64,000 nt of DNA from Arthrobacter rhombi (lineage in GTDB: Bacteria; Actinomycetota; Actinomycetes; Actinomycetales; Micrococcaceae): contig NZ_FUHW01000046.1 of NCBI RefSeq assembly GCF_900163545.1, forward strand, positions 1 through 64,000, written 5' to 3'. Positions within the stretch are counted from its first letter, which is position 1. Every line of letters begins with the position of its first letter. Below are positions 1 through 64,000 of the stretch, in pieces. The position numbers and the translations under genes are program-made. Below the pieces are notes generated by a model. It saw only the letters and a program-made list of their open reading frames with translations, searched no databases and had not been told where the DNA came from.

Positions 1-345
1 GCTCCGAGCGCCCGGCCTTGGACCTCCACCATCCGGAGCTCTCGGCGAGGGTGACGCCCACGGCCGCCGCAGCCTCCGTCTTCGGACCTGCCGACCAAAG
101 GGATCGAGAGGAACGACGATAAGGGGTTTCCGACGGTCCAGGGGTTTGAGCACGGGGCAGGGCCGTCGGGAGTGTTAGGATGGTTCCTTGGCTGGCAAGC
201 CGATCACATCCGCATGACCTTTTGGGTGGCACCTTCGTGCCGCGGATGGAGATCGAGTTGTAGTACCAAGGGAGCGGCTTCCCTTAACTCTCCGACATGG
301 AGGCCAGTTACACACAGCCGCCGATAGAAAAGAAGAAGGACACCA
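1..345. other. Region upstream of rpsD; possible 3' end of an upstream gene and rpsD leader
   Basis: No complete gene is visible. A frame open from base 3 to a TAA at 120-122 could be the last 39 codons of an upstream gene, but the residues match no family I recognise. A -10-like TAGGAT lies at 176-181 without a convincing -35, which would give rpsD a leader of roughly 155 nt. Inside it AAGGGA (268-273) can pair with TCCCTT (280-285). The two minus-strand ORFs here look like non-coding shadows of the leader and rpsD. Confidence 0.4.
176..181 (+). promoter_or_regulatory. Candidate rpsD -10 box
   Basis: TAGGAT preceded by GT resembles the TANNNT -10 of actinobacterial housekeeping promoters. 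TTGAGC at 146-151 is the nearest -35-like hexamer, but its 24-nt spacer is too long, so the call rests on the -10 alone. Confidence 0.35.
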
Positions 346-972
346 GTGGCTAATAACACCCGTGCCCGCCGTAAGGTTCGCCTGTCGCGTTCCCTCGGCC
401 TCGCCTTGACCCCCAAGGCAGAGAAGTACATGGAGCGTCGTCCCTATGGCCCCGGCCAGCATGGACGCGCCCGCAAGAAGCAGGACTCCGACTACGCCGT
501 GCGTCTGCGTGAAAAGCAGCGCCTACGCGCCCAGTACGGCATCCGCGAATCGCAGATGGCCCGCTACTTCGAGGATGCCAAGCGCTCAGCTGGCGACACC
601 GGCGAAAACCTGGTGGAGTTCCTCGAAATGCGTCTGGACGCCCTGGTTCTGCGTTCGGGCATTGCCCGCACCATCGCCCAGGCCCGCCAGCTCGTCGTTC
701 ACCGCCACATCGTGGTTGATGGACAGCGCGTTGACCGTCCGTCGTTCCGCGTAGGCGAAGGCCAGCTGGTCGCCGTCCACGAGCGGTCCGAGACCATGGT
801 CCCGTTCCAGATTGCCGCCGCTGGCGCGCACCGCGACGTCCTGCCGGCCGCACCGGCCTACTTGGACGTCAAGCTGGAAGCACTTCAGGCACGCCTCGTG
901 CGCCGCCCGAAGCGCTCGGAGGTCCCCGTGACCTGCGAAGAGAACCTCGTCGTCGAGTACTACGCACGCTAA
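346..972 (+). CDS. rpsD: 30S ribosomal protein S4
   Basis: Primary 16S rRNA-binding protein that nucleates assembly of the small subunit body. The 208-residue product has the S4 N-terminal domain (about residues 3-92) followed by an S4 RNA-binding domain from about residue 93 ([20 protein letters not shown]). It ends in the usual EYYAR-type tail. The N-terminus has no zinc-binding cysteines, so this is the zinc-independent form. The start is GTG at 346 with AGAAGGA at 334-340, 5 nt upstream. It is monocistronic: a strong hairpin follows the stop. A long leader with a small hairpin leaves room for S4 autoregulation, which is known for other bacteria but not shown here. Confidence 0.98.
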
Positions 973-1011
973 GAACCAGCCACCGCTGATTCTCGGCACG
1001 TAGTCCGCGTC

Positions 1012-1056
1012 AAGCAGGGAGTCCATGACCTTCGGGTCGTGGGCTCCCTGCTTTCG
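1012..1056 (+). terminator. Intrinsic-type terminator after rpsD
   Basis: A 19-bp stem, 1012-1030 with 1035-1053, is interrupted only by two G-U wobbles and capped by a TTCG tetraloop (1031-1034). A short TTT follows. It lies 40 nt after the rpsD stop and is one of the clearest terminators in the window. Confidence 0.9.
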
Positions 1057-1222
1057 TGTGGCCGGTCGGGGGAGTCACCGCGCGGGGCCGACCAATAACT
1101 CCCATGGGCTACTTCCCCCGGAAAACACGGTACCGGGTGAGCCGACTGCGTCACCGGTGACGTAAAAAGGTAATGTTGTCCTTTGTTTGTTGATTAGTAC
1201 CTAGTAAGAGGAGCAGTTCCAT

Positions 1223-1594
1223 ATGACCGGGTCCGATATTGCCGGCCTCATCGCCGCAGGGGTCTTTGCCATTCTGGTGGCGCTGCTGGCCGTTCCCGTG
1301 ATCAAGCTGGGAAGGGTCTTTGATGAACTGCGTCTGGCCGTGCGCGAGCTCTCGGAAGGGACCAGCCCGCTGTTGGAGGAAGTGACCACCACGATCTCCA
1401 CCACCAACGCCCAACTGCAGAAGGTCGATGGCATCACCAATAATGTCTCCGACGCCTCGGCAAACGTCACGGCACTGTCTTCCTTGGCCGCCACCGTGCT
1501 CGGCGCCCCACTGATTAAGATCGCAGCATTCAGCCATGGCGTCCGCAGTGCCATTAATACCCAAACGGGCGGCACCGGCCGCCGCAGCCGCTAG
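1223..1594 (+). CDS. DUF948 domain-containing membrane-anchored protein
   Basis: A 123-residue protein with one N-terminal transmembrane helix (about residues 6-27) followed by a helical soluble part rich in TTIST and NAQLQKVD-type heptads. This matches the DUF948 family of general-stress or methyl-accepting-like coiled-coil proteins. The function is unknown. The start is ATG at 1223 with AAGAGGAG at 1206-1213. It lies 9 nt before a second small protein gene and upstream of alaS, an arrangement I recall from Arthrobacter-type genomes. A new transcript probably begins in the AT-rich stretch at 1165-1200. Confidence 0.85.
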   Translation: MTGSDIAGLIAAGVFAILVALLAVPVIKLGRVFDELRLAVRELSEGTSPLLEEVTTTISTTNAQLQKVDGITNNVSDASANVTALSSLAATVLGAPLIKIAAFSHGVRSAINTQTGGTGRRSR

Positions 1595-1603
1595 GAGGCC
1601 AGC

Positions 1604-1849
1604 ATGATCAAGAAACTCTTTTGGGTGGGGATCGGCGTCGGCGTCGGCGTGCTCGCGGCCCGTAAGGTCGCCAGCGTGAAGCAGGGGTTGGGACGCGAGA
1701 ACCTGAACCGTTCCGTCGGACGACTGGCCGACGCCATGACCGCGTCCGCCGAGGCTTTCCGCGACGGCATGCACGGTCGCGAAACCGAATTACGCACCGC
1801 TCTGGGGCTGGACAACCCACAGGACACCGGAGCTACGCACCGCCGCTAA
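1604..1849 (+). CDS. Small DUF6167-like hypothetical protein
   Basis: An 81-residue protein with a hydrophobic glycine-rich N-terminus (about residues 5-20, WVGIGVGVGVLAARK) that may be a short membrane anchor, then an amphipathic region with SVGRLADAMTASAEAFRDGM. It resembles the small proteins annotated DUF6167 that sit between a DUF948 gene and alaS in actinobacteria. No enzymatic motif is visible. It starts at ATG 1604 with AGGAGG at 1591-1596, so it is probably co-translated with the DUF948 gene. The exact family name is from memory. Confidence 0.7.
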   Translation: MIKKLFWVGIGVGVGVLAARKVASVKQGLGRENLNRSVGRLADAMTASAEAFRDGMHGRETELRTALGLDNPQDTGATHRR

Positions 1850-1903
1850 GGCCCAGCTCACCACACGTCGCAGTACCGTTCCATGAAGGGATCGCCAGCA
1901 CTT

Positions 1904-4597
1904 ATGAAATCGCAGGAAATCGCCAACCGTTGGGTTGAGTTCTTCGCCGCCAAGGGACACACCCCAGTGCCCAGCGCCTCGCTGATCTCCACGGATCCCT
2001 CCTTGCTGTTCACCGTTGCCGGCATGGTTCCCTTCATTCCCTACCTCACTGCCCAAGAGGAAGCCCCCTACCCGCGCGCCGTGAGCATCCAGAAGTGCCT
2101 GCGAACCGGAGACATCGAAGAAGTCGGCAAAACGGCCCGCCACGGCACGTTCTTCCAGATGTGCGGGAACTTCTCCTTCGGCGACTACTTCAAAGCAGAA
2201 GCCATCGCCTACGCTTGGGAACTGCTGACCGGCTCGGTCGAGGATGGTTGCTTCGGTTTGGATCCCGAACGCCTCTGGGTCACCGTCTATGAGGACGGAG
2301 AGGAACGCGACGATGAAGCCCGGGCCATCTGGCGCGACCAGTTGGGCGTTCCCGACGAGCGCATCGTGGGAACCGGCAAGGAAGACAACTACTGGAGCAC
2401 CGGCCAACCGGGCCCCGGTGGGCCTTGCTCGGAAATTTATTATGACCGGGGTCCCGCCTACGGGCTCGACGGCGGGCCCGCGGTGGACGAAACCCGCTTC
2501 GTGGAGATCTGGAACCTGGTCTTCATGCAATACCAGCTCTCGGCAGTGCGCTCCAAGATCGATTTCGACGTCGCCGGGGAGCTACCGCAAAAGAACATTG
2601 ACACCGGTTTGGGTCTTGAACGTCTGGCCATGATCCTGCAGGGCGTCGAAAACATGTATGAGACCGACCAGGTCCGCCCGGTTCTGGACCGTGCCGCCGA
2701 ATTGGCGGGGCGCGAATACTCATCCACTGAAGACCCGGAAGATCCGCGGCATACCGATGATGTGCGCCTGCGGGTCGTAGGAGATCACATCCGTTCGTCG
2801 CTGATGCTCATCAGCGATGGCGTGAGCCCCTCCAATGAGGGACGCGGGTACGTCCTGCGCCGCCTGATCCGCCGCGCGGTGCGCGCCATGCGCCTGCTCG
2901 GAGTCGAAGACCCGGTCCTGCCCGAACTGCTTCCGGTCTCACGCGACGCCATGAAGGGCGTCTACCCGGAGGTCGAAACTGATTTCGCCCGCATCTCACG
3001 GATCGCTTACGCCGAAGAGCGGGCCTTCCTCCGCACCATCGCCAGCGGTACGGCACGGCTGGAACAAGCCGTCACTGCGTCGAAGGCCGCCGGCACCTCA
3101 CTGTCAGGGGAGGAAGCCTTCGCCTTGCACGACACCTACGGTTTCCCCATCGACCTAACCCTCGAGATGGCCTCTGAAGCCGGTTTAGCGGTGGACGAGG
3201 GGGCCTTCCGTTCACTGATGACCGAACAGCGCCAGCGGGCCCAGAAGGACGCGAAAGACAAGAAGGCCGGTCACGCGGACCTGACGGTCTTTAGCCGGCT
3301 CCACGGCGCCGGGGATACCACCTTCACCGGCTACGACGAGCTGACCACCGGTTCCTCGGTACGCGGGATTGTCCGTGACGGTGAGCTGGTGCGCTATGCC
3401 GAACAGGGCCAAGAGATCGAACTGGTCCTGGATGAGACCCCGTTCTATGCAGAAGCCGGTGGCCAGGCCGCCGACGTGGGGCTGATCACCGGAGACGGCT
3501 TCGTGGTGGAGGTCCTGGATGTGCAAGCCCCCGTCAAGGGACTTTCGGTGCACCGTGCCATCGTCCGCGAGGGCGAATTGCCTTCCGACGCCCTGGTGAC
3601 CGCGGAAGTCGACGCGCAGCGCCGACGTTCGGGGGAGCAGGCCCACTCGGCCACCCACCTGGTCCACGCGGCCCTCCACCAGATCCTCGGCCCCGAAGCC
3701 TTGCAGTCCGGTTCCTTCAATAAGGCCGGCTATTTGCGCTTCGACTTCAGCTGGACCGAGGCGCTTTCCCAGGCCGCCCGTTCGGAAGTTGAAGAAGTCA
3801 CGAATCTGGCCATCCGCAACAGCCATGAAGTCCAGACCAACGTGATGGGCCTGGACGAGGCGAAGACCCTGGGGGCCACGAGCCTGTTCGGCGAAAAGTA
3901 TGGGAACACCGTTCGTGTCGTGGAAATCAATGGAGCCTGGTCCCGCGAACTATGCGGTGGCACCCATGTGGCGAATACCGCCCAGATCGGCAGCCTGACC
4001 TTGCTCGGCGAGCAGTCGGTCGGTTCAGGTAACCGACGGGTCGAGGCGCTCGTGGGCATGGAGGCTTTCCGTCACGGTGCTGCCGAACGGGCGCTGGTCA
4101 ACGAACTGACCGACCTGTTCAGGGTCCCTTCGGTGGAATTGACTGATCGGATTCATGCCACGTTGTCCCGGCTGAAGGCTGCCGAGAAGGAAATCGAGAA
4201 ATTGCGGGCCGAACAGCGGGCCGCGCAGGCAGGCTCCTTGGTCTCTCAGGCACGCGAGGTATCGGGTGTGAAGGTCTTGGCCCACAACGTCGGAGTTGTC
4301 GCCTCCGCTGATGACCTGCGCGCCCTGGCCCTCGACCTGCGCAACCGGCTGGGCTCCGAGCCTTCGGCCGTGGCCTTGACCGGTGTGGCCAATGCGCGAC
4401 CGTTGGTTCTGGTGGCCACCAATGAGGCCGCACGCGGTCTGGGTGTCAAGGCCGGCGCCCTGGTGCGCACGGCTGCCGGCATCCTCGGTGGCGGTGGCGG
4501 CGGAAAAGACGACGTCGCCCAAGGCGGAGGTTCCGACTCCACAAAAACTGATGATGCGCTGGCCGCTGTCCTGCACCAGATCGCGGAGCGACCCTGA
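1904..4597 (+). CDS. alaS: Alanine--tRNA ligase
   Basis: Charges tRNA-Ala and edits mischarged Ser/Gly in the cytoplasm. The product is 897 residues from the preferred ATG at 1904, where it begins MKSQEIANRW like its homologues; an in-frame ATG at 1883 would add 7 residues without a better ribosome site. The class II catalytic domain contains RHGTFFQMCGNFSFGDYFK and a GLGLERLAMILQG motif. The editing domain has H581-x3-H585 and the C684-GGTH688 zinc-binding set. The C-terminal DHHA1 domain ends with a glycine-rich stretch (GGGGGGKDD). It is full length and followed 32 nt later by ruvX. Confidence 0.98.
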   Translation: MKSQEIANRWVEFFAAKGHTPVPSASLISTDPSLLFTVAGMVPFIPYLTAQEEAPYPRAVSIQKCLRTGDIEEVGKTARHGTFFQMCGNFSFGDYFKAEAIAYAWELLTGSVEDGCFGLDPERLWVTVYEDGEERDDEARAIWRDQLGVPDERIVGTGKEDNYWSTGQPGPGGPCSEIYYDRGPAYGLDGGPAVDETRFVEIWNLVFMQYQLSAVRSKIDFDVAGELPQKNIDTGLGLERLAMILQGVENMYETDQVRPVLDRAAELAGREYSSTEDPEDPRHTDDVRLRVVGDHIRSSLMLISDGVSPSNEGRGYVLRRLIRRAVRAMRLLGVEDPVLPELLPVSRDAMKGVYPEVETDFARISRIAYAEERAFLRTIASGTARLEQAVTASKAAGTSLSGEEAFALHDTYGFPIDLTLEMASEAGLAVDEGAFRSLMTEQRQRAQKDAKDKKAGHADLTVFSRLHGAGDTTFTGYDELTTGSSVRGIVRDGELVRYAEQGQEIELVLDETPFYAEAGGQAADVGLITGDGFVVEVLDVQAPVKGLSVHRAIVREGELPSDALVTAEVDAQRRRSGEQAHSATHLVHAALHQILGPEALQSGSFNKAGYLRFDFSWTEALSQAARSEVEEVTNLAIRNSHEVQTNVMGLDEAKTLGATSLFGEKYGNTVRVVEINGAWSRELCGGTHVANTAQIGSLTLLGEQSVGSGNRRVEALVGMEAFRHGAAERALVNELTDLFRVPSVELTDRIHATLSRLKAAEKEIEKLRAEQRAAQAGSLVSQAREVSGVKVLAHNVGVVASADDLRALALDLRNRLGSEPSAVALTGVANARPLVLVATNEAARGLGVKAGALVRTAAGILGGGGGGKDDVAQGGGSDSTKTDDALAAVLHQIAERP

Positions 4598-4629
4598 TCG
4601 GCTCGGCCGATCCGCGCCCTCCACGCGGT

Positions 4630-5118
4630 GTGAAATTCGGCGTCGACGTGGGCATGGCACGCGTCGGGGTGGCTCTTTGCGACCCCGACGGCGTTCTGGC
4701 CACACCGCTGAAGACTCTGAAACGAGATCTGAAAAAGCACAGTGACGTGCGCGTTCTACTCAAACTGGTGGCGGAGCACGAGGCAGTACAGGTCTTCGTG
4801 GGCTTACCCCGTTCCCTGCGCGGCCATGAAACCGGGTCCACGCAGATGGCACGTGAATATGCGGCCCTCGTGGCCGAGGGACTCCAGGACCCTGCTCCAG
4901 GGGTTTCCGTGCGCCTGATCGATGAGCGCCTGACCACGGTTTCCGCCCATCGTGCCCTCCACGAATCCGGGTTGGATGGAAGAAAACACCGTGAAGTGGT
5001 GGATCAGGTCGCCGCAGCGGATATTCTGCAACAAGCGCTGGATATGCAAAAATCACTAGGGCGCGATGTGGGGGACCCTGTGGTCCCCGGAGAACGTCCC
5101 ACCAGCACAGATCTTTAG
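4630..5118 (+). CDS. ruvX: Pre-16S rRNA nuclease / RuvX (YqgF) family protein
   Basis: RNase H-fold protein of the YqgF family, proposed to process pre-16S rRNA and historically annotated as a Holliday junction resolvase. The 162 residues start MKFGVDVGMARVGVALCDPDG with the conserved metal-binding Asp6. LIDERLTTVSAHRAL and a late Asp in VVDQVAAADILQ complete the usual acidic set. The GTG at 4630 is the first good start; the frame is open upstream to the end of alaS (PRPPRG), so a slightly longer N-terminus is possible. It lies between alaS and mltG, its standard position. Confidence 0.92.
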   Translation: MKFGVDVGMARVGVALCDPDGVLATPLKTLKRDLKKHSDVRVLLKLVAEHEAVQVFVGLPRSLRGHETGSTQMAREYAALVAEGLQDPAPGVSVRLIDERLTTVSAHRALHESGLDGRKHREVVDQVAAADILQQALDMQKSLGRDVGDPVVPGERPTSTDL

Positions 5119-5134
5119 TGAAGGACATCAGACG

Positions 5135-6748
5135 ATGAACGACCAGCAATCCGAGGGCCCCGGCGCCGAACCCGGGACTCCTCGGGAGCGCGCCCAGGAC
5201 ACCGACGTGCCTGATGCGCCCGCGCCGTTCCGTCGTCTACGTTCGGGCCGCCGCCGTGCGGGCGGCACAGCCCCCTGGGATGCCCCAGCCCAGCAGGGCG
5301 ACCCCGCCTACTCGGTTCCTGCGCAACATGCCGCCGAACCCGTTGACCCCGTGGAAGCCGTTGACCCCGAGCCGACGGCCGCTCATCCGGCCCCGGCTGA
5401 ACCCGCCGACGAGGTGGCTTCACCGGAGCTGCCGGTCCGGGATCATCATCAGGCGGAAGTCCTCCAGGCCCACCCTCCCGTAGATACCGAGAACGACGAC
5501 GCCGCCGGTTCGGCAGCCGCGGACCACTCCACCGAACTGCCGGTCAATGACGCTGGGGCACCAACGGAAGATCCGGTCATGGGCTCGTCCACCGTGCTGG
5601 CCGACCCCGAGGAAGTCCCGGAGGAGGAGGAGAGTCCCACGGAATCCCTCCTGAATGGGGGGCATTCCGCTCCCGGAGTGCGTAAGCGTCGCCGGCGTCG
5701 CCGAAATGTCATCATGGGCATCGTCTTAGGCATCTTCGCCGTCATCTTGGCGGTCACCGTGCTGCTGCTGCAGAACATCCTGGGCATGTGGAGCGCCGAG
5801 GACTACCCGGGTCCCGGGGAAGGCGAAGTGACCTTCACCGTCGAACCCGGTTGGGGCCCCTCGGTCATCGGCGGGCACCTGACCGAGAAGGGCATCGTTT
5901 CGGATCGGAAGATCTTCCTCGAGGCCGTCCAGGAAGTGGATGCCGAGAATAAGGAAATCCATCCGGGGGAGTACCACCTCAAATACAAGATGGCCGCCAA
6001 GGATGCCGCAACCGTGCTGGTCGGCGAGGCCGCGGAAAAGGTCAGCTATGTGGCGGTGAAACAGAACGTCAGAACCAAGGCGGTCTTCGAAGAGATTTCC
6101 AAGGCCACCGAAATTCCGATCGGTGACCTCGAGGAACTCAACGACCAGCCTGAGAAGTTCGGACTCAAGAAACCGGTCAAGAATCTCGAAGGCTATTTGC
6201 ATCCCGGCGAATACCGTTTCCCGCTCGATGCCAGCGCCCAAGACATCCTGCAGGAAATGGTCGATGCGACCCTGAAGGAACTCACCAGCCAGGACGTCAC
6301 AGATCCGGCCAAACAATATCGGATCCTCAAGATCGCCAGTATCTTGCAGGCCGAGGCCAGCCCGAAGGACTATAAGATCGTTTCCGGTGCCCTGGATAAC
6401 CGGCTGAAACCGGATAACAAGGAGACCGACGGACTGCTCCAGGTCGACTCCAGCGTGATCTACGGGTTGAACCGCTATACCTTGCAGCTGAGCAAGGAAG
6501 AGAAAGCGGATAAGGGTAATAAGTACAACTCGTACCAACATCGGGGTCTTCCCCCGACTCCCATCGGCTCGCCAGCCGATCAAGCCATCGAAGCTGCCAT
6601 CCACCCGGATAAGAACGACTACTACTACTGGGTGACCGTGAACACCGAAACCGGTGAGACGAAGTTCGCCAAGACCTATGAGCAGCACAAGGTCTACCAG
6701 CAGGAATTTAGGGACTGGTGCGCCGACAACGAGGACACCTGCAAGTGA
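5135..6748 (+). CDS. mltG: Endolytic murein transglycosylase MltG
   Basis: Cleaves nascent peptidoglycan strands at the membrane and is thought to terminate glycan elongation. The 537-residue product has an unusually long acidic, proline-rich cytoplasmic N-terminus (about 180 residues), an arginine cluster, one transmembrane helix (about 191-213), then the YceG-like domain. The catalytic glutamate is E407 in KIASILQAEAS, followed by the conserved GALDNRLK. I chose ATG 5135, with AAGGA at 5121-5125, because the longer frame starting at 5066 would sit inside ruvX. It overlaps aroE by 4 nt. Confidence 0.93.
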   Translation: MNDQQSEGPGAEPGTPRERAQDTDVPDAPAPFRRLRSGRRRAGGTAPWDAPAQQGDPAYSVPAQHAAEPVDPVEAVDPEPTAAHPAPAEPADEVASPELPVRDHHQAEVLQAHPPVDTENDDAAGSAAADHSTELPVNDAGAPTEDPVMGSSTVLADPEEVPEEEESPTESLLNGGHSAPGVRKRRRRRRNVIMGIVLGIFAVILAVTVLLLQNILGMWSAEDYPGPGEGEVTFTVEPGWGPSVIGGHLTEKGIVSDRKIFLEAVQEVDAENKEIHPGEYHLKYKMAAKDAATVLVGEAAEKVSYVAVKQNVRTKAVFEEISKATEIPIGDLEELNDQPEKFGLKKPVKNLEGYLHPGEYRFPLDASAQDILQEMVDATLKELTSQDVTDPAKQYRILKIASILQAEASPKDYKIVSGALDNRLKPDNKETDGLLQVDSSVIYGLNRYTLQLSKEEKADKGNKYNSYQHRGLPPTPIGSPADQAIEAAIHPDKNDYYYWVTVNTETGETKFAKTYEQHKVYQQEFRDWCADNEDTCK

Positions 6749-7611
6749 TCGCGCCGGGAAAAGCCGCCGTCTTCGGCCAACCCATCGCGCATTCGAAGTC
6801 CCCGGCATTGCACCGGGCCGCCTATACGGCCCTCGATGTCCCGATCGACTACCAATGCCTCGAAGCTGGCGCCGGCCAGGCGCCGGAACTGGCAGAAAGG
6901 ATGCGCGAGGAAGCGGGCTGGCGGGGCGCCTCGGTGACCATGCCACTGAAAAACGTCATGGTGCCGTTAATGGATAGTGTCTCCGAACGCGTCCAGCGGC
7001 TGGGGGTACTGAACACCATCGTGGTCAGTCAGGCTTCGGGTCGGGTCCACCTGCGCGGAGAGAACACCGACGTCGACGGGATCATCCGCGCCCTGGCCGA
7101 AGCTGGCGCCCAACACGTGAACACGGTGGCAGTCCTTGGCGCAGGTGGTACCGCTACGGCGGCCACTGCGGCCCTCCAAGCGATGGGTGCAACCACGGTT
7201 GACTACGTCGTCCGCGACGCCGGCAGGGCCACCGGAGTCATCGAACTGGCAACGGAGCTGGGGTGCACGGCCACGGCCATCGATGTGGCCGCCGCAGGCC
7301 AGGACCTGAACCGCTATGATGCGGTGGTCTCCACCTTGCCCCCACGCGCTGCTGATGCCCTGATCGCGGATCTACAACTCCAGAAACTGCGTCCGGGCAC
7401 CGCCCTGCTCGATGTCGCCTACGACCCCTGGCCCAGTGCCCTGGCCACAGCCTGGGAAGCCGCCGGTGGGATGGTCATCGGCGGACTGTCCATGCTCTTG
7501 CACCAGGCCGTCGAGCAAGTGCAGATGTTCAGCGGGGTCACCGAAGCCGACTGGGGCCAAGTCACAAATGTGATGTGTGACGCAGTAGGGCTGCCTCACC
7601 CCCGAACCTGA
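6745..7611 (+). CDS. aroE: Shikimate dehydrogenase
   Basis: Reduces 3-dehydroshikimate to shikimate with NADPH, the fourth step of the shikimate pathway. The 288-residue protein opens with the substrate-binding motif [11 protein letters not shown]. It has catalytic K69 in VTMPLKN, D109 in GENTDVDG and the nucleotide loop GAGGTA. The GTG at 6745 overlaps the mltG stop (GTGA), which suggests translational coupling; a GTG at 6718 is in frame but lies inside mltG. It is first of the linked aroE-aroC-aroK-aroB run. Confidence 0.93.
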
Positions 7612-7637
7612 GCCTTGGGCATGGCAGGATGGAGATC

Positions 7638-8837
7638 ATGTTGCGATGGTTGACGGCGGGCGAATCACACGGACCCGCACTCGTAGGAATATTGGAGGGT
7701 CTGCCGGCTGGCGTGCCCCTGACCACATCCGATGTCCAGGACGCCCTGGCCCGTCGCCGGCTCGGTTACGGACGTGGTGCCCGGATGAAATTCGAGAAGG
7801 ATCAGGTCACTTTCGTCGGCGGCGTCCGCCACGGACTCACCCAGGGCGGTCCGGTGGCGATCGAGGTCGCGAACACCGAATGGCCCAAATGGGAAAAGGT
7901 CATGAACGCCGACCCGGTGGACGACGCCGAATTGTCGTCCATGGCACGTAACGCGCCGTTGACCCGGCCCCGACCCGGCCACGCAGACTTCACCGGCATG
8001 CAGAAATACGATTTCGACGACGCCCGTCCCGTCCTGGAGCGAGCCAGTGCCCGGGAAACCGCAGCACGGGTCGCCCTGGGCACCGCAGCCTCACGCTTCC
8101 TAGCCGGCCTGGGCATCGAACTGATCAGCCACACCGTGGCCGTGGGCAGCGTTTCGGTCCCCGAGAACGCCGCCCTGCCCATCCCGGAGGACGTCGTCGC
8201 CCTCGACGCCGACCCGTTGCGCTGTTACGACCGCGATACCTCGGACGCCATGGTCGCCGAAGTCGACGCTGCCCATAAGGACGGCGAAACCCTCGGCGGG
8301 ATCGTTGAGGTCATTGCCTATAACTTGCCCCCCGGTTTGGGCTCCTACGTCCACTGGGACCGCCGCCTCGACGGGCGTCTAGCCGCAGCCCTGATGGGCA
8401 TCCAGGCCATTAAGGGGGTCGAGGTAGGAGACGGCTTCCTCACCGCCGCCCGCCGCGGTTCGGCAGCCCATGACGAAATCGTCCGTGGCGAAGACGGGAT
8501 CATCCAACGCTCCTCCAACCGTGCCGGAGGCATCGAGGGCGGGATGAGTATTGGTGACCCGCTCAGGGTCAGGGCAGCGATGAAACCGATCGCGACCGTG
8601 CCACGGGCCCTGCGCACGATTGACACGGCCACCGGCGAAGCGACCACCGCCCACCACCAGCGCTCCGACGTCTGTGCCGTACCGGCCGCCGGGGTCGTGG
8701 CGGAAGCCATGGTCGCCCTGGTCCTGGCGCAGTCGGTCGTGGAGAAGTTCGGCGGCGACTCGTTGGGCGAGACCCGCAGAAACCTGGACTCCTACCTGGA
8801 TTCCATTCCCGAGGCGTTGGGAACGGTCCGCCACTAA
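7638..8837 (+). CDS. aroC: Chorismate synthase
   Basis: Makes chorismate from 5-enolpyruvylshikimate 3-phosphate using reduced flavin, the last common step to aromatic amino acids. The 399 residues begin [23 protein letters not shown], the standard N-terminus, so ATG 7638 is preferred over the in-frame ATG 7629. The flavin/substrate signatures [27 protein letters not shown] and the late [20 protein letters not shown] are all present. Its stop overlaps the aroK start (TAATG). Confidence 0.97.
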
Positions 8838-9370
8838 TGGCGCAGGACATTTTCCTGATCGGCCCCATGGCCAGCGGCAAATCGGTGGTGGGCCGGGCCC
8901 TGGCACGCCGGCTGGGGTTCGATTTCATCGACACCGACGAGGAAATCACCGCCGAGCACGGCAGTATCGCCGGGATCTTCGCTGACGGTGGAGAGGCTGA
9001 GTTCCGGCAACTCGAAACCGCCGTCTTGTTCCGGACAGCTTCACGGGATCAACCCTCGGTGGTCGCCACCGGTGGAGGAGTGGTCTTGGCCCCGGGGAAT
9101 CGGGACCTGCTGGCCGGGCATTTCACGGTCTACCTGGACACTGATCTGGAGACGGTTCGTCCCCGGATCGAGGCGGATACGGGCCGTCCCCTGCTGGAAG
9201 GTCATCCGGCGCAGCGCTGGACAGATATTCTGGCCGAACGCGAACACTTGTACCGCGCTTGCGCGAGCCTAACCGTCGACGCGCGGACGCAATCCGTCGC
9301 GGAGTTGGCGGAAATCATCGAGGGCGCCTACCGGCGTCGTGCATCAACATCTGGAGGCATCACCACATGA
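8837..9370 (+). CDS. aroK: Shikimate kinase
   Basis: Phosphorylates shikimate at the 3-hydroxyl using ATP. The 177-residue protein has the Walker A loop G9-PMASGKS16, the substrate aspartate pair in DTDEEI, and the GGGVVL Walker B/shikimate loop near residue 78. The lid region contains the RPLLEG arginine. The start ATG overlaps the last base of the aroC stop, and the stop overlaps the aroB start by 4 nt, so the three genes are almost certainly co-translated. Confidence 0.96.
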   Translation: MAQDIFLIGPMASGKSVVGRALARRLGFDFIDTDEEITAEHGSIAGIFADGGEAEFRQLETAVLFRTASRDQPSVVATGGGVVLAPGNRDLLAGHFTVYLDTDLETVRPRIEADTGRPLLEGHPAQRWTDILAEREHLYRACASLTVDARTQSVAELAEIIEGAYRRRASTSGGITT

Positions 9371-10458
9371 GCAGCGCTTCGACCCGCATTAGCGTGACGG
9401 GGACGGCCCCTGAAGACAACTACGACGTCGTCGTGGGAGAGCAACTGCTCGGGGAACTACCTGGCCTGCTCGGCGAGCGGGTCCGCAAGGTCCTGATCAT
9501 TCACCCCCGTGCCCTGCGCACCACCGGGGATACCGTCAAATCCGATCTGGAGGCTGCAGGGCTGACGGCGATGACCGCTGAGATCCCCGACGCCGAAGAG
9601 GGCAAGCACATCGAGGTCGCCTCCTTCTGTTGGAAGGTCCTGGGCCAGAACGACTACACCCGTTCGGACGCCATCGTCTCCGTCGGCGGCGGGGCCGTGA
9701 GCGATCTTGCGGGGTTCGTCGCGGCCACCTGGCTGCGCGGGCTCAAGGTCATCCACGTTCCCACCTCGCTGCTGGGCATGGTCGACGCGGCAGTGGGCGG
9801 CAAGACCGGGATCAACACGGCCGAAGGCAAGAACCTGGTGGGTTCCTTCCACCCGCCGGCAGGGGTCCTGGTTGACCTTGACGCCCTGGCCACCCTGCCG
9901 CCCAATGAGCTGGTCACCGGGCTGGCCGAAGCCGTTAAATGCGGTTTCATCGCCGACCCGCGCATCCTGGAGATCATCGAAGCCGACCCGAAGGTGGCCT
10001 CCACGGCGGGAACACCAGAACTGCGCGAGATCATCGAGCGGGCCATCGCCGTGAAGGCCAAGATCGTTTCGAGCGACCTGCGCGAAGCAGGCCAGCGAGA
10101 GTTCTTGAACTACGGCCACACCCTGGCCCACTCCATCGAATTGGCCGAGCGGTACCAGATGCGCCACGGGGCTGCGGTATCGATCGGTCTGGTCTTCGCC
10201 GCCGAACTGGCCCGTTCCATGGGCCGGATCAGCGATGAGCTGGCGGACCGTCACCGGAACATCCTCGAGTCACTGGGGCTGCCGGTGTCCTACCGTCGGG
10301 ACCGTTGGCAGTCCCTGCTCGATGGGATGCGCCGGGATAAGAAGGCCCGCGGCGACCTGCTGCGTTTCGTGGTCCTGGACGGGCTGGCCAAACCGGGAAT
10401 GCTCGAAGTCCCCGATACCTCGCTGCTCTTTGCCGCCTACCAGGAAATTGCCGAATGA
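9367..10458 (+). CDS. aroB: 3-Dehydroquinate synthase
   Basis: Converts DAHP to 3-dehydroquinate with NAD and a divalent metal, the second shikimate step. The 363-residue protein carries the NAD-binding loop SVGGGAVSDLAGFVAATWLRG, the PTSLLGMVDAAVGGKTG motif, the ELVTGLAEAVKCGFI metal/substrate segment and the metal histidines in NYGHTLAHSIE. ATG 9367 overlaps the aroK stop (ATGA) and has TGGAGG about 10 nt upstream. No dehydroquinate dehydratase gene lies in this cluster. Confidence 0.96.
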   Translation: MSSASTRISVTGTAPEDNYDVVVGEQLLGELPGLLGERVRKVLIIHPRALRTTGDTVKSDLEAAGLTAMTAEIPDAEEGKHIEVASFCWKVLGQNDYTRSDAIVSVGGGAVSDLAGFVAATWLRGLKVIHVPTSLLGMVDAAVGGKTGINTAEGKNLVGSFHPPAGVLVDLDALATLPPNELVTGLAEAVKCGFIADPRILEIIEADPKVASTAGTPELREIIERAIAVKAKIVSSDLREAGQREFLNYGHTLAHSIELAERYQMRHGAAVSIGLVFAAELARSMGRISDELADRHRNILESLGLPVSYRRDRWQSLLDGMRRDKKARGDLLRFVVLDGLAKPGMLEVPDTSLLFAAYQEIAE

Positions 10459-10958
10459 GTGCCACAGCGAATTGGATCCGCACCGGGATCCCCGGGCTCT
10501 CCATCGACCCCGAAACCTTGCTCGCCGAGGTCGTCGACGCGGAGGCCGCCCGGCAGGCCTATTCGACGGCCAACCCGGTCGAGAAGGTCATGATCCTGGT
10601 GGCCCGCGGCGATGTGGCCGACGCGGCGGAGCTGGTCACCGAAACCCGGCTCGTGGAACCGCAAAACTTTCCGATGCGCGTCGTGGACGCCGACGTGGTC
10701 CGCGCCAACGGTGACCCCCATCGGGCCATCGACCGGCTGCGCAACCTCCTCGAGGAATATAAGGACCTGCCCCATGAGTCGGTATTGCAGCAGCAACTCG
10801 GGGTCTTGTATTACACGGTGGGCGATTTCCATGCCGCGGTGACCCGCTTCAAGCGGGCGTTGGACCTGCGCCTGGAGGCGGGAGATGAGCAGTTCAGGAT
10901 CGAGATCTCCCGCAGGTCCCTTGAGGCCGCGCAGGCCAAGGCCTCGCCTGTACGTTAG
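10455..10958 (+). CDS. TPR-like protein following aroB
   Basis: A 167-residue soluble helical protein. The C-terminal part (about residues 105-160) contains TPR-like helices, including [20 protein letters not shown] and [15 protein letters not shown]; the middle has a second weaker pair around [21 protein letters not shown]. It has no catalytic motif, signal peptide or membrane segment, so a scaffold or binding role is the most one can say. Its ATG overlaps the aroB stop by 4 nt, tying its expression to the shikimate genes. A possible efp promoter lies over its 3' end. Confidence 0.75.
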
Positions 10959-10961
10959 AAT
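10956..10961 (+). promoter_or_regulatory. Candidate efp -10 box
   Basis: TAGAAT straddles the end of the TPR gene. It would give efp a leader of about 90 nt. There is no good -35 at 17-18 nt; TTGAGG at 10921-10926 is 29 nt away. Some promoter of its own would make sense for efp, but this is weak evidence. Confidence 0.3.
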
Positions 10962-11056
10962 GGCTATGGTTTTTTGATAAGGCGACCCGAACCGCAGTCC
11001 TGCCCCCACCTGAGCGGGCACTGACCGCGGAGCGGGAATCAACAGAGAGAGTATTT

Positions 11057-11617
11057 GTGGCTACCACTAACGACATCAAGAACGGCACCGTGCTGAAGAT
11101 CGACGGCCAGCTATGGACGATCACCGAATTCCAGCACGTCAAGCCCGGAAAGGGTGGAGCGTTCGTCCGCACCAAGATGCGCAATGTGCTCTCCGGAAAG
11201 ACCGTTGACAAGACCTTCAACGCCGGCCTGAAGATCGAAACCGCGAATGTGGATCGCCGCGATTACCAGTACCTGTACCAGGACGGCGCGGATTACGTCT
11301 TCATGGACACTTCCGACTACGACCAGCTCACCGTCGAAGGCAAGGTCGTCGGGGACGCCGCGAACTTCATGCTCGAATCCCAGATGGTCACCATCGCCAT
11401 GCATGAGGGCTCCGTGCTGTACGTGGAACTGCCCCCTTCGGTCACCCTGGAGATCACCTACACCGAGCCGGGCCTGCAGGGCGACCGCTCCTCGGCCGGC
11501 AATAAGCCGGCCACGGTGGAAACCGGCTACGAGATCCACGTCCCGCTCTTCCTCGAGCAGGGCACCAAGGTCAAGGTCGACACCCGCACCGGCGAGTACC
11601 TGGGACGTGTCAACTAG
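11057..11617 (+). CDS. efp: Elongation factor P
   Basis: Binds between the ribosomal P and E sites and relieves stalling at polyproline stretches. The 186-residue protein has the three-barrel layout: an N-terminal KOW-like domain, the OB domain and a C-terminal domain ending [18 protein letters not shown]. The tip loop is KPGKGGAF with lysine at position 32, the residue modified in many bacteria; no modification enzyme gene is in the window. It starts at GTG 11057 and its TAG overlaps the nusB GTG (TAGTG). Confidence 0.97.
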
Positions 11618-12027
11618 TGAGTGCCCGCACCAAAGCCCGGCGGAGGGCGCTGGACGTCCTCTTCGAAGCCGAGCAGCGTTCCGTCTCCCCGCTGGAGGCC
11701 ATGCGTCTGCGTCGGGAGACCACCGACATCACGGTCAACGACTACACGTTGACGCTGATTGAAGGGGTCATGGCCCAGGGGGAGAGGATCGACGAGATCC
11801 TGAGCACCTATGCCAAGGGCTGGACACTGGAACGGATGCCGGCGGTGGATCGCACTCTGCTGCGGCTGGGGACCTGGGAGCTGCTCTATAACGACGACGT
11901 TCCCGACGCGGTGGCGGTGGCTGAAGCGGTCGCCACGGCGAAGGTCTTCTCCACCGATGACTCCCCGGAATTCATCAACGGCCTGCTCGGACGCATCCAG
12001 CAACTCAAGCCAACGCTGCTGGCCTAG
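11617..12027 (+). CDS. nusB: Transcription antitermination protein NusB
   Basis: RNA-binding partner of S10 (NusE) in rRNA antitermination complexes. The 136-residue all-helical protein begins SARTKARRRALDVLFEAEQR and ends with the family signature VPDAVAVAEAVATAKVFSTDDSPEFINGLLGRI. The GTG start shares its G with the efp TAG stop, so translation is probably coupled to efp. A hairpin terminator follows 38 nt after the stop. Confidence 0.96.
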   Translation: MSARTKARRRALDVLFEAEQRSVSPLEAMRLRRETTDITVNDYTLTLIEGVMAQGERIDEILSTYAKGWTLERMPAVDRTLLRLGTWELLYNDDVPDAVAVAEAVATAKVFSTDDSPEFINGLLGRIQQLKPTLLA

Positions 12028-12065
12028 CCGGCGCCGGGCTCTTCCCGGAAAAAAGACAGTGCACG

Positions 12066-12106
12066 ACGGCGGGTGCCACCCCTGGGAAGGGGAGGGCACC
12101 CGCCGT
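12066..12106. terminator. Hairpin terminator between nusB and the convergent PrsW gene
   Basis: ACGGCGGGTGCC (12066-12077) pairs with GGCACCCGCCGT (12095-12106), and the inner ACCCCT and AGGGGA lengthen the stem around a short loop. Only a weak T-rich tail (TGCTCTCTG) follows. It lies between convergent genes and may work in both directions. Confidence 0.8.
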
Positions 12107-12122
12107 TGCTCTCTGTGCCGCC

Positions 12123-13352
12123 TCAGGCGAGGCCCGGGGCCTGCGGGCTGCCGGTCAGCGCCAGCCGGTAGTCGAGGATGAGTGCCAGCAGTCTGGCCTC
12201 GTCGCGTTGGGCCTTCTGCCGGTGGGAGCCGGCAATGATCCGGTTCCGGGTGGCTGCCAGACGCATCGCCGTCCGGGTGAAACCGCGCATGGCCTTCCGA
12301 CGTCCGGTGGCCGAAGCCCAGCCATTGGCTTGGCGGCGTCCCCTGCGGGTGGCGAACATTTCGACCTCCTCCGGGCTGAACCAGCCGGCCTGGGCATAAT
12401 CGTTCAACCGTTGGGCCACCAGCCGGCGTTCGGCCCGGCGCAGCATGATCACCGCCACGATGGCACAGATGAACAGGGGGACCTGCAGCAGCACGTAGAA
12501 CGTCCAGAAGTTGTGGAAGATCAGCCCCACCCCGCCGTTCCACAGGAAATGTCCGAGCATCGCCGGGATCAGACCGGCCAGGAAGTATAGGGGCCAGTAG
12601 CGACGGGCCCCGCGTTGCACGGCCAGGCCCAGGGCGAATCCGGTCCACGCGGTGAACATCACGTGGGCGAAGGGTGAGAACAGGCCGCGCAACACGAACA
12701 CCTGCACCGCCCCGGATCCGGCCCCGGCAAAGGCGTCGGAGAAGTAGAGAATATTTTCGGTGAACGCGAAGCCTGCGGCAATCGTGCCCCCGTAAACGAT
12801 CCCGTCGACCGGCCCGTCGAAGTTCCTCCGGGCGACGAAGAAGATCAGCAGCACCCCCAGACCCTTCATGGTCTCCTCGATGACCGGGGCCTGCACCACG
12901 GCGCCGAAGAGATCGGGTCCGGTGACCGCGGCCAGGGACGCGAAGGCCCGCTGGAACGCTGCCCCGAAGATCAGTGACCCGGCGACGGAGACCCCGGCAC
13001 CCCAGGCGAACGCGCTGATCAGGATCAGTTTGGGTTCGGGATCCCACCGGTCCACCCAGGCCAGTCCCGCCAAACAAATACCGAGCGGAAACAAGGCCAG
13101 CAAGCCCACGACAAAGAGTGTTCCGGCCCCCAGGACCAGTCCCAGCCACAGAGCGACCCCGAGCAGGATCAGCCCGCTGAGCACCAGAACGACCACCAGC
13201 CCCGGGCTATAGCGCCGCGGCGGTTTCACGGGGGACAGCCGGGTCGGATGGAACAGGTTTTCGGCCGGCTCGTGATGGGGCCAGGCAGGAGTCGAGGGTG
13301 CCGACGGATCCACTCCGTGGAGCTGGGGTTCCCGGGGAGGGTATGCGTTCAT
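12123..13352 (-). CDS. PrsW family intramembrane metalloprotease
   Basis: A polytopic membrane protein of the PrsW/CAAX-protease group, 409 residues from the preferred ATG at 13352. After a proline-rich cytoplasmic N-terminus come 8-9 predicted membrane helices. The family motifs are all visible: EETMKG (glutamate pair), FAFTENILYF, HVMFTAW and GHFLWNGG, whose Glu and His residues should bind the metal. A basic tail of about 100 residues follows. In Bacillus PrsW cleaves an anti-sigma factor; no such substrate gene is nearby, so the target is unknown. Starts up to 13430 are in frame. It lies alone, opposite the surrounding core genes. Confidence 0.88.
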   Translation of the reverse strand: MNAYPPREPQLHGVDPSAPSTPAWPHHEPAENLFHPTRLSPVKPPRRYSPGLVVVLVLSGLILLGVALWLGLVLGAGTLFVVGLLALFPLGICLAGLAWVDRWDPEPKLILISAFAWGAGVSVAGSLIFGAAFQRAFASLAAVTGPDLFGAVVQAPVIEETMKGLGVLLIFFVARRNFDGPVDGIVYGGTIAAGFAFTENILYFSDAFAGAGSGAVQVFVLRGLFSPFAHVMFTAWTGFALGLAVQRGARRYWPLYFLAGLIPAMLGHFLWNGGVGLIFHNFWTFYVLLQVPLFICAIVAVIMLRRAERRLVAQRLNDYAQAGWFSPEEVEMFATRRGRRQANGWASATGRRKAMRGFTRTAMRLAATRNRIIAGSHRQKAQRDEARLLALILDYRLALTGSPQAPGLA

Positions 13353-13452
13353 GGTTTCCAGCATATCCATTCGTCGGATAGATTCGTTGACGCCCAGGCA
13401 GCGGGCAGGGACATACGGCGTCTTGGACATCGTGCCGGAGCGGCCCGGTCCG

Positions 13453-13518
13453 TAGACTGCTTGCGGCGCAGACCACCGCAGGAAATCCCTTCACGTTCCT
13501 GCGTGCATCCCCGGATGC
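13453..13518 (+). promoter_or_regulatory. Possible promoter and structured leader of the MFS gene
   Basis: TAGACT at 13453-13458 is a candidate -10. Downstream, CGCAGGAA (13477-13484) pairs perfectly with TTCCTGCG (13496-13503), and GCATCC/GGATGC (13505-13510, 13513-13518) forms a second perfect palindrome just before the ribosome site. It matches no riboswitch class I know; the repeats could equally be regulator-binding sites. Confidence 0.35.
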
Positions 13519-13545
13519 GAGACACCCACCCTTTTTGGAGCGACC

Positions 13546-14898
13546 ATGGTTTCCCCGACGCATCGCGAGACTCCCCCTCCCGCAGTGCAGCCCTCGTCCT
13601 CCACACTTCGGCGGGTGATTACCTCCGCCGCGCTAGGCCAGTTCGTCGAGTGGTACGACTTCGTGATCTATGCCTACTCGGCGGTGATCATCGCCAAATT
13701 ATTCTTTCCCTCGGAGGACCCCGTGGCGGGGGTGCTTGCCGTCTTTGGCGTCTATGCCGTGGGTTTCCTCATGCGCCCGCTGGGCGGCATCGTCTTCGGG
13801 CTGCTGGGTGACCGGATGGGACGGCGGCAATTGCTTGTCATCGTCATCGTCACGATGGGTGCCGCGACCATGGGAATCGGTCTGCTGCCCACCTACGGGC
13901 AAGTCGGCGTGCTGGCGCCCCTTCTACTCATCTTGTGCCGAATGGTCCAGGGCTTTGCCGCTGCCGGGGAAACCGTGGGATCCAACGCTTTCGTGGCAGA
14001 GCATGCACCCACGGGCCGACGTGGACTCTATGTGGCTTTCACCTATAGTTTCTCGACTGTTCCGTCTGTGGCCGCTGCCCTCTTCGTCCTGTTCCTGACC
14101 AACACGCTCGGGGAGGCGACCTATAACGCGTGGGGCTGGCGCATCGCCTTCCTGATCGGTGGCCCCATGGCATTGATCGGGCTCTACATCCGCATGAAGG
14201 TCGATGAGTCCCCCGTGTATGAAGCGGCGCGAGCCGCTCAGGCGGCGGATGGCCAACCTCAAGAGCATCTCTCATCGACCCGTCCGGCAGTGGTGAGGAC
14301 CATCGCCTTGGCAGCTCTGGCCAGTCTCGCGTTCTATACGCTCAGTGGATACTTCGTCACGTTCCTCACCACCGGTGCGAATTTGTCCAGCAGCGATGCC
14401 CTGCTGAGCAACGGCATCGCTCTGAGCATTTCCTTCATGGCCTTTTGGGTTGGGGGAGCGCTTTCGGATCGTTGGGGCCGCAGGCCAGTGCTGTTCACTG
14501 CCATTTGGGCAGTCATCGTGTTGTATTTGCCGGCTCTCTGGCTCGCCAGTCTGGGGACCTTCGCGTCGGCTTTGGCTGGACAGCTCGTCATCGGGATGGT
14601 CTTCGGCGTGTACTGGGGAGTTTTCGGTGTGACCGTGATCGAGCTCTTTCCGACGCGTAACCGGCTCAGCGGGGCAACGATCAGCTGGAATCTGGCCTAC
14701 ACGGTCTTCGGTGGCACGGCCCCGCTCCTGGCGACCTGGCTCATCGACAGGACCGGGAGTCTGGTGTCCCCGGGAATCTACATGATGGTCATTGCCTTCA
14801 TCGCTTTTCTCTGCGTGCGCGGCATGCCCGAAACCGCCGGGTCCAATCTGCTGCATGAACAAGATCGAAGCCAGCCGAGCGGTTCCGAACGGCTCTAG
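13546..14898 (+). CDS. MFS transporter, metabolite:H+ symporter (MHS) type
   Basis: A 450-residue inner-membrane transporter with 12 predicted helices. The N-terminal EWYDFVIYAY and the RPLGGIVFGLLGDRMGRRQ loop between helices 2 and 3 are typical of the MHS family (ProP, KgtP, ShiA and citrate carriers), which import organic acids or osmolytes with protons. A matching GGALSDRWGRRP loop begins the second half. The substrate cannot be read from sequence. TGGAG lies about 6 nt before ATG 13546. It ends 4 nt from a convergent SDR gene. Confidence 0.88.
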   Translation: MVSPTHRETPPPAVQPSSSTLRRVITSAALGQFVEWYDFVIYAYSAVIIAKLFFPSEDPVAGVLAVFGVYAVGFLMRPLGGIVFGLLGDRMGRRQLLVIVIVTMGAATMGIGLLPTYGQVGVLAPLLLILCRMVQGFAAAGETVGSNAFVAEHAPTGRRGLYVAFTYSFSTVPSVAAALFVLFLTNTLGEATYNAWGWRIAFLIGGPMALIGLYIRMKVDESPVYEAARAAQAADGQPQEHLSSTRPAVVRTIALAALASLAFYTLSGYFVTFLTTGANLSSSDALLSNGIALSISFMAFWVGGALSDRWGRRPVLFTAIWAVIVLYLPALWLASLGTFASALAGQLVIGMVFGVYWGVFGVTVIELFPTRNRLSGATISWNLAYTVFGGTAPLLATWLIDRTGSLVSPGIYMMVIAFIAFLCVRGMPETAGSNLLHEQDRSQPSGSERL

Positions 14899-14902
14899 AG
14901 GC

Positions 14903-15640
14903 CTACACGGCCAGGCCACCATCAACCGGCAGGAGGACCCCATTGATATAGGAAGCCTCCTCCGAGAGCAGGAAAGCCACCGTGGCAGCAATTTCCTCCG
15001 GCTCGGCCATGCGTTGCATGGGCCCGAAGCCCGAGAGATCCGCTGATTCGGGCATGCCCGCGGTCATGGCCGTCTTCACACCCCCCGGGCACACGGCGTT
15101 GATGCGCAGTCCATGCGGGCCGTACTCGCTGGCCGCCGTCACCGTCAGCCCCGCCAAGGCGTGTTTGGTCGCGGCATACATCCCCATCGTCGGTTCGGCG
15201 CGAATGGCCGCATGCGAAGCCGTGTTCACGATCGACCCCGAACCCTGGAGCATCATCTGCTCCAAGACGTACTTCATCCCCATGAAGGCCCCGCGCAGGT
15301 TCACCGCAACGATCTGGTCGAAGTCCTCGATGCTGGACTCGTGGAGCAGACCGGGGACCTGCAGGATGCCGGCGTTATTGTGGAACAGGTCGACCCGCCC
15401 AAAATTCTCGATCGCGGCCTGGACGTAGCCGTGCACGGCACTGGTGTCCGAGACGTCTGCGCCGACCGCATGGGCTTCCGCGCCATGGCCCGTGACCAGA
15501 TCCAGCGTTTCGTTCAGGGCTTCCTCGTTGTAGTCGACCAGGATCAGCTTCGCCCCGTCTTCGGCCAGCCGTCGCGCCGTGGCACGCCCGATACCGCTCG
15601 CCGCCCCGGTAATGATCGCGGCCTGGTCTTTGAACTTCAT
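14903..15640 (-). CDS. SDR family oxidoreductase
   Basis: A 245-residue classical short-chain dehydrogenase. It has the NAD(P) loop TGAASGIG, NNAG at the fourth strand, the catalytic YAATK (Tyr-x3-Lys) preceded by the Ser in NTAS, and the ending YINGVLLPVDGG. An Asp in LVDYNEE at the end of the second strand suggests NAD rather than NADP. The start at 15640 (MKFKDQ) is fixed by GAGGAAAGGA just upstream; the longer frame to 15712 adds unrelated sequence. The substrate is unknown. It is convergent with the MFS gene, so linkage is suggestive only. Confidence 0.9.
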   Translation of the reverse strand: MKFKDQAAIITGAASGIGRATARRLAEDGAKLILVDYNEEALNETLDLVTGHGAEAHAVGADVSDTSAVHGYVQAAIENFGRVDLFHNNAGILQVPGLLHESSIEDFDQIVAVNLRGAFMGMKYVLEQMMLQGSGSIVNTASHAAIRAEPTMGMYAATKHALAGLTVTAASEYGPHGLRINAVCPGGVKTAMTAGMPESADLSGFGPMQRMAEPEEIAATVAFLLSEEASYINGVLLPVDGGLAV

Positions 15641-15817
15641 GTCGGTTCCTTTCCTCGATGGTCTGTGCACCTTCAAGCCATCCTCGGTCGAAAGGTCCGT
15701 AAAGGCCAGCATCCTGATGAAGAACCAGCCGTCCGCCGCCGTGGCACGTGATCAACGCCTCCCGAGGCAGCTAGGTCACGCAGCTTCCCCGGGGCGAGAG
15801 CCGTCGTCCTCCTGTGG

Positions 15818-15846
15818 TAATTTTGATCGAGCAGTCACCCTTTAAA

Positions 15847-15847
<1 letters not shown>
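15818..15847 (+). promoter_or_regulatory. Candidate pyr operon promoter elements
   Basis: Two -10-like boxes fit. TAATTT at 15818-15823 carries an upstream TG and would give a leader of about 50 nt containing the PyrR hairpin. TTAAAT at 15842-15847 has TTGATC at 15823-15828 as a poorly spaced -35. I favour the first because the PyrR site must be transcribed. Confidence 0.35.
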
Positions 15848-17463
<1,616 letters not shown>

Positions 17464-17477
17464 GAATCGAGAATCAC

Positions 17478-18812
17478 ATGAGCACCACCACCTACTTCAT
17501 CCGTGGGGCGAGCCTCGCCGGCGGCGAACCCTCCGATCTGCTGCTGATTGACGGCCGTATCGCCGCCATCGGCGCCGACGCGGGAACCCACGAAGCAGCA
17601 AACACAGCAGAAGTCATCGAAGCAACCGGCCTGATCGCCCTGCCGGGCATGGTCGACCTGCACACTCATCTGCGCGAACCCGGCCGCGAAGACGCAGAAA
17701 CCGTCGAAACCGGCACCCGGGCGGCGGCCCGCGGCGGATTCACTGCGGTGCACGCCATGGCCAATTCCACCCCGGTGGCCGATACCGCGGGCGTCGTGGA
17801 ACAAGTCCATAATCTGGGTCAGCGCAGCGGCTGGGTCGATGTGCGGCCCGTCGGCGCCGTCACCGTCGGGCTCGCCGGGGAACGACTTTCGGAGATCGGG
17901 GCCATGGCCGATTCCAGGGCCCGCGTCCGGGTCTTCTCCGACGACGGGATCTGCGTCTGGGATCCGGTGCTGATGCGCCGGGCACTGGAATACGTGAAGG
18001 CCTTCGACGGGGTGGTTGCCCAGCACGCCCAGGAACCCCGGCTGACCGAGGGCGCCCAAATGAACGAAGGGGAGGTCTCCGCCGTTCTGGGTCTGGCCGG
18101 TTGGCCGGCGGTGGCCGAGGAATCGATCATCGCCCGCGACGTCCTGCTGGCCCAGCATGTCGGCTCGCGCCTGCACGTCTGCCATGTCTCCACCGCCGGC
18201 TCGGTGGAAATCATCCGCTGGGCCAAATCCCTGGGCATCAATGTCACCGCCGAAGCGACCCCGCACCACCTGCTGCTCACCGACGAAATGGTGCGCAGCT
18301 ACGACCCCGTCTACAAGGTCAACCCGCCGCTGCGCCGCGAAGCCGATGTCATGGCGTTGCGGGCCGGTCTGGCCGACGGGACCATCGACATCATCGGCAC
18401 CGACCACGCCCCGCACCCCTCGGAGGCCAAGGATTGCGAATGGGCGCAGGCAGCCATGGGGATGACCGGGCTGGAAACGGCGCTCTCGGTCGTCCAACAC
18501 ACCCTGGTGGAAACCGGGATGATGACGTGGGCGGATGTCGCCCGCATCACCTCGACCACCCCGGCACTGATCGGCCGGCTGGGCGACCAAGGCCGGCCGC
18601 TGGCGCTCGGGGAACCGGCCAACCTGATCCTCGTGGACCCGGCAGCACGCTGGACGGTGGACCCCACCACCATGTCCACCAAGGGCAGGAATTCGCCGTT
18701 CGCTGGGATGGAACTGCCCGGCAGCGTGCGCGCCACGTTTTTCCACGGCCACCCCACCGTCCTGGACGGCGCCTTGGCCACCCCTCGGCCCTATACCGGA
18801 GTCCCAGCATGA
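17478..18812 (+). CDS. pyrC: Dihydroorotase
   Basis: Cyclises carbamoyl aspartate to dihydroorotate with zinc. The 444-residue amidohydrolase has the metal pair H62-x-H64 in DLHTHLREPG, further ligands in AQHAQEP and CHVSTAGS, and the catalytic D309 in GTDHAPHPSEAK. ATG 17478 starts the family-typical N-terminus; the much longer frame beginning at 17031 lies inside pyrB and is discarded. The ribosome site is weak, suggesting coupling to pyrB. The last bases overlap the next gene (ATGA). Confidence 0.96.
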   Translation: MSTTTYFIRGASLAGGEPSDLLLIDGRIAAIGADAGTHEAANTAEVIEATGLIALPGMVDLHTHLREPGREDAETVETGTRAAARGGFTAVHAMANSTPVADTAGVVEQVHNLGQRSGWVDVRPVGAVTVGLAGERLSEIGAMADSRARVRVFSDDGICVWDPVLMRRALEYVKAFDGVVAQHAQEPRLTEGAQMNEGEVSAVLGLAGWPAVAEESIIARDVLLAQHVGSRLHVCHVSTAGSVEIIRWAKSLGINVTAEATPHHLLLTDEMVRSYDPVYKVNPPLRREADVMALRAGLADGTIDIIGTDHAPHPSEAKDCEWAQAAMGMTGLETALSVVQHTLVETGMMTWADVARITSTTPALIGRLGDQGRPLALGEPANLILVDPAARWTVDPTTMSTKGRNSPFAGMELPGSVRATFFHGHPTVLDGALATPRPYTGVPA

Positions 18813-19354
18813 GCGAATACGTCCCCTACCTCATCGGCCTGGTCGTGATCGCCGCCGTCGCGATCCTGCTGATGCGCCTCGGCTGGCGTCACCGCCAAGG
18901 CCGCCAAGCAGATATCACCGCCCCCGTGGCAACCCCGGCAGCATTGAATGCGCCGCTGGCCGAAGCCGTCGGACAATACGTGTGCACCACCACGGCGGGG
19001 GACTGGTTGGACCGCATCAGCGTCCACGGTCTGGGCATGAAATCCAACGCCGAACTCTCCCTGCACCCCGAGGGCGTCCTGTTCTCCCGCAGCGGAGCCC
19101 CCGATGTGTTCATCCCCGCCGCCGACCTGGAATCGGTCCGCAGGGAATCCGGAATGGCCGGCAAATTCGTCGAATCCGGTGGCCTTCTGGTCCTGGGCTG
19201 GCGGCTGGGAGAGCACGACGTCGATACCGGCTTCCGGCCGCGCGCCGCCGAGGATATGGCCACCCTGGTCTCCGCAGCAGAAACATTGATCCCCGATCAC
19301 GGCGCCCCCGCGCCCACCGATGACCACACAGCACCGAAGAAGGACAAGCCATGA
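18809..19354 (+). CDS. PH-like domain membrane protein of the pyr operon
   Basis: A 181-residue protein with one N-terminal transmembrane helix (about residues 6-24), a short basic linker, then a compact beta-rich domain (about 50-150) including [24 protein letters not shown]. This is consistent with the PH-like domain proteins found between pyrC and carA in many actinobacteria, as at the mycobacterial locus. The function is unknown; its fixed place suggests a link to pyrimidine or arginine metabolism. ATG 18809 overlaps the pyrC stop, and its own stop overlaps carA, so it is a true operon member. Confidence 0.85.
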
Positions 19355-20538
19355 GCGTCAACACCACCCCCGAACCGGCAGTACTGGTCCTGGAGGACGG
19401 CCGGATCTTCCGCGGCCGCGCCTATGGCGCCGGCGGCACCACCTTGGGAGAGGCAGTCTTCACCACCGGCATGACCGGCTACCAGGAGACCCTCACCGAC
19501 CCCTCCTACGCCCGCCAGCTCATCGTCCAGACGACACCCCATATCGGCAATACGGGAATCAACGTCGAGGACAACGAATCCGATCGCATCTGGGCTGCCG
19601 GCTACGTTGTCCGTGACGCGGCCCGCCGCCCCTCCAACTGGCGTTCCGAAGGCAGCCTGGACGATGAACTCATCCGGCAGGGCATCGTGGGCATCCAGGG
19701 GGTCGACACCCGGGCCATCACCCGGCACCTGCGCGAACGCGGAGCCATGAAGGCGGGCATCTTCTCCGGGGACGACGCAGCGGCCACCGATGCCGAACTC
19801 GTCGCCCGGGTCGCCGAACAGGAATCGATGGAGGGCTCCCAGCTGGCCGAGGAGGTCAGCGCGAAAACCGCCTACACCGTCGAACCTGCCGACTACGGTT
19901 GGCAGGGCGAACCGCGGTTCACCATTGCCGCCATCGACCTGGGCATCAAATCCACCACCCCGGAACGGCTGGCCGAGCGGGGACTGCGCGTGCACGTGAT
20001 CCCCGCGACCAGCAGCTTCGAGGACATCACCGCATTGAATCCTGATGGCGTGTTCATCTCCAACGGGCCAGGGGACCCGGCCACCGCCACCGACCAGGTG
20101 GCCACCCTGCGCCGGGTGCTCGACGCACGGATCCCGTACTTCGGCATCTGCTTCGGCAACCAGATCCTGGGCCGGGCGCTGGGCTTCGGGACCTATAAAC
20201 TGCGCTACGGGCACCGCGGCATCAACCAGCCGGTCATGGACCTGTCCACCGGGAAGGTGGAGATCACCAGCCAAAACCACGGCTTCGCGGTCGACGCACC
20301 CCGCGGGGGCGCCTTCCAGGCCCCCGAGCAGAAATACGGTCGCGTCGAAGTGTCCCATGTCTCCTTGAACGACGACGTCGTGGAGGGGCTGCACTGCCTC
20401 GACCTTCCGGCGTTCTCCGTCCAATACCACCCCGAGGCGGCTGCCGGACCCCACGATTCCGCCTACCTCTTTGACCGCTTTTTTGACCTGATGGCCGCCA
20501 ACGGCGCCCACTCCACGAACTCCAAGGAAGAGAACTAA
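19351..20538 (+). CDS. carA: Carbamoyl-phosphate synthase small subunit
   Basis: Glutaminase subunit that feeds ammonia to CarB. The 395 residues comprise the N-terminal CPSase small-chain domain and a class I glutamine amidotransferase domain. The triad is C267 in [10 protein letters not shown]360 and E362 in QYHPEA. It overlaps the PH-like gene by 4 nt and carB by one base (TAATG), which favours equimolar synthesis. A single carAB pair in the pyr operon probably serves both arginine and pyrimidine synthesis. Confidence 0.98.
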
Positions 20539-23500
20539 TGCCCAAGCGCGAAGACCTCAAGTCAGTCCTGGTCATCGGGTCGGGCCCGATCGTCATCGGA
20601 CAGGCCGCCGAATTCGACTACTCCGGAACCCAAGCCCTGCGCGTGCTGCGCGAGGAAGGCCTGCGGGTCATCCTGGTCAACTCAAACCCGGCCACCATCA
20701 TGACCGACCCGGAGTTCGCCGACGCGACCTACATCGAACCCATCACCCCCGAGGTGGTGGAAAAGATCATCGCCAAGGAACGCCCCGACGCCGTCCTGCC
20801 GACCTTGGGCGGGCAGACCGCCCTGAACACTGCTATCGCCCTGGATAAGTCGGGGGCACTACAGCGCTATAACGTCGAACTCATCGGCGCGAACATCGAG
20901 GCCATCGAACTCGGCGAGGACCGCGAGAAGTTCAAGGGTGTCGTCGAACGCTGTGGTGCCGAGTCGGCGAAGTCCATCATCGTGCACTCCATGGACGAAG
21001 CTTTTGCCGCCGTCGAGGAACTGAACTACCCCGTCGTCGTCCGCCCCTCCTTCACCATGGGAGGCCTGGGCTCGGGGATGGCCTATAACGCGCAGGACCT
21101 GCGCCGTATCGCCGGTGCCGGCATCCAGTACTCACCAACCTCCGAGGTGCTCCTGGAGGAGTCCATCCTGGGCTGGAAGGAATACGAGCTGGAAATGATG
21201 CGCGACGCCAACGACAACGTCGTCGTCGTCTGCTCCATCGAGAACTTCGACCCCGTGGGCGTGCACACCGGCGACTCCATCACCGTGGCCCCCGCCATGA
21301 CGTTGACCGACCGGGAATACCAGAAGCTGCGCACCATCTCCATCGCGGTCATCCGTGAGGTCGGGGTGGACACCGGCGGCTGCAACATCCAGTTCGCGAT
21401 CGAACCCGATACCGGTCGTGTCGTCGTCATCGAGATGAACCCTCGGGTATCGCGTTCCTCGGCGCTGGCGTCGAAGGCCACCGGTTTCGCGATCGCCAAG
21501 ATCGCCACCAAACTCTCCCTCGGATACACCCTGGACGAGATCCCCAACGACATCACCCGCAAGACCCCGGCCAGCTTCGAACCGGCCCTGGACTATGTGG
21601 TGGTCAAGGTCCCGCGGTTCGCCTTCGAGAAGTTCCCGGCAGCGGATCCGACACTGACCACCACCATGAAGTCGGTGGGGGAGGCCATGGCCATCGGACG
21701 GAACTTCACCGAGGCCCTCCAGAAGGCACTGCGTTCACTCGAGCAGCGTGACGCCCAACTGGAATTCAGCAAACCCAACGCCCTGGACGTCCCCGGCCTG
21801 CTCGAACGCAGCCGGGTGGGCACCACCGGCCGGCTGGCCATGGTCCAGCAGGCACTGCTGGGTGGGGCGAGCATCGAGGAAACCTACGAGGCCACCGGAA
21901 TCGACCCGTGGTATCTGGACCAGCTGGTCCTCATCAACGAGATCGCCGAACAGATCCGGGAGGCCGGTTCCCTCACCGAGGACGTGCTGCGCCTGGCCAA
22001 ACGCCATGGCTTCTCCGACGAGCAGATCGGTGCACTGACCCACACCCCCGAGGCAGTGGTTCGCGGTATTCGCCACGCCTTGGGCGTGCGGCCGGTCTAT
22101 AAGACCGTCGATACCTGCGCCGCCGAATTCGCCGCCTACACCCCGTACCACTACTCCTCCTACGACGAGGAGACCGAGGTCGAGCTCCATGAGAAGCCCT
22201 CGATCATCATCCTGGGTTCCGGGCCCAACCGGATCGGCCAGGGCATCGAGTTCGACTACTCCTGCGTCCACGCGACCATGGCCCTGCGGGAAGCCGGACA
22301 TGAGACGGTCATGATCAACTGCAACCCCGAAACCGTCTCCACCGACTACGACATCTCCACCCGGCTCTACTTCGAACCGCTGACCCTGGAGGACGTGCTG
22401 GAGGTCATCCACGCAGAGGAGGCCACCGGTGGGGTGTTGGGCGTCTTCGTTCAGCTCGGCGGGCAGACCCCGTTGAAGCTGGCCCAGGAACTGGCCGACG
22501 CGGGGGTGCCGATCCTGGGCACCTCACCGGAGGCGATCGATCTGGCCGAACACCGGGGCGCCTTCCAACAGGTCCTGGACGCCGGCGGGCTCATCGCCCC
22601 GAAAAACGGGACAGCAGTGTCCTTCGAGGACGCCAAGCGCATTGCCGACGAGATCGGCTACCCGGTCCTGGTCCGCCCCTCCTACGTGCTGGGCGGCCGC
22701 GGCATGGAAATCGTCTACGACGAGGCAAACCTCGCCCGGTACATCGAAAACGCCACCGAAATCACCGTTGACCACCCGGTGCTGGTGGACAGGTTCCTCG
22801 AAGACGCCATCGAAATCGACGTCGACGCCCTCTATGACGGCACCGATATCTACGTCGGCGGAATCATGGAGCACGTGGAGGAAGCGGGGATCCACTCGGG
22901 AGATTCTGCTTGTGTGCTGCCCCCGATCACCCTGGGCACCGAAGTCCAGGCGCGGGTCGCCGAGGCCACGTTGGCCATTGCCCGCGGGGTGGGGGTCCGC
23001 GGACTGATCAACATCCAGTTCGCCCTGGCCTCCGACGTGCTCTACGTCATCGAAGCCAACCCGCGCGCTTCCCGCACGGTGCCCTTCGTGTCCAAGGCCA
23101 CCGGCGTGCAACTGGCCAAGGGTGCGGCCCTGATCGGTACGGGTGTTTCGATCAAGCATCTCCGCGAGGTCCATCACCTGCTGCCCGCCACCGGCGACGG
23201 ATCGCATCTTCCCGACGACGCCCCGGTCTCGGTGAAGGAAGCCGTCCTGCCCTTCGCTCGATTCCGCACCCCGGAGGGTCGGGTCGTCGATTCCCTGCTG
23301 GGCCCGGAAATGCGCTCCACCGGCGAAGTGATGGGGATCGACAAATACTTCGATACCGCCTTTGCCAAGAGCCAGGCTGCGGCGAATTCACCGTTGCCCA
23401 CCCACGGGCGCGTCTTCGTTTCGGTGGCCAACCGGGATAAGCGCTCCATCGTGTTGCCGGTCAAACACCTGGCGGATCTGGGCTTCGAAATCATCTCCAC

Positions 23501-23837
23501 GGGAGGTACGGCCGAGGTGCTGCGCCGTAATGGCATCACCGCCACCGTGGTGCGCAAGGTGCGGGAGGGCACCGAGGACGGTGAACCGACGATCGCGGAT
23601 TTGATCACCGACGGCAAGATCGACATGATCCTGAACACCCCTTCGGGGGGCGACGCCCGCGGCGACGGCTACGAGATCCGGGCTGCCGCCACCTCGGTCG
23701 GGACGCCGGTCATCACCACGGTGGCCTCCTTCGGGGCAGCCATCCAGGCCATCCAGGCGATGCGCCAATTCGAATGGTCGGTCACCTCCTTGCAGGAGCA
23801 CGCCGAACGGCTCAACAATTCCCGCCAGGGAGTCTGA
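20538..23837 (+). CDS. carB: Carbamoyl-phosphate synthase large subunit
   Basis: Makes carbamoyl phosphate from bicarbonate, ammonia and two ATP. The 1099-residue protein shows the duplicated ATP-grasp architecture: [20 protein letters not shown] near the N-terminus is repeated as [20 protein letters not shown] at about residue 557. The oligomerisation domain lies between them. The C-terminal MGS-like allosteric domain (about 950-1090) includes [17 protein letters not shown], where UMP and ornithine act in homologues. It begins at the ATG that shares one base with the carA stop. It is full length with no disruption. Confidence 0.98.
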
Positions 23838-23840
23838 GTC

Positions 23841-24689
23841 GTGACCGCAGAACACGACGCCGGCCGGGAGCCTTTCGGCTCCCGGCTCGGGCGGGCCATG
23901 AGGCAGTACGGCCCCCTCTGCGTCGGCATCGACCCGCATCCCGGGCTCCTCGCCGACTGGTCGTTGCCGGACAGTGCTGCAGGGGTGGAACGCTTCGCCC
24001 TGACCGTCGTGGAGGCCATGGCGGGTCAGGTGGCCCTGGTCAAACCCCAGGTCGCCCTCTTTGAACGCCACGGTTCCGCCGGTATGGCCGCACTGGAACG
24101 GACGCTGGCCGCCTGCACCGAGGCCGACCTACTCACTTTGGCCGATGCCAAACGCGGGGATATTGGCTCCACCATGGCCGCCTACGCTGACGCGTGGCTC
24201 CGCGATGGCTCCCCGCTGGCAGCCGATGCCGTGACGTTGAGCCCCTATCTGGGCTTCGGTTCGCTGCGCCCTGCCCTGGAGCTCGCAGCCTCATCTGGCC
24301 GGGGGGTTTTCGTGCTCGGACTAACCTCCAACCCCGAGGGGGCCAGCGTCCAACATGTTGGCGGGGCAGCCTCGGTGGCTCGGAGGATCGTCGAAGCAAC
24401 AGCCGTGGAGAACGAGGGCTCCGTTCTGGGGTCCACGGGGCTGGTGATCGGTGCGACCGTCGGCCCAGCCCTGCGGGAGCTGGGGATCGACTTGGCGGCC
24501 AGCCATGCACCGATCCTTGCCCCCGGACTGGGGGCACAAGGGGCGACGCCGGCAGATTTGCGTGCGGTGTTCGGCTCCGTCTGGGATCAGCTGGTTCCGA
24601 CGTCGAGCCGCGATATCTTGCGAAACGGACCCGACGTTGCCTCCCTGCGTGCCGCCGCAGCCGGCGTGCAGGATTCCTTGCGCGACTGA
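23841..24689 (+). CDS. pyrF: Orotidine 5'-phosphate decarboxylase, type 2
   Basis: Decarboxylates OMP to UMP. The 282-residue protein belongs to the longer type 2 family seen in mycobacteria. It has the catalytic D102-AK104-RGDIG, the CVGIDPHPGLL N-terminal strand and the LAPGLGAQGATPADL phosphate loop. The GTG at 23841 follows the carB stop by 3 nt. pyrD and pyrE are not in the window. It is the last gene before a 119-nt gap, so it probably ends the pyr operon, although no hairpin is visible there. Confidence 0.95.
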   Translation: MTAEHDAGREPFGSRLGRAMRQYGPLCVGIDPHPGLLADWSLPDSAAGVERFALTVVEAMAGQVALVKPQVALFERHGSAGMAALERTLAACTEADLLTLADAKRGDIGSTMAAYADAWLRDGSPLAADAVTLSPYLGFGSLRPALELAASSGRGVFVLGLTSNPEGASVQHVGGAASVARRIVEATAVENEGSVLGSTGLVIGATVGPALRELGIDLAASHAPILAPGLGAQGATPADLRAVFGSVWDQLVPTSSRDILRNGPDVASLRAAAAGVQDSLRD

Positions 24690-24808
24690 GGATCTGCGGC
24701 TCAGCCCATTGCGCCTGCTCCCAGGGTTCGCTAGGTTCGGATCACATCGTCACTAGGGACGTTCGGTTCCTGGCGACGACAGATTCCTAGCCGGCAGGGG
24801 ATTACGCT

Positions 24809-25144
24809 ATGGTTTTGAAGTCATTATCGGAGGAAGACCGCGCGAAGGCGCGGGCCAAGGCTCTGGTCTCGCGAACGCGACGAGCCGAAGTGAAGAACAG
24901 CTTCGGTCGCGGTGAGCTGACCATTGCGGAACTGCTTGAACTGGCCAGGAGCGATGAGGCGGTCGGACGTTTACGCGTGACGGATCTGCTGGAGTCGGTT
25001 CCCGGGATCGGGTCGGTCAGGGCCGCGGCGTTGATGGAACGCATCGGCATCTCGGCTAATCGTCGGCTCCGCGGCCTGGGCCGCAAACAGCAGGCGGCGC
25101 TGCGGTCCCACTTCGACGACACGCCGCCCCACGTAAAAAAGTAA
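24809..25144 (+). CDS. mihF: Integration host factor, actinobacterial type (mIHF)
   Basis: Nucleoid-associated protein that binds and bends DNA; it is essential in mycobacteria and unrelated to the proteobacterial IHF alpha/beta pair. The 111-residue basic protein has an N-terminal helix rich in Lys/Arg (residues 1-35) and a helix-two-turn-helix core ending [18 protein letters not shown], with the helix-hairpin-like GIGSVRA turn. It starts at ATG 24809 with AGGGGA upstream and precedes gmk by 11 nt, the usual arrangement. The preceding 119 nt should contain a promoter, but I could not identify one. Confidence 0.94.
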
Positions 25145-25155
25145 CAAAGGACACC

Positions 25156-25734
25156 ATGCCGGCTTCCAGCCACCCGCCCGTCACCGTTCTCGCCGGTCCC
25201 ACAGCAGTAGGCAAGGGGACCGTATCCACCTATATTCGCGATCATTATCCGGAGGTGTGGCTCTCCGTTTCGGCTACGACGCGTGACCCGCGGCCGGGCG
25301 AGCAGGATGGGGTCCACTACTTCTTTGTCGGGCCCCAGGCCTTCGACGAACTGGTCGGAGCCGGGGACATGCTCGAATGGGCGGTGGTTCACGGGCGCAA
25401 CCGCTACGGGACGATTCGTACCAAGGTCGAGGAAGCCGTTGCCGCCGGTCGCCGGGTCCTGTTGGAGATCGATTTGCAGGGTGCCCGCCAGGTCAAGGAG
25501 TCGCTTCCGGAAGCAAAATTCGTCTTTCTTGCCCCGCCCAGTTGGGAAGAATTGGTGCGCCGACTCATCGGACGAGGCACCGAATCCGAGGAGGAGCAGC
25601 AAAGACGGCTCGATACCGCTAAACTGGAACTTGCTGCCGAATCCGAATTCGACGTCACCATCGTGAACGACGATATTCGGCGTGCAGCCGACGAGCTGGT
25701 TTCCCAGATGGGCCTGACTCCGCACGAGCGGTAG
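25156..25734 (+). CDS. gmk: Guanylate kinase
   Basis: Phosphorylates GMP to GDP with ATP. The 192-residue protein has the P-loop GPTAVGKGT (starting at about residue 14), the GMP-binding [19 protein letters not shown] segment and the [11 protein letters not shown] Walker B region. The lid contains [20 protein letters not shown] 25156 has AAAGGA about 7 nt upstream. It sits between mihF and rpoZ in what looks like one transcript. Confidence 0.97.
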
Positions 25735-25782
25735 TCAGGGTCAACCGGCACCGACGAACACCACACAGAATTTGGAGGCTTC

Positions 25783-26049
25783 GTGTCTACGAACACCGAA
25801 GGCATCATCAATCCGCCGATCGACGAGCTGCTGACCACCACGGATTCCAAGTACGCCTTGGTGATCAACTCGGCCAAGCGCGCACGCCAGATCAACGCCT
25901 ACTACTCGCAGCTGCATGAGGGCCTGTTTGAGTATGTCGGCCCGCTGGTCGATACCCAGCTGAACGAAAAGCCGCTGTCCATCGCCTTGCGTGAAATCAA
26001 CGAAGGTCTCCTGCAGGTCAAGCCGTTGGCCGCCGAAGACGCCGAGTAG
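25783..26049 (+). CDS. rpoZ: DNA-directed RNA polymerase subunit omega
   Basis: Small subunit that aids folding and assembly of the beta-prime subunit. The 88 residues include [30 protein letters not shown], the family core near the N-terminus, and the helical [16 protein letters not shown] ending. The start is GTG 25783 with GGAGG about 7 nt upstream. It lies in its conserved place between gmk and coaBC. Confidence 0.97.
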
Positions 26050-26057
26050 CACCACCC

Positions 26058-27326
26058 GTGACGGCCCAGCAGCGCATAGTCCTCGGTATAGGCGGCGGGA
26101 TCGCCGCCTATAAAGTTGCGTCGCTGCTGCGCCTGTTCACCGAATCGGGTCATCAGGTCGATGTTGTTCCCACCGAATCCTCGCTTCAGTTCGTCGGCAA
26201 GGCCACGTGGGAAGCCCTGTCCGGGCGTCCGGTGAACACCAGCGTGTTCGAGGCCGTGGAGGACGTCAATCACGTCCGTCTCGGCCAGGACGCGGACCTG
26301 ATCGTCATCGCCCCGGCCACCGCAGACCTGATGGCACGGCTCGCCGCAGGGATGGCCAACGACCTGCTGACCAACACCGTTTTGGCCAGCAGGGCGCCGG
26401 TCGTCCTGGCGCCGGCGATGCATACCGGAATGTGGGAGAACGCCGCCACCACCGCCAACGTGGCCACCTTGCGCTCCCGGGGGATCACCGTCATCGATCC
26501 GGCCGTGGGGCGTCTGACCGGCAAGGACACCGGGGCGGGGCGCCTGCCCGACGCCGAAGACCTTTTCGCGGCAGTGCAACGCTTCCTGCCGCCACCTACA
26601 CAGCAAAAACCCCCGGGGGAGGCGGCGCCCCCCTCGGGTGAAACTGCCTTGACGGGCCGAACCATCGTCGTCTCCGCCGGCGGTACCCGTGAGCCCCTGG
26701 ACCCCGTCCGGTTCCTGGGTAACCGTTCCTCGGGTAAACAAGGTACGGCCATCGCCCGGGCCGCCCTGGCTGCCGGCGCCACCGTCCGGCTGGTCGCTGC
26801 CCACTTGGAAACCGACGTCCCCGAAGGCGTCGAGCTGAGCACCGCCTCCACTGCACTGGAACTACGCGACGCCGTCACCGAAGCCTGCCAGGGGGCCGAC
26901 GCCGTGATCATGGCGGCGGCTGTCGCCGACTTCCGGCCCGCCGATTATGCCGGCACCAAGATCAAGAAGGTGGGCGAGGACGGGGCCCCCACCGTATCCC
27001 TGGTGCGCAACCCGGATATTCTCGCCGGTCTCGTCGGCCACCGCCGGCAGAACCCGGACGCGGGCCCGGGCCTCATCGTCGGATTCGCCGCCGAAACCGG
27101 TGACACCCACGGCTCGGTCCTGGAGTACGCGCGGGCCAAGCTGACGCGAAAGGGCTGTGACCTGCTGGTTGTCAATGAGGTCTCCACCACCCTCGGCTTC
27201 GGTACCGAAGACAACACGGTGACCATCCTGGCCGCGGACGGCGGCCCAGAGGCCCGGTTTGCCGGGACCAAGGACGAGGTTGCCCGCGGACTGATCGCGA
27301 CGTTGGGAACCCTTTTGAACCGGTAG
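26058..27326 (+). CDS. coaBC: Bifunctional phosphopantothenoylcysteine decarboxylase / phosphopantothenate--cysteine ligase
   Basis: Carries out two consecutive steps of coenzyme A synthesis. The N-terminal CoaC flavoprotein domain (residues 1-175) has GIGGGIAAYK, the NDLLTN motif and APAMHTGMWEN, a variant of the PxMNxxMW signature. The C-terminal CoaB domain (about 205-420) begins VSAGGTREPLDPVRFLGNRSSG and contains ADFRPADYAGTKIKK. A proline-rich linker of about 25 residues joins them. GTG 26058 is 8 nt after rpoZ with no clear ribosome site. The 422 residues are normal length. Confidence 0.96.
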   Translation: MTAQQRIVLGIGGGIAAYKVASLLRLFTESGHQVDVVPTESSLQFVGKATWEALSGRPVNTSVFEAVEDVNHVRLGQDADLIVIAPATADLMARLAAGMANDLLTNTVLASRAPVVLAPAMHTGMWENAATTANVATLRSRGITVIDPAVGRLTGKDTGAGRLPDAEDLFAAVQRFLPPPTQQKPPGEAAPPSGETALTGRTIVVSAGGTREPLDPVRFLGNRSSGKQGTAIARAALAAGATVRLVAAHLETDVPEGVELSTASTALELRDAVTEACQGADAVIMAAAVADFRPADYAGTKIKKVGEDGAPTVSLVRNPDILAGLVGHRRQNPDAGPGLIVGFAAETGDTHGSVLEYARAKLTRKGCDLLVVNEVSTTLGFGTEDNTVTILAADGGPEARFAGTKDEVARGLIATLGTLLNR

Positions 27327-27335
27327 AGTAATCGG

Positions 27336-28541
27336 GTGACTTCCCAGAATCCCGCCTTGCGCCTGTTCAGCTCCGAATCCGTCACTGAAGGCCACCCAGA
27401 TAAGATCTGCGACCAGATCAGCGACGCCATCCTTGATGCGATGCTCGCCCAGGACCCCAACTCGCGGGTGGCCGTGGAAACGTTGGTCACCACCGGGCTG
27501 GTGCACGTCGCCGGGGAGGTCACCACCGCAGGCTACGTCGAGATCCCGCATCTGGTGCGCAAAACGATCCTGGACATCGGCTATGACTCCTCGGCCAACG
27601 GGTTCGACGGGGCCCGCTGCGGGGTCTCGGTCTCCATCGGCCAACAGTCCCAGGAGATTGCCGATGGCGTCTTCAACTCGTGGGAACAGCGTCAAGGCAC
27701 GGGCCAGGATCCCCGGGACGCCCAAGGCGCGGGGGACCAGGGCATCATGTTCGGCTATGCCTCCGATGAGACCCCGGTTTTGATGCCCACCCCCATCTGG
27801 CTGGCCCAGCGGCTATCCGAGAAGCTCACCGAAGTCCGCAAGACCGGCTCACAGCCACTCTTGCGTCCCGACGGCAAAACCCAGGTCACCATCGGCTACG
27901 ACGGGAACGTGCCGGTCTCGGTGGAGACCATCGTCGTCTCCTCCCAACACGCCCGCGAACTGGAACTCGAAGCGTTACGGACCGACCTCCATGAACTGGT
28001 CGTCCGCCCCGTCCTGGCGGGAATCGACCTGGACATCACCAATACCCGGATCATCCTGAATCCATCGGGCCCGTTCATCATTGGTGGCCCCGTCGGAGAT
28101 GCCGGGCTGACCGGACGCAAGATCATCGTGGACACCTACGGCGGTTTCGCCCGCCACGGAGGTGGCGCCTTCTCCGGTAAGGATCCCTCCAAGGTCGACC
28201 GGTCGGCAGCGTACGCCATGCGTTGGATCGCCAAGAACGTGGTGGCCGCAGGTCTGGCACGCCGCGCCGAAATCCAGGTGGCCTACGCCATCGGTGTCGC
28301 CCGGCCCGTCGGTCTCTATGTGGAGACCTTTGGTACCGAAACCGTGGATCCGCTGAAGATCGCCACTGCCATCGAGGAAATCTTCGATCTGCGCCCACTG
28401 GGTATCATCGAGGACCTTGACCTGAAACGACCTATTTACCAGCGCACCGCAGCGCATGGCCACTTTGGCCGAGAGGAACCAGGCTTCACCTGGGAGCAGA
28501 CGAACCGCGTCGACGCGCTGCGGCACTACTTCAACTTCTAG
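27336..28541 (+). CDS. metK: S-adenosylmethionine synthase
   Basis: Forms SAM from methionine and ATP. The 401-residue protein shows the three-domain MAT fold, with [17 protein letters not shown], the methionine loop [26 protein letters not shown] and the phosphate loop [19 protein letters not shown]. It starts at GTG 27336, 9 nt after coaBC. No SAM riboswitch lies upstream, consistent with expression from the operon promoter. The stop is followed at once by a strong AGGAGGG that serves priA. Confidence 0.98.
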
Positions 28542-28551
28542 GAGGGCCCGC

Positions 28552-30609
28552 GTGGACCGGTCAGCGTCCGAGCCCGAGCAGCCCACGTTGCTGCAGGGTT
28601 TCGACCTGCGCCGGCCCCTGCCAACCGGTGTCACCCCGGCGGCCTCGCTGCCCGTCGCGCGGGTTTTGTTGGAGACCCAGGTGCCCCATCTGGACCGGTT
28701 CTACGACTACCTGGTCCCCGCCGACCTGGACGCCGTCGCCGTCCCCGGGGTTCGTATCAGGGCCCGTTTCGGCGGGCAGGAACTCACCGGCTACCTCGTC
28801 GAGCGGCTCACCGAAACCGACCCCGGACTGAAGCTCCAACCCCTGGGCAAGGTCGTCTCGCCGGAGGTCGTCCTGCGCCCCGACGTCCTGGCGCTGTGCC
28901 GGGCGGTGGCTGACCGCTATGCGGGAACCCTTCCCGATGTGGTCCGCTCGGCCATCCCACCGAGGATGGCGCGCGTCGAAACCGAAATCAGTGCCGCGGA
29001 CGCCTCGGATGCACCACGGGCCGCGCAGCCCATGATCCCCAAAGACCAGAGCGAGGCCTGGCCTCCGTCCTGCCTGATGCAGTACGACGGCGGCACCGGG
29101 TTCGGGCAGGCCCTCACCGCTGGCGAGTCTCCACGGGCCGTGCTCAGCGTGATCCCCAACCAGCCGGGCGGCTGGCCGGCGCTACTCACCGAGGCGGTGG
29201 CTGCCTGTTTGGATTCGGGACGCGGAGCCCTGGTGGTCGTGCCCGATGCCCGCGACCTGGAACGGCTCAGCGAGACACTGACCGCGACGCTGGGACCTGC
29301 CGCCGTCGCCCGGCTCAGCGCCGAGGATGGCGCCACCCCGCGGTACCGCGAATTCCTCCGGGTATCGCGGGGGCAGGCCACCGTCGCCGTGGGGACGCGG
29401 TCGGCGGCCTACGCCCCGGTCCATGACCTGGGCCTGGTGGTGCTCTGGGAGGACCAGGATTCCAGCCACGCAGAACCGCGGGCCCCCTACCAACATGCCC
29501 GCGAAACCCTGCTCTTGCGCGCCCAACTGGCCGGCTGCGCCTTGCTGATGGCCGGCACATCGCGCAGCGCTGAGGCCCAACGCCTCGTGTTGACCGGATG
29601 GGCCGTCGAACTTGCGGCCCCGCGGCCGCTGCTGCGGGCCCAGGCGCCCCGCGTGGTGGCCAGTTCGGACTCCTTCGAACAGGAACGCGATCCCGTCCTG
29701 CACGCCGCCCGGTTGCCGCGGTTGGCCTGGACGACGGCCTCGAAGGCGTTGGATCACGGTCCCGTCCTGGTCCAGGTCGCACGCACCGGGTTCCTGCCGG
29801 CGGTGCGCTGTGAACGGTGCCGCGAACCGGTGCGCTGCACCGAATGTTCGGGCCCCATGGGACTGGATCATTCCACTGCCGTACCCGGCTGCCGCTGGTG
29901 CGGGGTCCAAGCGCCGAACTGGAGCTGCCCCACCTGCGGGGGTCACCGTCTGCGGGCCGCGGCCATTGGCGCCGACCGTACCGCCGAAGAACTGGGGAGA
30001 GCCTTCCCGAAGGTCCCTGTCATCAGCGCCACCGGCGGCCTGCCCCGACGTCGCGTCCCCGGCTCCCCGTCACTCGTGGTCGCCACCCCGGGAGCCGAGC
30101 CGGTAGCCGAGGGAGGCTACGCGGCCGTGTTGTTGCTGGACGGGGACCGGATGCTCGCCCGTGACGAACTGCGCACCGGGGAGGAAGTGCTCCACCGGTG
30201 GCTCGCGGCGGCCTCATTGGCCAAAGCATCGCGCGACGGTGGTGTCGTGGTGATTGCCGCGGGGGAGTCGGATCCGGTGCGCGCCCTGGTGCGCTGGGAT
30301 GCCGCCGGCTTCGCCGAACGCGAGCTGAACCTGCGTCGGGACCTGGAACTGCCTCCGGCGGTGCGCACTGCTTCCCTGTCCGGCCCCGCCCGGTCGGCAG
30401 ACGCCTTTGCCGAGGCCCTCGAACTCCCGGAGGGTGTCCGGCTGACCGGGCCGGTCATCGAAGAGGACGGGGTCCACCGCTGGCTGCTGTTCTTCAGCTA
30501 CGGCCAAGGAGGTGCGGTCTGCACCGAATTACGGCGGGTCAAGGCCAGATCCTCGGCCAACCGGGACCCGGTGGTCAACGTGCGGGTCGACCCGCAGGGC
30601 CTGCTGTAG
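28552..30609 (+). CDS. priA: PriA-like primosomal protein N', helicase motifs degenerate
   Basis: Related to the replication-restart protein PriA. The 685 residues keep the N-terminal 3'-DNA-binding domain (from about residue 40, VARVLLETQVPHLDRFYDYLVP) and an eight-cysteine zinc cluster beginning at C420 (CERCREPVRCTEC, later CRWCG and CPTCGG). The Walker A region, expected near ALLTEAVAAC, lacks GKT. The DEEH box is replaced by WEDQD. Actinobacterial PriA proteins are known for this loss, so it probably acts as a DNA-binding scaffold, not a helicase. GTG 28552 has AGGAGGG at 28540-28546. Its last 35 nt overlap a convergent gene. Confidence 0.9.
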   Translation: MDRSASEPEQPTLLQGFDLRRPLPTGVTPAASLPVARVLLETQVPHLDRFYDYLVPADLDAVAVPGVRIRARFGGQELTGYLVERLTETDPGLKLQPLGKVVSPEVVLRPDVLALCRAVADRYAGTLPDVVRSAIPPRMARVETEISAADASDAPRAAQPMIPKDQSEAWPPSCLMQYDGGTGFGQALTAGESPRAVLSVIPNQPGGWPALLTEAVAACLDSGRGALVVVPDARDLERLSETLTATLGPAAVARLSAEDGATPRYREFLRVSRGQATVAVGTRSAAYAPVHDLGLVVLWEDQDSSHAEPRAPYQHARETLLLRAQLAGCALLMAGTSRSAEAQRLVLTGWAVELAAPRPLLRAQAPRVVASSDSFEQERDPVLHAARLPRLAWTTASKALDHGPVLVQVARTGFLPAVRCERCREPVRCTECSGPMGLDHSTAVPGCRWCGVQAPNWSCPTCGGHRLRAAAIGADRTAEELGRAFPKVPVISATGGLPRRRVPGSPSLVVATPGAEPVAEGGYAAVLLLDGDRMLARDELRTGEEVLHRWLAAASLAKASRDGGVVVIAAGESDPVRALVRWDAAGFAERELNLRRDLELPPAVRTASLSGPARSADAFAEALELPEGVRLTGPVIEEDGVHRWLLFFSYGQGGAVCTELRRVKARSSANRDPVVNVRVDPQGLL

Positions 30610-31486
30610 TTCGGGCGTCCACGAAGTTGCTGATCAGGCGCGCCGCAGTGCGTGGACGTTCATAATGGATGAGATGCCCCACCCCGGCGATGATCTCGAT
30701 CCAGGCCTGCGGGAAGGTGGCAGCCAACGAGTACTGTCCCGGGACGGAGCCCAGGTCATCGACTTCACCGACAATCAGCAGGGTCGGTTCCTGTACCGTT
30801 GCGGCAACGTCGCGGACCGTATCGGTGATCGAGGAAGCGAAGGCCTCCTGGAGGCTGGCCCGGGTGGCGAATTTGCTGAAGTATCGTCGGTGCTGGTCCA
30901 CCACGTAGGCCTGGGTTCGGGCATCACCGGAGGTTCCCATCGTGGCCGACATCAGGTCCACAATCAGCCGGTTGCGTAGTATCGCCAGCCCCCACCGTTC
31001 GGGGAGCAGACGTCCCGCCGCATAGTATCCCGCAGCCAGCCGGGAAAAGAGGGCCTGCCGTCCCTCCAGGGCGGGTTCGCAGATGGGGTTGATCAGGATC
31101 AGGGAGGCGAAGCTGCCCGGATGTGCTGCCAAGTACCCGGCGGCGACGATGGATCCGAAGGAGTGCCCCAGCAGGAGGGCCGAGGCGGGAATCCCCAGAT
31201 CTGTCCGCAAGGTATCGATGACACCGGCGTAGGTGACCGCGTCGTGGCGGGCGTGAGTGAAGGCCGTGGAGTCGCCGAACCCCGGGAGGTCGGGAACGAT
31301 GATGGTGTACTCCGGCAACTGGCGGACCAACAGGTCCAAGCCGTGGTGGTCTCCACGGAAACCGTGGATCGCCAGGATGATCCCGTGGGATGGTCCGTGT
31401 GAAGGGTAGGTCCGAACCGATAGGTCCGATCCCAGATGGTGGTGGTGGGTGACCCACGGGGGACGGTAATCGGTGGGGGAGTTCAT
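30575..31486 (-). CDS. Alpha/beta hydrolase
   Basis: A 303-residue cytoplasmic alpha/beta-hydrolase-1 type enzyme without a signal peptide. The oxyanion region is IHGFRGDHHGLD, the nucleophile S109 sits in LLLGHSFGS, the acid is D243 or D244 in VGEVDDLGSV, and H271 lies in GVGHLIHYERP. The substrate is unknown. It follows the SorC-type regulator gene by 64 nt on the same strand, so the two may be co-transcribed away from the glycerol genes. The 3' end overlaps priA by 35 nt on the other strand, with no terminator between them. Confidence 0.87.
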   Translation of the reverse strand: MNSPTDYRPPWVTHHHHLGSDLSVRTYPSHGPSHGIILAIHGFRGDHHGLDLLVRQLPEYTIIVPDLPGFGDSTAFTHARHDAVTYAGVIDTLRTDLGIPASALLLGHSFGSIVAAGYLAAHPGSFASLILINPICEPALEGRQALFSRLAAGYYAAGRLLPERWGLAILRNRLIVDLMSATMGTSGDARTQAYVVDQHRRYFSKFATRASLQEAFASSITDTVRDVAATVQEPTLLIVGEVDDLGSVPGQYSLAATFPQAWIEIIAGVGHLIHYERPRTAARLISNFVDARTTAGPAGRPAR

Positions 31487-31550
31487 GAACCGAGCCTATC
31501 GGGCAGTGGGGTGGGGGTACCGCTGTGGCACACCGAGGGTGGGGTTCCTC

Positions 31551-32573
31551 CTACTTCAACAACCGCCAGGCGGTTCCCTCGTCGATCACCAGGTCGGTCA
31601 TCAGCCGGCCCTCCAGGGCGCCTCGTACCGCTTCGAGCTTGCCGCGTCCGGCGACGATCGCCAGACGCTGCGGAATCCTGCGCAGGGCCTCGAGCGGGGG
31701 ACCGGTCGAGCGATCGTTCATCGCAATCGAATCGTCGCTGCCGTCCCGGCGGTAGAAGACGGTGGCCACGTCCCCGACAACCCCCTGATCGCGCAGCCCG
31801 GCGGCTTCCCGGGCACTGACATAGCCTCCACGGTAGATCTGGCTCGGGACGGCAGCGTCGATGGAACCCAAACCGAAAACCGCCAATCGGATCTCCGTTC
31901 GGGTGTCCAGCACGCGACGGACGGAGCGTTCCTGCCACATGGCGGCCCGCGTCTCGGCACGATCGAAGAAGGCCGGCACCGGGAACTGTTCCACCCGGGC
32001 GGTGAAGGCTGCCCCGAACCTGAACAGGATTTCACTGGCATAGGAGATGCCGGTGGTCTGGGGGTTGGCGGCGCCGTTGAGCTGGACGAACACCGTGTCA
32101 TGGGTGGGTTTATGAACCAGGTGCCGGCTCAAGGCCGTGAGCGTGGAACCCCACGCCAGGCCAACGGTCATCCCCGAAGAAATCAGGGGTTGGACCACAT
32201 GCGCCCCATGCGCTGCCACGCGTTCGAGGACCTCTGCCTCGGACAGCGAACCGTCGGTGGGCACCACATGACCGCGCACCCCGTACCGTGTCTCCAGCTC
32301 CTTCACCAGTGAGGTGGCTCGGCCCCGCGGTGGGTTCAACTCGATCTTCACGAGGCCGTTGCGTTTGGCCAGCGATAGCAGGCGGGAGACGGTTGACCGG
32401 GAGACCCCCAGGTCCCGGGCAATGGCCTCCATGGTCAACTCCTGGACGTAATACAGCTGGGCAGCACGCAAGGCATCACGTTCTCGCCGATCACCGGAAA
32501 TGTGTCGTGCGCCATGAACGTTCGGCTCACCTATTCCGTCTCCCGGCTGCTCTGCCAGCGGGTCCCGAGCCAT
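31551..32573 (-). CDS. SorC/DeoR-type sugar-binding transcriptional regulator, likely of the glp genes
   Basis: A 340-residue regulator with an N-terminal helix-turn-helix (about residues 38-65, LTMEAIARDLGVSRSTVSRLL) and a large C-terminal sugar-phosphate-binding domain of the SorC family (GMTVGLAWGSTL, FGLGSIDAAV, DVATVFYRRDG). ATG 32573 is chosen because GGAGGA lies directly upstream and the longer frame to 32618 would read through a perfect palindrome. It is divergent from glpD, so it probably senses glycerol 3-phosphate or a related polyol phosphate; this is inference from position. Confidence 0.85.
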   Translation of the reverse strand: MARDPLAEQPGDGIGEPNVHGARHISGDRRERDALRAAQLYYVQELTMEAIARDLGVSRSTVSRLLSLAKRNGLVKIELNPPRGRATSLVKELETRYGVRGHVVPTDGSLSEAEVLERVAAHGAHVVQPLISSGMTVGLAWGSTLTALSRHLVHKPTHDTVFVQLNGAANPQTTGISYASEILFRFGAAFTARVEQFPVPAFFDRAETRAAMWQERSVRRVLDTRTEIRLAVFGLGSIDAAVPSQIYRGGYVSAREAAGLRDQGVVGDVATVFYRRDGSDDSIAMNDRSTGPPLEALRRIPQRLAIVAGRGKLEAVRGALEGRLMTDLVIDEGTAWRLLK

Positions 32574-32587
32574 GATTCCTCCGGTTC

Positions 32588-32603
32588 TTGCACATTTGTG
32601 CAA
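32588..32603. promoter_or_regulatory. Palindromic operator candidate between the regulator and glpD
   Basis: TTGCACA-TT-TGTGCAA is a perfect 7-bp inverted repeat with a 2-nt centre. It lies 15 nt before the regulator ATG and 5 nt upstream of the candidate glpD -35. This is where a divergently transcribed autoregulator would bind. Confidence 0.65.
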
Positions 32604-32608
32604 TGTGA

Positions 32609-32638
32609 TTGACGGCAACGTTCTGCACTGGCAAGACT
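32609..32638 (+). promoter_or_regulatory. Candidate glpD promoter
   Basis: TTGACG (32609-32614), an 18-nt spacer and AAGACT (32633-32638). The -35 is good and the -10 moderate. It would give a leader of about 55 nt before glpD. Confidence 0.45.
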
Positions 32639-32699
32639 ACTGGTCGGTTGCCCGTTCAGGGGACCAACAGTTCCATTTCGCAGCAAAGGATTGATCAGA

Positions 32700-34403
32700 G
32701 TGTCACCCACGCAAGCAGCCCGCCAGAGCGTTTCACAATTGTCGGAGCGGCCTCAGGCCCAGGTCCTGATCGTCGGTGGCGGCATCAATGGGGTCGCCAC
32801 GTTCCGCTACCTGGCCCTGCAAGGAATCGACGTCGCGCTGGTCGAGCGCGGAGACTACTGCCAAGGGGCCTCGGGGGCCTCCTCCCATATGATCCATGGG
32901 GGCATCCGCTACCTCGAAAACGGTGAATTCCGGCTCGTGCGCGAATCCGTCCAAGAGCGCAACACCCTGCTGGCCATCGCCCCGCATTACGTCAAACCCC
33001 TGCGCACTACCATTCCGATCTTCTCCACCTTCTCCGGGATCCTCAGTGCACCGGCCCGCTTTCTGACCCACCGCAACGGCAAGCCCCAAGAACGCGGGGC
33101 ACTGCTGATCAAGGCGGGACTCATGATGTATGACGCCTTCGCCGGTTCAGGGCGCCTGACCGAACGCCACCGCTTCCATGGCCGCCGCCAGGCCCTCCAC
33201 GATCTCCCGGCCCTGCGGGACGACGTGAAGTATGCGGCCACCTACTTTGATGCCTCCGTGCACAACCCCGAACGGCTCACCTTGGATGTGCTCCACGATG
33301 GCCTGCGTGCCAACCCGGACTCGAGGGCCTCCAACTACGTTTCCTTGGTCAACGAGCACGACGGCGTCGCGAGACTGCGCGACGAACTCACCGGCGAGGA
33401 ATTCGATTTCACTGCCCAGGTCATCGTCAACGCCACCGGCGCCTGGGTCGATGAGACCAACGGCGCCCTGGGCCAGAAGAGTCGGTTCATGGGAGGCACG
33501 AAGGGATCGCATATCGTGCTGGACAGCCCCGAACTGCTGGCAGCCTGCGGTGGACGCGAAATCTTCTTCGAGCACAGCGATGGACGGATCGTGCTGATCT
33601 ACCCGATGGGGGACCGGGTGCTGGTGGGCACCACGGACATCGACGCGGATATCAACGAGCCCGCACGCTGCACCGCCGAGGAAGTCGACTATTTCTTCGA
33701 GCTGATCAACCATGTCTTCCCCGAAGTTGCCGTCTCCCGGCAGGAGATCGTCTACCGTTTCTCGGGTATCCGCCCCCTTCCGCGCCACGACGACACCCAG
33801 CCCGGGTTCGTCTCGCGTGATTACCGCATCGAAAAGCGAGCAGGTGCCCAGGGATCCACGATGCTCAGCCTGGTCGGCGGCAAATGGACAACATTCAGGG
33901 CTTTGGCCGAACATTTGGGAGGCGAGGTCCTCACAGCGCTGGGACGGTCCGGCGGCCCCGATACCAGTTCCCTAGCCATCGGTGGTGGCGTTGATTACCC
34001 GCGCAACGACGTCGAACGCGAACAGTGGATCTCCGCCAGGGCTTCACAGGCAAGCCGCGAACGACTGGCGGTCCTGCTCGAACGCTACGGAACCCGTGCC
34101 GACGAGGTCCTGGATGCCAGCGGAGCCGATGACGCACTGCTGCTGAGCAGCAGCGAACTCAGCGTGGACGAGCTGACCCATATGGCCAACCACGAGCAGA
34201 TCGGACGGCTGGTGGACGTCTTCATTCGCCGGACCTCGCTGGCCTTCCGTGGTCTGGTCACCACCGAACTGATCGACGAATGCGCCGACGTGTTGGCGCC
34301 CGTGCTGGGCTGGGACGCCGCTCGCGTCGAGTCCGAGCGAGCCGATACCCGCCGCGTCCTGTCCGAAGAGCATGGAGTCGCCTTCACGCAGGCATCTGCC
34401 TAG
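32700..34403 (+). CDS. glpD: Glycerol-3-phosphate dehydrogenase (FAD-dependent)
   Basis: Membrane-associated flavoenzyme that oxidises glycerol 3-phosphate to DHAP and passes electrons to quinone. The 567-residue protein has the FAD loop VGGGINGVATFRYLALQG, the ASGASSHMIHGGIRYLE signature, GTTDIDAD and GIRPLP, and a C-terminal GlpD helical domain (from about residue 440). GTG 32700 is preferred: AAAGGA at 32685-32690 is 9 nt away, whereas the in-frame TTG at 32691 abuts it. It heads the glpD-glpF-glpK run, controlled by the divergent SorC-type regulator. Confidence 0.95.
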   Translation: MSPTQAARQSVSQLSERPQAQVLIVGGGINGVATFRYLALQGIDVALVERGDYCQGASGASSHMIHGGIRYLENGEFRLVRESVQERNTLLAIAPHYVKPLRTTIPIFSTFSGILSAPARFLTHRNGKPQERGALLIKAGLMMYDAFAGSGRLTERHRFHGRRQALHDLPALRDDVKYAATYFDASVHNPERLTLDVLHDGLRANPDSRASNYVSLVNEHDGVARLRDELTGEEFDFTAQVIVNATGAWVDETNGALGQKSRFMGGTKGSHIVLDSPELLAACGGREIFFEHSDGRIVLIYPMGDRVLVGTTDIDADINEPARCTAEEVDYFFELINHVFPEVAVSRQEIVYRFSGIRPLPRHDDTQPGFVSRDYRIEKRAGAQGSTMLSLVGGKWTTFRALAEHLGGEVLTALGRSGGPDTSSLAIGGGVDYPRNDVEREQWISARASQASRERLAVLLERYGTRADEVLDASGADDALLLSSSELSVDELTHMANHEQIGRLVDVFIRRTSLAFRGLVTTELIDECADVLAPVLGWDAARVESERADTRRVLSEEHGVAFTQASA

Positions 34404-34470
34404 CCAACACAGCGAAACACCACCGTGCCGGACCGCGCTGATGAGCCCGGCCCGGTCCCATGATTTCCGC

Positions 34471-34486
34471 GCCGGCAACCGCCGGC
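34471..34486. other. Small hairpin in the glpD-glpF gap
   Basis: GCCGGC-AACC-GCCGGC can form a 6-bp stem with a 4-nt loop in the 147-nt gap. No T run follows. It may modulate readthrough or protect mRNA ends; nothing else is evident in the gap. Confidence 0.3.
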
Positions 34487-34550
34487 TGCCGGATCACCGC
34501 GGGAGCATCGAATGATGCCCTGACAATTGAAATCTACATAGGAGTCAACG

Positions 34551-35279
34551 ATGTCTCTTCAAGTTTTTAGCGCCGAAGCGCTCGGCACCATGCTGCTGAT
34601 GCTCCTCGGCTGTGGCGTGGTGGCCAACGCCGTGCTCAGGGGCGCCAAAGGCAATAATGGCACCTTCCTGATGGTCAACTTCGGCTGGGGACTCGGCGTC
34701 TTCGCCGGCGTGTGGGTCGCTGCCGCTTCCGGCGCCCACCTCAACCCCGCAGTCACCGTCGGGCTGCTGGTCAACCCCAACGTCGACGAGTACGCCCCGG
34801 GTGTGGCCATCACGCTGGCGAGCACTTTGCTCTACTTCGCCGCCCAAATGGTCGGCGCCATCATCGGCGCCGTGTTGGCCTACCTCTCCTATAAGCAACA
34901 TTTCGACGCCGAGGAGGACCCCGCAGCGAAGCTGGGCGTGTTCGCCACCGGCCCCGTCTACCGCCATAAGGGCTGGAACCTGCTGACCGAGATCATCGCG
35001 ACGTTTGTCCTGGTGTTCGTCATTGCCGGCTTCGGACTGACCCCCAACGGATTGGGCCCGCTGGCCGTGGCCCTGATCGTGGTCGGCATCGGCGCATCCC
35101 TCGGTGGCCCCACCGGTTACGCCATCAACCCGGCCCGTGACCTGGGCCCCCGCATTGCCCACGCCTTCCTGCCGATCAAGGGCAAGGGTCCCAGCGACTG
35201 GGGCTACTCCTGGATCCCGGTCGTCGGCCCACTGATCGGTGGAGCCATCGGTGGCCTGGCCGGAGGCGCCCTCTTCTAG
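34551..35279 (+). CDS. glpF: MIP family aquaglyceroporin (glycerol facilitator)
   Basis: Channel for glycerol diffusion across the membrane. The 242-residue protein has six predicted helices and the two half-helix signatures, [12 protein letters not shown] at about 60-71 and [13 protein letters not shown] at about 187-199. The Asp after the second NPAR favours glycerol over water-only transport. ATG 34551 has AGGAGT upstream. It lies between glpD and glpK, so uptake, phosphorylation and oxidation of glycerol are encoded together. Confidence 0.94.
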
Positions 35280-35326
35280 GGAACGATCGCGCTGCTCATC
35301 ACCCGTACTTCGAAGGGAAGAAACCC

Positions 35327-36841
35327 ATGACCAAAAACATCATCGCCATCGACCAAGGCACCACGAGTTCACGTGCCATCATCTTCGACCACAACGGTTC
35401 CATCGTCTCCGTCGGACAGAAGGAACACGAGCAGATCTTCCCGAAGGCAGGGTGGGTCGAGCACGACGCCGAGGAAATCTGGACCAACGTCCGTGAAGTC
35501 GTCGGCAGCGCCCTCTCCAAGGCCAACCTGACCCGGCACGACATCGCCGCCGTGGGCATCACCAACCAGCGTGAAACCACGGTGGTCTGGGACAAGAACA
35601 CCGGCAAGCCGGTCTACAACGCCATTGTCTGGCAGGACACCCGGACCCAGAACACCGTCGAGGAGCTCTCCGCCGACGGCGGCGGGGACCGTTATAAGGA
35701 CCGGGTGGGCCTGCCGTTGGCCCCGTATTTCTCGGGCACCAAAATCAAGTGGATCCTGGACAACGTCGACGGCGTCCGTGAACGCGCCGAAGCAGGGGAG
35801 TTGCTGTTCGGCAACACGGATACCTGGGTGACCTGGAACCTCACCGGCGGCACCGACGGCGGCATCCACATCACCGATGTCACCAATGCCTCCCGCACCC
35901 TGTTCATGGACCTGGAGAAGTTGGCCTGGGACGAAGAGATCCTCGCCGACTTCGGCGTCCCGATCTCGATGATGCCAGCCATCAAATCCTCCTCGGAGGT
36001 CTACGGCACGGTGCACACCAACCAGCTGTTGCGTGAGGTCCCGGTTGCGGGCATCCTGGGGGACCAGCAGGCCGCGACCTTCGGCCAGGCAGCGTTCAAC
36101 GCCGGCGAAGCGAAAAACACCTACGGCACCGGTTGCTTCTTGATCTTCAACACGGGTGAAGACATTGTGAAGTCCTCCAACGGGCTACTCACCACCGTTG
36201 CCTACCAGCTCGAAGGCGAGAAGCCCGTCTATGCCTTGGAGGGCTCCATTGCCGTGGCCGGCTCCCTCGTCCAGTGGCTGCGCGACAACATCGGCATGAT
36301 CTCCTCCGCCGCGGAGGTCGAGGACCTGGCCGCGCAGGCCGAGGATAACGGTGGCGTCTACATCGTCCCGGCGTTCTCGGGGCTCTTCGCCCCCTACTGG
36401 CGTCCCGACGCTCGGGGCGCGATGGTCGGGCTCACGCGGTTCGCCAACCGCTCGCATATCGCGCGGGCGGCCATGGAAGCCACGGCATTCCAAACCCGGG
36501 AGGTCCTTGACGCGGTCAATGCCGACGCCGAAGTGCCGCTGACCGAGTTGCGGGTCGATGGCGGCATGGTCGCCAACGAGACCCTGATGCAGTTCCAGGC
36601 CGATATGCTCGGTGTCCCGGTCGTCCGACCCCAGGTCACCGAGACGACGGCCCTGGGTGCCGCCTACGCTGCCGGGCTGGCCGTCGGATTCTGGTCGGAC
36701 CGCGACGAATTGCGGGCCAAGTGGGCCGAGGATAAGCGGTGGGAACCCGAAATGGATCCCACCGAACGTGACCGTCAGATGCGTCTGTGGAAGAAGGCCG
36801 TCACCAAGACCTTCGACTGGGTCGACGAGGACGTGCGCTAG
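35327..36841 (+). CDS. glpK: Glycerol kinase
   Basis: Phosphorylates glycerol to glycerol 3-phosphate, trapping it in the cell. The 504 residues show the FGGY kinase fold: [15 protein letters not shown] at the N-terminus, the QDTRT and GNTDTW substrate region, [11 protein letters not shown] and [19 protein letters not shown] in the C-terminal half. ATG 35327 has GAAGGGAAG upstream. It is followed by a perfect 12-bp hairpin that probably ends the glp transcript. Confidence 0.98.
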
Positions 36842-36872
36842 ACCACCGTGCCGATGCTCTGATCTGCAGGCT

Positions 36873-36903
36873 GGGGCCGTGACATCCACCGTGTCACGGC
36901 CCC
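36873..36903 (+). terminator. 12-bp hairpin after glpK, probable terminator
   Basis: GGGGCCGTGACA (36873-36884) and TGTCACGGCCCC (36892-36903) are perfectly complementary around a 7-nt loop. No T run follows, as is common for actinobacterial hairpins. The right arm covers the expected -35 of the leuS leader promoter, so the element may have a second role. Confidence 0.65.
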
Positions 36904-36912
36904 GCCGTACTG

Positions 36913-36918
36913 TAGACT
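36913..36918 (+). promoter_or_regulatory. -10 box of the leuS leader transcript
   Basis: TAGACT preceded by TG, with its last base 6 nt before the ATG of the leader ORF. Transcription would start at or next to that ATG, giving a leaderless mRNA. GTGTCA (36891-36896) is a weak -35, 16 nt upstream. Confidence 0.55.
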
Positions 36919-36924
36919 GGCCCC

Positions 36925-36951
36925 ATGTCAGCAGTCCTACTTCTTTTCTAG
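36925..36951 (+). CDS. leuS leader peptide (MSAVLLLF)
   Basis: An 8-codon ORF, ATG TCA GCA GTC then CTA CTT CTT, TTC and TAG. Three consecutive Leu codons lie just before a stop that is 22 nt upstream of an intrinsic terminator, as expected for classical amino-acid attenuation of leuS. The Leu codons CTA and CTT are rare in this GC-rich genome, which would sharpen stalling when charged tRNA-Leu is low. No Shine-Dalgarno is seen; the -10 placement suggests leaderless translation. Confidence 0.7.
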   Translation: MSAVLLLF

Positions 36952-36998
36952 CCGGGCCCGAACCGTCCGGCTGCCCCTTGTATGCCAAGGGGTTTTTT
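36950..36998 (+). terminator. leuS attenuator: alternative hairpins and intrinsic terminator
   Basis: Terminator: CCCCTTG (36974-36980) pairs with CAAGGGG (36986-36992), followed by six T (36993-36998). Upstream, AGCCGG/CCGGCT (36950-36955, 36967-36972) is compatible with it. An alternative pairing of GGGCCCG (36954-36960) with CGG and GCCC (36968-36970, 36973-36976) would occupy the terminator's 5' arm. A ribosome stalled at the Leu codons would leave this alternative free; one at the stop codon would mask it. Confidence 0.75.
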
Positions 36999-37094
36999 CA
37001 TGTTCGGCCTTCGTTGGAACCCCGTGGGGGAACATCGGCGGCTGCCGGGACTGCATGACCAACCGAATCTGCACTACCAGAAGGCGAACCCACC

Positions 37095-39599
37095 GTGAGC
37101 ACAGAGGCACCCGGAACCCCGGAGACCGGCACCACCTACAGCTTTAGTGAGCTCGAGGCACGGTGGCAACCCGTATGGGAGGAACTGGGAGTCTTCACCC
37201 CCAAGGACGACGGCAGCGCCGAACGCCGCTACGTGCTGGACATGTTCCCGTATCCGTCGGGTGACCTGCATATGGGCCACGCCGAAGCCTTCGCCATGGG
37301 TGACGTGATTGCCCGGTACTGGCGCCAGCAGGGGTACGACGTCCTGCACCCGATCGGGTGGGACTCCTTCGGCCTGCCCGCCGAGAACGCGGCCATCAAA
37401 CGCAACGCCCATCCTGCGGAGTGGACGTATAAGAACATTGAAACCCAGGCAGCGTCCTTCAAGCGTTACGCCATCAGCGCCGACTGGTCACGACGGATCC
37501 ACACGTCGGACCCGGAATACTACCGGTGGACCCAATGGCTGTTCACCCGCTTCTACGACAAGGGGCTGGCCTACCGCAAGGACCACCCGGTGAACTGGTG
37601 CCCCAAGGACCAGACGGTGCTGGCCAACGAGCAGGTCGTCAACGGCACCTGCGAACGCTGCGGAACCGCGGTGACCAAGAAGTCCCTGAACCAGTGGTAC
37701 TTCAAGATCACCGACTATGCCGACCGTCTGCTCGAGGACATGGACGCCCTGAAGGGCCACTGGCCCGAACGCGTGCTGGCCATGCAGCGCAACTGGATCG
37801 GCCGCTCCGAGGGGGCGCATGTCGATTTCGTGATCCAACCGACCGACGAGGACGCTGCGGAGCGTCAGGTGACGGTCTTCACCACCCGGCCCGACACCCT
37901 GCATGGGGCAACGTTCTTCGTCGTTGCCGCCGACGCCGTCTTGGCCGACGATCTCGTGGCACCGCAGCACCGCGAGGAACTGGCCGCCTACCAGGATCAG
38001 GTCAAGGCACTGACGGAAATTGAACGTCAGTCCACCGAACGCACCAAGACCGGGGTGTTCCTCGGCAGGTATGCGATCAACCCGCTCAACGGTGAACGCC
38101 TGCCGGTCTGGGCAGCCGATTACGTCCTGGCCGATTACGGCACCGGGGCCATCATGTCAGTGCCCGCCCACGATCAGCGTGACTTGGACTTCGCCAGGAC
38201 CTTCGACCTGCCGATCCGCGTCGTCCTGGATACCGGCGAAGAGGACCCGGCAACCAGTGGGGTCGCCACGACCGGTGAGGGGACCTTGGTGAACTCCGGG
38301 GAGCTGGACGGCCTGGAGAAGGACGCCGCCATTGCCCGCGCCGTGGAAATTGTTGAAGCCGCAGGAACCGGCCAACATACGGTGAACTACCGGTTGCGCG
38401 ACTGGTTGCTGTCGCGCCAGCGTTTCTGGGGAACTCCGATCCCCATCATCCATTGCCCACGGTGCGGTGAGGTCCCGGTCCCCGACGACCAGCTGCCGGT
38501 GCGTCTGCCGGATGACCTGCGGGGGGAGCAGCTGGCCCCACAGGGCACCTCCCCGTTGGCTGCGGCCACCGACTGGGTCAACACCACCTGCCCCAGCTGC
38601 GGTGGTGCCGCAACCCGCGACACCGACACGATGGATACCTTCGTTGACTCCTCCTGGTATTTTCTGCGCTTCTTGTCCCCGGACTACACCGAGGGGCCCT
38701 TCGACCCGGAAGCGGCCGACGCATGGATGCCGGTGGGCCAGTATGTCGGTGGGGTCGAGCATGCGATCCTGCACCTGCTGTACGCCAGGTTCTTCACCAA
38801 GGTCATCCACGATCTCGGCTTGATCCAGGCCAGCGAACCCTTCTCCGCCTTGTTGAACCAAGGGCAGGTTCTGAACGGTGGCAAGGCCATGAGCAAGTCG
38901 CTGGGCAACGGGGTGGACCTGGGCGAACAGTTGGATAAGTACGGAGTCGACGCGGTACGCCTGACCATGATCTTCGCCTCACCGCCTGAAGACGACGTCG
39001 ACTGGGCGGATGTTTCCCCGGCGGCTGCCGGAAAGTTCTTGGCCAGGGCCTGGCGCCTGGCCCAAGACGTCAGCAGTGAGGTAGGGGCCGACCCGTCCAC
39101 CGGGGACCAGGGGTTGCGTACCGTGACCCACCGGGCGATCTCCGAAGCTGCCGACCTGTTGGATTCAGGAAAATTCAACGTCGTGGTAGCCAAGCTGATG
39201 GAAATGGTGAACGCCACCCGCAAGGTGATCGATTCCGGCGTCGGCGCCTCCGACCCGGCCGTGCGGGAGGCGGCTGAGGCCGTGGCCGTGATCCTGAGCC
39301 TGTTCTCCCCGTATACGGCCGAGGACATGTGGGAGCGTCTGGGCCACAGCCCGTCGGTGGCCAATGCCGGCTGGCCGACGGTGGATCCCGCGTTGCTGGT
39401 TCAGGACACCGTGGTCGCCATCGTGCAGATCAAGGGCAAGGTGCGTGATCGGCTCAATGTGCCGGCCGATATCGGCGAAGAGGAGCTGCGGGAACTGGCC
39501 TTGGCCTCGGAGACGATCCAACGGGCCCTGGACGGACGCGAGCTGCGAACGGTCATTGTCCGGGCGCCGAAGCTCGTGAACCTCGTTCCAGCCTCCTAA
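37095..39599 (+). CDS. leuS: Leucine--tRNA ligase
   Basis: Charges tRNA-Leu and edits mischarged amino acids. The 834-residue class I synthetase has H59-MGH62 in [11 protein letters not shown] (HIGH motif), the CP1 editing domain with [16 protein letters not shown] and [15 protein letters not shown], a zinc-type CPRCG/CPSCGG pair, and the MSKS form of KMSKS at 599-602 (KAMSKSLGN). It starts at GTG 37095 with GAAGGCG upstream, about 100 nt after the attenuator terminator. Expression is probably induced by leucine starvation through the leader. Confidence 0.98.
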
Positions 39600-39608
39600 G
39601 GTAGGGAC

Positions 39609-40661
39609 ATGCCTTCAGCTCCGCGCCGGGGCGTCCCGACGGCTCATACCGCGGGACGTCCGACCGGCTTCCTGGAACGGTTCCTTCCCCGTGAGCGGCG
39701 CCAACGCGCGCGGGGGAGTAGCGGACCGCGTACCGCAGTGGTGACGGATACGGCCGCTGCCATCCCGGCAGCGTGGGCGCAGGAGCATGCCGAATATCTT
39801 CGCATCCTTCCCTTGCCCGTGATGATCGACGGACAGATCTACACCGAAGGACTGGACGACGTCGAGACGGCCCTCGCCTTGGCGCTGGCCACCGGAGCTT
39901 CCGTGCAGACCTCCAGGCCAGCCCCCGGGGCCTTTCAACGCACCTATGAATCTCTCGCCGCCGCAGGTTTCGAACGGATCTATTCGCTGCACCTGTCCAA
40001 GGAACTCTCGGGAACCGTTGATGCGGCGAGCTGGGCCGCGGAGCAGGTCGACGTCGAGGTCACCGTCCTTGACACCAGGACCGTTGGGCTGGCCCAGGGA
40101 TTGGCGGTGATGGAGGCAGTCATCGCCGCGGAGTCGGGGGCCACGGCACAGGAACTCGAACACGTGGTGAACCGCGCACAAGACCATGGGCTGTTCTTCG
40201 TCGTTCCCAGTTTGGAACAATTGCGCAAGGGCGGACGGATCGGTGCCGCGGCCAGCGTGTTTGGCACCCTGTTGGCTGTCAAACCCTTGCTCGCCATCGA
40301 AAATGGCCGCATCGGTGTCCACGAAAAAGTGCGGACCATGCCGCGGGCCATGTCCCGGCTGGTCGAGATCTCGCGAGAAGAGGCAGCTGCCGCACCGGCC
40401 GGCGCCCGGATCGCCGTCCATTATTTCGGCAACCCCGACCAGGCCCATGAGCTCTGCGCCGAATTGGAAAGCTCCAGCATCGGCGACGTGCTCTGCGAAC
40501 CGCTTCCTACCGTCCTGGCAGCCCACGCGGGTGCCGGGGTGCTGGCCGTGGTCATCGCAGCCCTGCCGGACCCCGACGAGCCGCAGGAACCGGACACCGG
40601 ATCCGAAGCTGCCAACGATACCGATGACCTGGAGGAACCAGGGCCCATCCAGCACGACTGA
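39609..40661 (+). CDS. DegV family protein
   Basis: A 350-residue fatty-acid-binding protein of the DegV/FakB type. The core (about residues 42-320) contains VVTDTAAAIP, the TSRPAPGAFQRTYE lipid-site segment, YSLHLSKELSGTVDAA and the GLFFVVPSLEQLRKGGRIG helix. In Firmicutes FakB partners hand fatty acids to FakA kinase; no FakA is nearby. The first 40 residues are a basic extension and the last 30 an acidic tail. It follows leuS by 9 nt. Confidence 0.9.
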   Translation: MPSAPRRGVPTAHTAGRPTGFLERFLPRERRQRARGSSGPRTAVVTDTAAAIPAAWAQEHAEYLRILPLPVMIDGQIYTEGLDDVETALALALATGASVQTSRPAPGAFQRTYESLAAAGFERIYSLHLSKELSGTVDAASWAAEQVDVEVTVLDTRTVGLAQGLAVMEAVIAAESGATAQELEHVVNRAQDHGLFFVVPSLEQLRKGGRIGAAASVFGTLLAVKPLLAIENGRIGVHEKVRTMPRAMSRLVEISREEAAAAPAGARIAVHYFGNPDQAHELCAELESSSIGDVLCEPLPTVLAAHAGAGVLAVVIAALPDPDEPQEPDTGSEAANDTDDLEEPGPIQHD

Positions 40662-40717
40662 GGCGGGCCTCCACAGCAGGCCGGACAGCGGCGTTGTCCA
40701 CATCCGCGAACCCCTGC

Positions 40718-40746
40718 TTGGGGCGGCCGCCGGCCGTTCCTAGGCT
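40718..40746 (+). promoter_or_regulatory. comEA promoter
   Basis: TTGGGG (40718-40723), an exact 17-nt spacer and TAGGCT (40741-40746). The first comEA ATG begins 6 nt after the -10, so the mRNA may be leaderless. This is among the best-spaced promoters in the window. Confidence 0.6.
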
Positions 40747-40752
40747 GGGGGA

Positions 40753-41556
40753 ATGGTCCGACACCGTTGGGAACAGCGCACCGATATGGCAGCGGGCCCC
40801 GCCCCGCGTCTGCGTTTCCGCTTCCGGTTGGGGCGCGGGGCCATCATGTGCTTGCTGTTCACCGCAGTCATCTGGATCGCGGCCAGCCTGCTCTTCCATC
40901 CCCCGGAGGGCGCGGGCCAACAACTCGACGCCGTGGCCATGGATCCCAGTGCCGAAACCACCACGGCGTCCGCCCCGCCGACGCCTGACGCCCGTGGCAA
41001 CGCGCCGGGTTCAACGAGGGCAGCGCCTGAGCCGGGAGCCTCTGCTGCGGCCCAAGGAAAATCCAACGGTTCCGCCGCGGCTGACCCCGCAACGGTTCTG
41101 GTCCATGTTGCCGGTGCAGTCAAAAAGCCGGGCGTCTATCATTTCCCGTCCGGCGCCCGGGCCCAGGACGCTGTCCGCTCCGCCGGGGGTTTGGCCTCCG
41201 GTGCGGCACCTGCAGCCGTAAATCTTGCGGCACCCTTGGTGGACGGACAACAACTGTATCTACCAACCACCGACGAACTTCCGGCCGCCGCAGACCGGGC
41301 AGCACCCCCGCAGGCGGGAGCGCCGGGAGCAGGGACGGCTGGCGAAGCTGGCGCTCCCGAGGGCAAGATCGACGTCAATACCGCCGATGGAACCGATCTG
41401 CAGGAACTGCCAGGCATCGGCCCTGCCCTTTCCGCGAGAATCATCGAATTCCGTGCGGCCAACGGACCTTTTGCCTCCATGGAGGAACTCGATGCCGTGT
41501 CAGGCATAGGTCCCGCCATGATGCAGCGGCTCGAACCGCTGCTCCGGTTCAACTAG
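40753..41556 (+). CDS. comEA: ComEA family competence DNA-binding protein
   Basis: Membrane-anchored receptor for double-stranded DNA in natural transformation. The 267-residue protein has a transmembrane helix (about residues 31-47), a low-complexity Ala/Pro linker, an SLBB domain (about 113-170, VLVHVAGAVKKPGVYHF) and a C-terminal helix-hairpin-helix domain (KIDVNTADGTDLQELPGIGP, then AVSGIGPAMMQRL). It is followed by comEC. Pilus and ssDNA-binding competence genes are not in the window. Confidence 0.93.
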   Translation: MVRHRWEQRTDMAAGPAPRLRFRFRLGRGAIMCLLFTAVIWIAASLLFHPPEGAGQQLDAVAMDPSAETTTASAPPTPDARGNAPGSTRAAPEPGASAAAQGKSNGSAAADPATVLVHVAGAVKKPGVYHFPSGARAQDAVRSAGGLASGAAPAAVNLAAPLVDGQQLYLPTTDELPAAADRAAPPQAGAPGAGTAGEAGAPEGKIDVNTADGTDLQELPGIGPALSARIIEFRAANGPFASMEELDAVSGIGPAMMQRLEPLLRFN

Positions 41557-41575
41557 TGGACGGGGCTACGCCGTC

Positions 41576-44173
41576 ATGCTGAAAGCTGTCGGCACAGCCT
41601 TCATTCCGCGCCTTTTCGCCCGCTGGACACGCCCCCAGGCCGTGACCACCTCAGGGCCCGTTGACGACGGTTACCTCGACCTGCGCAGTCTCGCCGCGGC
41701 AGCCGGAGCATGGATTGCTGCTGGGGAGCTGGTCCAACACGATCCGCTTTTTGCGCGGACGCTCACCGTAGCGTTGGGCTTTGTCTTGGTTTCGCTGTTC
41801 TGGGTGCTGTTACGCAACAGGGGCCTGTTGGCATGGTCCCACCATTGGTGGACGCCGGTGGCCGCGGCAGCGGTCGGGGTGTTCTTGGTAGCGGCGGCGA
41901 TCTCCACCCATTCCCTGGCCCAGCGGGATCCGACCTTCGCGGCTTTGGCAGCAAGTTCGAGCACGGTGCGGGTCGAGGCCGTCATCACCGGGGACCCGCG
42001 TTGGCTGAAATCTCACGGGACGGATGCTGCGGGGGAGTCGATCATTGGGCAGCAGGGCCCCGAAAAGGTGGAGGAACCTGCCACAACACTTTTGGTGGAT
42101 GTCAGGATCCTGAAGTACTCGGCCGCCGGCAACTGGCATGCCGGGGCGGCCGAAGCAGTGCTGGTCATGGACCGTGGGCACATCACTGACGAAGATCCGG
42201 CACCGGGGCGAATCGTCTCCGGGTTGGCACGTCTTCGTCTCGCGGATCCGGGAGAACGTCAGGGGTACTGGTTGCGGGCGGCCGCGTCCATGCATACCCA
42301 CGACGCCGGGGCGCAGGAACCACTTTCCGAAGAGTGGCGACGACGGTTTGCCCGGGAGTCCCAAGTCCTTCCCGGCCATGGTCCGGCGCTTCTTCCGGGA
42401 ATGGTGATGGGGGACCGTTCGGCTCAGGATGCGGAACTGGACACCGCCATGAAAACCGCTGGTCTGGCTCATTTAACCGCGGTGAGCGGGGCCAACGTGG
42501 CGATGATCCTGGGGAGCGTGTTGTGGTTATGCCGGTTCTGCGGGGTCAACCGGTGGCTGGCCTTGGGGGCATCGCTGCTGACTCTGGTCGGCTTCGTCAT
42601 CCTGGTCCATCCCGAACCCAGCGTCATCCGTGCCGCCGTGATGGGTGCCGTCGGCGCCGTCGCCGTCTACCTCGGCAGAGGCCGCCAGGCGTTGACTGCG
42701 CTTTGCCTCTGCGTCTGCGGCGTTTTGGCGTGGGATCCGTGGTACGCCCGAGAGCCCGCCTTTCAGCTCTCGGCCCTGGCGACCGCCGGAATCGTCCTCA
42801 TGGGCCAACGGTTGGGTGCGCTGGGGCGCCGCATCATGCCTGGCTGGTTGGCAGATGGCGTGGCCATCAGCACCAGCGCCCAGCTCTTCTGCCTCCCTGT
42901 TTTGCTGGGCATGAACCCTGCGTTCAGTCTGTATGCGGTGCCGGCGAATGTTGTGGCTGCGCCCATTGTCCCGCTGGTCACCGTGGTGGGGATGTCGGCC
43001 TTGGTGCTGTGTGCCGTACCGGGCCCCTGGGCCCAGCCACTCATCTGGATCGCGGGCATCCCCACCGACTGGATCGGGAAGCTGGGCAACCTGATCAACG
43101 GCCTGCCCGCAGCGTTGCTGCCGTGGCCAGAAGGTTTGGGTGGACGGGGAGCCGCAGTCCTGCTGGCCTCTCTGGCCCTGATCTCGGTCTGGCTCGCCGC
43201 AACGCCGCCGGTCGGGGGAGCCCAGAAAGACACCGAGGCCAGTCGGCCGCGCCAGCAAGCTCTCACTGCCTGGTTGGTACCGGGCAACGAGCACTTCGCC
43301 GCCCCCGGCCGGCGAACCGTTGCCGTCGCCGCAGCGCTAGGGTGCCTGGGATTGCTGGCCGGGATCACGGTCCCGGCCACCAGCTGGTGGCCACCCCCGC
43401 AGGACGGCTGGCAGGTCGCGGCCTGCGATGTTGGACAAGGGGATTCCTTTGTCCTGCGCTCCGCCCCCGATCACGCAGTACTGATCGACACCGGTACGGA
43501 GCCCGCCATCGTTGATGACTGCCTCAGCGAGCTCGGTGTCCACACCATTGATGCCCTCTTCATCACCCATTTGCATGCCGACCATGCTGGCGGGGTGGCG
43601 GGCGCCGTCCGTGGCAGGACGGTGGAGCGTGCGTTTTTCTCCACGGGAACCAACAGCACGGAACTCCCGGGGTTGCCACCTGGGCTGGAAGCCACGAAAC
43701 CGCCCGTCGGAGACAGCGGGACGGCCGGTCCAGTCAGTTGGGAAGTGATCGGCCCCATCGGAGACCCCCGGGGTGAGGAAGAAAATGATGCCTCACTCGT
43801 CGTCGTCTTCACGATCGCCGGGCACGGGCTGCCGACCTTCACCCTTCTGGCCACCGGCGACCTGGAGGAGGAGGCGATGGATGCGGTCATCCGCACCCAG
43901 CCCGATCTTCGGGTAGACGTGTTGAAGGTCAGCCACCATGGGGCGAAAAACGGCGGGACCGCCATCATCGATCATTCCGGTGCCCGGGTGGCGCTGATCG
44001 GTGTCGGGGCCGAGAACAGCTACGGACACCCCACACCGATGATCCTCAAGGCATTGCACCAAGCAGGTATGCATTGCTTCCGCACGGATCTTAACGGCAC
44101 CATCCGGTTGCGGGCTTCCCGCACAGGCGAGTTGATCGTCACCGGAAGGTCGGCACCGGCCTCGGGACGATAG
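41576..44173 (+). CDS. comEC: ComEC/Rec2 family competence protein
   Basis: Inner-membrane channel for single-stranded DNA uptake. The 865 residues comprise N-terminal helices and an OB-like segment (to about residue 260), the Competence domain with many helices (HLTAVSGANVAMIL, then up to about 560) and a C-terminal metallo-beta-lactamase-like domain (from about 615). H665-LHADH670 forms its metal site, an arrangement proposed to be a nuclease that degrades the non-transforming strand. All parts are intact. It follows comEA by 19 nt and precedes holA. Confidence 0.93.
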   Translation: MLKAVGTAFIPRLFARWTRPQAVTTSGPVDDGYLDLRSLAAAAGAWIAAGELVQHDPLFARTLTVALGFVLVSLFWVLLRNRGLLAWSHHWWTPVAAAAVGVFLVAAAISTHSLAQRDPTFAALAASSSTVRVEAVITGDPRWLKSHGTDAAGESIIGQQGPEKVEEPATTLLVDVRILKYSAAGNWHAGAAEAVLVMDRGHITDEDPAPGRIVSGLARLRLADPGERQGYWLRAAASMHTHDAGAQEPLSEEWRRRFARESQVLPGHGPALLPGMVMGDRSAQDAELDTAMKTAGLAHLTAVSGANVAMILGSVLWLCRFCGVNRWLALGASLLTLVGFVILVHPEPSVIRAAVMGAVGAVAVYLGRGRQALTALCLCVCGVLAWDPWYAREPAFQLSALATAGIVLMGQRLGALGRRIMPGWLADGVAISTSAQLFCLPVLLGMNPAFSLYAVPANVVAAPIVPLVTVVGMSALVLCAVPGPWAQPLIWIAGIPTDWIGKLGNLINGLPAALLPWPEGLGGRGAAVLLASLALISVWLAATPPVGGAQKDTEASRPRQQALTAWLVPGNEHFAAPGRRTVAVAAALGCLGLLAGITVPATSWWPPPQDGWQVAACDVGQGDSFVLRSAPDHAVLIDTGTEPAIVDDCLSELGVHTIDALFITHLHADHAGGVAGAVRGRTVERAFFSTGTNSTELPGLPPGLEATKPPVGDSGTAGPVSWEVIGPIGDPRGEEENDASLVVVFTIAGHGLPTFTLLATGDLEEEAMDAVIRTQPDLRVDVLKVSHHGAKNGGTAIIDHSGARVALIGVGAENSYGHPTPMILKALHQAGMHCFRTDLNGTIRLRASRTGELIVTGRSAPASGR

Positions 44174-44179
44174 GATGCA

Positions 44180-45232
44180 ATGTCAGACTCCAACGGAAGG
44201 TGGATCAGGGTGGCCAATAAGTCCGCGGGAGGATCCCGGGTTACGGGAACGCGAACACAGGATCGCACGGGCTGGCGTCAGGTGGCCCCCGCCCCCCTGG
44301 TTCTTCTCCAGGGGCCAGAGAACTACATCGCGGGCCGTGTTTTTGAAGCGATCCGCCAGCAGGTGCGCAAACGCGACGGGAACGCCGAGATCACCGCTTT
44401 CGATGCCTCCACGTATCAGCGTGGTGAGCTGCTTCTGGCGGCCAGCCCCTCCCTTTTCGGTGAAGCGAAGATCATCGAGGCCACCTCCTTGGCCACCATG
44501 AACGAAGACTTCCTTGAAGACGCGCTCGCCTACGCAGCATCACCCGCGGACGACGTGGTGATGGTCTTGCACCATTCGGGTGGGAATCGGGGCAAGAAGG
44601 TACTTGATGCGCTCAAGGCCGCCGGTGCCGGGGTCATCGACTGCCAACCCCTGAAAAGGGATTCCGAGAAGGTCGACTTCGTGTCCCAGGAATTCAAGGC
44701 GGCCGGCCGCCGCATTCTGCCCGAGGCAACGCGGGCCCTCGTGGCAGCGGTTGGTACCGATCTGGGGGAATTGGCGGCGGCTTGCTCCCAATTAATTCAG
44801 GACACCACCGGTGAGGTTGATCAGGAGACCGTGGACCGGTATTTCGGTGGACGGGTGGAAGCCACCGGCTTCAAGGTCGCCGATGCCGCCCTCTCCGGTC
44901 GCGGGCCAGCCGCCTTGGGGACGCTACGCCATGCCCTGGCCACCGGCACGGATCCGGTGCCGATCGTCGCCGCATTGGCCATGAAGCTCCGTCAAGTGGC
45001 CAAGGTCTCCGGGCAACGCCGTTCCGCTGGTGCCATGGCTCAGGAGTTCGGCATGGCGCCATGGCAGATCCAGCAGGCGCAGGAGCAGGCGAGGTATTTC
45101 TCAGCGGATGACCTGGTGCGTTGCCTGAGGCTGGTTGCCGAGGCCGACGCCCAAGTCAAGGGGGCTTCGCGGGATCCGCATTATGCGGTTGAGCGTGCCG
45201 TGACCGGTATCGCCTTGGCCGCGCAGCGCTGA
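44180..45232 (+). CDS. holA: DNA polymerase III subunit delta
   Basis: Clamp-loader subunit that opens the sliding clamp. The 350-residue protein matches actinobacterial HolA, with APLVLLQGPENYIAGRVFEAI near residue 38, the clamp-binding SLFGEAKIIE region, a degenerate AAA+ core and the C-terminal collar helices ending REDPHYAVERAVTGIALA-like sequence. The start is ATG 44180 (AGGATG just upstream); GTG 44210 is an alternative that removes ten residues. It ends the comEA-comEC-holA run and meets rpsT tail to tail across a bidirectional hairpin. Confidence 0.92.
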   Translation: MSDSNGRWIRVANKSAGGSRVTGTRTQDRTGWRQVAPAPLVLLQGPENYIAGRVFEAIRQQVRKRDGNAEITAFDASTYQRGELLLAASPSLFGEAKIIEATSLATMNEDFLEDALAYAASPADDVVMVLHHSGGNRGKKVLDALKAAGAGVIDCQPLKRDSEKVDFVSQEFKAAGRRILPEATRALVAAVGTDLGELAAACSQLIQDTTGEVDQETVDRYFGGRVEATGFKVADAALSGRGPAALGTLRHALATGTDPVPIVAALAMKLRQVAKVSGQRRSAGAMAQEFGMAPWQIQQAQEQARYFSADDLVRCLRLVAEADAQVKGASRDPHYAVERAVTGIALAAQR

Positions 45233-45258
45233 TGAGTCGCCCTCGGGCAGTTAAACGA

Positions 45259-45292
45259 AGAAGCCGCTTCCGGTTGACCGGAAGCGGCTTCT
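45259..45292. terminator. Bidirectional terminator between holA and rpsT
   Basis: A perfect 16-bp inverted repeat: 45259-45274 pairs with 45277-45292 around TG, so the real loop is a few bases wider. On the minus strand it is followed by TCGTTT, fitting termination of rpsT; on the plus strand it can end holA. Confidence 0.88.
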
Positions 45293-45315
45293 CACGATGA
45301 AACCTTGAACGAGCT

Positions 45316-45576
45316 TTAGAGCGCGTTGACCTTCTTGGAGATGGCCGACTTGTGGTTCGCTGCGTTGTTCTTGTGCAGGACACCCTTGGAGACAGCCTTG
45401 TCGAGCTTGCGACCGGCAACGCTCAGAGCTGCGGTCGCAGCATCCTTATCAGCCTTGGTCACGGCCTGCTTGACAGCGCGGATGGCGGTCTTCACATCCG
45501 AACGAACTGCCGCGTTGTTGGCGCGGGCCTTCTCGTTGGTGAGGATGCGCTTCTTCTGAGATTTGATGTTTGCCAC
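45316..45576 (-). CDS. rpsT: 30S ribosomal protein S20
   Basis: Helical 16S rRNA-binding protein of the small subunit. The 86-residue basic protein begins [20 protein letters not shown] and ends [19 protein letters not shown], as expected for S20. The GTG at 45576 is chosen because it gives the universal ANIKSQ start; the in-frame extension to 45699 is not conserved-looking. AGAGAG lies upstream on the coding strand. It is monocistronic, ending in a strong hairpin. Confidence 0.97.
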
Positions 45577-45868
45577 TAGTTTAAACTCTCTTGCTTTCGC
45601 GGAAAATGGTCGGTGAGGGTCCCTCCCGAGCCATCGACTGAGCGGCGTGGGGATACCTATGGCGACCCGGGAGAAGTGCCCGTCGACCTGCGCGGACACA
45701 CAGCAAGCAATCCTAGCAGCTATGCCCGGTCGTCGCGATTCGACACCGGCTGAGGCGGGTCGGGGATTCTGTTGAGATCAACTTGCTTTTCCACCTGAGC
45801 GGCACCCTTCGCCTCGACAACTGTGGCGGTAACCGACGGAGAAAGGTACCCGTTTCACGCGGGACGGC
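45577..45868 (-). promoter_or_regulatory. rpsT promoter and leader region
   Basis: On the minus strand TAGGAT (45710-45715) is a good -10 and would give rpsT a leader of about 130 nt. No clear -35 is seen. CTCCCGGGTCGCC-like complementarity around 45620-45675 could fold the leader. The rest of this 292-nt gap holds no convincing gene; the plus-strand ORF starting at 45783 lacks a ribosome site and family resemblance. Confidence 0.4.
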
Positions 45869-46405
45869 TCAGGCTTCCCTCAGGGCCCGGCTGACCCGTT
45901 CGAAGGCCTGCCGACCCAGCACGGCACCTTCGCGACGAATGGCCTGGGGGTCAACGCGGATCACCCGATCAATTTTTACTTCGCTGGGCCTGCCCTGCCG
46001 GTCCCAGGCTCCGGTTCCGATATCAACGTAGTCCGCGTCACGGTGATGGGGGTTGTCATGGTCCCGGGAGGTCAGCATCAGGGCCAGGAGTAGTTCCCCG
46101 TCGCGGCCCACCAGAAGGACGGGGCGGTCCTTGCCCTGGGTTGGGTCCTCCTCATAGGGGACCCACGTCCACACGATTTCCCCGGGGTCCGGGAGGCCAT
46201 CGGGTTGCGGGGCATATCTGGGTGTGAACCTGCCGGTGTAGTCCCCGGGGTAGGGTCGTTCGGCCCACTGCCCCGACGATTGCTGCGGCGCAGTTCCGGG
46301 GCTCTGTGAGCGTTGCGTTGTGCTGCCTTGACTGGACCGAAAGAGCCGGATCGCTTGGGAACCAAGTCGAACAATTTTCCTCATACTGCGCGCACTGATC
46401 TGCAT
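45869..46405 (-). CDS. PemK/MazF-like toxin-family protein without adjacent antitoxin
   Basis: A 178-residue protein. The C-terminal half (about 70-178) matches the PemK/MazF fold: [31 protein letters not shown], then a region ending with [18 protein letters not shown]. The N-terminal 65 residues are basic and low-complexity, unlike classical toxins of about 110 residues. No antitoxin ORF flanks it. It is divergent from lepA. Related genes sit beside lepA in Arthrobacter-type genomes, as far as I recall, so it may be a domesticated RNase or RNA-binding protein. Starts at 46384 or 46516 are also in frame. Confidence 0.75.
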
Positions 46406-46540
46406 GCGCCTACGGTAACAGCGGTCCGCCACGCCCGCTTCGGGGACCGGCTTGAGGCCGAATCGTGGAACAATGAGGATCTGTGGTGCAACCGCGCCCA
46501 CCATCAGTCCCATCAAGAACCCCAGAGTGAGGTCACCTAC

Positions 46541-48394
46541 GTGTCACCCATGGCCCGCACCGCACCGGTGCCTGCCGCAACCGATCCGGCGATCCTCAGG
46601 AACTTCTGCATCATCGCCCATATCGACCACGGGAAGTCCACCTTGGCCGACCGGATGCTGCAATCCACGGGGATCGTCTCCCAGCGTGAGATGAAGGCAC
46701 AATACCTGGACCGGATGGATATCGAGCGTGAGCGCGGCATCACCATCAAATCCCAGGCCGTTCGCATGCCGTGGGAAGTCGATGGCGTCTCCTATGCACT
46801 GAACATGATCGACACCCCGGGCCACGTCGACTTCACCTATGAGGTGTCCCGGTCGCTGGCAGCCAGCGAGGGAGCGATCCTACTGGTCGATGCCGCCCAG
46901 GGGATCGAAGCCCAGACTCTGGCCAACCTCTACCTGGCCATGGAAAACGATCTGACGATCATCCCTGTGCTCAATAAGATCGATCTTCCAGCCGCGCAAC
47001 CCGAGAAGTATGCCGCCGAAATTGCCGGACTCATTGGGGGCAACCCTGAGGACGTGTTGAAGGTCTCGGGAAAGACCGGCGAAGGCGTCGACGCGCTGTT
47101 GGACAAAATCGTGCGCGACCTACCGCCTCCGGTCGGCAATGCCGATGCCCCGGCCCGAGCCATGATCTTCGACTCCGTCTACGACACCTACCGCGGTGTC
47201 GTCACGTACGTCCGAGTCGTCGACGGGAAGTTGAGCCCGCGCGAAAAGGTCCAGATGATGTCCACGCGCACCGCCCATGAGGTGCTCGAGATCGGGGTAT
47301 CTTCGCCCGAACCGACACCTTGCAAAGGCCTGGGCGTCGGCGAGGTCGGCTACCTGATCACCGGTGTGAAGGACGTCCGGCTGTCAAAGGTCGGCGACAC
47401 CATCACCTCCTTCGTCAATCCCGCTCCGGAGTCCCTCGGCGGTTACGAGGATCCCAAACCGATGGTCTTCTCCGGGCTGTACCCGATCGACGGATCGGAT
47501 TACCCGGTCTTGCGCGATGCCCTGGACAAGCTCCTGCTCAACGACGCGGCACTGACCTTCGAACCGGAAACCTCGGTAGCCCTGGGCTTCGGCTTCCGCG
47601 TGGGTTTCCTGGGTCTGCTGCACCTGGAAATCACGCGTGAACGCCTGGAAAGCGAGTTCAACCTGGATCTCATTTCCACGGCCCCCAACGTCATCTACGA
47701 CGTGGTGACCGAGGATAAGTCGGTGGTCACCGTGACCAACCCCAGCGAGTTCCCTGCCGGCAAGATCCAAGAAGTCCGCGAACCGATGGTGGCCGGCACG
47801 ATCCTGACCCCGAATGAATTCGTCGGCTCGGTCATGGAACTATGCCAATCACGACGCGGCCAGATGCTCGGCATGGATTATCTCTCCGAGGACCGGGTGG
47901 AACTGCGGTACTTGCTCCCGCTGGCGGAAATCGTGTTCGATTTCTTCGATTTCCTCAAATCCAAGACGCGCGGCTATGCCTCCTTCGACTGGAAGGCAGA
48001 GGGCGAACAGGTCGCCGATCTGGTCAAGGTCGACATCCTGCTCCAGGGTGAGGCGGTGGACGCGTTCAGCGCGATCACCCATAAGGACAAGGCCTACCCC
48101 TATGGGGTCATGATGACCCGCAAGCTGCGCGAACTCATTCCGCGCCAGCAGTTCGAGGTCCCCATCCAGGCAGCCATCGGCTCGCGGATCATCGCCCGTG
48201 AATCCGTCCGGGCCATCCGCAAGGACGTACTGGCCAAATGCTACGGCGGCGATATCTCGCGTAAGCGCAAACTGCTCGAAAAGCAGAAGGAAGGCAAAAA
48301 GCGCATGAAGATGGTCGGCCGTGTCGAGGTCCCGCAGGAAGCCTTCATTGCGGCACTGTCCTCCGAAGGTTCCGCGGATAAGGCCAAGAAGTAG
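46541..48394 (+). CDS. lepA: Elongation factor 4 (LepA)
   Basis: Ribosome-associated GTPase that affects translation initiation and back-translocation under stress. The 617-residue protein has the G1 loop AHIDHGKST at 26-34, the switch region [27 protein letters not shown], domains II and III, and the LepA-specific C-terminal domain ([37 protein letters not shown]). GTG 46541 is favoured because GAGTGAGGT lies about 8 nt upstream; ATG 46550 is the alternative. hemW follows after 5 nt, a widely conserved pairing. Confidence 0.96.
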
Positions 48395-48399
48395 TCTTC

Positions 48400-49629
48400 A
48401 TGCCTTCAGCTTTGCCCCTCGGGGATCCGGCGCCGGCCGATGGCCTGCTGCCTGCCAGCACCATCGACGGCGCCACCGAACGCGACTTCTGCATCTATGT
48501 GCATATCCCGTTCTGTGCCGTCCGTTGCGGATACTGCGACTTCAACACCTATACGGCTCATGAACTCGGCTCCGGTTCCAGTCAGGACACCTATGCAGCG
48601 GCAGCCTCCGCCGAACTCGAGTTCGGCGGAGGCGTGCTGCGTGCCAGCGGGTTGCCCGACCGGAAAGTCTCCACCGTTTTCTTCGGCGGCGGAACCCCGA
48701 CCCTGTTGCCTGCAGAAGACTTGGCCTCGGTCCTGGAAACGATCCGCGAGACCTGGGGTCTGGTGGACGGCGCCGAAATCACCACGGAAGCGAACCCGGA
48801 CTCCGTCACCTTCGAATCGCTCAGCACGCTGGCCGACGCCGGTTTCACCCGGGTGTCCTTCGGTATGCAGTCAGCCGTTCCTCACGTGCTGAAGACCTTG
48901 GACCGCACGCACCGCCCCGAGGGGGTCGGGCAGGCCGTGGCTTGGGCGCGCGAAGCCGGACTCGCTGTCAGCGTGGACTTGATCTACGGGGTACCGGGGG
49001 AGTCTCTGGACGATTGGCGGGCCTCCCTGCTGACGGCGCTGTCCTACGAACCCGACCATATTTCTGCCTACGCCCTCATCATCGAGGCCGGAACCCGGCT
49101 GGCCGCCCAGATTCGCCGCGGCGAAGTCGCGGATATCGATGACGACGACCACGCAGATAAGTATCTCCTGGCCGAAGAACTGCTCACCGCCGCAGGGTTC
49201 TCCTGGTATGAGGTCAGCAACTGGAGCCGCACCGAGGCGACCCGGTGCCGTCACAACATGGCCTATTGGAAGGGCGCCGACTGGTGGGGTGCCGGACCCG
49301 GAGCGCATTCGCATGTGGGCGGTCTACGCTGGTGGAACGTGAAGCATCCTGCGGCCTACCAACAGCGTATCGACGCCGGCACATCCCCTGCCGCTGGACG
49401 CGAAACCCCTGATGAGCAGGCTCGCCTGCTCGAACGCACGATGCTGTTGACCCGCATCGTCGACGGTCTACCCGTTTCGGAGCTGCCGTCCTCGGGACGC
49501 CAGGCAGTGGCCGGACTCATCGCCGACGGGCTCATTGACGGATCGGCAGCCGTGCGGGGACAGGTCATCCCGACCTTGAATGGTCGCCTGCTCGCCGATT
49601 CCATCGTGCGTCGGCTGCTGGACTTCTAG
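48400..49629 (+). CDS. hemW: Radical SAM heme chaperone HemW
   Basis: Binds and delivers heme, and is related to the coproporphyrinogen dehydrogenase HemN. The 409 residues hold the radical SAM cluster C39-x3-C43-x2-C46 in IPFCAVRCGYCDF. HemW lacks the extra fourth cysteine used by true HemN, which fits this motif. GGGTPTLLP and the C-terminal HemN domain (NMAYWKGADWWGAGPGAHSHV) follow. It was long misannotated as HemN. It lies 5 nt after lepA and is closed by a strong hairpin. Confidence 0.94.
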   Translation: MPSALPLGDPAPADGLLPASTIDGATERDFCIYVHIPFCAVRCGYCDFNTYTAHELGSGSSQDTYAAAASAELEFGGGVLRASGLPDRKVSTVFFGGGTPTLLPAEDLASVLETIRETWGLVDGAEITTEANPDSVTFESLSTLADAGFTRVSFGMQSAVPHVLKTLDRTHRPEGVGQAVAWAREAGLAVSVDLIYGVPGESLDDWRASLLTALSYEPDHISAYALIIEAGTRLAAQIRRGEVADIDDDDHADKYLLAEELLTAAGFSWYEVSNWSRTEATRCRHNMAYWKGADWWGAGPGAHSHVGGLRWWNVKHPAAYQQRIDAGTSPAAGRETPDEQARLLERTMLLTRIVDGLPVSELPSSGRQAVAGLIADGLIDGSAAVRGQVIPTLNGRLLADSIVRRLLDF

Positions 49630-49648
49630 GAGAGATGCTCCCGGACGG

Positions 49649-49683
49649 GTGCAGGCCCGGGAACAAGGTTCCCGGGCCTGCAC
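49649..49683. terminator. Terminator after hemW, convergent with the DUF4870 gene
   Basis: A perfect 16-bp stem, 49649-49664 with 49668-49683, closes a 3-nt loop and is followed by an AT-rich tail (GAATATTTCC). It lies between convergent genes and may work in both directions. Confidence 0.88.
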
Positions 49684-49705
49684 GAATATTTCCTGACGCG
49701 GACTG

Positions 49706-50119
49706 CTAGTCGATGAGTCTGAGGTTGAAGGGGTAACGGTACGGCCGACCGCGGTTGACCTCGATGCCGGCGACCACGCCGCTGACGGTGATATAGGTCC
49801 ACAACGCTACGGCGATGATGGCGAAGACCCCACCGATCACCGGGATGAGCATCAGGATATTGGAGATGAGGGCCAGGACGGTGAGGGGAAGCGTGAAGTT
49901 CAGCGCTTCCTTGGACTCCTGCGCGGTGAACGCCCCGCGGTCACGGTAGACGAGGTAGATGATCCCCGAGGGAATGCACCCGAGAATGCCACCAAAGTGG
50001 GCGATCGTCGCCCACTGGCGGTCCTCCGAAGGAGTCAGCGGCAGGGGAGCCGACGACGAACCCTCGAAGCGCCGCGCGTCGGCTGAGCCTTCGCTGGGCT
50101 TCTTGCCTGATCCGTTCAT
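49706..50119 (-). CDS. DUF4870 domain-containing membrane protein
   Basis: A 137-residue protein. A hydrophilic N-terminus of about 30 residues is followed by three predicted helices (about 44-125) with the family pattern ATIAHFGGILGCIPSGIIYLVYRDRG and AQESKEALNFTL. DUF4870 (related to Tic20-like proteins) has no established function. ATG 50119 directly follows an alternative GTG (50122); AGGAAA is upstream of both. It lies 97 nt downstream of DUF3097 on the same strand, so they may share a transcript. Confidence 0.85.
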   Translation of the reverse strand: MNGSGKKPSEGSADARRFEGSSSAPLPLTPSEDRQWATIAHFGGILGCIPSGIIYLVYRDRGAFTAQESKEALNFTLPLTVLALISNILMLIPVIGGVFAIIAVALWTYITVSGVVAGIEVNRGRPYRYPFNLRLID

Positions 50120-50216
50120 CACTACGTCTTTCCTCCCGTCCTGCACAGTTTTGCCTAGTTTATCGCCACGTGGTGCACCAAGCACCCCTTCGCGGGGCTT
50201 GCGGCGCGCCGAGGCG

Positions 50217-51149
50217 TCAGTGACGTCCTGTCGTGAGGAAGTCAATCACCTCTTCGACCCGTCCGAGCAGGCTCGGTTCCAGGTCAGCATAGCTGTTCAC
50301 CTGGCCCAGAAGCCGACGCCAGCCCAGGGCGACATCTGCCTGGCTGGCATGGGCCCACCCCAGGCCCTTGAGAATTCCCGTCTTCCAGTCCGTACCGCGG
50401 GGGACGACCGGCCAGGCAGTGATGCCGAGTACTTGGGGCCTGATGGCCTGCCAAACGTCGACGTAAGGGTGTCCGACGATCAGGACGTTGGATGTGGCTC
50501 CCGGAACACGCATGGCCTCGGCGGCGATCTTCTCCTCCTTGGTTCCGGAGATCAGATGGTCAACCAGGATCCCGAGTTTGCGGTGGGGGCCTGGGGAGAA
50601 TTCGGCGATCGCTCCCGCCAGGTCGTCGACACCGTGCAGGGGTTCCACGACGATGCCTTCCACCCTCAGGTCATGACCCCACACTTTTTCGACCAGTTCG
50701 GCGTCGTGCTTGCCTTCGACCCAGATCCGACTGGCCAAGGCGGTGCGGGCTTTGAGATTCGACACCTTTACCGAACCCGAGGCGCTCCTACTTCCGCTGG
50801 CTCCGGTTCCAGACGCTGTGGCTTGGGGTTCGATGATCTCCACGGGCTCGCCTTCCACCAGGAAACCGAAGCCGGTGGGGAAGGATCTGGTCTTGCCGCG
50901 ACGATCCTCCAGGACCACCAGTCGCAGGCCGCCGGAACGTTCGATCCGGACGATCTCACCTACCCAGCCTGACTGCACATCTTCGAGCAGTAGGCCCCGT
51001 GCGGCGGGGACTCGGCGTAGCTGTCGGGCTTTCGGCGCCGATAGATCCTGGGCTCCCCACTGGTGGATATCCAATTGCTGACACGGCCTTTCCCTGGGTC
51101 GGGCAGCCTCGTGGATCGGGCCACCAGCGCCGATGCGCGCGGCCACCAT
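50217..51149 (-). CDS. DUF3097 family protein
   Basis: A conserved actinobacterial protein of unknown function, 310 residues. The N-terminal part (about 50-105) is beta-rich (GLLLEDVQSGWVGEIVRIERSG). The C-terminal part (about 135-300) contains RIWVEGKHDAELVEKVWG, EPLHGVDDL, KLGILVDHLISGTKEEKIA and a region with VLIVGHPYVDVWQAI. The VEGKHDAELV motif resembles the first Toprim motif of primases and RNase M5, while the later VDH only partly matches DxD; that link is my inference. AAGGAG lies 12 nt before ATG 51149. Its promoter overlaps the CIRCE element of hrcA. Confidence 0.85.
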   Translation of the reverse strand: MVAARIGAGGPIHEAARPRERPCQQLDIHQWGAQDLSAPKARQLRRVPAARGLLLEDVQSGWVGEIVRIERSGGLRLVVLEDRRGKTRSFPTGFGFLVEGEPVEIIEPQATASGTGASGSRSASGSVKVSNLKARTALASRIWVEGKHDAELVEKVWGHDLRVEGIVVEPLHGVDDLAGAIAEFSPGPHRKLGILVDHLISGTKEEKIAAEAMRVPGATSNVLIVGHPYVDVWQAIRPQVLGITAWPVVPRGTDWKTGILKGLGWAHASQADVALGWRRLLGQVNSYADLEPSLLGRVEEVIDFLTTGRH

Positions 51150-51167
51150 GCTAACAAGTGCTCCTTC

Positions 51168-51196
51168 GTATTAGACTTAGCACTTAGGCGTGTCGA
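51168..51196 (-). promoter_or_regulatory. DUF3097 promoter overlapping CIRCE
   Basis: Read on the minus strand: -35 TCGACA (51191-51196), exactly 17 nt, then -10 TAATAC (51168-51173). CIRCE (51177-51203) lies across the spacer and -35, so a repressor bound there should block this promoter. Confidence 0.6.
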
Positions 51197-51203
51197 GTGC
51201 TAA
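51177..51203. promoter_or_regulatory. CIRCE operator (HrcA-binding inverted repeat)
   Basis: TTAGCACTT-N9-GAGTGCTAA matches the CIRCE consensus TTAGCACTC-N9-GAGTGCTAA with one mismatch and exact 9-nt spacing. It lies 51 nt upstream of hrcA, so HrcA should repress its own operon and be relieved by heat or misfolded protein. TAGACT at 51172-51177 is a possible -10 for hrcA. Confidence 0.92.
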
Positions 51204-51254
51204 GCCACGAGGCCGTCATCAGTCCATCCACCACGAGACCCACAGGAGGATCGA

Positions 51255-52268
51255 ATGTCAGTTCCACGGCGCCTCGAGGTCCTGCGGGCGATCGTCGAGG
51301 ACTATGTCCATTCCCGGGAACCGGTCGGCTCCAAGGCCCTGGTAGAACGGCACCGTTTGGGGGTATCGGCGGCGACCATTCGCAACGATATGTCGGCGCT
51401 GGAAGAAGAGGGCCTCATTATCGCCCCGCATACGTCCTCGGGAAGGATCCCGACCGAGCGGGGCTACCGGTATTTCGTGGACCAGATCGACGCCGTCCGC
51501 CCCCTCTCGCCCGCCGAAAGCCGGGCCATCCACCGCATGCTTGAAGGCACCAACGATCTGGACGAAGTCCTGGAACGTACGGTCAGGCTCCTGGCCCAAC
51601 TCACCAACCAGGTGGCAGTGCTTCAAGTACCGCAGTTTAGCGATGCGACGGTCCGCCACATAGAATTGGTGGGTTTGGGTTCCGGTCAGGTCCTCACGAT
51701 CCTGATCACCAATACGGGCAAGGTCGACCAACGGGTGGTCCTGGTCCCCCCGGAGACCAGCGATGACTCACTCGCGGACCTGAAGGCCACGTTCTTGGCG
51801 GCTACCTCGGGTCAGCGGATGCAAAGCATCGGCGATCTGGCCCTGGCCGCCTGTGAGAAACTGGCTCCTTCCCTGCGCGATTCCGGGAGGATCCTGGCCC
51901 AGGCCTTGGCTTCGTTGGGGGATAACTCGGTGATCGAGCGAATGATCATGGCAGGAACCGCCAACCTCGCCCGTTCCACCGGGGATTTTCCGTTGACGAT
52001 CACCCCGGTGCTCGAAGCCCTCGAGGAACAAGTTGTCCTCTTGCGGTTGTTCTCCGAATTGGAGCAGGACGCCCGGGGCATTGCCGTGCAGATCGGACGG
52101 GAGAACCTCTATGGCGGCTTGGCGGAGACCTCGGTCGTAGCCACAGGCTATGGTCCGGGATCCACTGCCAAAATCGGTGTCCTGGGTCCCACCCGGATGG
52201 ACTACCCCACCAGCATGGCGGCCGTTCGCGCGGTCGCCCGTTATCTTTCCCGTATCCTGGCCGGCTGA
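51255..52268 (+). CDS. hrcA: Heat-inducible transcription repressor HrcA
   Basis: Repressor of class I heat-shock genes that binds CIRCE and is stabilised by GroEL. The 337-residue protein has an N-terminal winged helix (residues 3-70, [38 protein letters not shown]), a GAF-like domain and the inserted dimerisation domain ([19 protein letters not shown]). ATG 51255 has AGGAGG about 8 nt upstream. A CIRCE lies in its own promoter region. dnaJ follows after 59 nt. Confidence 0.97.
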
Positions 52269-52327
52269 CGGATCAGGACTCGGGGATACAGCATGTACAG
52301 ATTGTCGGAAAGGACACAGCACACACT

Positions 52328-53434
52328 GTGAGCAGCCACTACGAAACCCTCGGCGTCGCGCGCGACGCCTCCGCCGAGGAAATCAAGAAGTCCTATCGGA
52401 AGCTCGCCCGCAAGCTTCACCCGGATGTGAACCCGGGCGAGGACGTTTCGGATAAGTTCAAGTCGGTCACCCACGCCTACGAGGTTCTTTCGGACCCGCA
52501 GAAGCGGGAGATCTATGATGCGACGGGCAATGAGAACGGCACTGCCGGTGGCGGCTTCGGCGGCTTCGGGGACATCTTCGAACAGTTCTTCGGCGGGGGT
52601 GCGGCCCAGGGCCCGGCCTCGCGGACCCAACGCGGCCGCGATGCACTGGTCACCGCGAGCATCGAACTCAAGGATGCCGTCCAAGGCACCGTCTACACCC
52701 TGGACATCGAGACGGCGGTGACCTGTGGCGTCTGCCAGGGCACCTGCTGCCAGCCCGGAACCTCACCCGAAACGTGCACCATCTGCCACGGGCAGGGCCA
52801 GGTGCAACGTCCGGTCCGTTCATTCCTGGGCAATATGATGACCGTCGAAACCTGCAGTGCCTGCCGCGGCTTCGGCACCACCTTGCCCAGCCCCTGCAAC
52901 GAGTGCATGGGCCAGGGCCGGGTGCGTGAGCGCGTGTCCAAGCAGTTGAAGATCCCCGCGGGTGTCGCCACCGGCACGCGCATCCACTTGGACAGCCAGG
53001 GGGAGGCGGGCCCCGGCGGCGGCCCCTCCGGCGACCTATACGTGGAAATCAACGTCAAACGCCATGCGGTCTTCGAACGTGAAGGCAACGACCTGCATGC
53101 CACCTTGCGCATCCCGATGACGGCGGCCGCCCTCGGCACCGATATGAAATTGGAAACCTTCGACGGCGAGCAGGACATCCAGATCGAACCGGGCACCCAG
53201 TCTGCCGATACGGTCAAGCTCTCCCAGTTGGGCGTCCCGCGACTGCGCGGTGGCAGCCGCGGCGACCTGATCGTTCACCTGCAGGTGGAGACCCCCACGA
53301 AGGTCGACGACGAACAGCGCGAGCTACTCGAGCGTTTGGCCACGCTCCGCGACGAAGAATTCGCCGAAGGCCGCCTGGCCGAACGCGGCGGAGTCTTCTC
53401 TCGATTGCGCGATAAATTGGGCCACCGCGCCTGA
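52328..53434 (+). CDS. dnaJ: Chaperone protein DnaJ (DnaJ2 type)
   Basis: Hsp40 co-chaperone that stimulates DnaK. The 368 residues contain the J-domain with HPD at 31-33, a Gly/Phe-rich region ([18 protein letters not shown]), four zinc-finger repeats ([32 protein letters not shown]) and the C-terminal substrate-binding domain. The first repeat ends in Cys rather than Gly, as is common in the actinobacterial hrcA-linked DnaJ2. GTG 52328 is the start. It is not linked to dnaK here; HrcA/CIRCE control sets it apart from the usual HspR-controlled copy. Confidence 0.96.
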
Positions 53435-54237
53435 TGAGCAACCAGGCGTTCCTGCTCGACGATGGGCTGCCGGCCTCCGCGGCCCCGGGCGACGCCGTCG
53501 TCATCGATGGCCCCGAGGGCCATCATGCGGTGACGGTAAAAAGGGTTCGTCCCGGTGAGCAGATCGATGTGCTCTCCGGGACGGGGACCCGCGCCGTCTG
53601 CACGGTACGGGAGACGGCGAAAGCAAGTTTAACCGCCATCATCGACCGGATCGAGCGGGAGGATGAACCTCCTGTCGAGCTGGTCCTGGTCCAGGCCTTG
53701 GCCAAGGGGGATCGGGATCTCCAGGCCGTCGAAGCGGCCGTCGAGCTCGGTATTGATGCGATTCAGCCGTGGCAGTCTGATCGCTCGGTGGTCAGATGGG
53801 CGGCAGCAAAGGCCGATAAGGGCCGGGCCAAATGGGCGGCGACGGTCAGGGCTGCGGTCAAGCAATCCCGGCGTACCCGACTGCCCGAGGTCGCATCGGT
53901 GATGACCACGCAGCAGTTGGCTGCCCGGTTGGCTCAACCAAAGACCCAGGATGGGCCCGAAGTGGCGATCATCCTCCACGAGAGCGCCACGGAACCGCTG
54001 TCCGCCGTCGTCCGGAATTTCATGGACGAGGTTGCCGCCGGCGATCCTGCAGCGGGACGCCCACGGATTCTGCTGCTGGTCGGCCCCGAAGGCGGAATCG
54101 CCGACGCCGAGATCTCCCGGCTCACCGAAGCGGGGGCCCAGACAGCGGTTTTGGGACGCCACGTCCTCCGAGCTTCGACCGCGGGACCTGCGGCGTTGGT
54201 GATCACCCGTCATATTGCCGGGGTTTTGGACCGGTAG
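53434..54237 (+). CDS. rsmE: 16S rRNA (uracil(1498)-N(3))-methyltransferase
   Basis: Methylates U1498 of 16S rRNA with SAM. The 267-residue protein has an N-terminal PUA-like domain (GHHAVTVKRVRPGEQIDVLSGTG) and a SPOUT-class knot with LVQALAKGDRDLQAVEAAVELG, the LLVGPEGGIADAEI loop and LGRHVLRASTAGPAAL. Its ATG overlaps the dnaJ stop (TGATG context), so it belongs to the hrcA-dnaJ operon and could be heat-responsive. It converges closely on the lipoprotein gene (15-nt gap). Confidence 0.94.
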   Translation: MSNQAFLLDDGLPASAAPGDAVVIDGPEGHHAVTVKRVRPGEQIDVLSGTGTRAVCTVRETAKASLTAIIDRIEREDEPPVELVLVQALAKGDRDLQAVEAAVELGIDAIQPWQSDRSVVRWAAAKADKGRAKWAATVRAAVKQSRRTRLPEVASVMTTQQLAARLAQPKTQDGPEVAIILHESATEPLSAVVRNFMDEVAAGDPAAGRPRILLLVGPEGGIADAEISRLTEAGAQTAVLGRHVLRASTAGPAALVITRHIAGVLDR

Positions 54238-54252
54238 AGACCAAACGCCGGA

Positions 54253-55182
54253 TTATTTGACGGTGAACGTCGTGGAGTCCTCGGATTGCCGTGCCGTGGA
54301 GTCGTCCTTGCTGCCCCAGACGGCCAGCGTGTAGTCGCCCTTTTCAACGTCGGTGGTCAGGGCGAACGTGTTATCTGCCAAGTCGCCCTCACCCAGCTTC
54401 ATGGTGCCCGAGTCCACCCGGACCTCCTCTTTGCCCTCGGCACGCATCAGCTCCCACTGCGTTCCACCGGGGAAGGCGACCGAGGTTCCCTGGACCTTGA
54501 GCTTGCCGGCAGGGACCTTGGCCCCCTCTTGCGGGTCAATGATCCAAATCGGGGCACGGAACCGTGTATTGCGCCGAATCGGTCCGGTGAGTTCTACATG
54601 CCCAAAGGCGTTGAACCCGGAATGGCCGTCCACCAGGATGTTGACGCTGGCGGGTGGATCCTGCCCGATCAAACCAGCAGCAGAGGCCGCGGCGGTCGCG
54701 GTGTACACCAATTGTTGGATGGCCCGCTGGGCCAGACCTTCATCGAGCTTGCGGCTAAAAGCATCGGCCGAGAGGTCCACGGTGATGACGTTATTGGCGT
54801 CGATCGAGGTGCCGATGCGGGTGGGCTTGCTCCACAGGTTGAAATAGTCGGGGTCATCGGGTTGGTGCTCGGTGAGGTATTTGATCGCGGTGGTGACCGG
54901 ATCGCCCTGGTCCTCGGCGGCAAGATATTCCCGGTACAGGTAGACGGTCGAATCGCGTTCGCCGAGCCAGTAGATCGGGGACAGGTGCGGGCCGCTGAGG
55001 CTTTCCAACGCGGCCGAACTACTGCGCCCGGCCACCGAAGAGGAGACATCCGTTGCCGCCGGCATGCTGGTCGGGGCGCCCTCGGGTGTTCCGACACAGG
55101 CGGCGACCGTTCCCAACGAGAGCACCGCAACCAACATCACCATGCGGCCACGCATACGGCGGCTGGTGGGGGCGGCGATCAC
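54253..55182 (-). CDS. GerMN and Gmad2 domain lipoprotein
   Basis: A 309-residue predicted lipoprotein. A signal peptide ends in the lipobox LGTVAAC. A GerMN domain follows (about 75-205, STVYLYREYL, ITVDLSADAFSRKLDEGL, VNILVDGHSG). A C-terminal immunoglobulin-like Gmad2 domain (about 215-305) contains PIWIIDPQEGAKVPAGKLKVQGTS and ends STTFTVK. GTG 55182 is chosen because AGAGGA lies just upstream; ATG 55155 would still keep the signal peptide. These domains are named from spore germination, but no sporulation gene is near; in non-sporulators they are thought to be cell-envelope proteins. Confidence 0.82.
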   Translation of the reverse strand: MIAAPTSRRMRGRMVMLVAVLSLGTVAACVGTPEGAPTSMPAATDVSSSVAGRSSSAALESLSGPHLSPIYWLGERDSTVYLYREYLAAEDQGDPVTTAIKYLTEHQPDDPDYFNLWSKPTRIGTSIDANNVITVDLSADAFSRKLDEGLAQRAIQQLVYTATAAASAAGLIGQDPPASVNILVDGHSGFNAFGHVELTGPIRRNTRFRAPIWIIDPQEGAKVPAGKLKVQGTSVAFPGGTQWELMRAEGKEEVRVDSGTMKLGEGDLADNTFALTTDVEKGDYTLAVWGSKDDSTARQSEDSTTFTVK

Positions 55183-55268
55183 TGGGGTCCTCTGGTTCGG
55201 CGGAAATTTAACGACGGGCAGACACACGTGTGTCGCGGCCGACCATTAATCTTGGCACACGATGCCCG

Positions 55269-55297
55269 CCCCGGAACCCCGGATCGGGGTCCCGGGG
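55269..55297. repeat. Inverted repeat between the lipoprotein gene and phoH
   Basis: CCCCGGAACCCCG (55269-55281) and CGGGGTCCCGGGG (55285-55297) form a 13-bp stem with one mismatch and a 3-nt loop. It lies in the 266-nt divergent gap. No T run follows on either strand, so it may be an operator or a leader hairpin. TAGGAT near 55365 is a possible -10 for phoH. Nothing else is evident in the gap. Confidence 0.5.
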
Positions 55298-55448
55298 AGG
55301 ACCGTTGCAAGACCGATATATACACTTGCATGAATAACGGAAGCCTCCTGCGGGCCGGTCACGTAGGATGGAGGCGTGCCGAACGACCGCGAACCCGCGG
55401 CCGGAGCGGCTGTCAACCAGCACGAAAACGGGAGGGCAACCCACTAGG

Positions 55449-56591
55449 ATGACCGACGAGGACAACACCACCGCACCGGAGGCGAACCGGGCCACGGTGA
55501 TCACGTTTTCCAGCAGCGATCAGATGGTCGGTGCGCTCGGCGCAAACGACGAGGTGCTGCGCATCCTGCAGGGGGTCTATCCCTCCGTTCAATTGCATGT
55601 GCGCGGTAATGAACTGAGCATTACCGGGGAGGCTGCTGCGGCGGGCCGTGCCGAGCACGTGGTGAGAGAGGCCCGCTCCTTGGCCGCGCGGGGCACCCGG
55701 GTCTCGGCCCAACTGGTCGAACAACTGGTGCGCATGGTCGAATCCGATGGTGCGCTGCGCAGTTCAGGATCCGAAACCTTTGGACTGAACATTCTTTCGG
55801 GCCGCGGTAAACGGATTCGGCCCAAAACGGTCAATCAGAAGACCTATGTTGATGCCATCGACGCCAACACGGTCATCTTCGGCATCGGCCCTGCAGGTAC
55901 CGGCAAGACGTTCCTGGCCATGGCCAAGGCCGTCCAGGCCCTGCAGGCCAAGGAAGTCAGCCGGATCATCCTCACCCGCCCGGCCGTCGAGGCGGGGGAG
56001 AAGCTCGGTTTCCTCCCGGGATCACTGAACGAGAAGATCGACCCGTATCTGCGCCCGCTCTACGATGCACTCCACGACATGATCGATCCCGAATCAATTC
56101 CCCGGTTGATCGCCGCCGGCACCATCGAAGTAGCCCCCCTGGCCTATATGCGCGGACGAACCCTCAACGATGCCTTCATCATCCTGGACGAAGCACAGAA
56201 TACGACGCCGGAACAAATGAAGATGTTCCTCACCCGCCTGGGCTTCGGCTCCCGCATCGTCGTCACCGGTGACGTCACCCAGATCGACTTGCCCGGTGGT
56301 TCCAAATCGGGGCTGAAGGTCGTCTCACAGATCCTTGACTCGGTGGAGGACATTGCCTTCTGTCATCTCGACGCCACCGACGTGGTGCGTCACCGGTTGG
56401 TGGGCGATATCGTGAGCGCCTATGAGAAATGGTCCGACGGACCTGTTGAAGATGCCGAGTCGGAACGCCGGCGCACCGCAGCGCAGCATCAGGCGGCAGC
56501 CCGCGAACGCATCGCGGCCCGCAACCTGCCGGCGGAGACCTCCACCACCGAACAACCCACCGCCGACCACGCCACCGAGCCGGAGTCCTAG
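55449..56591 (+). CDS. phoH: PhoH family protein
   Basis: Cytoplasmic ATPase/RNA helicase-like protein of the PhoH family, often linked to ybeY and rRNA maturation. The 380-residue protein has an N-terminal KH-like segment (to about residue 100), then the P-loop GPAGTGKT at 147-154, the LTRPAVEAGEKLGFLPG motif, Walker B in AFIILDEAQN and the TGDVTQIDLPGG sensor. The last 60 residues are a charged tail. ATG 55449 removes an unsupported extension to 55368. It precedes ybeY by 3 nt. Confidence 0.93.
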   Translation: MTDEDNTTAPEANRATVITFSSSDQMVGALGANDEVLRILQGVYPSVQLHVRGNELSITGEAAAAGRAEHVVREARSLAARGTRVSAQLVEQLVRMVESDGALRSSGSETFGLNILSGRGKRIRPKTVNQKTYVDAIDANTVIFGIGPAGTGKTFLAMAKAVQALQAKEVSRIILTRPAVEAGEKLGFLPGSLNEKIDPYLRPLYDALHDMIDPESIPRLIAAGTIEVAPLAYMRGRTLNDAFIILDEAQNTTPEQMKMFLTRLGFGSRIVVTGDVTQIDLPGGSKSGLKVVSQILDSVEDIAFCHLDATDVVRHRLVGDIVSAYEKWSDGPVEDAESERRRTAAQHQAAARERIAARNLPAETSTTEQPTADHATEPES

Positions 56592-56594
56592 AAC

Positions 56595-57068
56595 ATGAGT
56601 ATCGAAGTCAATAACGAATCGGGTGTCGATGCCGACCTGGAGGCCATTGAACGCCTCATCCGGCATATCCTGCAGACGCTGCGGGTCCACCCCGAGGCCG
56701 AAGTCTCCGTCATCCTGCTCGACGAGCAAGGCATCGAACGCCTCCATGTGGACTGGATGGACCTGGATGGACCCACCGACGTGATGTCGTTCCCCATGGA
56801 TGAGCTGCGTCCGGGCACCCCCGGCGCCCTCAGCCCCGCAGGAATGCTCGGCGACCTGGTGATCTGCCCCCAGGTCGCCGCTCGGCAAGCCGAAAGCGGG
56901 GGCCACTCCACTGCGGATGAGATCCTGCTGCTGGCCACACACGGCACCCTCCACCTGCTCGGCTTCGACCATGAGGAGCCCGAGGAGAAGGAAGAGATGT
57001 TCTCCCTCCAGCGCACCCTCTTGGAGGAGTTCACCGGTCGGAAGGCTCCTCGCGAGACCACCGAATGA
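56595..57068 (+). CDS. ybeY: Endoribonuclease YbeY
   Basis: Metal-dependent endonuclease for 16S rRNA 3'-end maturation and ribosome quality control. The 157 residues contain the zinc motif H116-GTLH120-LLGFD-H126 and the conserved arrangement VDWMDLDGPTDVMSFPMDELRPG. It begins at ATG 56595 and its stop overlaps the next gene by 4 nt. The phoH-ybeY-CorC-era order is the standard rRNA and membrane maintenance cluster. Confidence 0.96.
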   Translation: MSIEVNNESGVDADLEAIERLIRHILQTLRVHPEAEVSVILLDEQGIERLHVDWMDLDGPTDVMSFPMDELRPGTPGALSPAGMLGDLVICPQVAARQAESGGHSTADEILLLATHGTLHLLGFDHEEPEEKEEMFSLQRTLLEEFTGRKAPRETTE

Positions 57069-58390
57069 TCCCTCTGGTGCTGCTCGTCCTGGCACTGGTC
57101 TTCGTCTGCTGCGCGGCCATCCTCACGGCTTCCGAGGCAGCCTTCCTGGCCCTGCCCCGGCAGGAAGCCGAAGACATGTTGGCGGAGCGTCCGCGTCGGC
57201 AGCTCCGGCTGATCCTCTCCGACCCGGCGGCCCATACCCATGCCGTGAGGTTCTGGAGGATCTGGTTCGAAACCGCCGGCGCCGTGGCCATCGCCCTGCT
57301 CTATTACGGCCTGTTGGACAACATCTGGTGGGCCGGCCTCTTGGCCACCATCACCATGGCGGCCGTCGGCTTCGTCCTGGTCGGTGTCTCCCCGCGCCGT
57401 TACGGTCGGGTCCGCAGCCGCAGCGTCGTCGTGCTCAGCGCCCCGCTGGTCCGGGTCCTCCGCATCATCTTGGGGCCCATTCCCGGCTGGCTCGTCAGCT
57501 TGGGAAGCAGCGTCGCCAAGGGGGCGCCGGTGACCGAAGAAGCATTCTTCACCGAACAACAATTCCGTGACATGGTCGACCGCGCCCACGAAGCCGACAT
57601 CATCGAAGACGTCGAAGCCGACCTGATCCATTCGGTCTTCGAACTGGGGGACACCCGGGTCAGGGCCGTCATGGTCCCGCGTACCGATATGGTCACCGTC
57701 GACCACGGTTCCAGCCTCAGCGAGGCCATGAGCCTGTTCTTGCGTTCGGGCTGTTCCCGTATCCCGGTGATCCGGGATAACCCCGACCAGATCGTCGGGA
57801 TCATCTACCTCAAGGACGTGGCCGCCCGCCTGCACGCCCGGCCCGACGACCACCATTTGGTCGAACAGGCCTGCCGAGACGTACGCTACGTTCCCGAATC
57901 CAAATCGGTGGCCGAGCTCCTCCAGGAACTCCAACGTGAATCGACCCATGTGGCCATCGTCATCGACGAATACGGTGGGACCGCCGGCCTGGTCACCCTG
58001 GAGGACCTCATCGAGGAAATCGTCGGAGAAATCGACGACGAATACGACGATTCCACCATCGAGTCCGAGGAACTCGAAGACGGGGTCTTCCGGGTCAGTG
58101 CCCGCATGAGCATTGATGACTTCGCCGAGCTGTTCCAGCGCCGCATCAACGACGACGAAGTCGACACCGTCGGCGGTCTGTTGGCCAAGACGTTGGGCAG
58201 GGTGCCGATCGTTGGTTCCGAAGTCACCGTCGATGGCATCCGCATCCACGCCGAACGCCTCGCCGGACGGCGCAACCGGATCGGCTTCGTCCTGGCCTGG
58301 GTCGACGAATACCCCGAAGCCGCAGACAATGATGAGGGGTCGTTGGGCAGATTGGCCGCCGATGACGTCCCCCGCGAGAACAAGGAATAG
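57065..58390 (+). CDS. Hemolysin family (CNNM-CBS-CorC) membrane protein
   Basis: Putative divalent cation (Mg/Co) transporter or regulator. The 441-residue protein has an N-terminal CNNM/DUF21 domain with about four helices (residues 1-170), a paired CBS domain (about 190-320, RVRAVMVPRTDMVTVDH and HVAIVIDEYGGTAGLVTLEDLIEEIVGEI) and a C-terminal CorC_HlyC domain (about 335-420). The hemolysin name is historical. ATG 57065 overlaps the ybeY stop, and era starts 5 nt after its own stop, so it is an integral operon member. Confidence 0.92.
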   Translation: MIPLVLLVLALVFVCCAAILTASEAAFLALPRQEAEDMLAERPRRQLRLILSDPAAHTHAVRFWRIWFETAGAVAIALLYYGLLDNIWWAGLLATITMAAVGFVLVGVSPRRYGRVRSRSVVVLSAPLVRVLRIILGPIPGWLVSLGSSVAKGAPVTEEAFFTEQQFRDMVDRAHEADIIEDVEADLIHSVFELGDTRVRAVMVPRTDMVTVDHGSSLSEAMSLFLRSGCSRIPVIRDNPDQIVGIIYLKDVAARLHARPDDHHLVEQACRDVRYVPESKSVAELLQELQRESTHVAIVIDEYGGTAGLVTLEDLIEEIVGEIDDEYDDSTIESEELEDGVFRVSARMSIDDFAELFQRRINDDEVDTVGGLLAKTLGRVPIVGSEVTVDGIRIHAERLAGRRNRIGFVLAWVDEYPEAADNDEGSLGRLAADDVPRENKE

Positions 58391-58395
58391 AACCG

Positions 58396-59490
58396 ATGGC
58401 ACAACAGAGACGCCGTAACACCGGGACAGCACGCCGCGGACCCGGCAAAAACCCCCATCAGGCAGCCCGGGCAACACCAAAGAACTCCTCGCAGGCCTCC
58501 GACCCCGTGGTCAACGAGCCCCGTGTCGGGCCCCGCGGCATCGGCAGCGGGCTCGCCACCGAATGGCCCGAGGATTTCCGGGCAGGCTTCACCTCGTTCG
58601 TCGGCCGACCCAACGCCGGTAAGTCAACGTTGACCAACGCGCTGGTCGGGCAGAAGATCGCCATCACCTCGGCTAAACCCCAGACCACCCGGCATACCAT
58701 TCGCGGGATCGTCCACCGCGAGGACGCCCAACTGGTGCTGGTGGACACACCGGGGCTGCACCGTCCGCGGACCCTGCTGGGCCAACGCCTGAACGATCTG
58801 GTCGCCGAAACCCTCTCGGAGGTCGACGCGATCGGATTCTGCATCCCGGCCAACGAAAAAATCGGCCCCGGCGACCGGTTCATCGCCACCCAACTGGGTC
58901 AGCTGCAGCGCAAACCCATGGTCGCCATCGTGACCAAGGCAGACCTGGTCGACCGTTCGACGCTGGCACGCCAACTGGTGGCAGTTTCCGAATTAGGGGT
59001 CGAAACGCTGGGGGAGGAGGGATGGGCCGCCGTCGTACCTGTTTCGGCCACCGGTGATTTCCAGGTCGACGCCGTCGCGGACGTCCTCGCCCAAGCCATG
59101 CCGTTGTCCCCGCCGCTCTACCCCGACGGGGAACTGACGGACGAGCCCGAGGCGGTCCTCATCGCCGAACTCATCCGCGAAGCAGCCCTGGAAGGGGTCC
59201 GCGATGAACTGCCACACTCCTTGGCCGTGGTCGTGGAGGAAATCATTCCGCGCGAAAACCGGCCCGCGGATAGCCCGATGCTGGACATCCACGTGAACCT
59301 CTTCGTCGAACGCCCCTCGCAGAAGGCAATCATCATTGGCCGGGCAGGTTCACGGTTGCGCGAAGTAGGAACCCGGGCCCGGCAGGGGATTGAGGCGCTC
59401 ATGGGAACCCGGGTCTATTTGGACCTGCATGTGAAGATCGCCAAGGAATGGCAGCGCGATCCGAAACAGCTGGGCCGGCTCGGATTCTAG
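58396..59490 (+). CDS. era: GTPase Era
   Basis: Membrane-associated GTPase that binds the 3' end of 16S rRNA during 30S maturation. The 364-residue protein has a basic, low-complexity N-terminal extension of about 60 residues, then the GTPase domain with G70-RPNAGKS77, VDTPG and TKAD (in place of NKxD), and the C-terminal KH domain (IIIGRAGSRLREVGTRARQGIEALMG). The TKAD form is also common among homologues. The extension is longer than in E. coli Era, and its role is unknown. It ends the phoH-ybeY run; leuA has its own control region. Confidence 0.96.
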   Translation: MAQQRRRNTGTARRGPGKNPHQAARATPKNSSQASDPVVNEPRVGPRGIGSGLATEWPEDFRAGFTSFVGRPNAGKSTLTNALVGQKIAITSAKPQTTRHTIRGIVHREDAQLVLVDTPGLHRPRTLLGQRLNDLVAETLSEVDAIGFCIPANEKIGPGDRFIATQLGQLQRKPMVAIVTKADLVDRSTLARQLVAVSELGVETLGEEGWAAVVPVSATGDFQVDAVADVLAQAMPLSPPLYPDGELTDEPEAVLIAELIREAALEGVRDELPHSLAVVVEEIIPRENRPADSPMLDIHVNLFVERPSQKAIIIGRAGSRLREVGTRARQGIEALMGTRVYLDLHVKIAKEWQRDPKQLGRLGF

Positions 59491-59584
59491 CCCCGGCCGG
59501 TGGGACGGCAACGGCAGGGATTGCTCTCCCGCTGAGGCGACGAAACATTTGACGTTGACCTTCGAACGGACCCGAACCTGATGC

Positions 59585-59590
59585 TAGGGT
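59585..59590 (+). promoter_or_regulatory. -10 box of the leuA leader transcript
   Basis: TAGGGT ends 7 nt before the ATG of the leader ORF, suggesting a leaderless start. TTCGAA (59561-59566 or shifted by one) is the best-placed -35; TTGACC at 59555-59560 is 24 nt away. Confidence 0.5.
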
Positions 59591-59603
59591 GAATTTCATG
59601 CAG

Positions 59604-61484
<1,881 letters not shown>

Positions 61485-61509
61485 GGCCACGGCTAGAAAA
61501 AACGACGGC

Positions 61510-61554
61510 GAACGGGGCACGGCTTCTCTGGGATACTGGAGCCGTGCCCCGTTC
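61510..61554. repeat. 15-bp inverted repeat spanning the recO start codon
   Basis: 61510-61524 and 61540-61554 are perfectly complementary, and two more pairs (61525-61526 with 61538-61539) extend the stem. The right arm contains the recO GTG (61544), and the loop contains GATACT (61532-61537), a candidate -10. It may be the leuA terminator (no T run), a block on recO translation in readthrough mRNA, or both. Outer CGGCG/CGCCG (61506-61510, 61561-61565) could compete. Confidence 0.6.
61532..61537 (+). promoter_or_regulatory. Candidate recO -10 box
   Basis: GATACT ends 6 nt before the recO GTG, the same geometry as the leuS leader and comEA. It would give a leaderless recO mRNA that lacks the left arm of the inverted repeat. 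No clear -35. Confidence 0.4.
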
Positions 61555-62296
61555 CAGTTTCGCCGCGAAGTCCTATAGGACCCAAGGCCTGGTCCTGCGT
61601 ACCTATAAATTGGGTGAGGCCGACAGGATCATCGTCCTGTTGACCCCCGACCATGGTCAGGTCCGTGCCGTCGCCAAGGGGGTGCGCCGCACCAGCTCCA
61701 AAATGGGTGCCACCCTTGAACCCTTCATGTTCGTCGATGCCCAGGTCATCCGGAGTCGCAGTCTGGACATCATCACCCAGGCCCAATTGCGCCACCCCTA
61801 CGGTCAGTCCCTCTCGCTGGACTATTCGAGGTACACCAGTGCCAGCGCCATGGCAGAAACCGCAGAACGGCTCACCGAATCCGATACGGAATCCGCCGCC
61901 ACCCAGTTCAGGCTCCTCCACGGAGCCATGGCCGCCATGGCGCGCGGCGCCCAGGATCCCGGACTACTGCTCGACTCCTACCTGCTCCGTGCCCTGGCCA
62001 CCGCAGGGTGGGCGCCGAGTTTCACCGATTGCGTCCGGTGCGGCGCCCCCGGCCCGCATACGGCCCTGAACATCCCCTTGGGCGGGGTCGTCTGCGCCGA
62101 CTGCCGTCCGGCGGGCTCCAGTTCCCCGGCCCCGGCGACCGTTTCCCTGCTCTCCGCCCTGCTCACCGGGGACTGGCCGGCCACACGGGACGCCGACGCC
62201 TCGGCCCGGAGGGAGGCTGCCGGTATGGTATCGGGGTATCTGCAATGGCACCTGGAACGGGTCGTCAAATCCCTCAAACACGTGGAAAGAGCCTGA
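61544..62296 (+). CDS. recO: DNA repair protein RecO
   Basis: Mediator that loads RecA onto SSB-coated DNA in the RecFOR pathway. The 250-residue protein has an N-terminal OB domain (FAAKSYRTQGLVLRTYKLGEADRIIVLLTPDHG) and a helical C-terminal part with a four-cysteine zinc site, C163-x2-C166 and C184-x2-C187. GTG 61544 is the natural start; CTGGAG lies about 6 nt upstream but within the loop of an inverted repeat. uppS follows 3 nt after the stop. Confidence 0.94.
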   Translation: MPRSSFAAKSYRTQGLVLRTYKLGEADRIIVLLTPDHGQVRAVAKGVRRTSSKMGATLEPFMFVDAQVIRSRSLDIITQAQLRHPYGQSLSLDYSRYTSASAMAETAERLTESDTESAATQFRLLHGAMAAMARGAQDPGLLLDSYLLRALATAGWAPSFTDCVRCGAPGPHTALNIPLGGVVCADCRPAGSSSPAPATVSLLSALLTGDWPATRDADASARREAAGMVSGYLQWHLERVVKSLKHVERA

Positions 62297-62299
62297 TCG

Positions 62300-63109
62300 A
62301 TGAAACGATCCTCCCGCCAACAGGCGAACCGTCCCGGTCCGACAGCACCGTGGCCGCATCCCAGCGGTGCCGTCGCCCCGCGGATTCCCGCCGAACTGGT
62401 TCCGCGGCATGTGGCTATTGTGATGGACGGCAACGGACGGTGGGCCAACCAACGCGGGCTTCCCCGCACCGAGGGGCATAAGGCGGGGGAGGCAGCCCTG
62501 CTCGACGTGATGGCCGGGGCCATCGAACTGGGGGTGAAATACGTTTCGGTCTACGCTTTCTCCACCGAGAATTGGAAACGCAGCCCGGAGGAAGTGAAGT
62601 TCCTGATGGGCTTCAACCGCGACGTGCTGCACCGTCAGCGGGACCAGCTCGATGCCTGGGGGGTACGGGTCCGGTGGGCCGGGCGCCGCCCCAGACTCTG
62701 GCGTTCAGTGGTCAATGAACTGCTCATGGCTGAGGAGCAGACCAAAGATAATGATGTCTGCCATCTGACCATGTGCGTGAACTACGGTGGCCGGGCAGAG
62801 ATCGCCGATGCGGTGACCGCCATCGCCGAAGAGGTAGCCGCCGGGCGTTTGAAACCTCGGGGTATTTCCGAGAAAACCATCGGACGGTATTTGGACGAGC
62901 CGGATCTCCCCGACGTCGACTTGTTCCTGCGCTCCTCGGGGGAGCAGCGGACATCCAACTTCATGCTCTGGCAATCCGCCTACGCCGAAATGGTCTTCAT
63001 GGACGTCCTCTGGCCCGACGTGGATCGGCGCACGCTCTGGGAAGCCGTCGGAATCTATGCCCGCCGCGACCGACGCTTCGGTGCCGCCATGGACACCCCC
63101 ACCTCCTGA
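62300..63109 (+). CDS. uppS: Isoprenyl transferase (cis-polyprenyl diphosphate synthase)
   Basis: Makes long-chain polyprenyl diphosphate for cell-wall lipid carriers. The 269-residue protein has the catalytic D43 in [24 protein letters not shown] and the C-terminal [24 protein letters not shown] motif that binds the allylic and isopentenyl substrates. The N-terminal 35 residues are a variable proline-rich extension. Whether it makes C50 or C55 chains cannot be read from sequence. It pairs with recO, an order common in actinobacteria. The last 55 nt overlap a convergent gene. Confidence 0.95.
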
Positions 63110-64000
63110 GCCTCTGAGCCTTCAGCCCGGGAGGGCACATACCCTTCGCAGAAGCGGGTCAACGCCTCATAGGCTTTTGCGCGGGTCTGCGGGGCTGAGG
63201 TGAAGAGGTCGTGCATCCCTTGTTCGATCCGCACCACAGCCACCTCGTTGCCCAGTTTCAACGCCCGTTGCCTGACCGTTTCCACCTCAATGACCGTGTC
63301 CGAAACCAGCATCTCGGGTTCGAAGGAGGTGCCCAGATGCGTTTTGTCGGAGGTCATCACCAGCACCGGGACCTTGATGTCGAGCCCGCGGTTCACCTCG
63401 GCATGCCCGGCCAGGACCGCGGTGATCCACCCGGCGGTGACCGGGAATGCGTACCGGGGTCTCCAGAGCGGATGGATATCCCATTCCCCATGGGCCTGGG
63501 TGGACAGGGATTGCCAATAATGGTCAACTTCGGGCAACTTGATCCGGGCCTTGGGTTTGACCCGGGCCAGGGGATCCAGCAGCCCGGCAGCAGCGTTGCG
63601 CACCAACCAGCTGCCCTGCATTTCCAACCAGGGTGAGTTCAGGATCAGGGCGGTGAACACCCCGGGATGGCGGTGGGCGTACAGGCTCGCCGTGAGCCCT
63701 CCGGTGGAGTGAGCGACACACAGGGTCCGGCCCACCGTCCCCACGTCGTGCCGGATCGTGGACAGCGCCGCTTCAATATCGGCGTCGTACTCGGTCAGTG
63801 CCGTCACAAATCCCGGAGTCTGCCAGGATCTCAGGCTCCTGCCGTAGCGGCGCAAGTCCAGGGCATAAAAGCGATAGCCCCTCCCGGCCCAATAACGCGC
63901 CAGTTCCGCGTTATAGAAATAGTCGGTCCACCCATGCATCCCCAGCACGACGTCGGTAGCCTCCGGGGCGGGCGCCTCGGCCGTGTCCCGAACGGTGAGG
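63055..64000 (-). CDS. Alpha/beta hydrolase (serine aminopeptidase S33-like), 5' end outside window
   Basis: A partial gene of 315 codons that stays open to the window edge, so its start is not visible; GTG 63948 is only an internal possibility. It shows [34 protein letters not shown], the nucleophile in VAHSTGG (Ala in place of the usual first Gly), VLVMTSDKT for the acid and EQGMHDLF for the histidine. The fold resembles monoacylglycerol lipase-type S33 hydrolases. The substrate is unknown. The 3' end overlaps uppS by 55 nt tail to tail. Confidence 0.85.

Follow-up and report, generated by a model that had tools for sequence, protein, structure and literature searches.

A probable ribosome-mediated attenuator with an apparently leaderless leucine leader upstream of leuS in Arthrobacter rhombi and its relatives

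The 64,000-nucleotide stretch of Arthrobacter rhombi DNA analysed here (the window) raises the question whether leuS is governed by a small leucine-rich leader and, if so, by which RNA pairing. The region lies between the end of glpK (36841) and the GTG start of leuS (37095). Read in order upstream of leuS, the window sequence has a TAGACT -10 hexamer, a gap of 6 nt, an eight-codon open reading frame (ORF), a first hairpin and an intrinsic terminator. The features are the following.

36908..36918, plus strand: promoter, T at -17 and the -10 hexamer TAGACT (36913-36918), with no recognisable -35
36925..36925, plus strand: predicted transcription start, the A of the leader ATG, 7 nt after the -10; gap conserved in relatives
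36925..36951, plus strand: leader ORF, MSAVLLLF-stop; from the sequence and its conservation in relatives
36937-39 (CTA, L1), 36940-42 (CTT, L2) and 36943-45 (CTT, L3), plus strand: putative sensing Leu codons
36950..36972, plus strand: hairpin 1 (36950-36957 with 36965-36972); covarying, and ribosome-sensitive in the fold model
36973..36998, plus strand: intrinsic terminator (36973-36980 with 36986-36993) and U tract; from terminator scan, covariation and fold
37095..39599, plus strand: leuS, leucyl-tRNA synthetase, the presumed regulated gene; from the ORF and tblastn matches in the family, 81-98% identity over the N-terminus

The leader codons are ATG TCA GCA GTC CTA CTT CTT TTC TAG. CTA and CTT make up 1.1% and 6.6% of the 350 Leu codons in the window genes and are thus rare, whereas CTG and CTC are the common Leu codons there and in the ORFs of the compared loci. 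The 5′ arm of hairpin 1 begins inside the leader stop codon, and the stem base of the terminator, G36973, lies 22 nt past it. The terminator core comprises CCCCTTG (36974-36980) and CAAGGGG (36986-36992), followed by six T (36993-36998), and 96 nt separate the U tract from the leuS start. The terminator scan recovers the site with two overlapping matches, compared with 0.5 +/- 0.7 in shuffled sequences. An earlier note on this DNA had described a -10 ending 6 nt before the ATG, the ORF with three consecutive rare Leu codons, a terminator 22 nt past its stop and then leuS; all of these are read directly in the window. At gathering thresholds, Rfam gives zero matches in the window, for T-box or any other curated riboregulator model. 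A perfect 12-bp inverted repeat at 36873-36903 (GGGGCCGTGACA/TGTCACGGCCCC) lies between glpK and the leader promoter, lacks a T run and ends 9 bases upstream of the -10. It is probably the 3′ hairpin of glpK.

The upstream regions of leuS were read in 90 Micrococcaceae genomes, with a Micrococcaceae MAG (98%) and Zafaria (89%) among the nearest relatives by LeuS N-terminus. In 82 of the 90 regions the terminator is preceded by a short ORF at a fixed distance from a TAnnnT motif, so the conservation expected by the earlier note for a Leu-codon leader and terminator is borne out. Named genomes with the element belong to Arthrobacter, Pseudarthrobacter, Paenarthrobacter, Sinomonas, Zafaria and Paeniglutamicibacter. 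It was not found at the Kocuria, Rothia, Micrococcus, Nesterenkonia and Yaniella loci read.

The gap between the -10 and the start codon is 6 nt in 60 and 7 nt in 22 of the 82 regions, as obtained by a search that permitted distances of 4-9 after TAnnnT and took the first one. The hexamer is flanked by T at -17 (95%), G at -16 (91%) and G at -14 (80%); the window genome reads TACTG where TGCGS stands in most relatives. Matches to a -35 box in the 82 regions are no better than in shuffled sequence, and the promoter is predicted to be of the extended -10 type. Together with the fixed gap, this places the predicted transcription start on the leader start codon or at most one base away from it. 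That the leader ORF of Arthrobacter rhombi would be leaderless is therefore well supported by comparison. The earlier note took leaderlessness to be a notable variant, which does not hold, since S. lividans leuL2, upstream of leuS, was reported in 2021 to be leaderless by RNA-seq (PMC8079986) and is a precedent.

The typical family leader is M-x-x-x-L-L-L-x-stop with first residues that are free to vary, and 61 of the 82 Micrococcaceae leaders have the LLL run. The best conserved Leu codon is L3, the second codon ahead of the stop. It encodes Leu in 76 of 78 anchored leaders (CTT in 53, CTA in 21, CTG in 2), both exceptions being rows mis-anchored by the analysis script. Leaders of the Glutamicibacter type (MNPKRNLV, MHPASSLV) have lost the run and have one Leu left, precisely at L3. 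Outside the Micrococcaceae, L3 is CTT in 32 of 33 distinct leaders, compared with 10.6-16.5% CTT in ORFs of the same loci. The Leu codons of close relatives, to which the earlier note had pointed as a check, are kept across most of the family; within the genus the triple run is present in the window genome only.

The sister leaders are MSAVLRLS and MSAVLRPS; the latter, from a MAG, has Pro at L3 and stands outside the count of 78. Their eroded runs read CTA CGT CCT (L003/L168) and CTA CGT CTT (L004), and CTA is the sole codon of the run common to them and the window genome, so that in this genus the response to Leu may be fading or tied to a particular codon. A degenerate leader occurs at L070 (G185:C14:21263-21913), where the start codon is now ATT and the Leu codons are lost, while the promoter and both hairpins are retained; it reads as a natural knock-out of the sensor ORF.

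Across the class, a covariance model, R1, built on 61 Micrococcaceae leaders, matches in at least 113 of 344 genomes, belonging to at least 43 of 116 genera, and the order-wide sample has the element in at least 53 of 198 genomes; the filters were strict, which makes all of these minimum counts. Of the class-wide loci fetched, 48 of 50 directly precede leuS. The recurrence of the arrangement across most of the family, and beyond it in many families of the class, argues for more than chance. Leaders outside the Micrococcaceae mostly end in LLLTEPR-stop, with GAG where the Micrococcaceae and some other groups have TAG. A single base would thus set the end of translation and leave the hairpin unchanged. 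In four loci (L133-L136, from genomes of 8-9 Mb), the peptide is identical to that of S. lividans leuL2, MRAVRLLLSEPR.

Two further model matches lie before other genes. L142 (G402:C1:127822-128917, minus strand) precedes a citramalate-synthase-like gene (MDLQGDFHVYDTTLRDGAQQEGL...), and its leader ends in GTG ATC ATC ATT CGC TAG (V-I-I-I-R-stop), followed by two adjoining hairpins and T7; the match resembles the leuS attenuator with Ile in place of Leu. L148 (G325:C86:84109-85214, minus strand) precedes an ilvB-like acetolactate synthase gene and has the leader codons ATT CTC GTA GTT (I-L-V-V) with the same two-hairpin layout. A general design is suggested by the recurrence of this layout, with Ile or branched-chain codons, before these two genes.

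The structure alignment comprises 61 distinct Micrococcaceae leaders. The covariation that the earlier note had proposed to look for is present in both hairpins, which coexist: changes on both sides occur in 6 of 8 pairs of hairpin 1 and 3 of 8 pairs of the terminator. Together the two helices have 94.4% of cells paired, compared with 41-52% when slid, and 9 covarying pairs, a covariation score reached by none of 500 shuffles. RNAalifold recovers the same two helices unaided. Even the third base of the stop codon is paired and covaries (pair 40-82), TAG occurring with GGC and TGA or TAA with GGT.

The ribosome was modelled under the assumption that it masks RNA up to 15 nt beyond the first P-site base. 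Placed at L1, it covers the RNA as far as the first base of the stop codon, and the mean probability of hairpin 1 is 0.86 (1.0 in the window genome). With the ribosome at L2, L3 or the stop codon hairpin 1 is lost (mean probability 0.01 at L3 or stop). In the fold model, a ribosome at L2 or L3 would open hairpin 1 by masking its 5′ arm, and the Leu codons are placed as in a classical attenuator, so that a stalled ribosome masks the arm of the next hairpin. The terminator has a mean probability of 0.97-1.0 in all ribosome states modelled.

Several pairings that might compete with the terminator were rejected. The antiterminator of the earlier note, GGGCCCG (36954-36960) with CGG/GCCC, has 45.6% of cells paired and no covarying pairs over the 61 relatives; its -9.5 kcal/mol falls far short of the -25.3 reached by hairpin 1 and the terminator together, and no modelled ribosome state populates it. 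Pairing of the terminator 5′ arm with the hairpin 1 loop scores 0.29, compared with 0.37 in loop shuffles. Pairing of the Leu run with the terminator 3′ arm covers 83.9% of cells without covariation and equals the shuffles, which points to plain pyrimidine/purine complementarity. No conserved upstream competitor of the terminator was found in the Micrococcaceae leaders.

The element is probably a ribosome-mediated transcription attenuator of leuS, and most likely raises leuS expression when charged tRNA-Leu is short. Comparison of the relatives' sequences establishes the promoter position, leader ORF, Leu codons, both hairpins and synteny with leuS; induction of leuS by Leu limitation, through lower termination when hairpin 1 is open, would follow from the mechanism proposed. 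Transcription would begin at the leader AUG, and a ribosome would load directly on the 5′ end and translate MSAVLLLF. When charged tRNA-Leu is ample, the ribosome would get to the stop codon and leave, hairpin 1 would re-form beside the terminator, and RNA polymerase would stop at the U tract. When it is scarce, the ribosome would wait on the rare Leu codons, L3 above all, covering the 5′ arm of hairpin 1 and keeping it open, and more polymerases would read through into leuS. Two points favour this direction: no codon is more tightly constrained than L3, and it is precisely the hairpin 1 arm that a ribosome stalled on L3 masks. Since hairpin 1 would likewise be covered while a ribosome sits on the stop codon, the model needs fast release.

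How hairpin 1 would act on the terminator is a matter for a tentative idea, that it is a pause hairpin which makes the terminator efficient. A T-G step 10-12 nt past hairpin 1 is present in 65% of 88 distinct tails and in 25% in loop shuffles, a comparison uncontrolled for relatedness, and G at -10 of the candidate pause site occurs in only 24 of 57. The over-representation of the T-G step fits a pause hairpin, but is only a hint. Counting against the attenuation model as a whole are the lack of an antiterminator, with a terminator that forms throughout, and the erosion of the Leu run (LRL, LRP) in the nearest relatives.

A trp-type attenuator, in which ribosome stalling lets a 2:3 antiterminator (GGGCCCG:CGG/GCCC or a relative) break the terminator, can be drawn in the window genome, and a 2005 paper describes the leuS elements of Streptomyces as classical ones, comprising an antiterminator hairpin and a terminator hairpin (PMC1262725). 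It is nevertheless unlikely here, given that the pairing is unconserved, that shuffled hairpin 1 loops pair with the terminator 5′ arm at least as well as the natural upstream sequence does, and that the terminator forms in all modelled states. Since the mutually exclusive antiterminator was sought and not found, the element is not to be filed as a classical trp-type attenuator. The lack of one does not speak against ribosome-mediated attenuation.

The logic might also be opposite, a ribosome stalled at L1 leaving hairpin 1 free and the formed hairpin hindering termination. The formation of hairpin 1 at L1 and its loss at L3 and stop in the model agree with this, but the best conserved codon is L3, which alone is kept in Glutamicibacter-type leaders, and untranslated RNA would read through too; such a switch is considered improbable. 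The remaining alternative dispenses with Leu sensing: the terminator would set a fixed low level of leuS or insulate it from glpK, and the small ORF would be incidental. It would suit some members in which hardly any of the Leu run is left, or none at all (g23 type, G002), and the absence of the element from the loci read in Kocuria, Rothia, Micrococcus and Nesterenkonia. The conservation of ORF length, start position and the L3 codon over many families with diverged flanks makes it very improbable, and attenuation that responds to charged tRNA-Leu is preferred.

Attenuators of the trp/leu type in gammaproteobacteria have a leader peptide with cognate codons, a first hairpin by the stop codon and a terminator downstream. 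The leuS element shares all three, but has no conserved antiterminator and is predicted to start at a 5′-terminal AUG instead of a Shine-Dalgarno site. The Corynebacterium ilvBNC attenuator is likewise actinobacterial, with a leader that starts no more than one base from the 5′ end of the transcript and a hairpin ahead of the terminator; in its three-hairpin model an antiterminator overlapping the terminator was proposed and tested (PMC11857589), unlike the leuS element, where none is conserved. Mycobacterial polycysteine ORFs (Canestrari et al. 2020, cited in PMC13236596) are leaderless sensor ORFs with a run of the sensed codon, as predicted for the leuS leader, but involve another amino acid and other genes, and Seliverstov et al. 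saw no terminator hairpin in mycobacterial cys leaders (PMC1262725). Work on the ilvB and leuA leaders of S. coelicolor, as cited in PMC1262725, gave results at odds with classical attenuation, which also counts against the attenuation model.

The closest counterpart is the leuS attenuator predicted in S. coelicolor and S. avermitilis (Seliverstov et al. 2005, PMC1262725). In sequence and structure the element is homologous to this Streptomyces (leuL2) element: model R1, derived from Micrococcaceae, also recovers leaders that encode precisely the leuL2 peptide. Both lie upstream of leuS and have a Leu-run leader, a hairpin and a U-rich terminator; the leader, reported to be leaderless in leuL2, is predicted to be so in the window as well. 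Compared with leuL2 (LLLxEPR-stop at its end), the window peptide (M-x-x-x-L-L-L-x-stop) is three codons shorter, with TAG for GAG at the same spot of hairpin 1. The coexisting hairpins and the lack of a conserved antiterminator imply either that actinobacterial attenuators switch in another way or that fold models miss it. A tentative extension, on which we would not insist, is a class-wide actinobacterial type without antiterminator, in which the position of a ribosome on leaderless mRNA may reach the terminator only through the stop-codon hairpin adjoining it. The leuS attenuator predicted 20 years ago in two Streptomyces species is present, with a fixed and apparently leaderless geometry, in about a third of the sampled genomes of the class.
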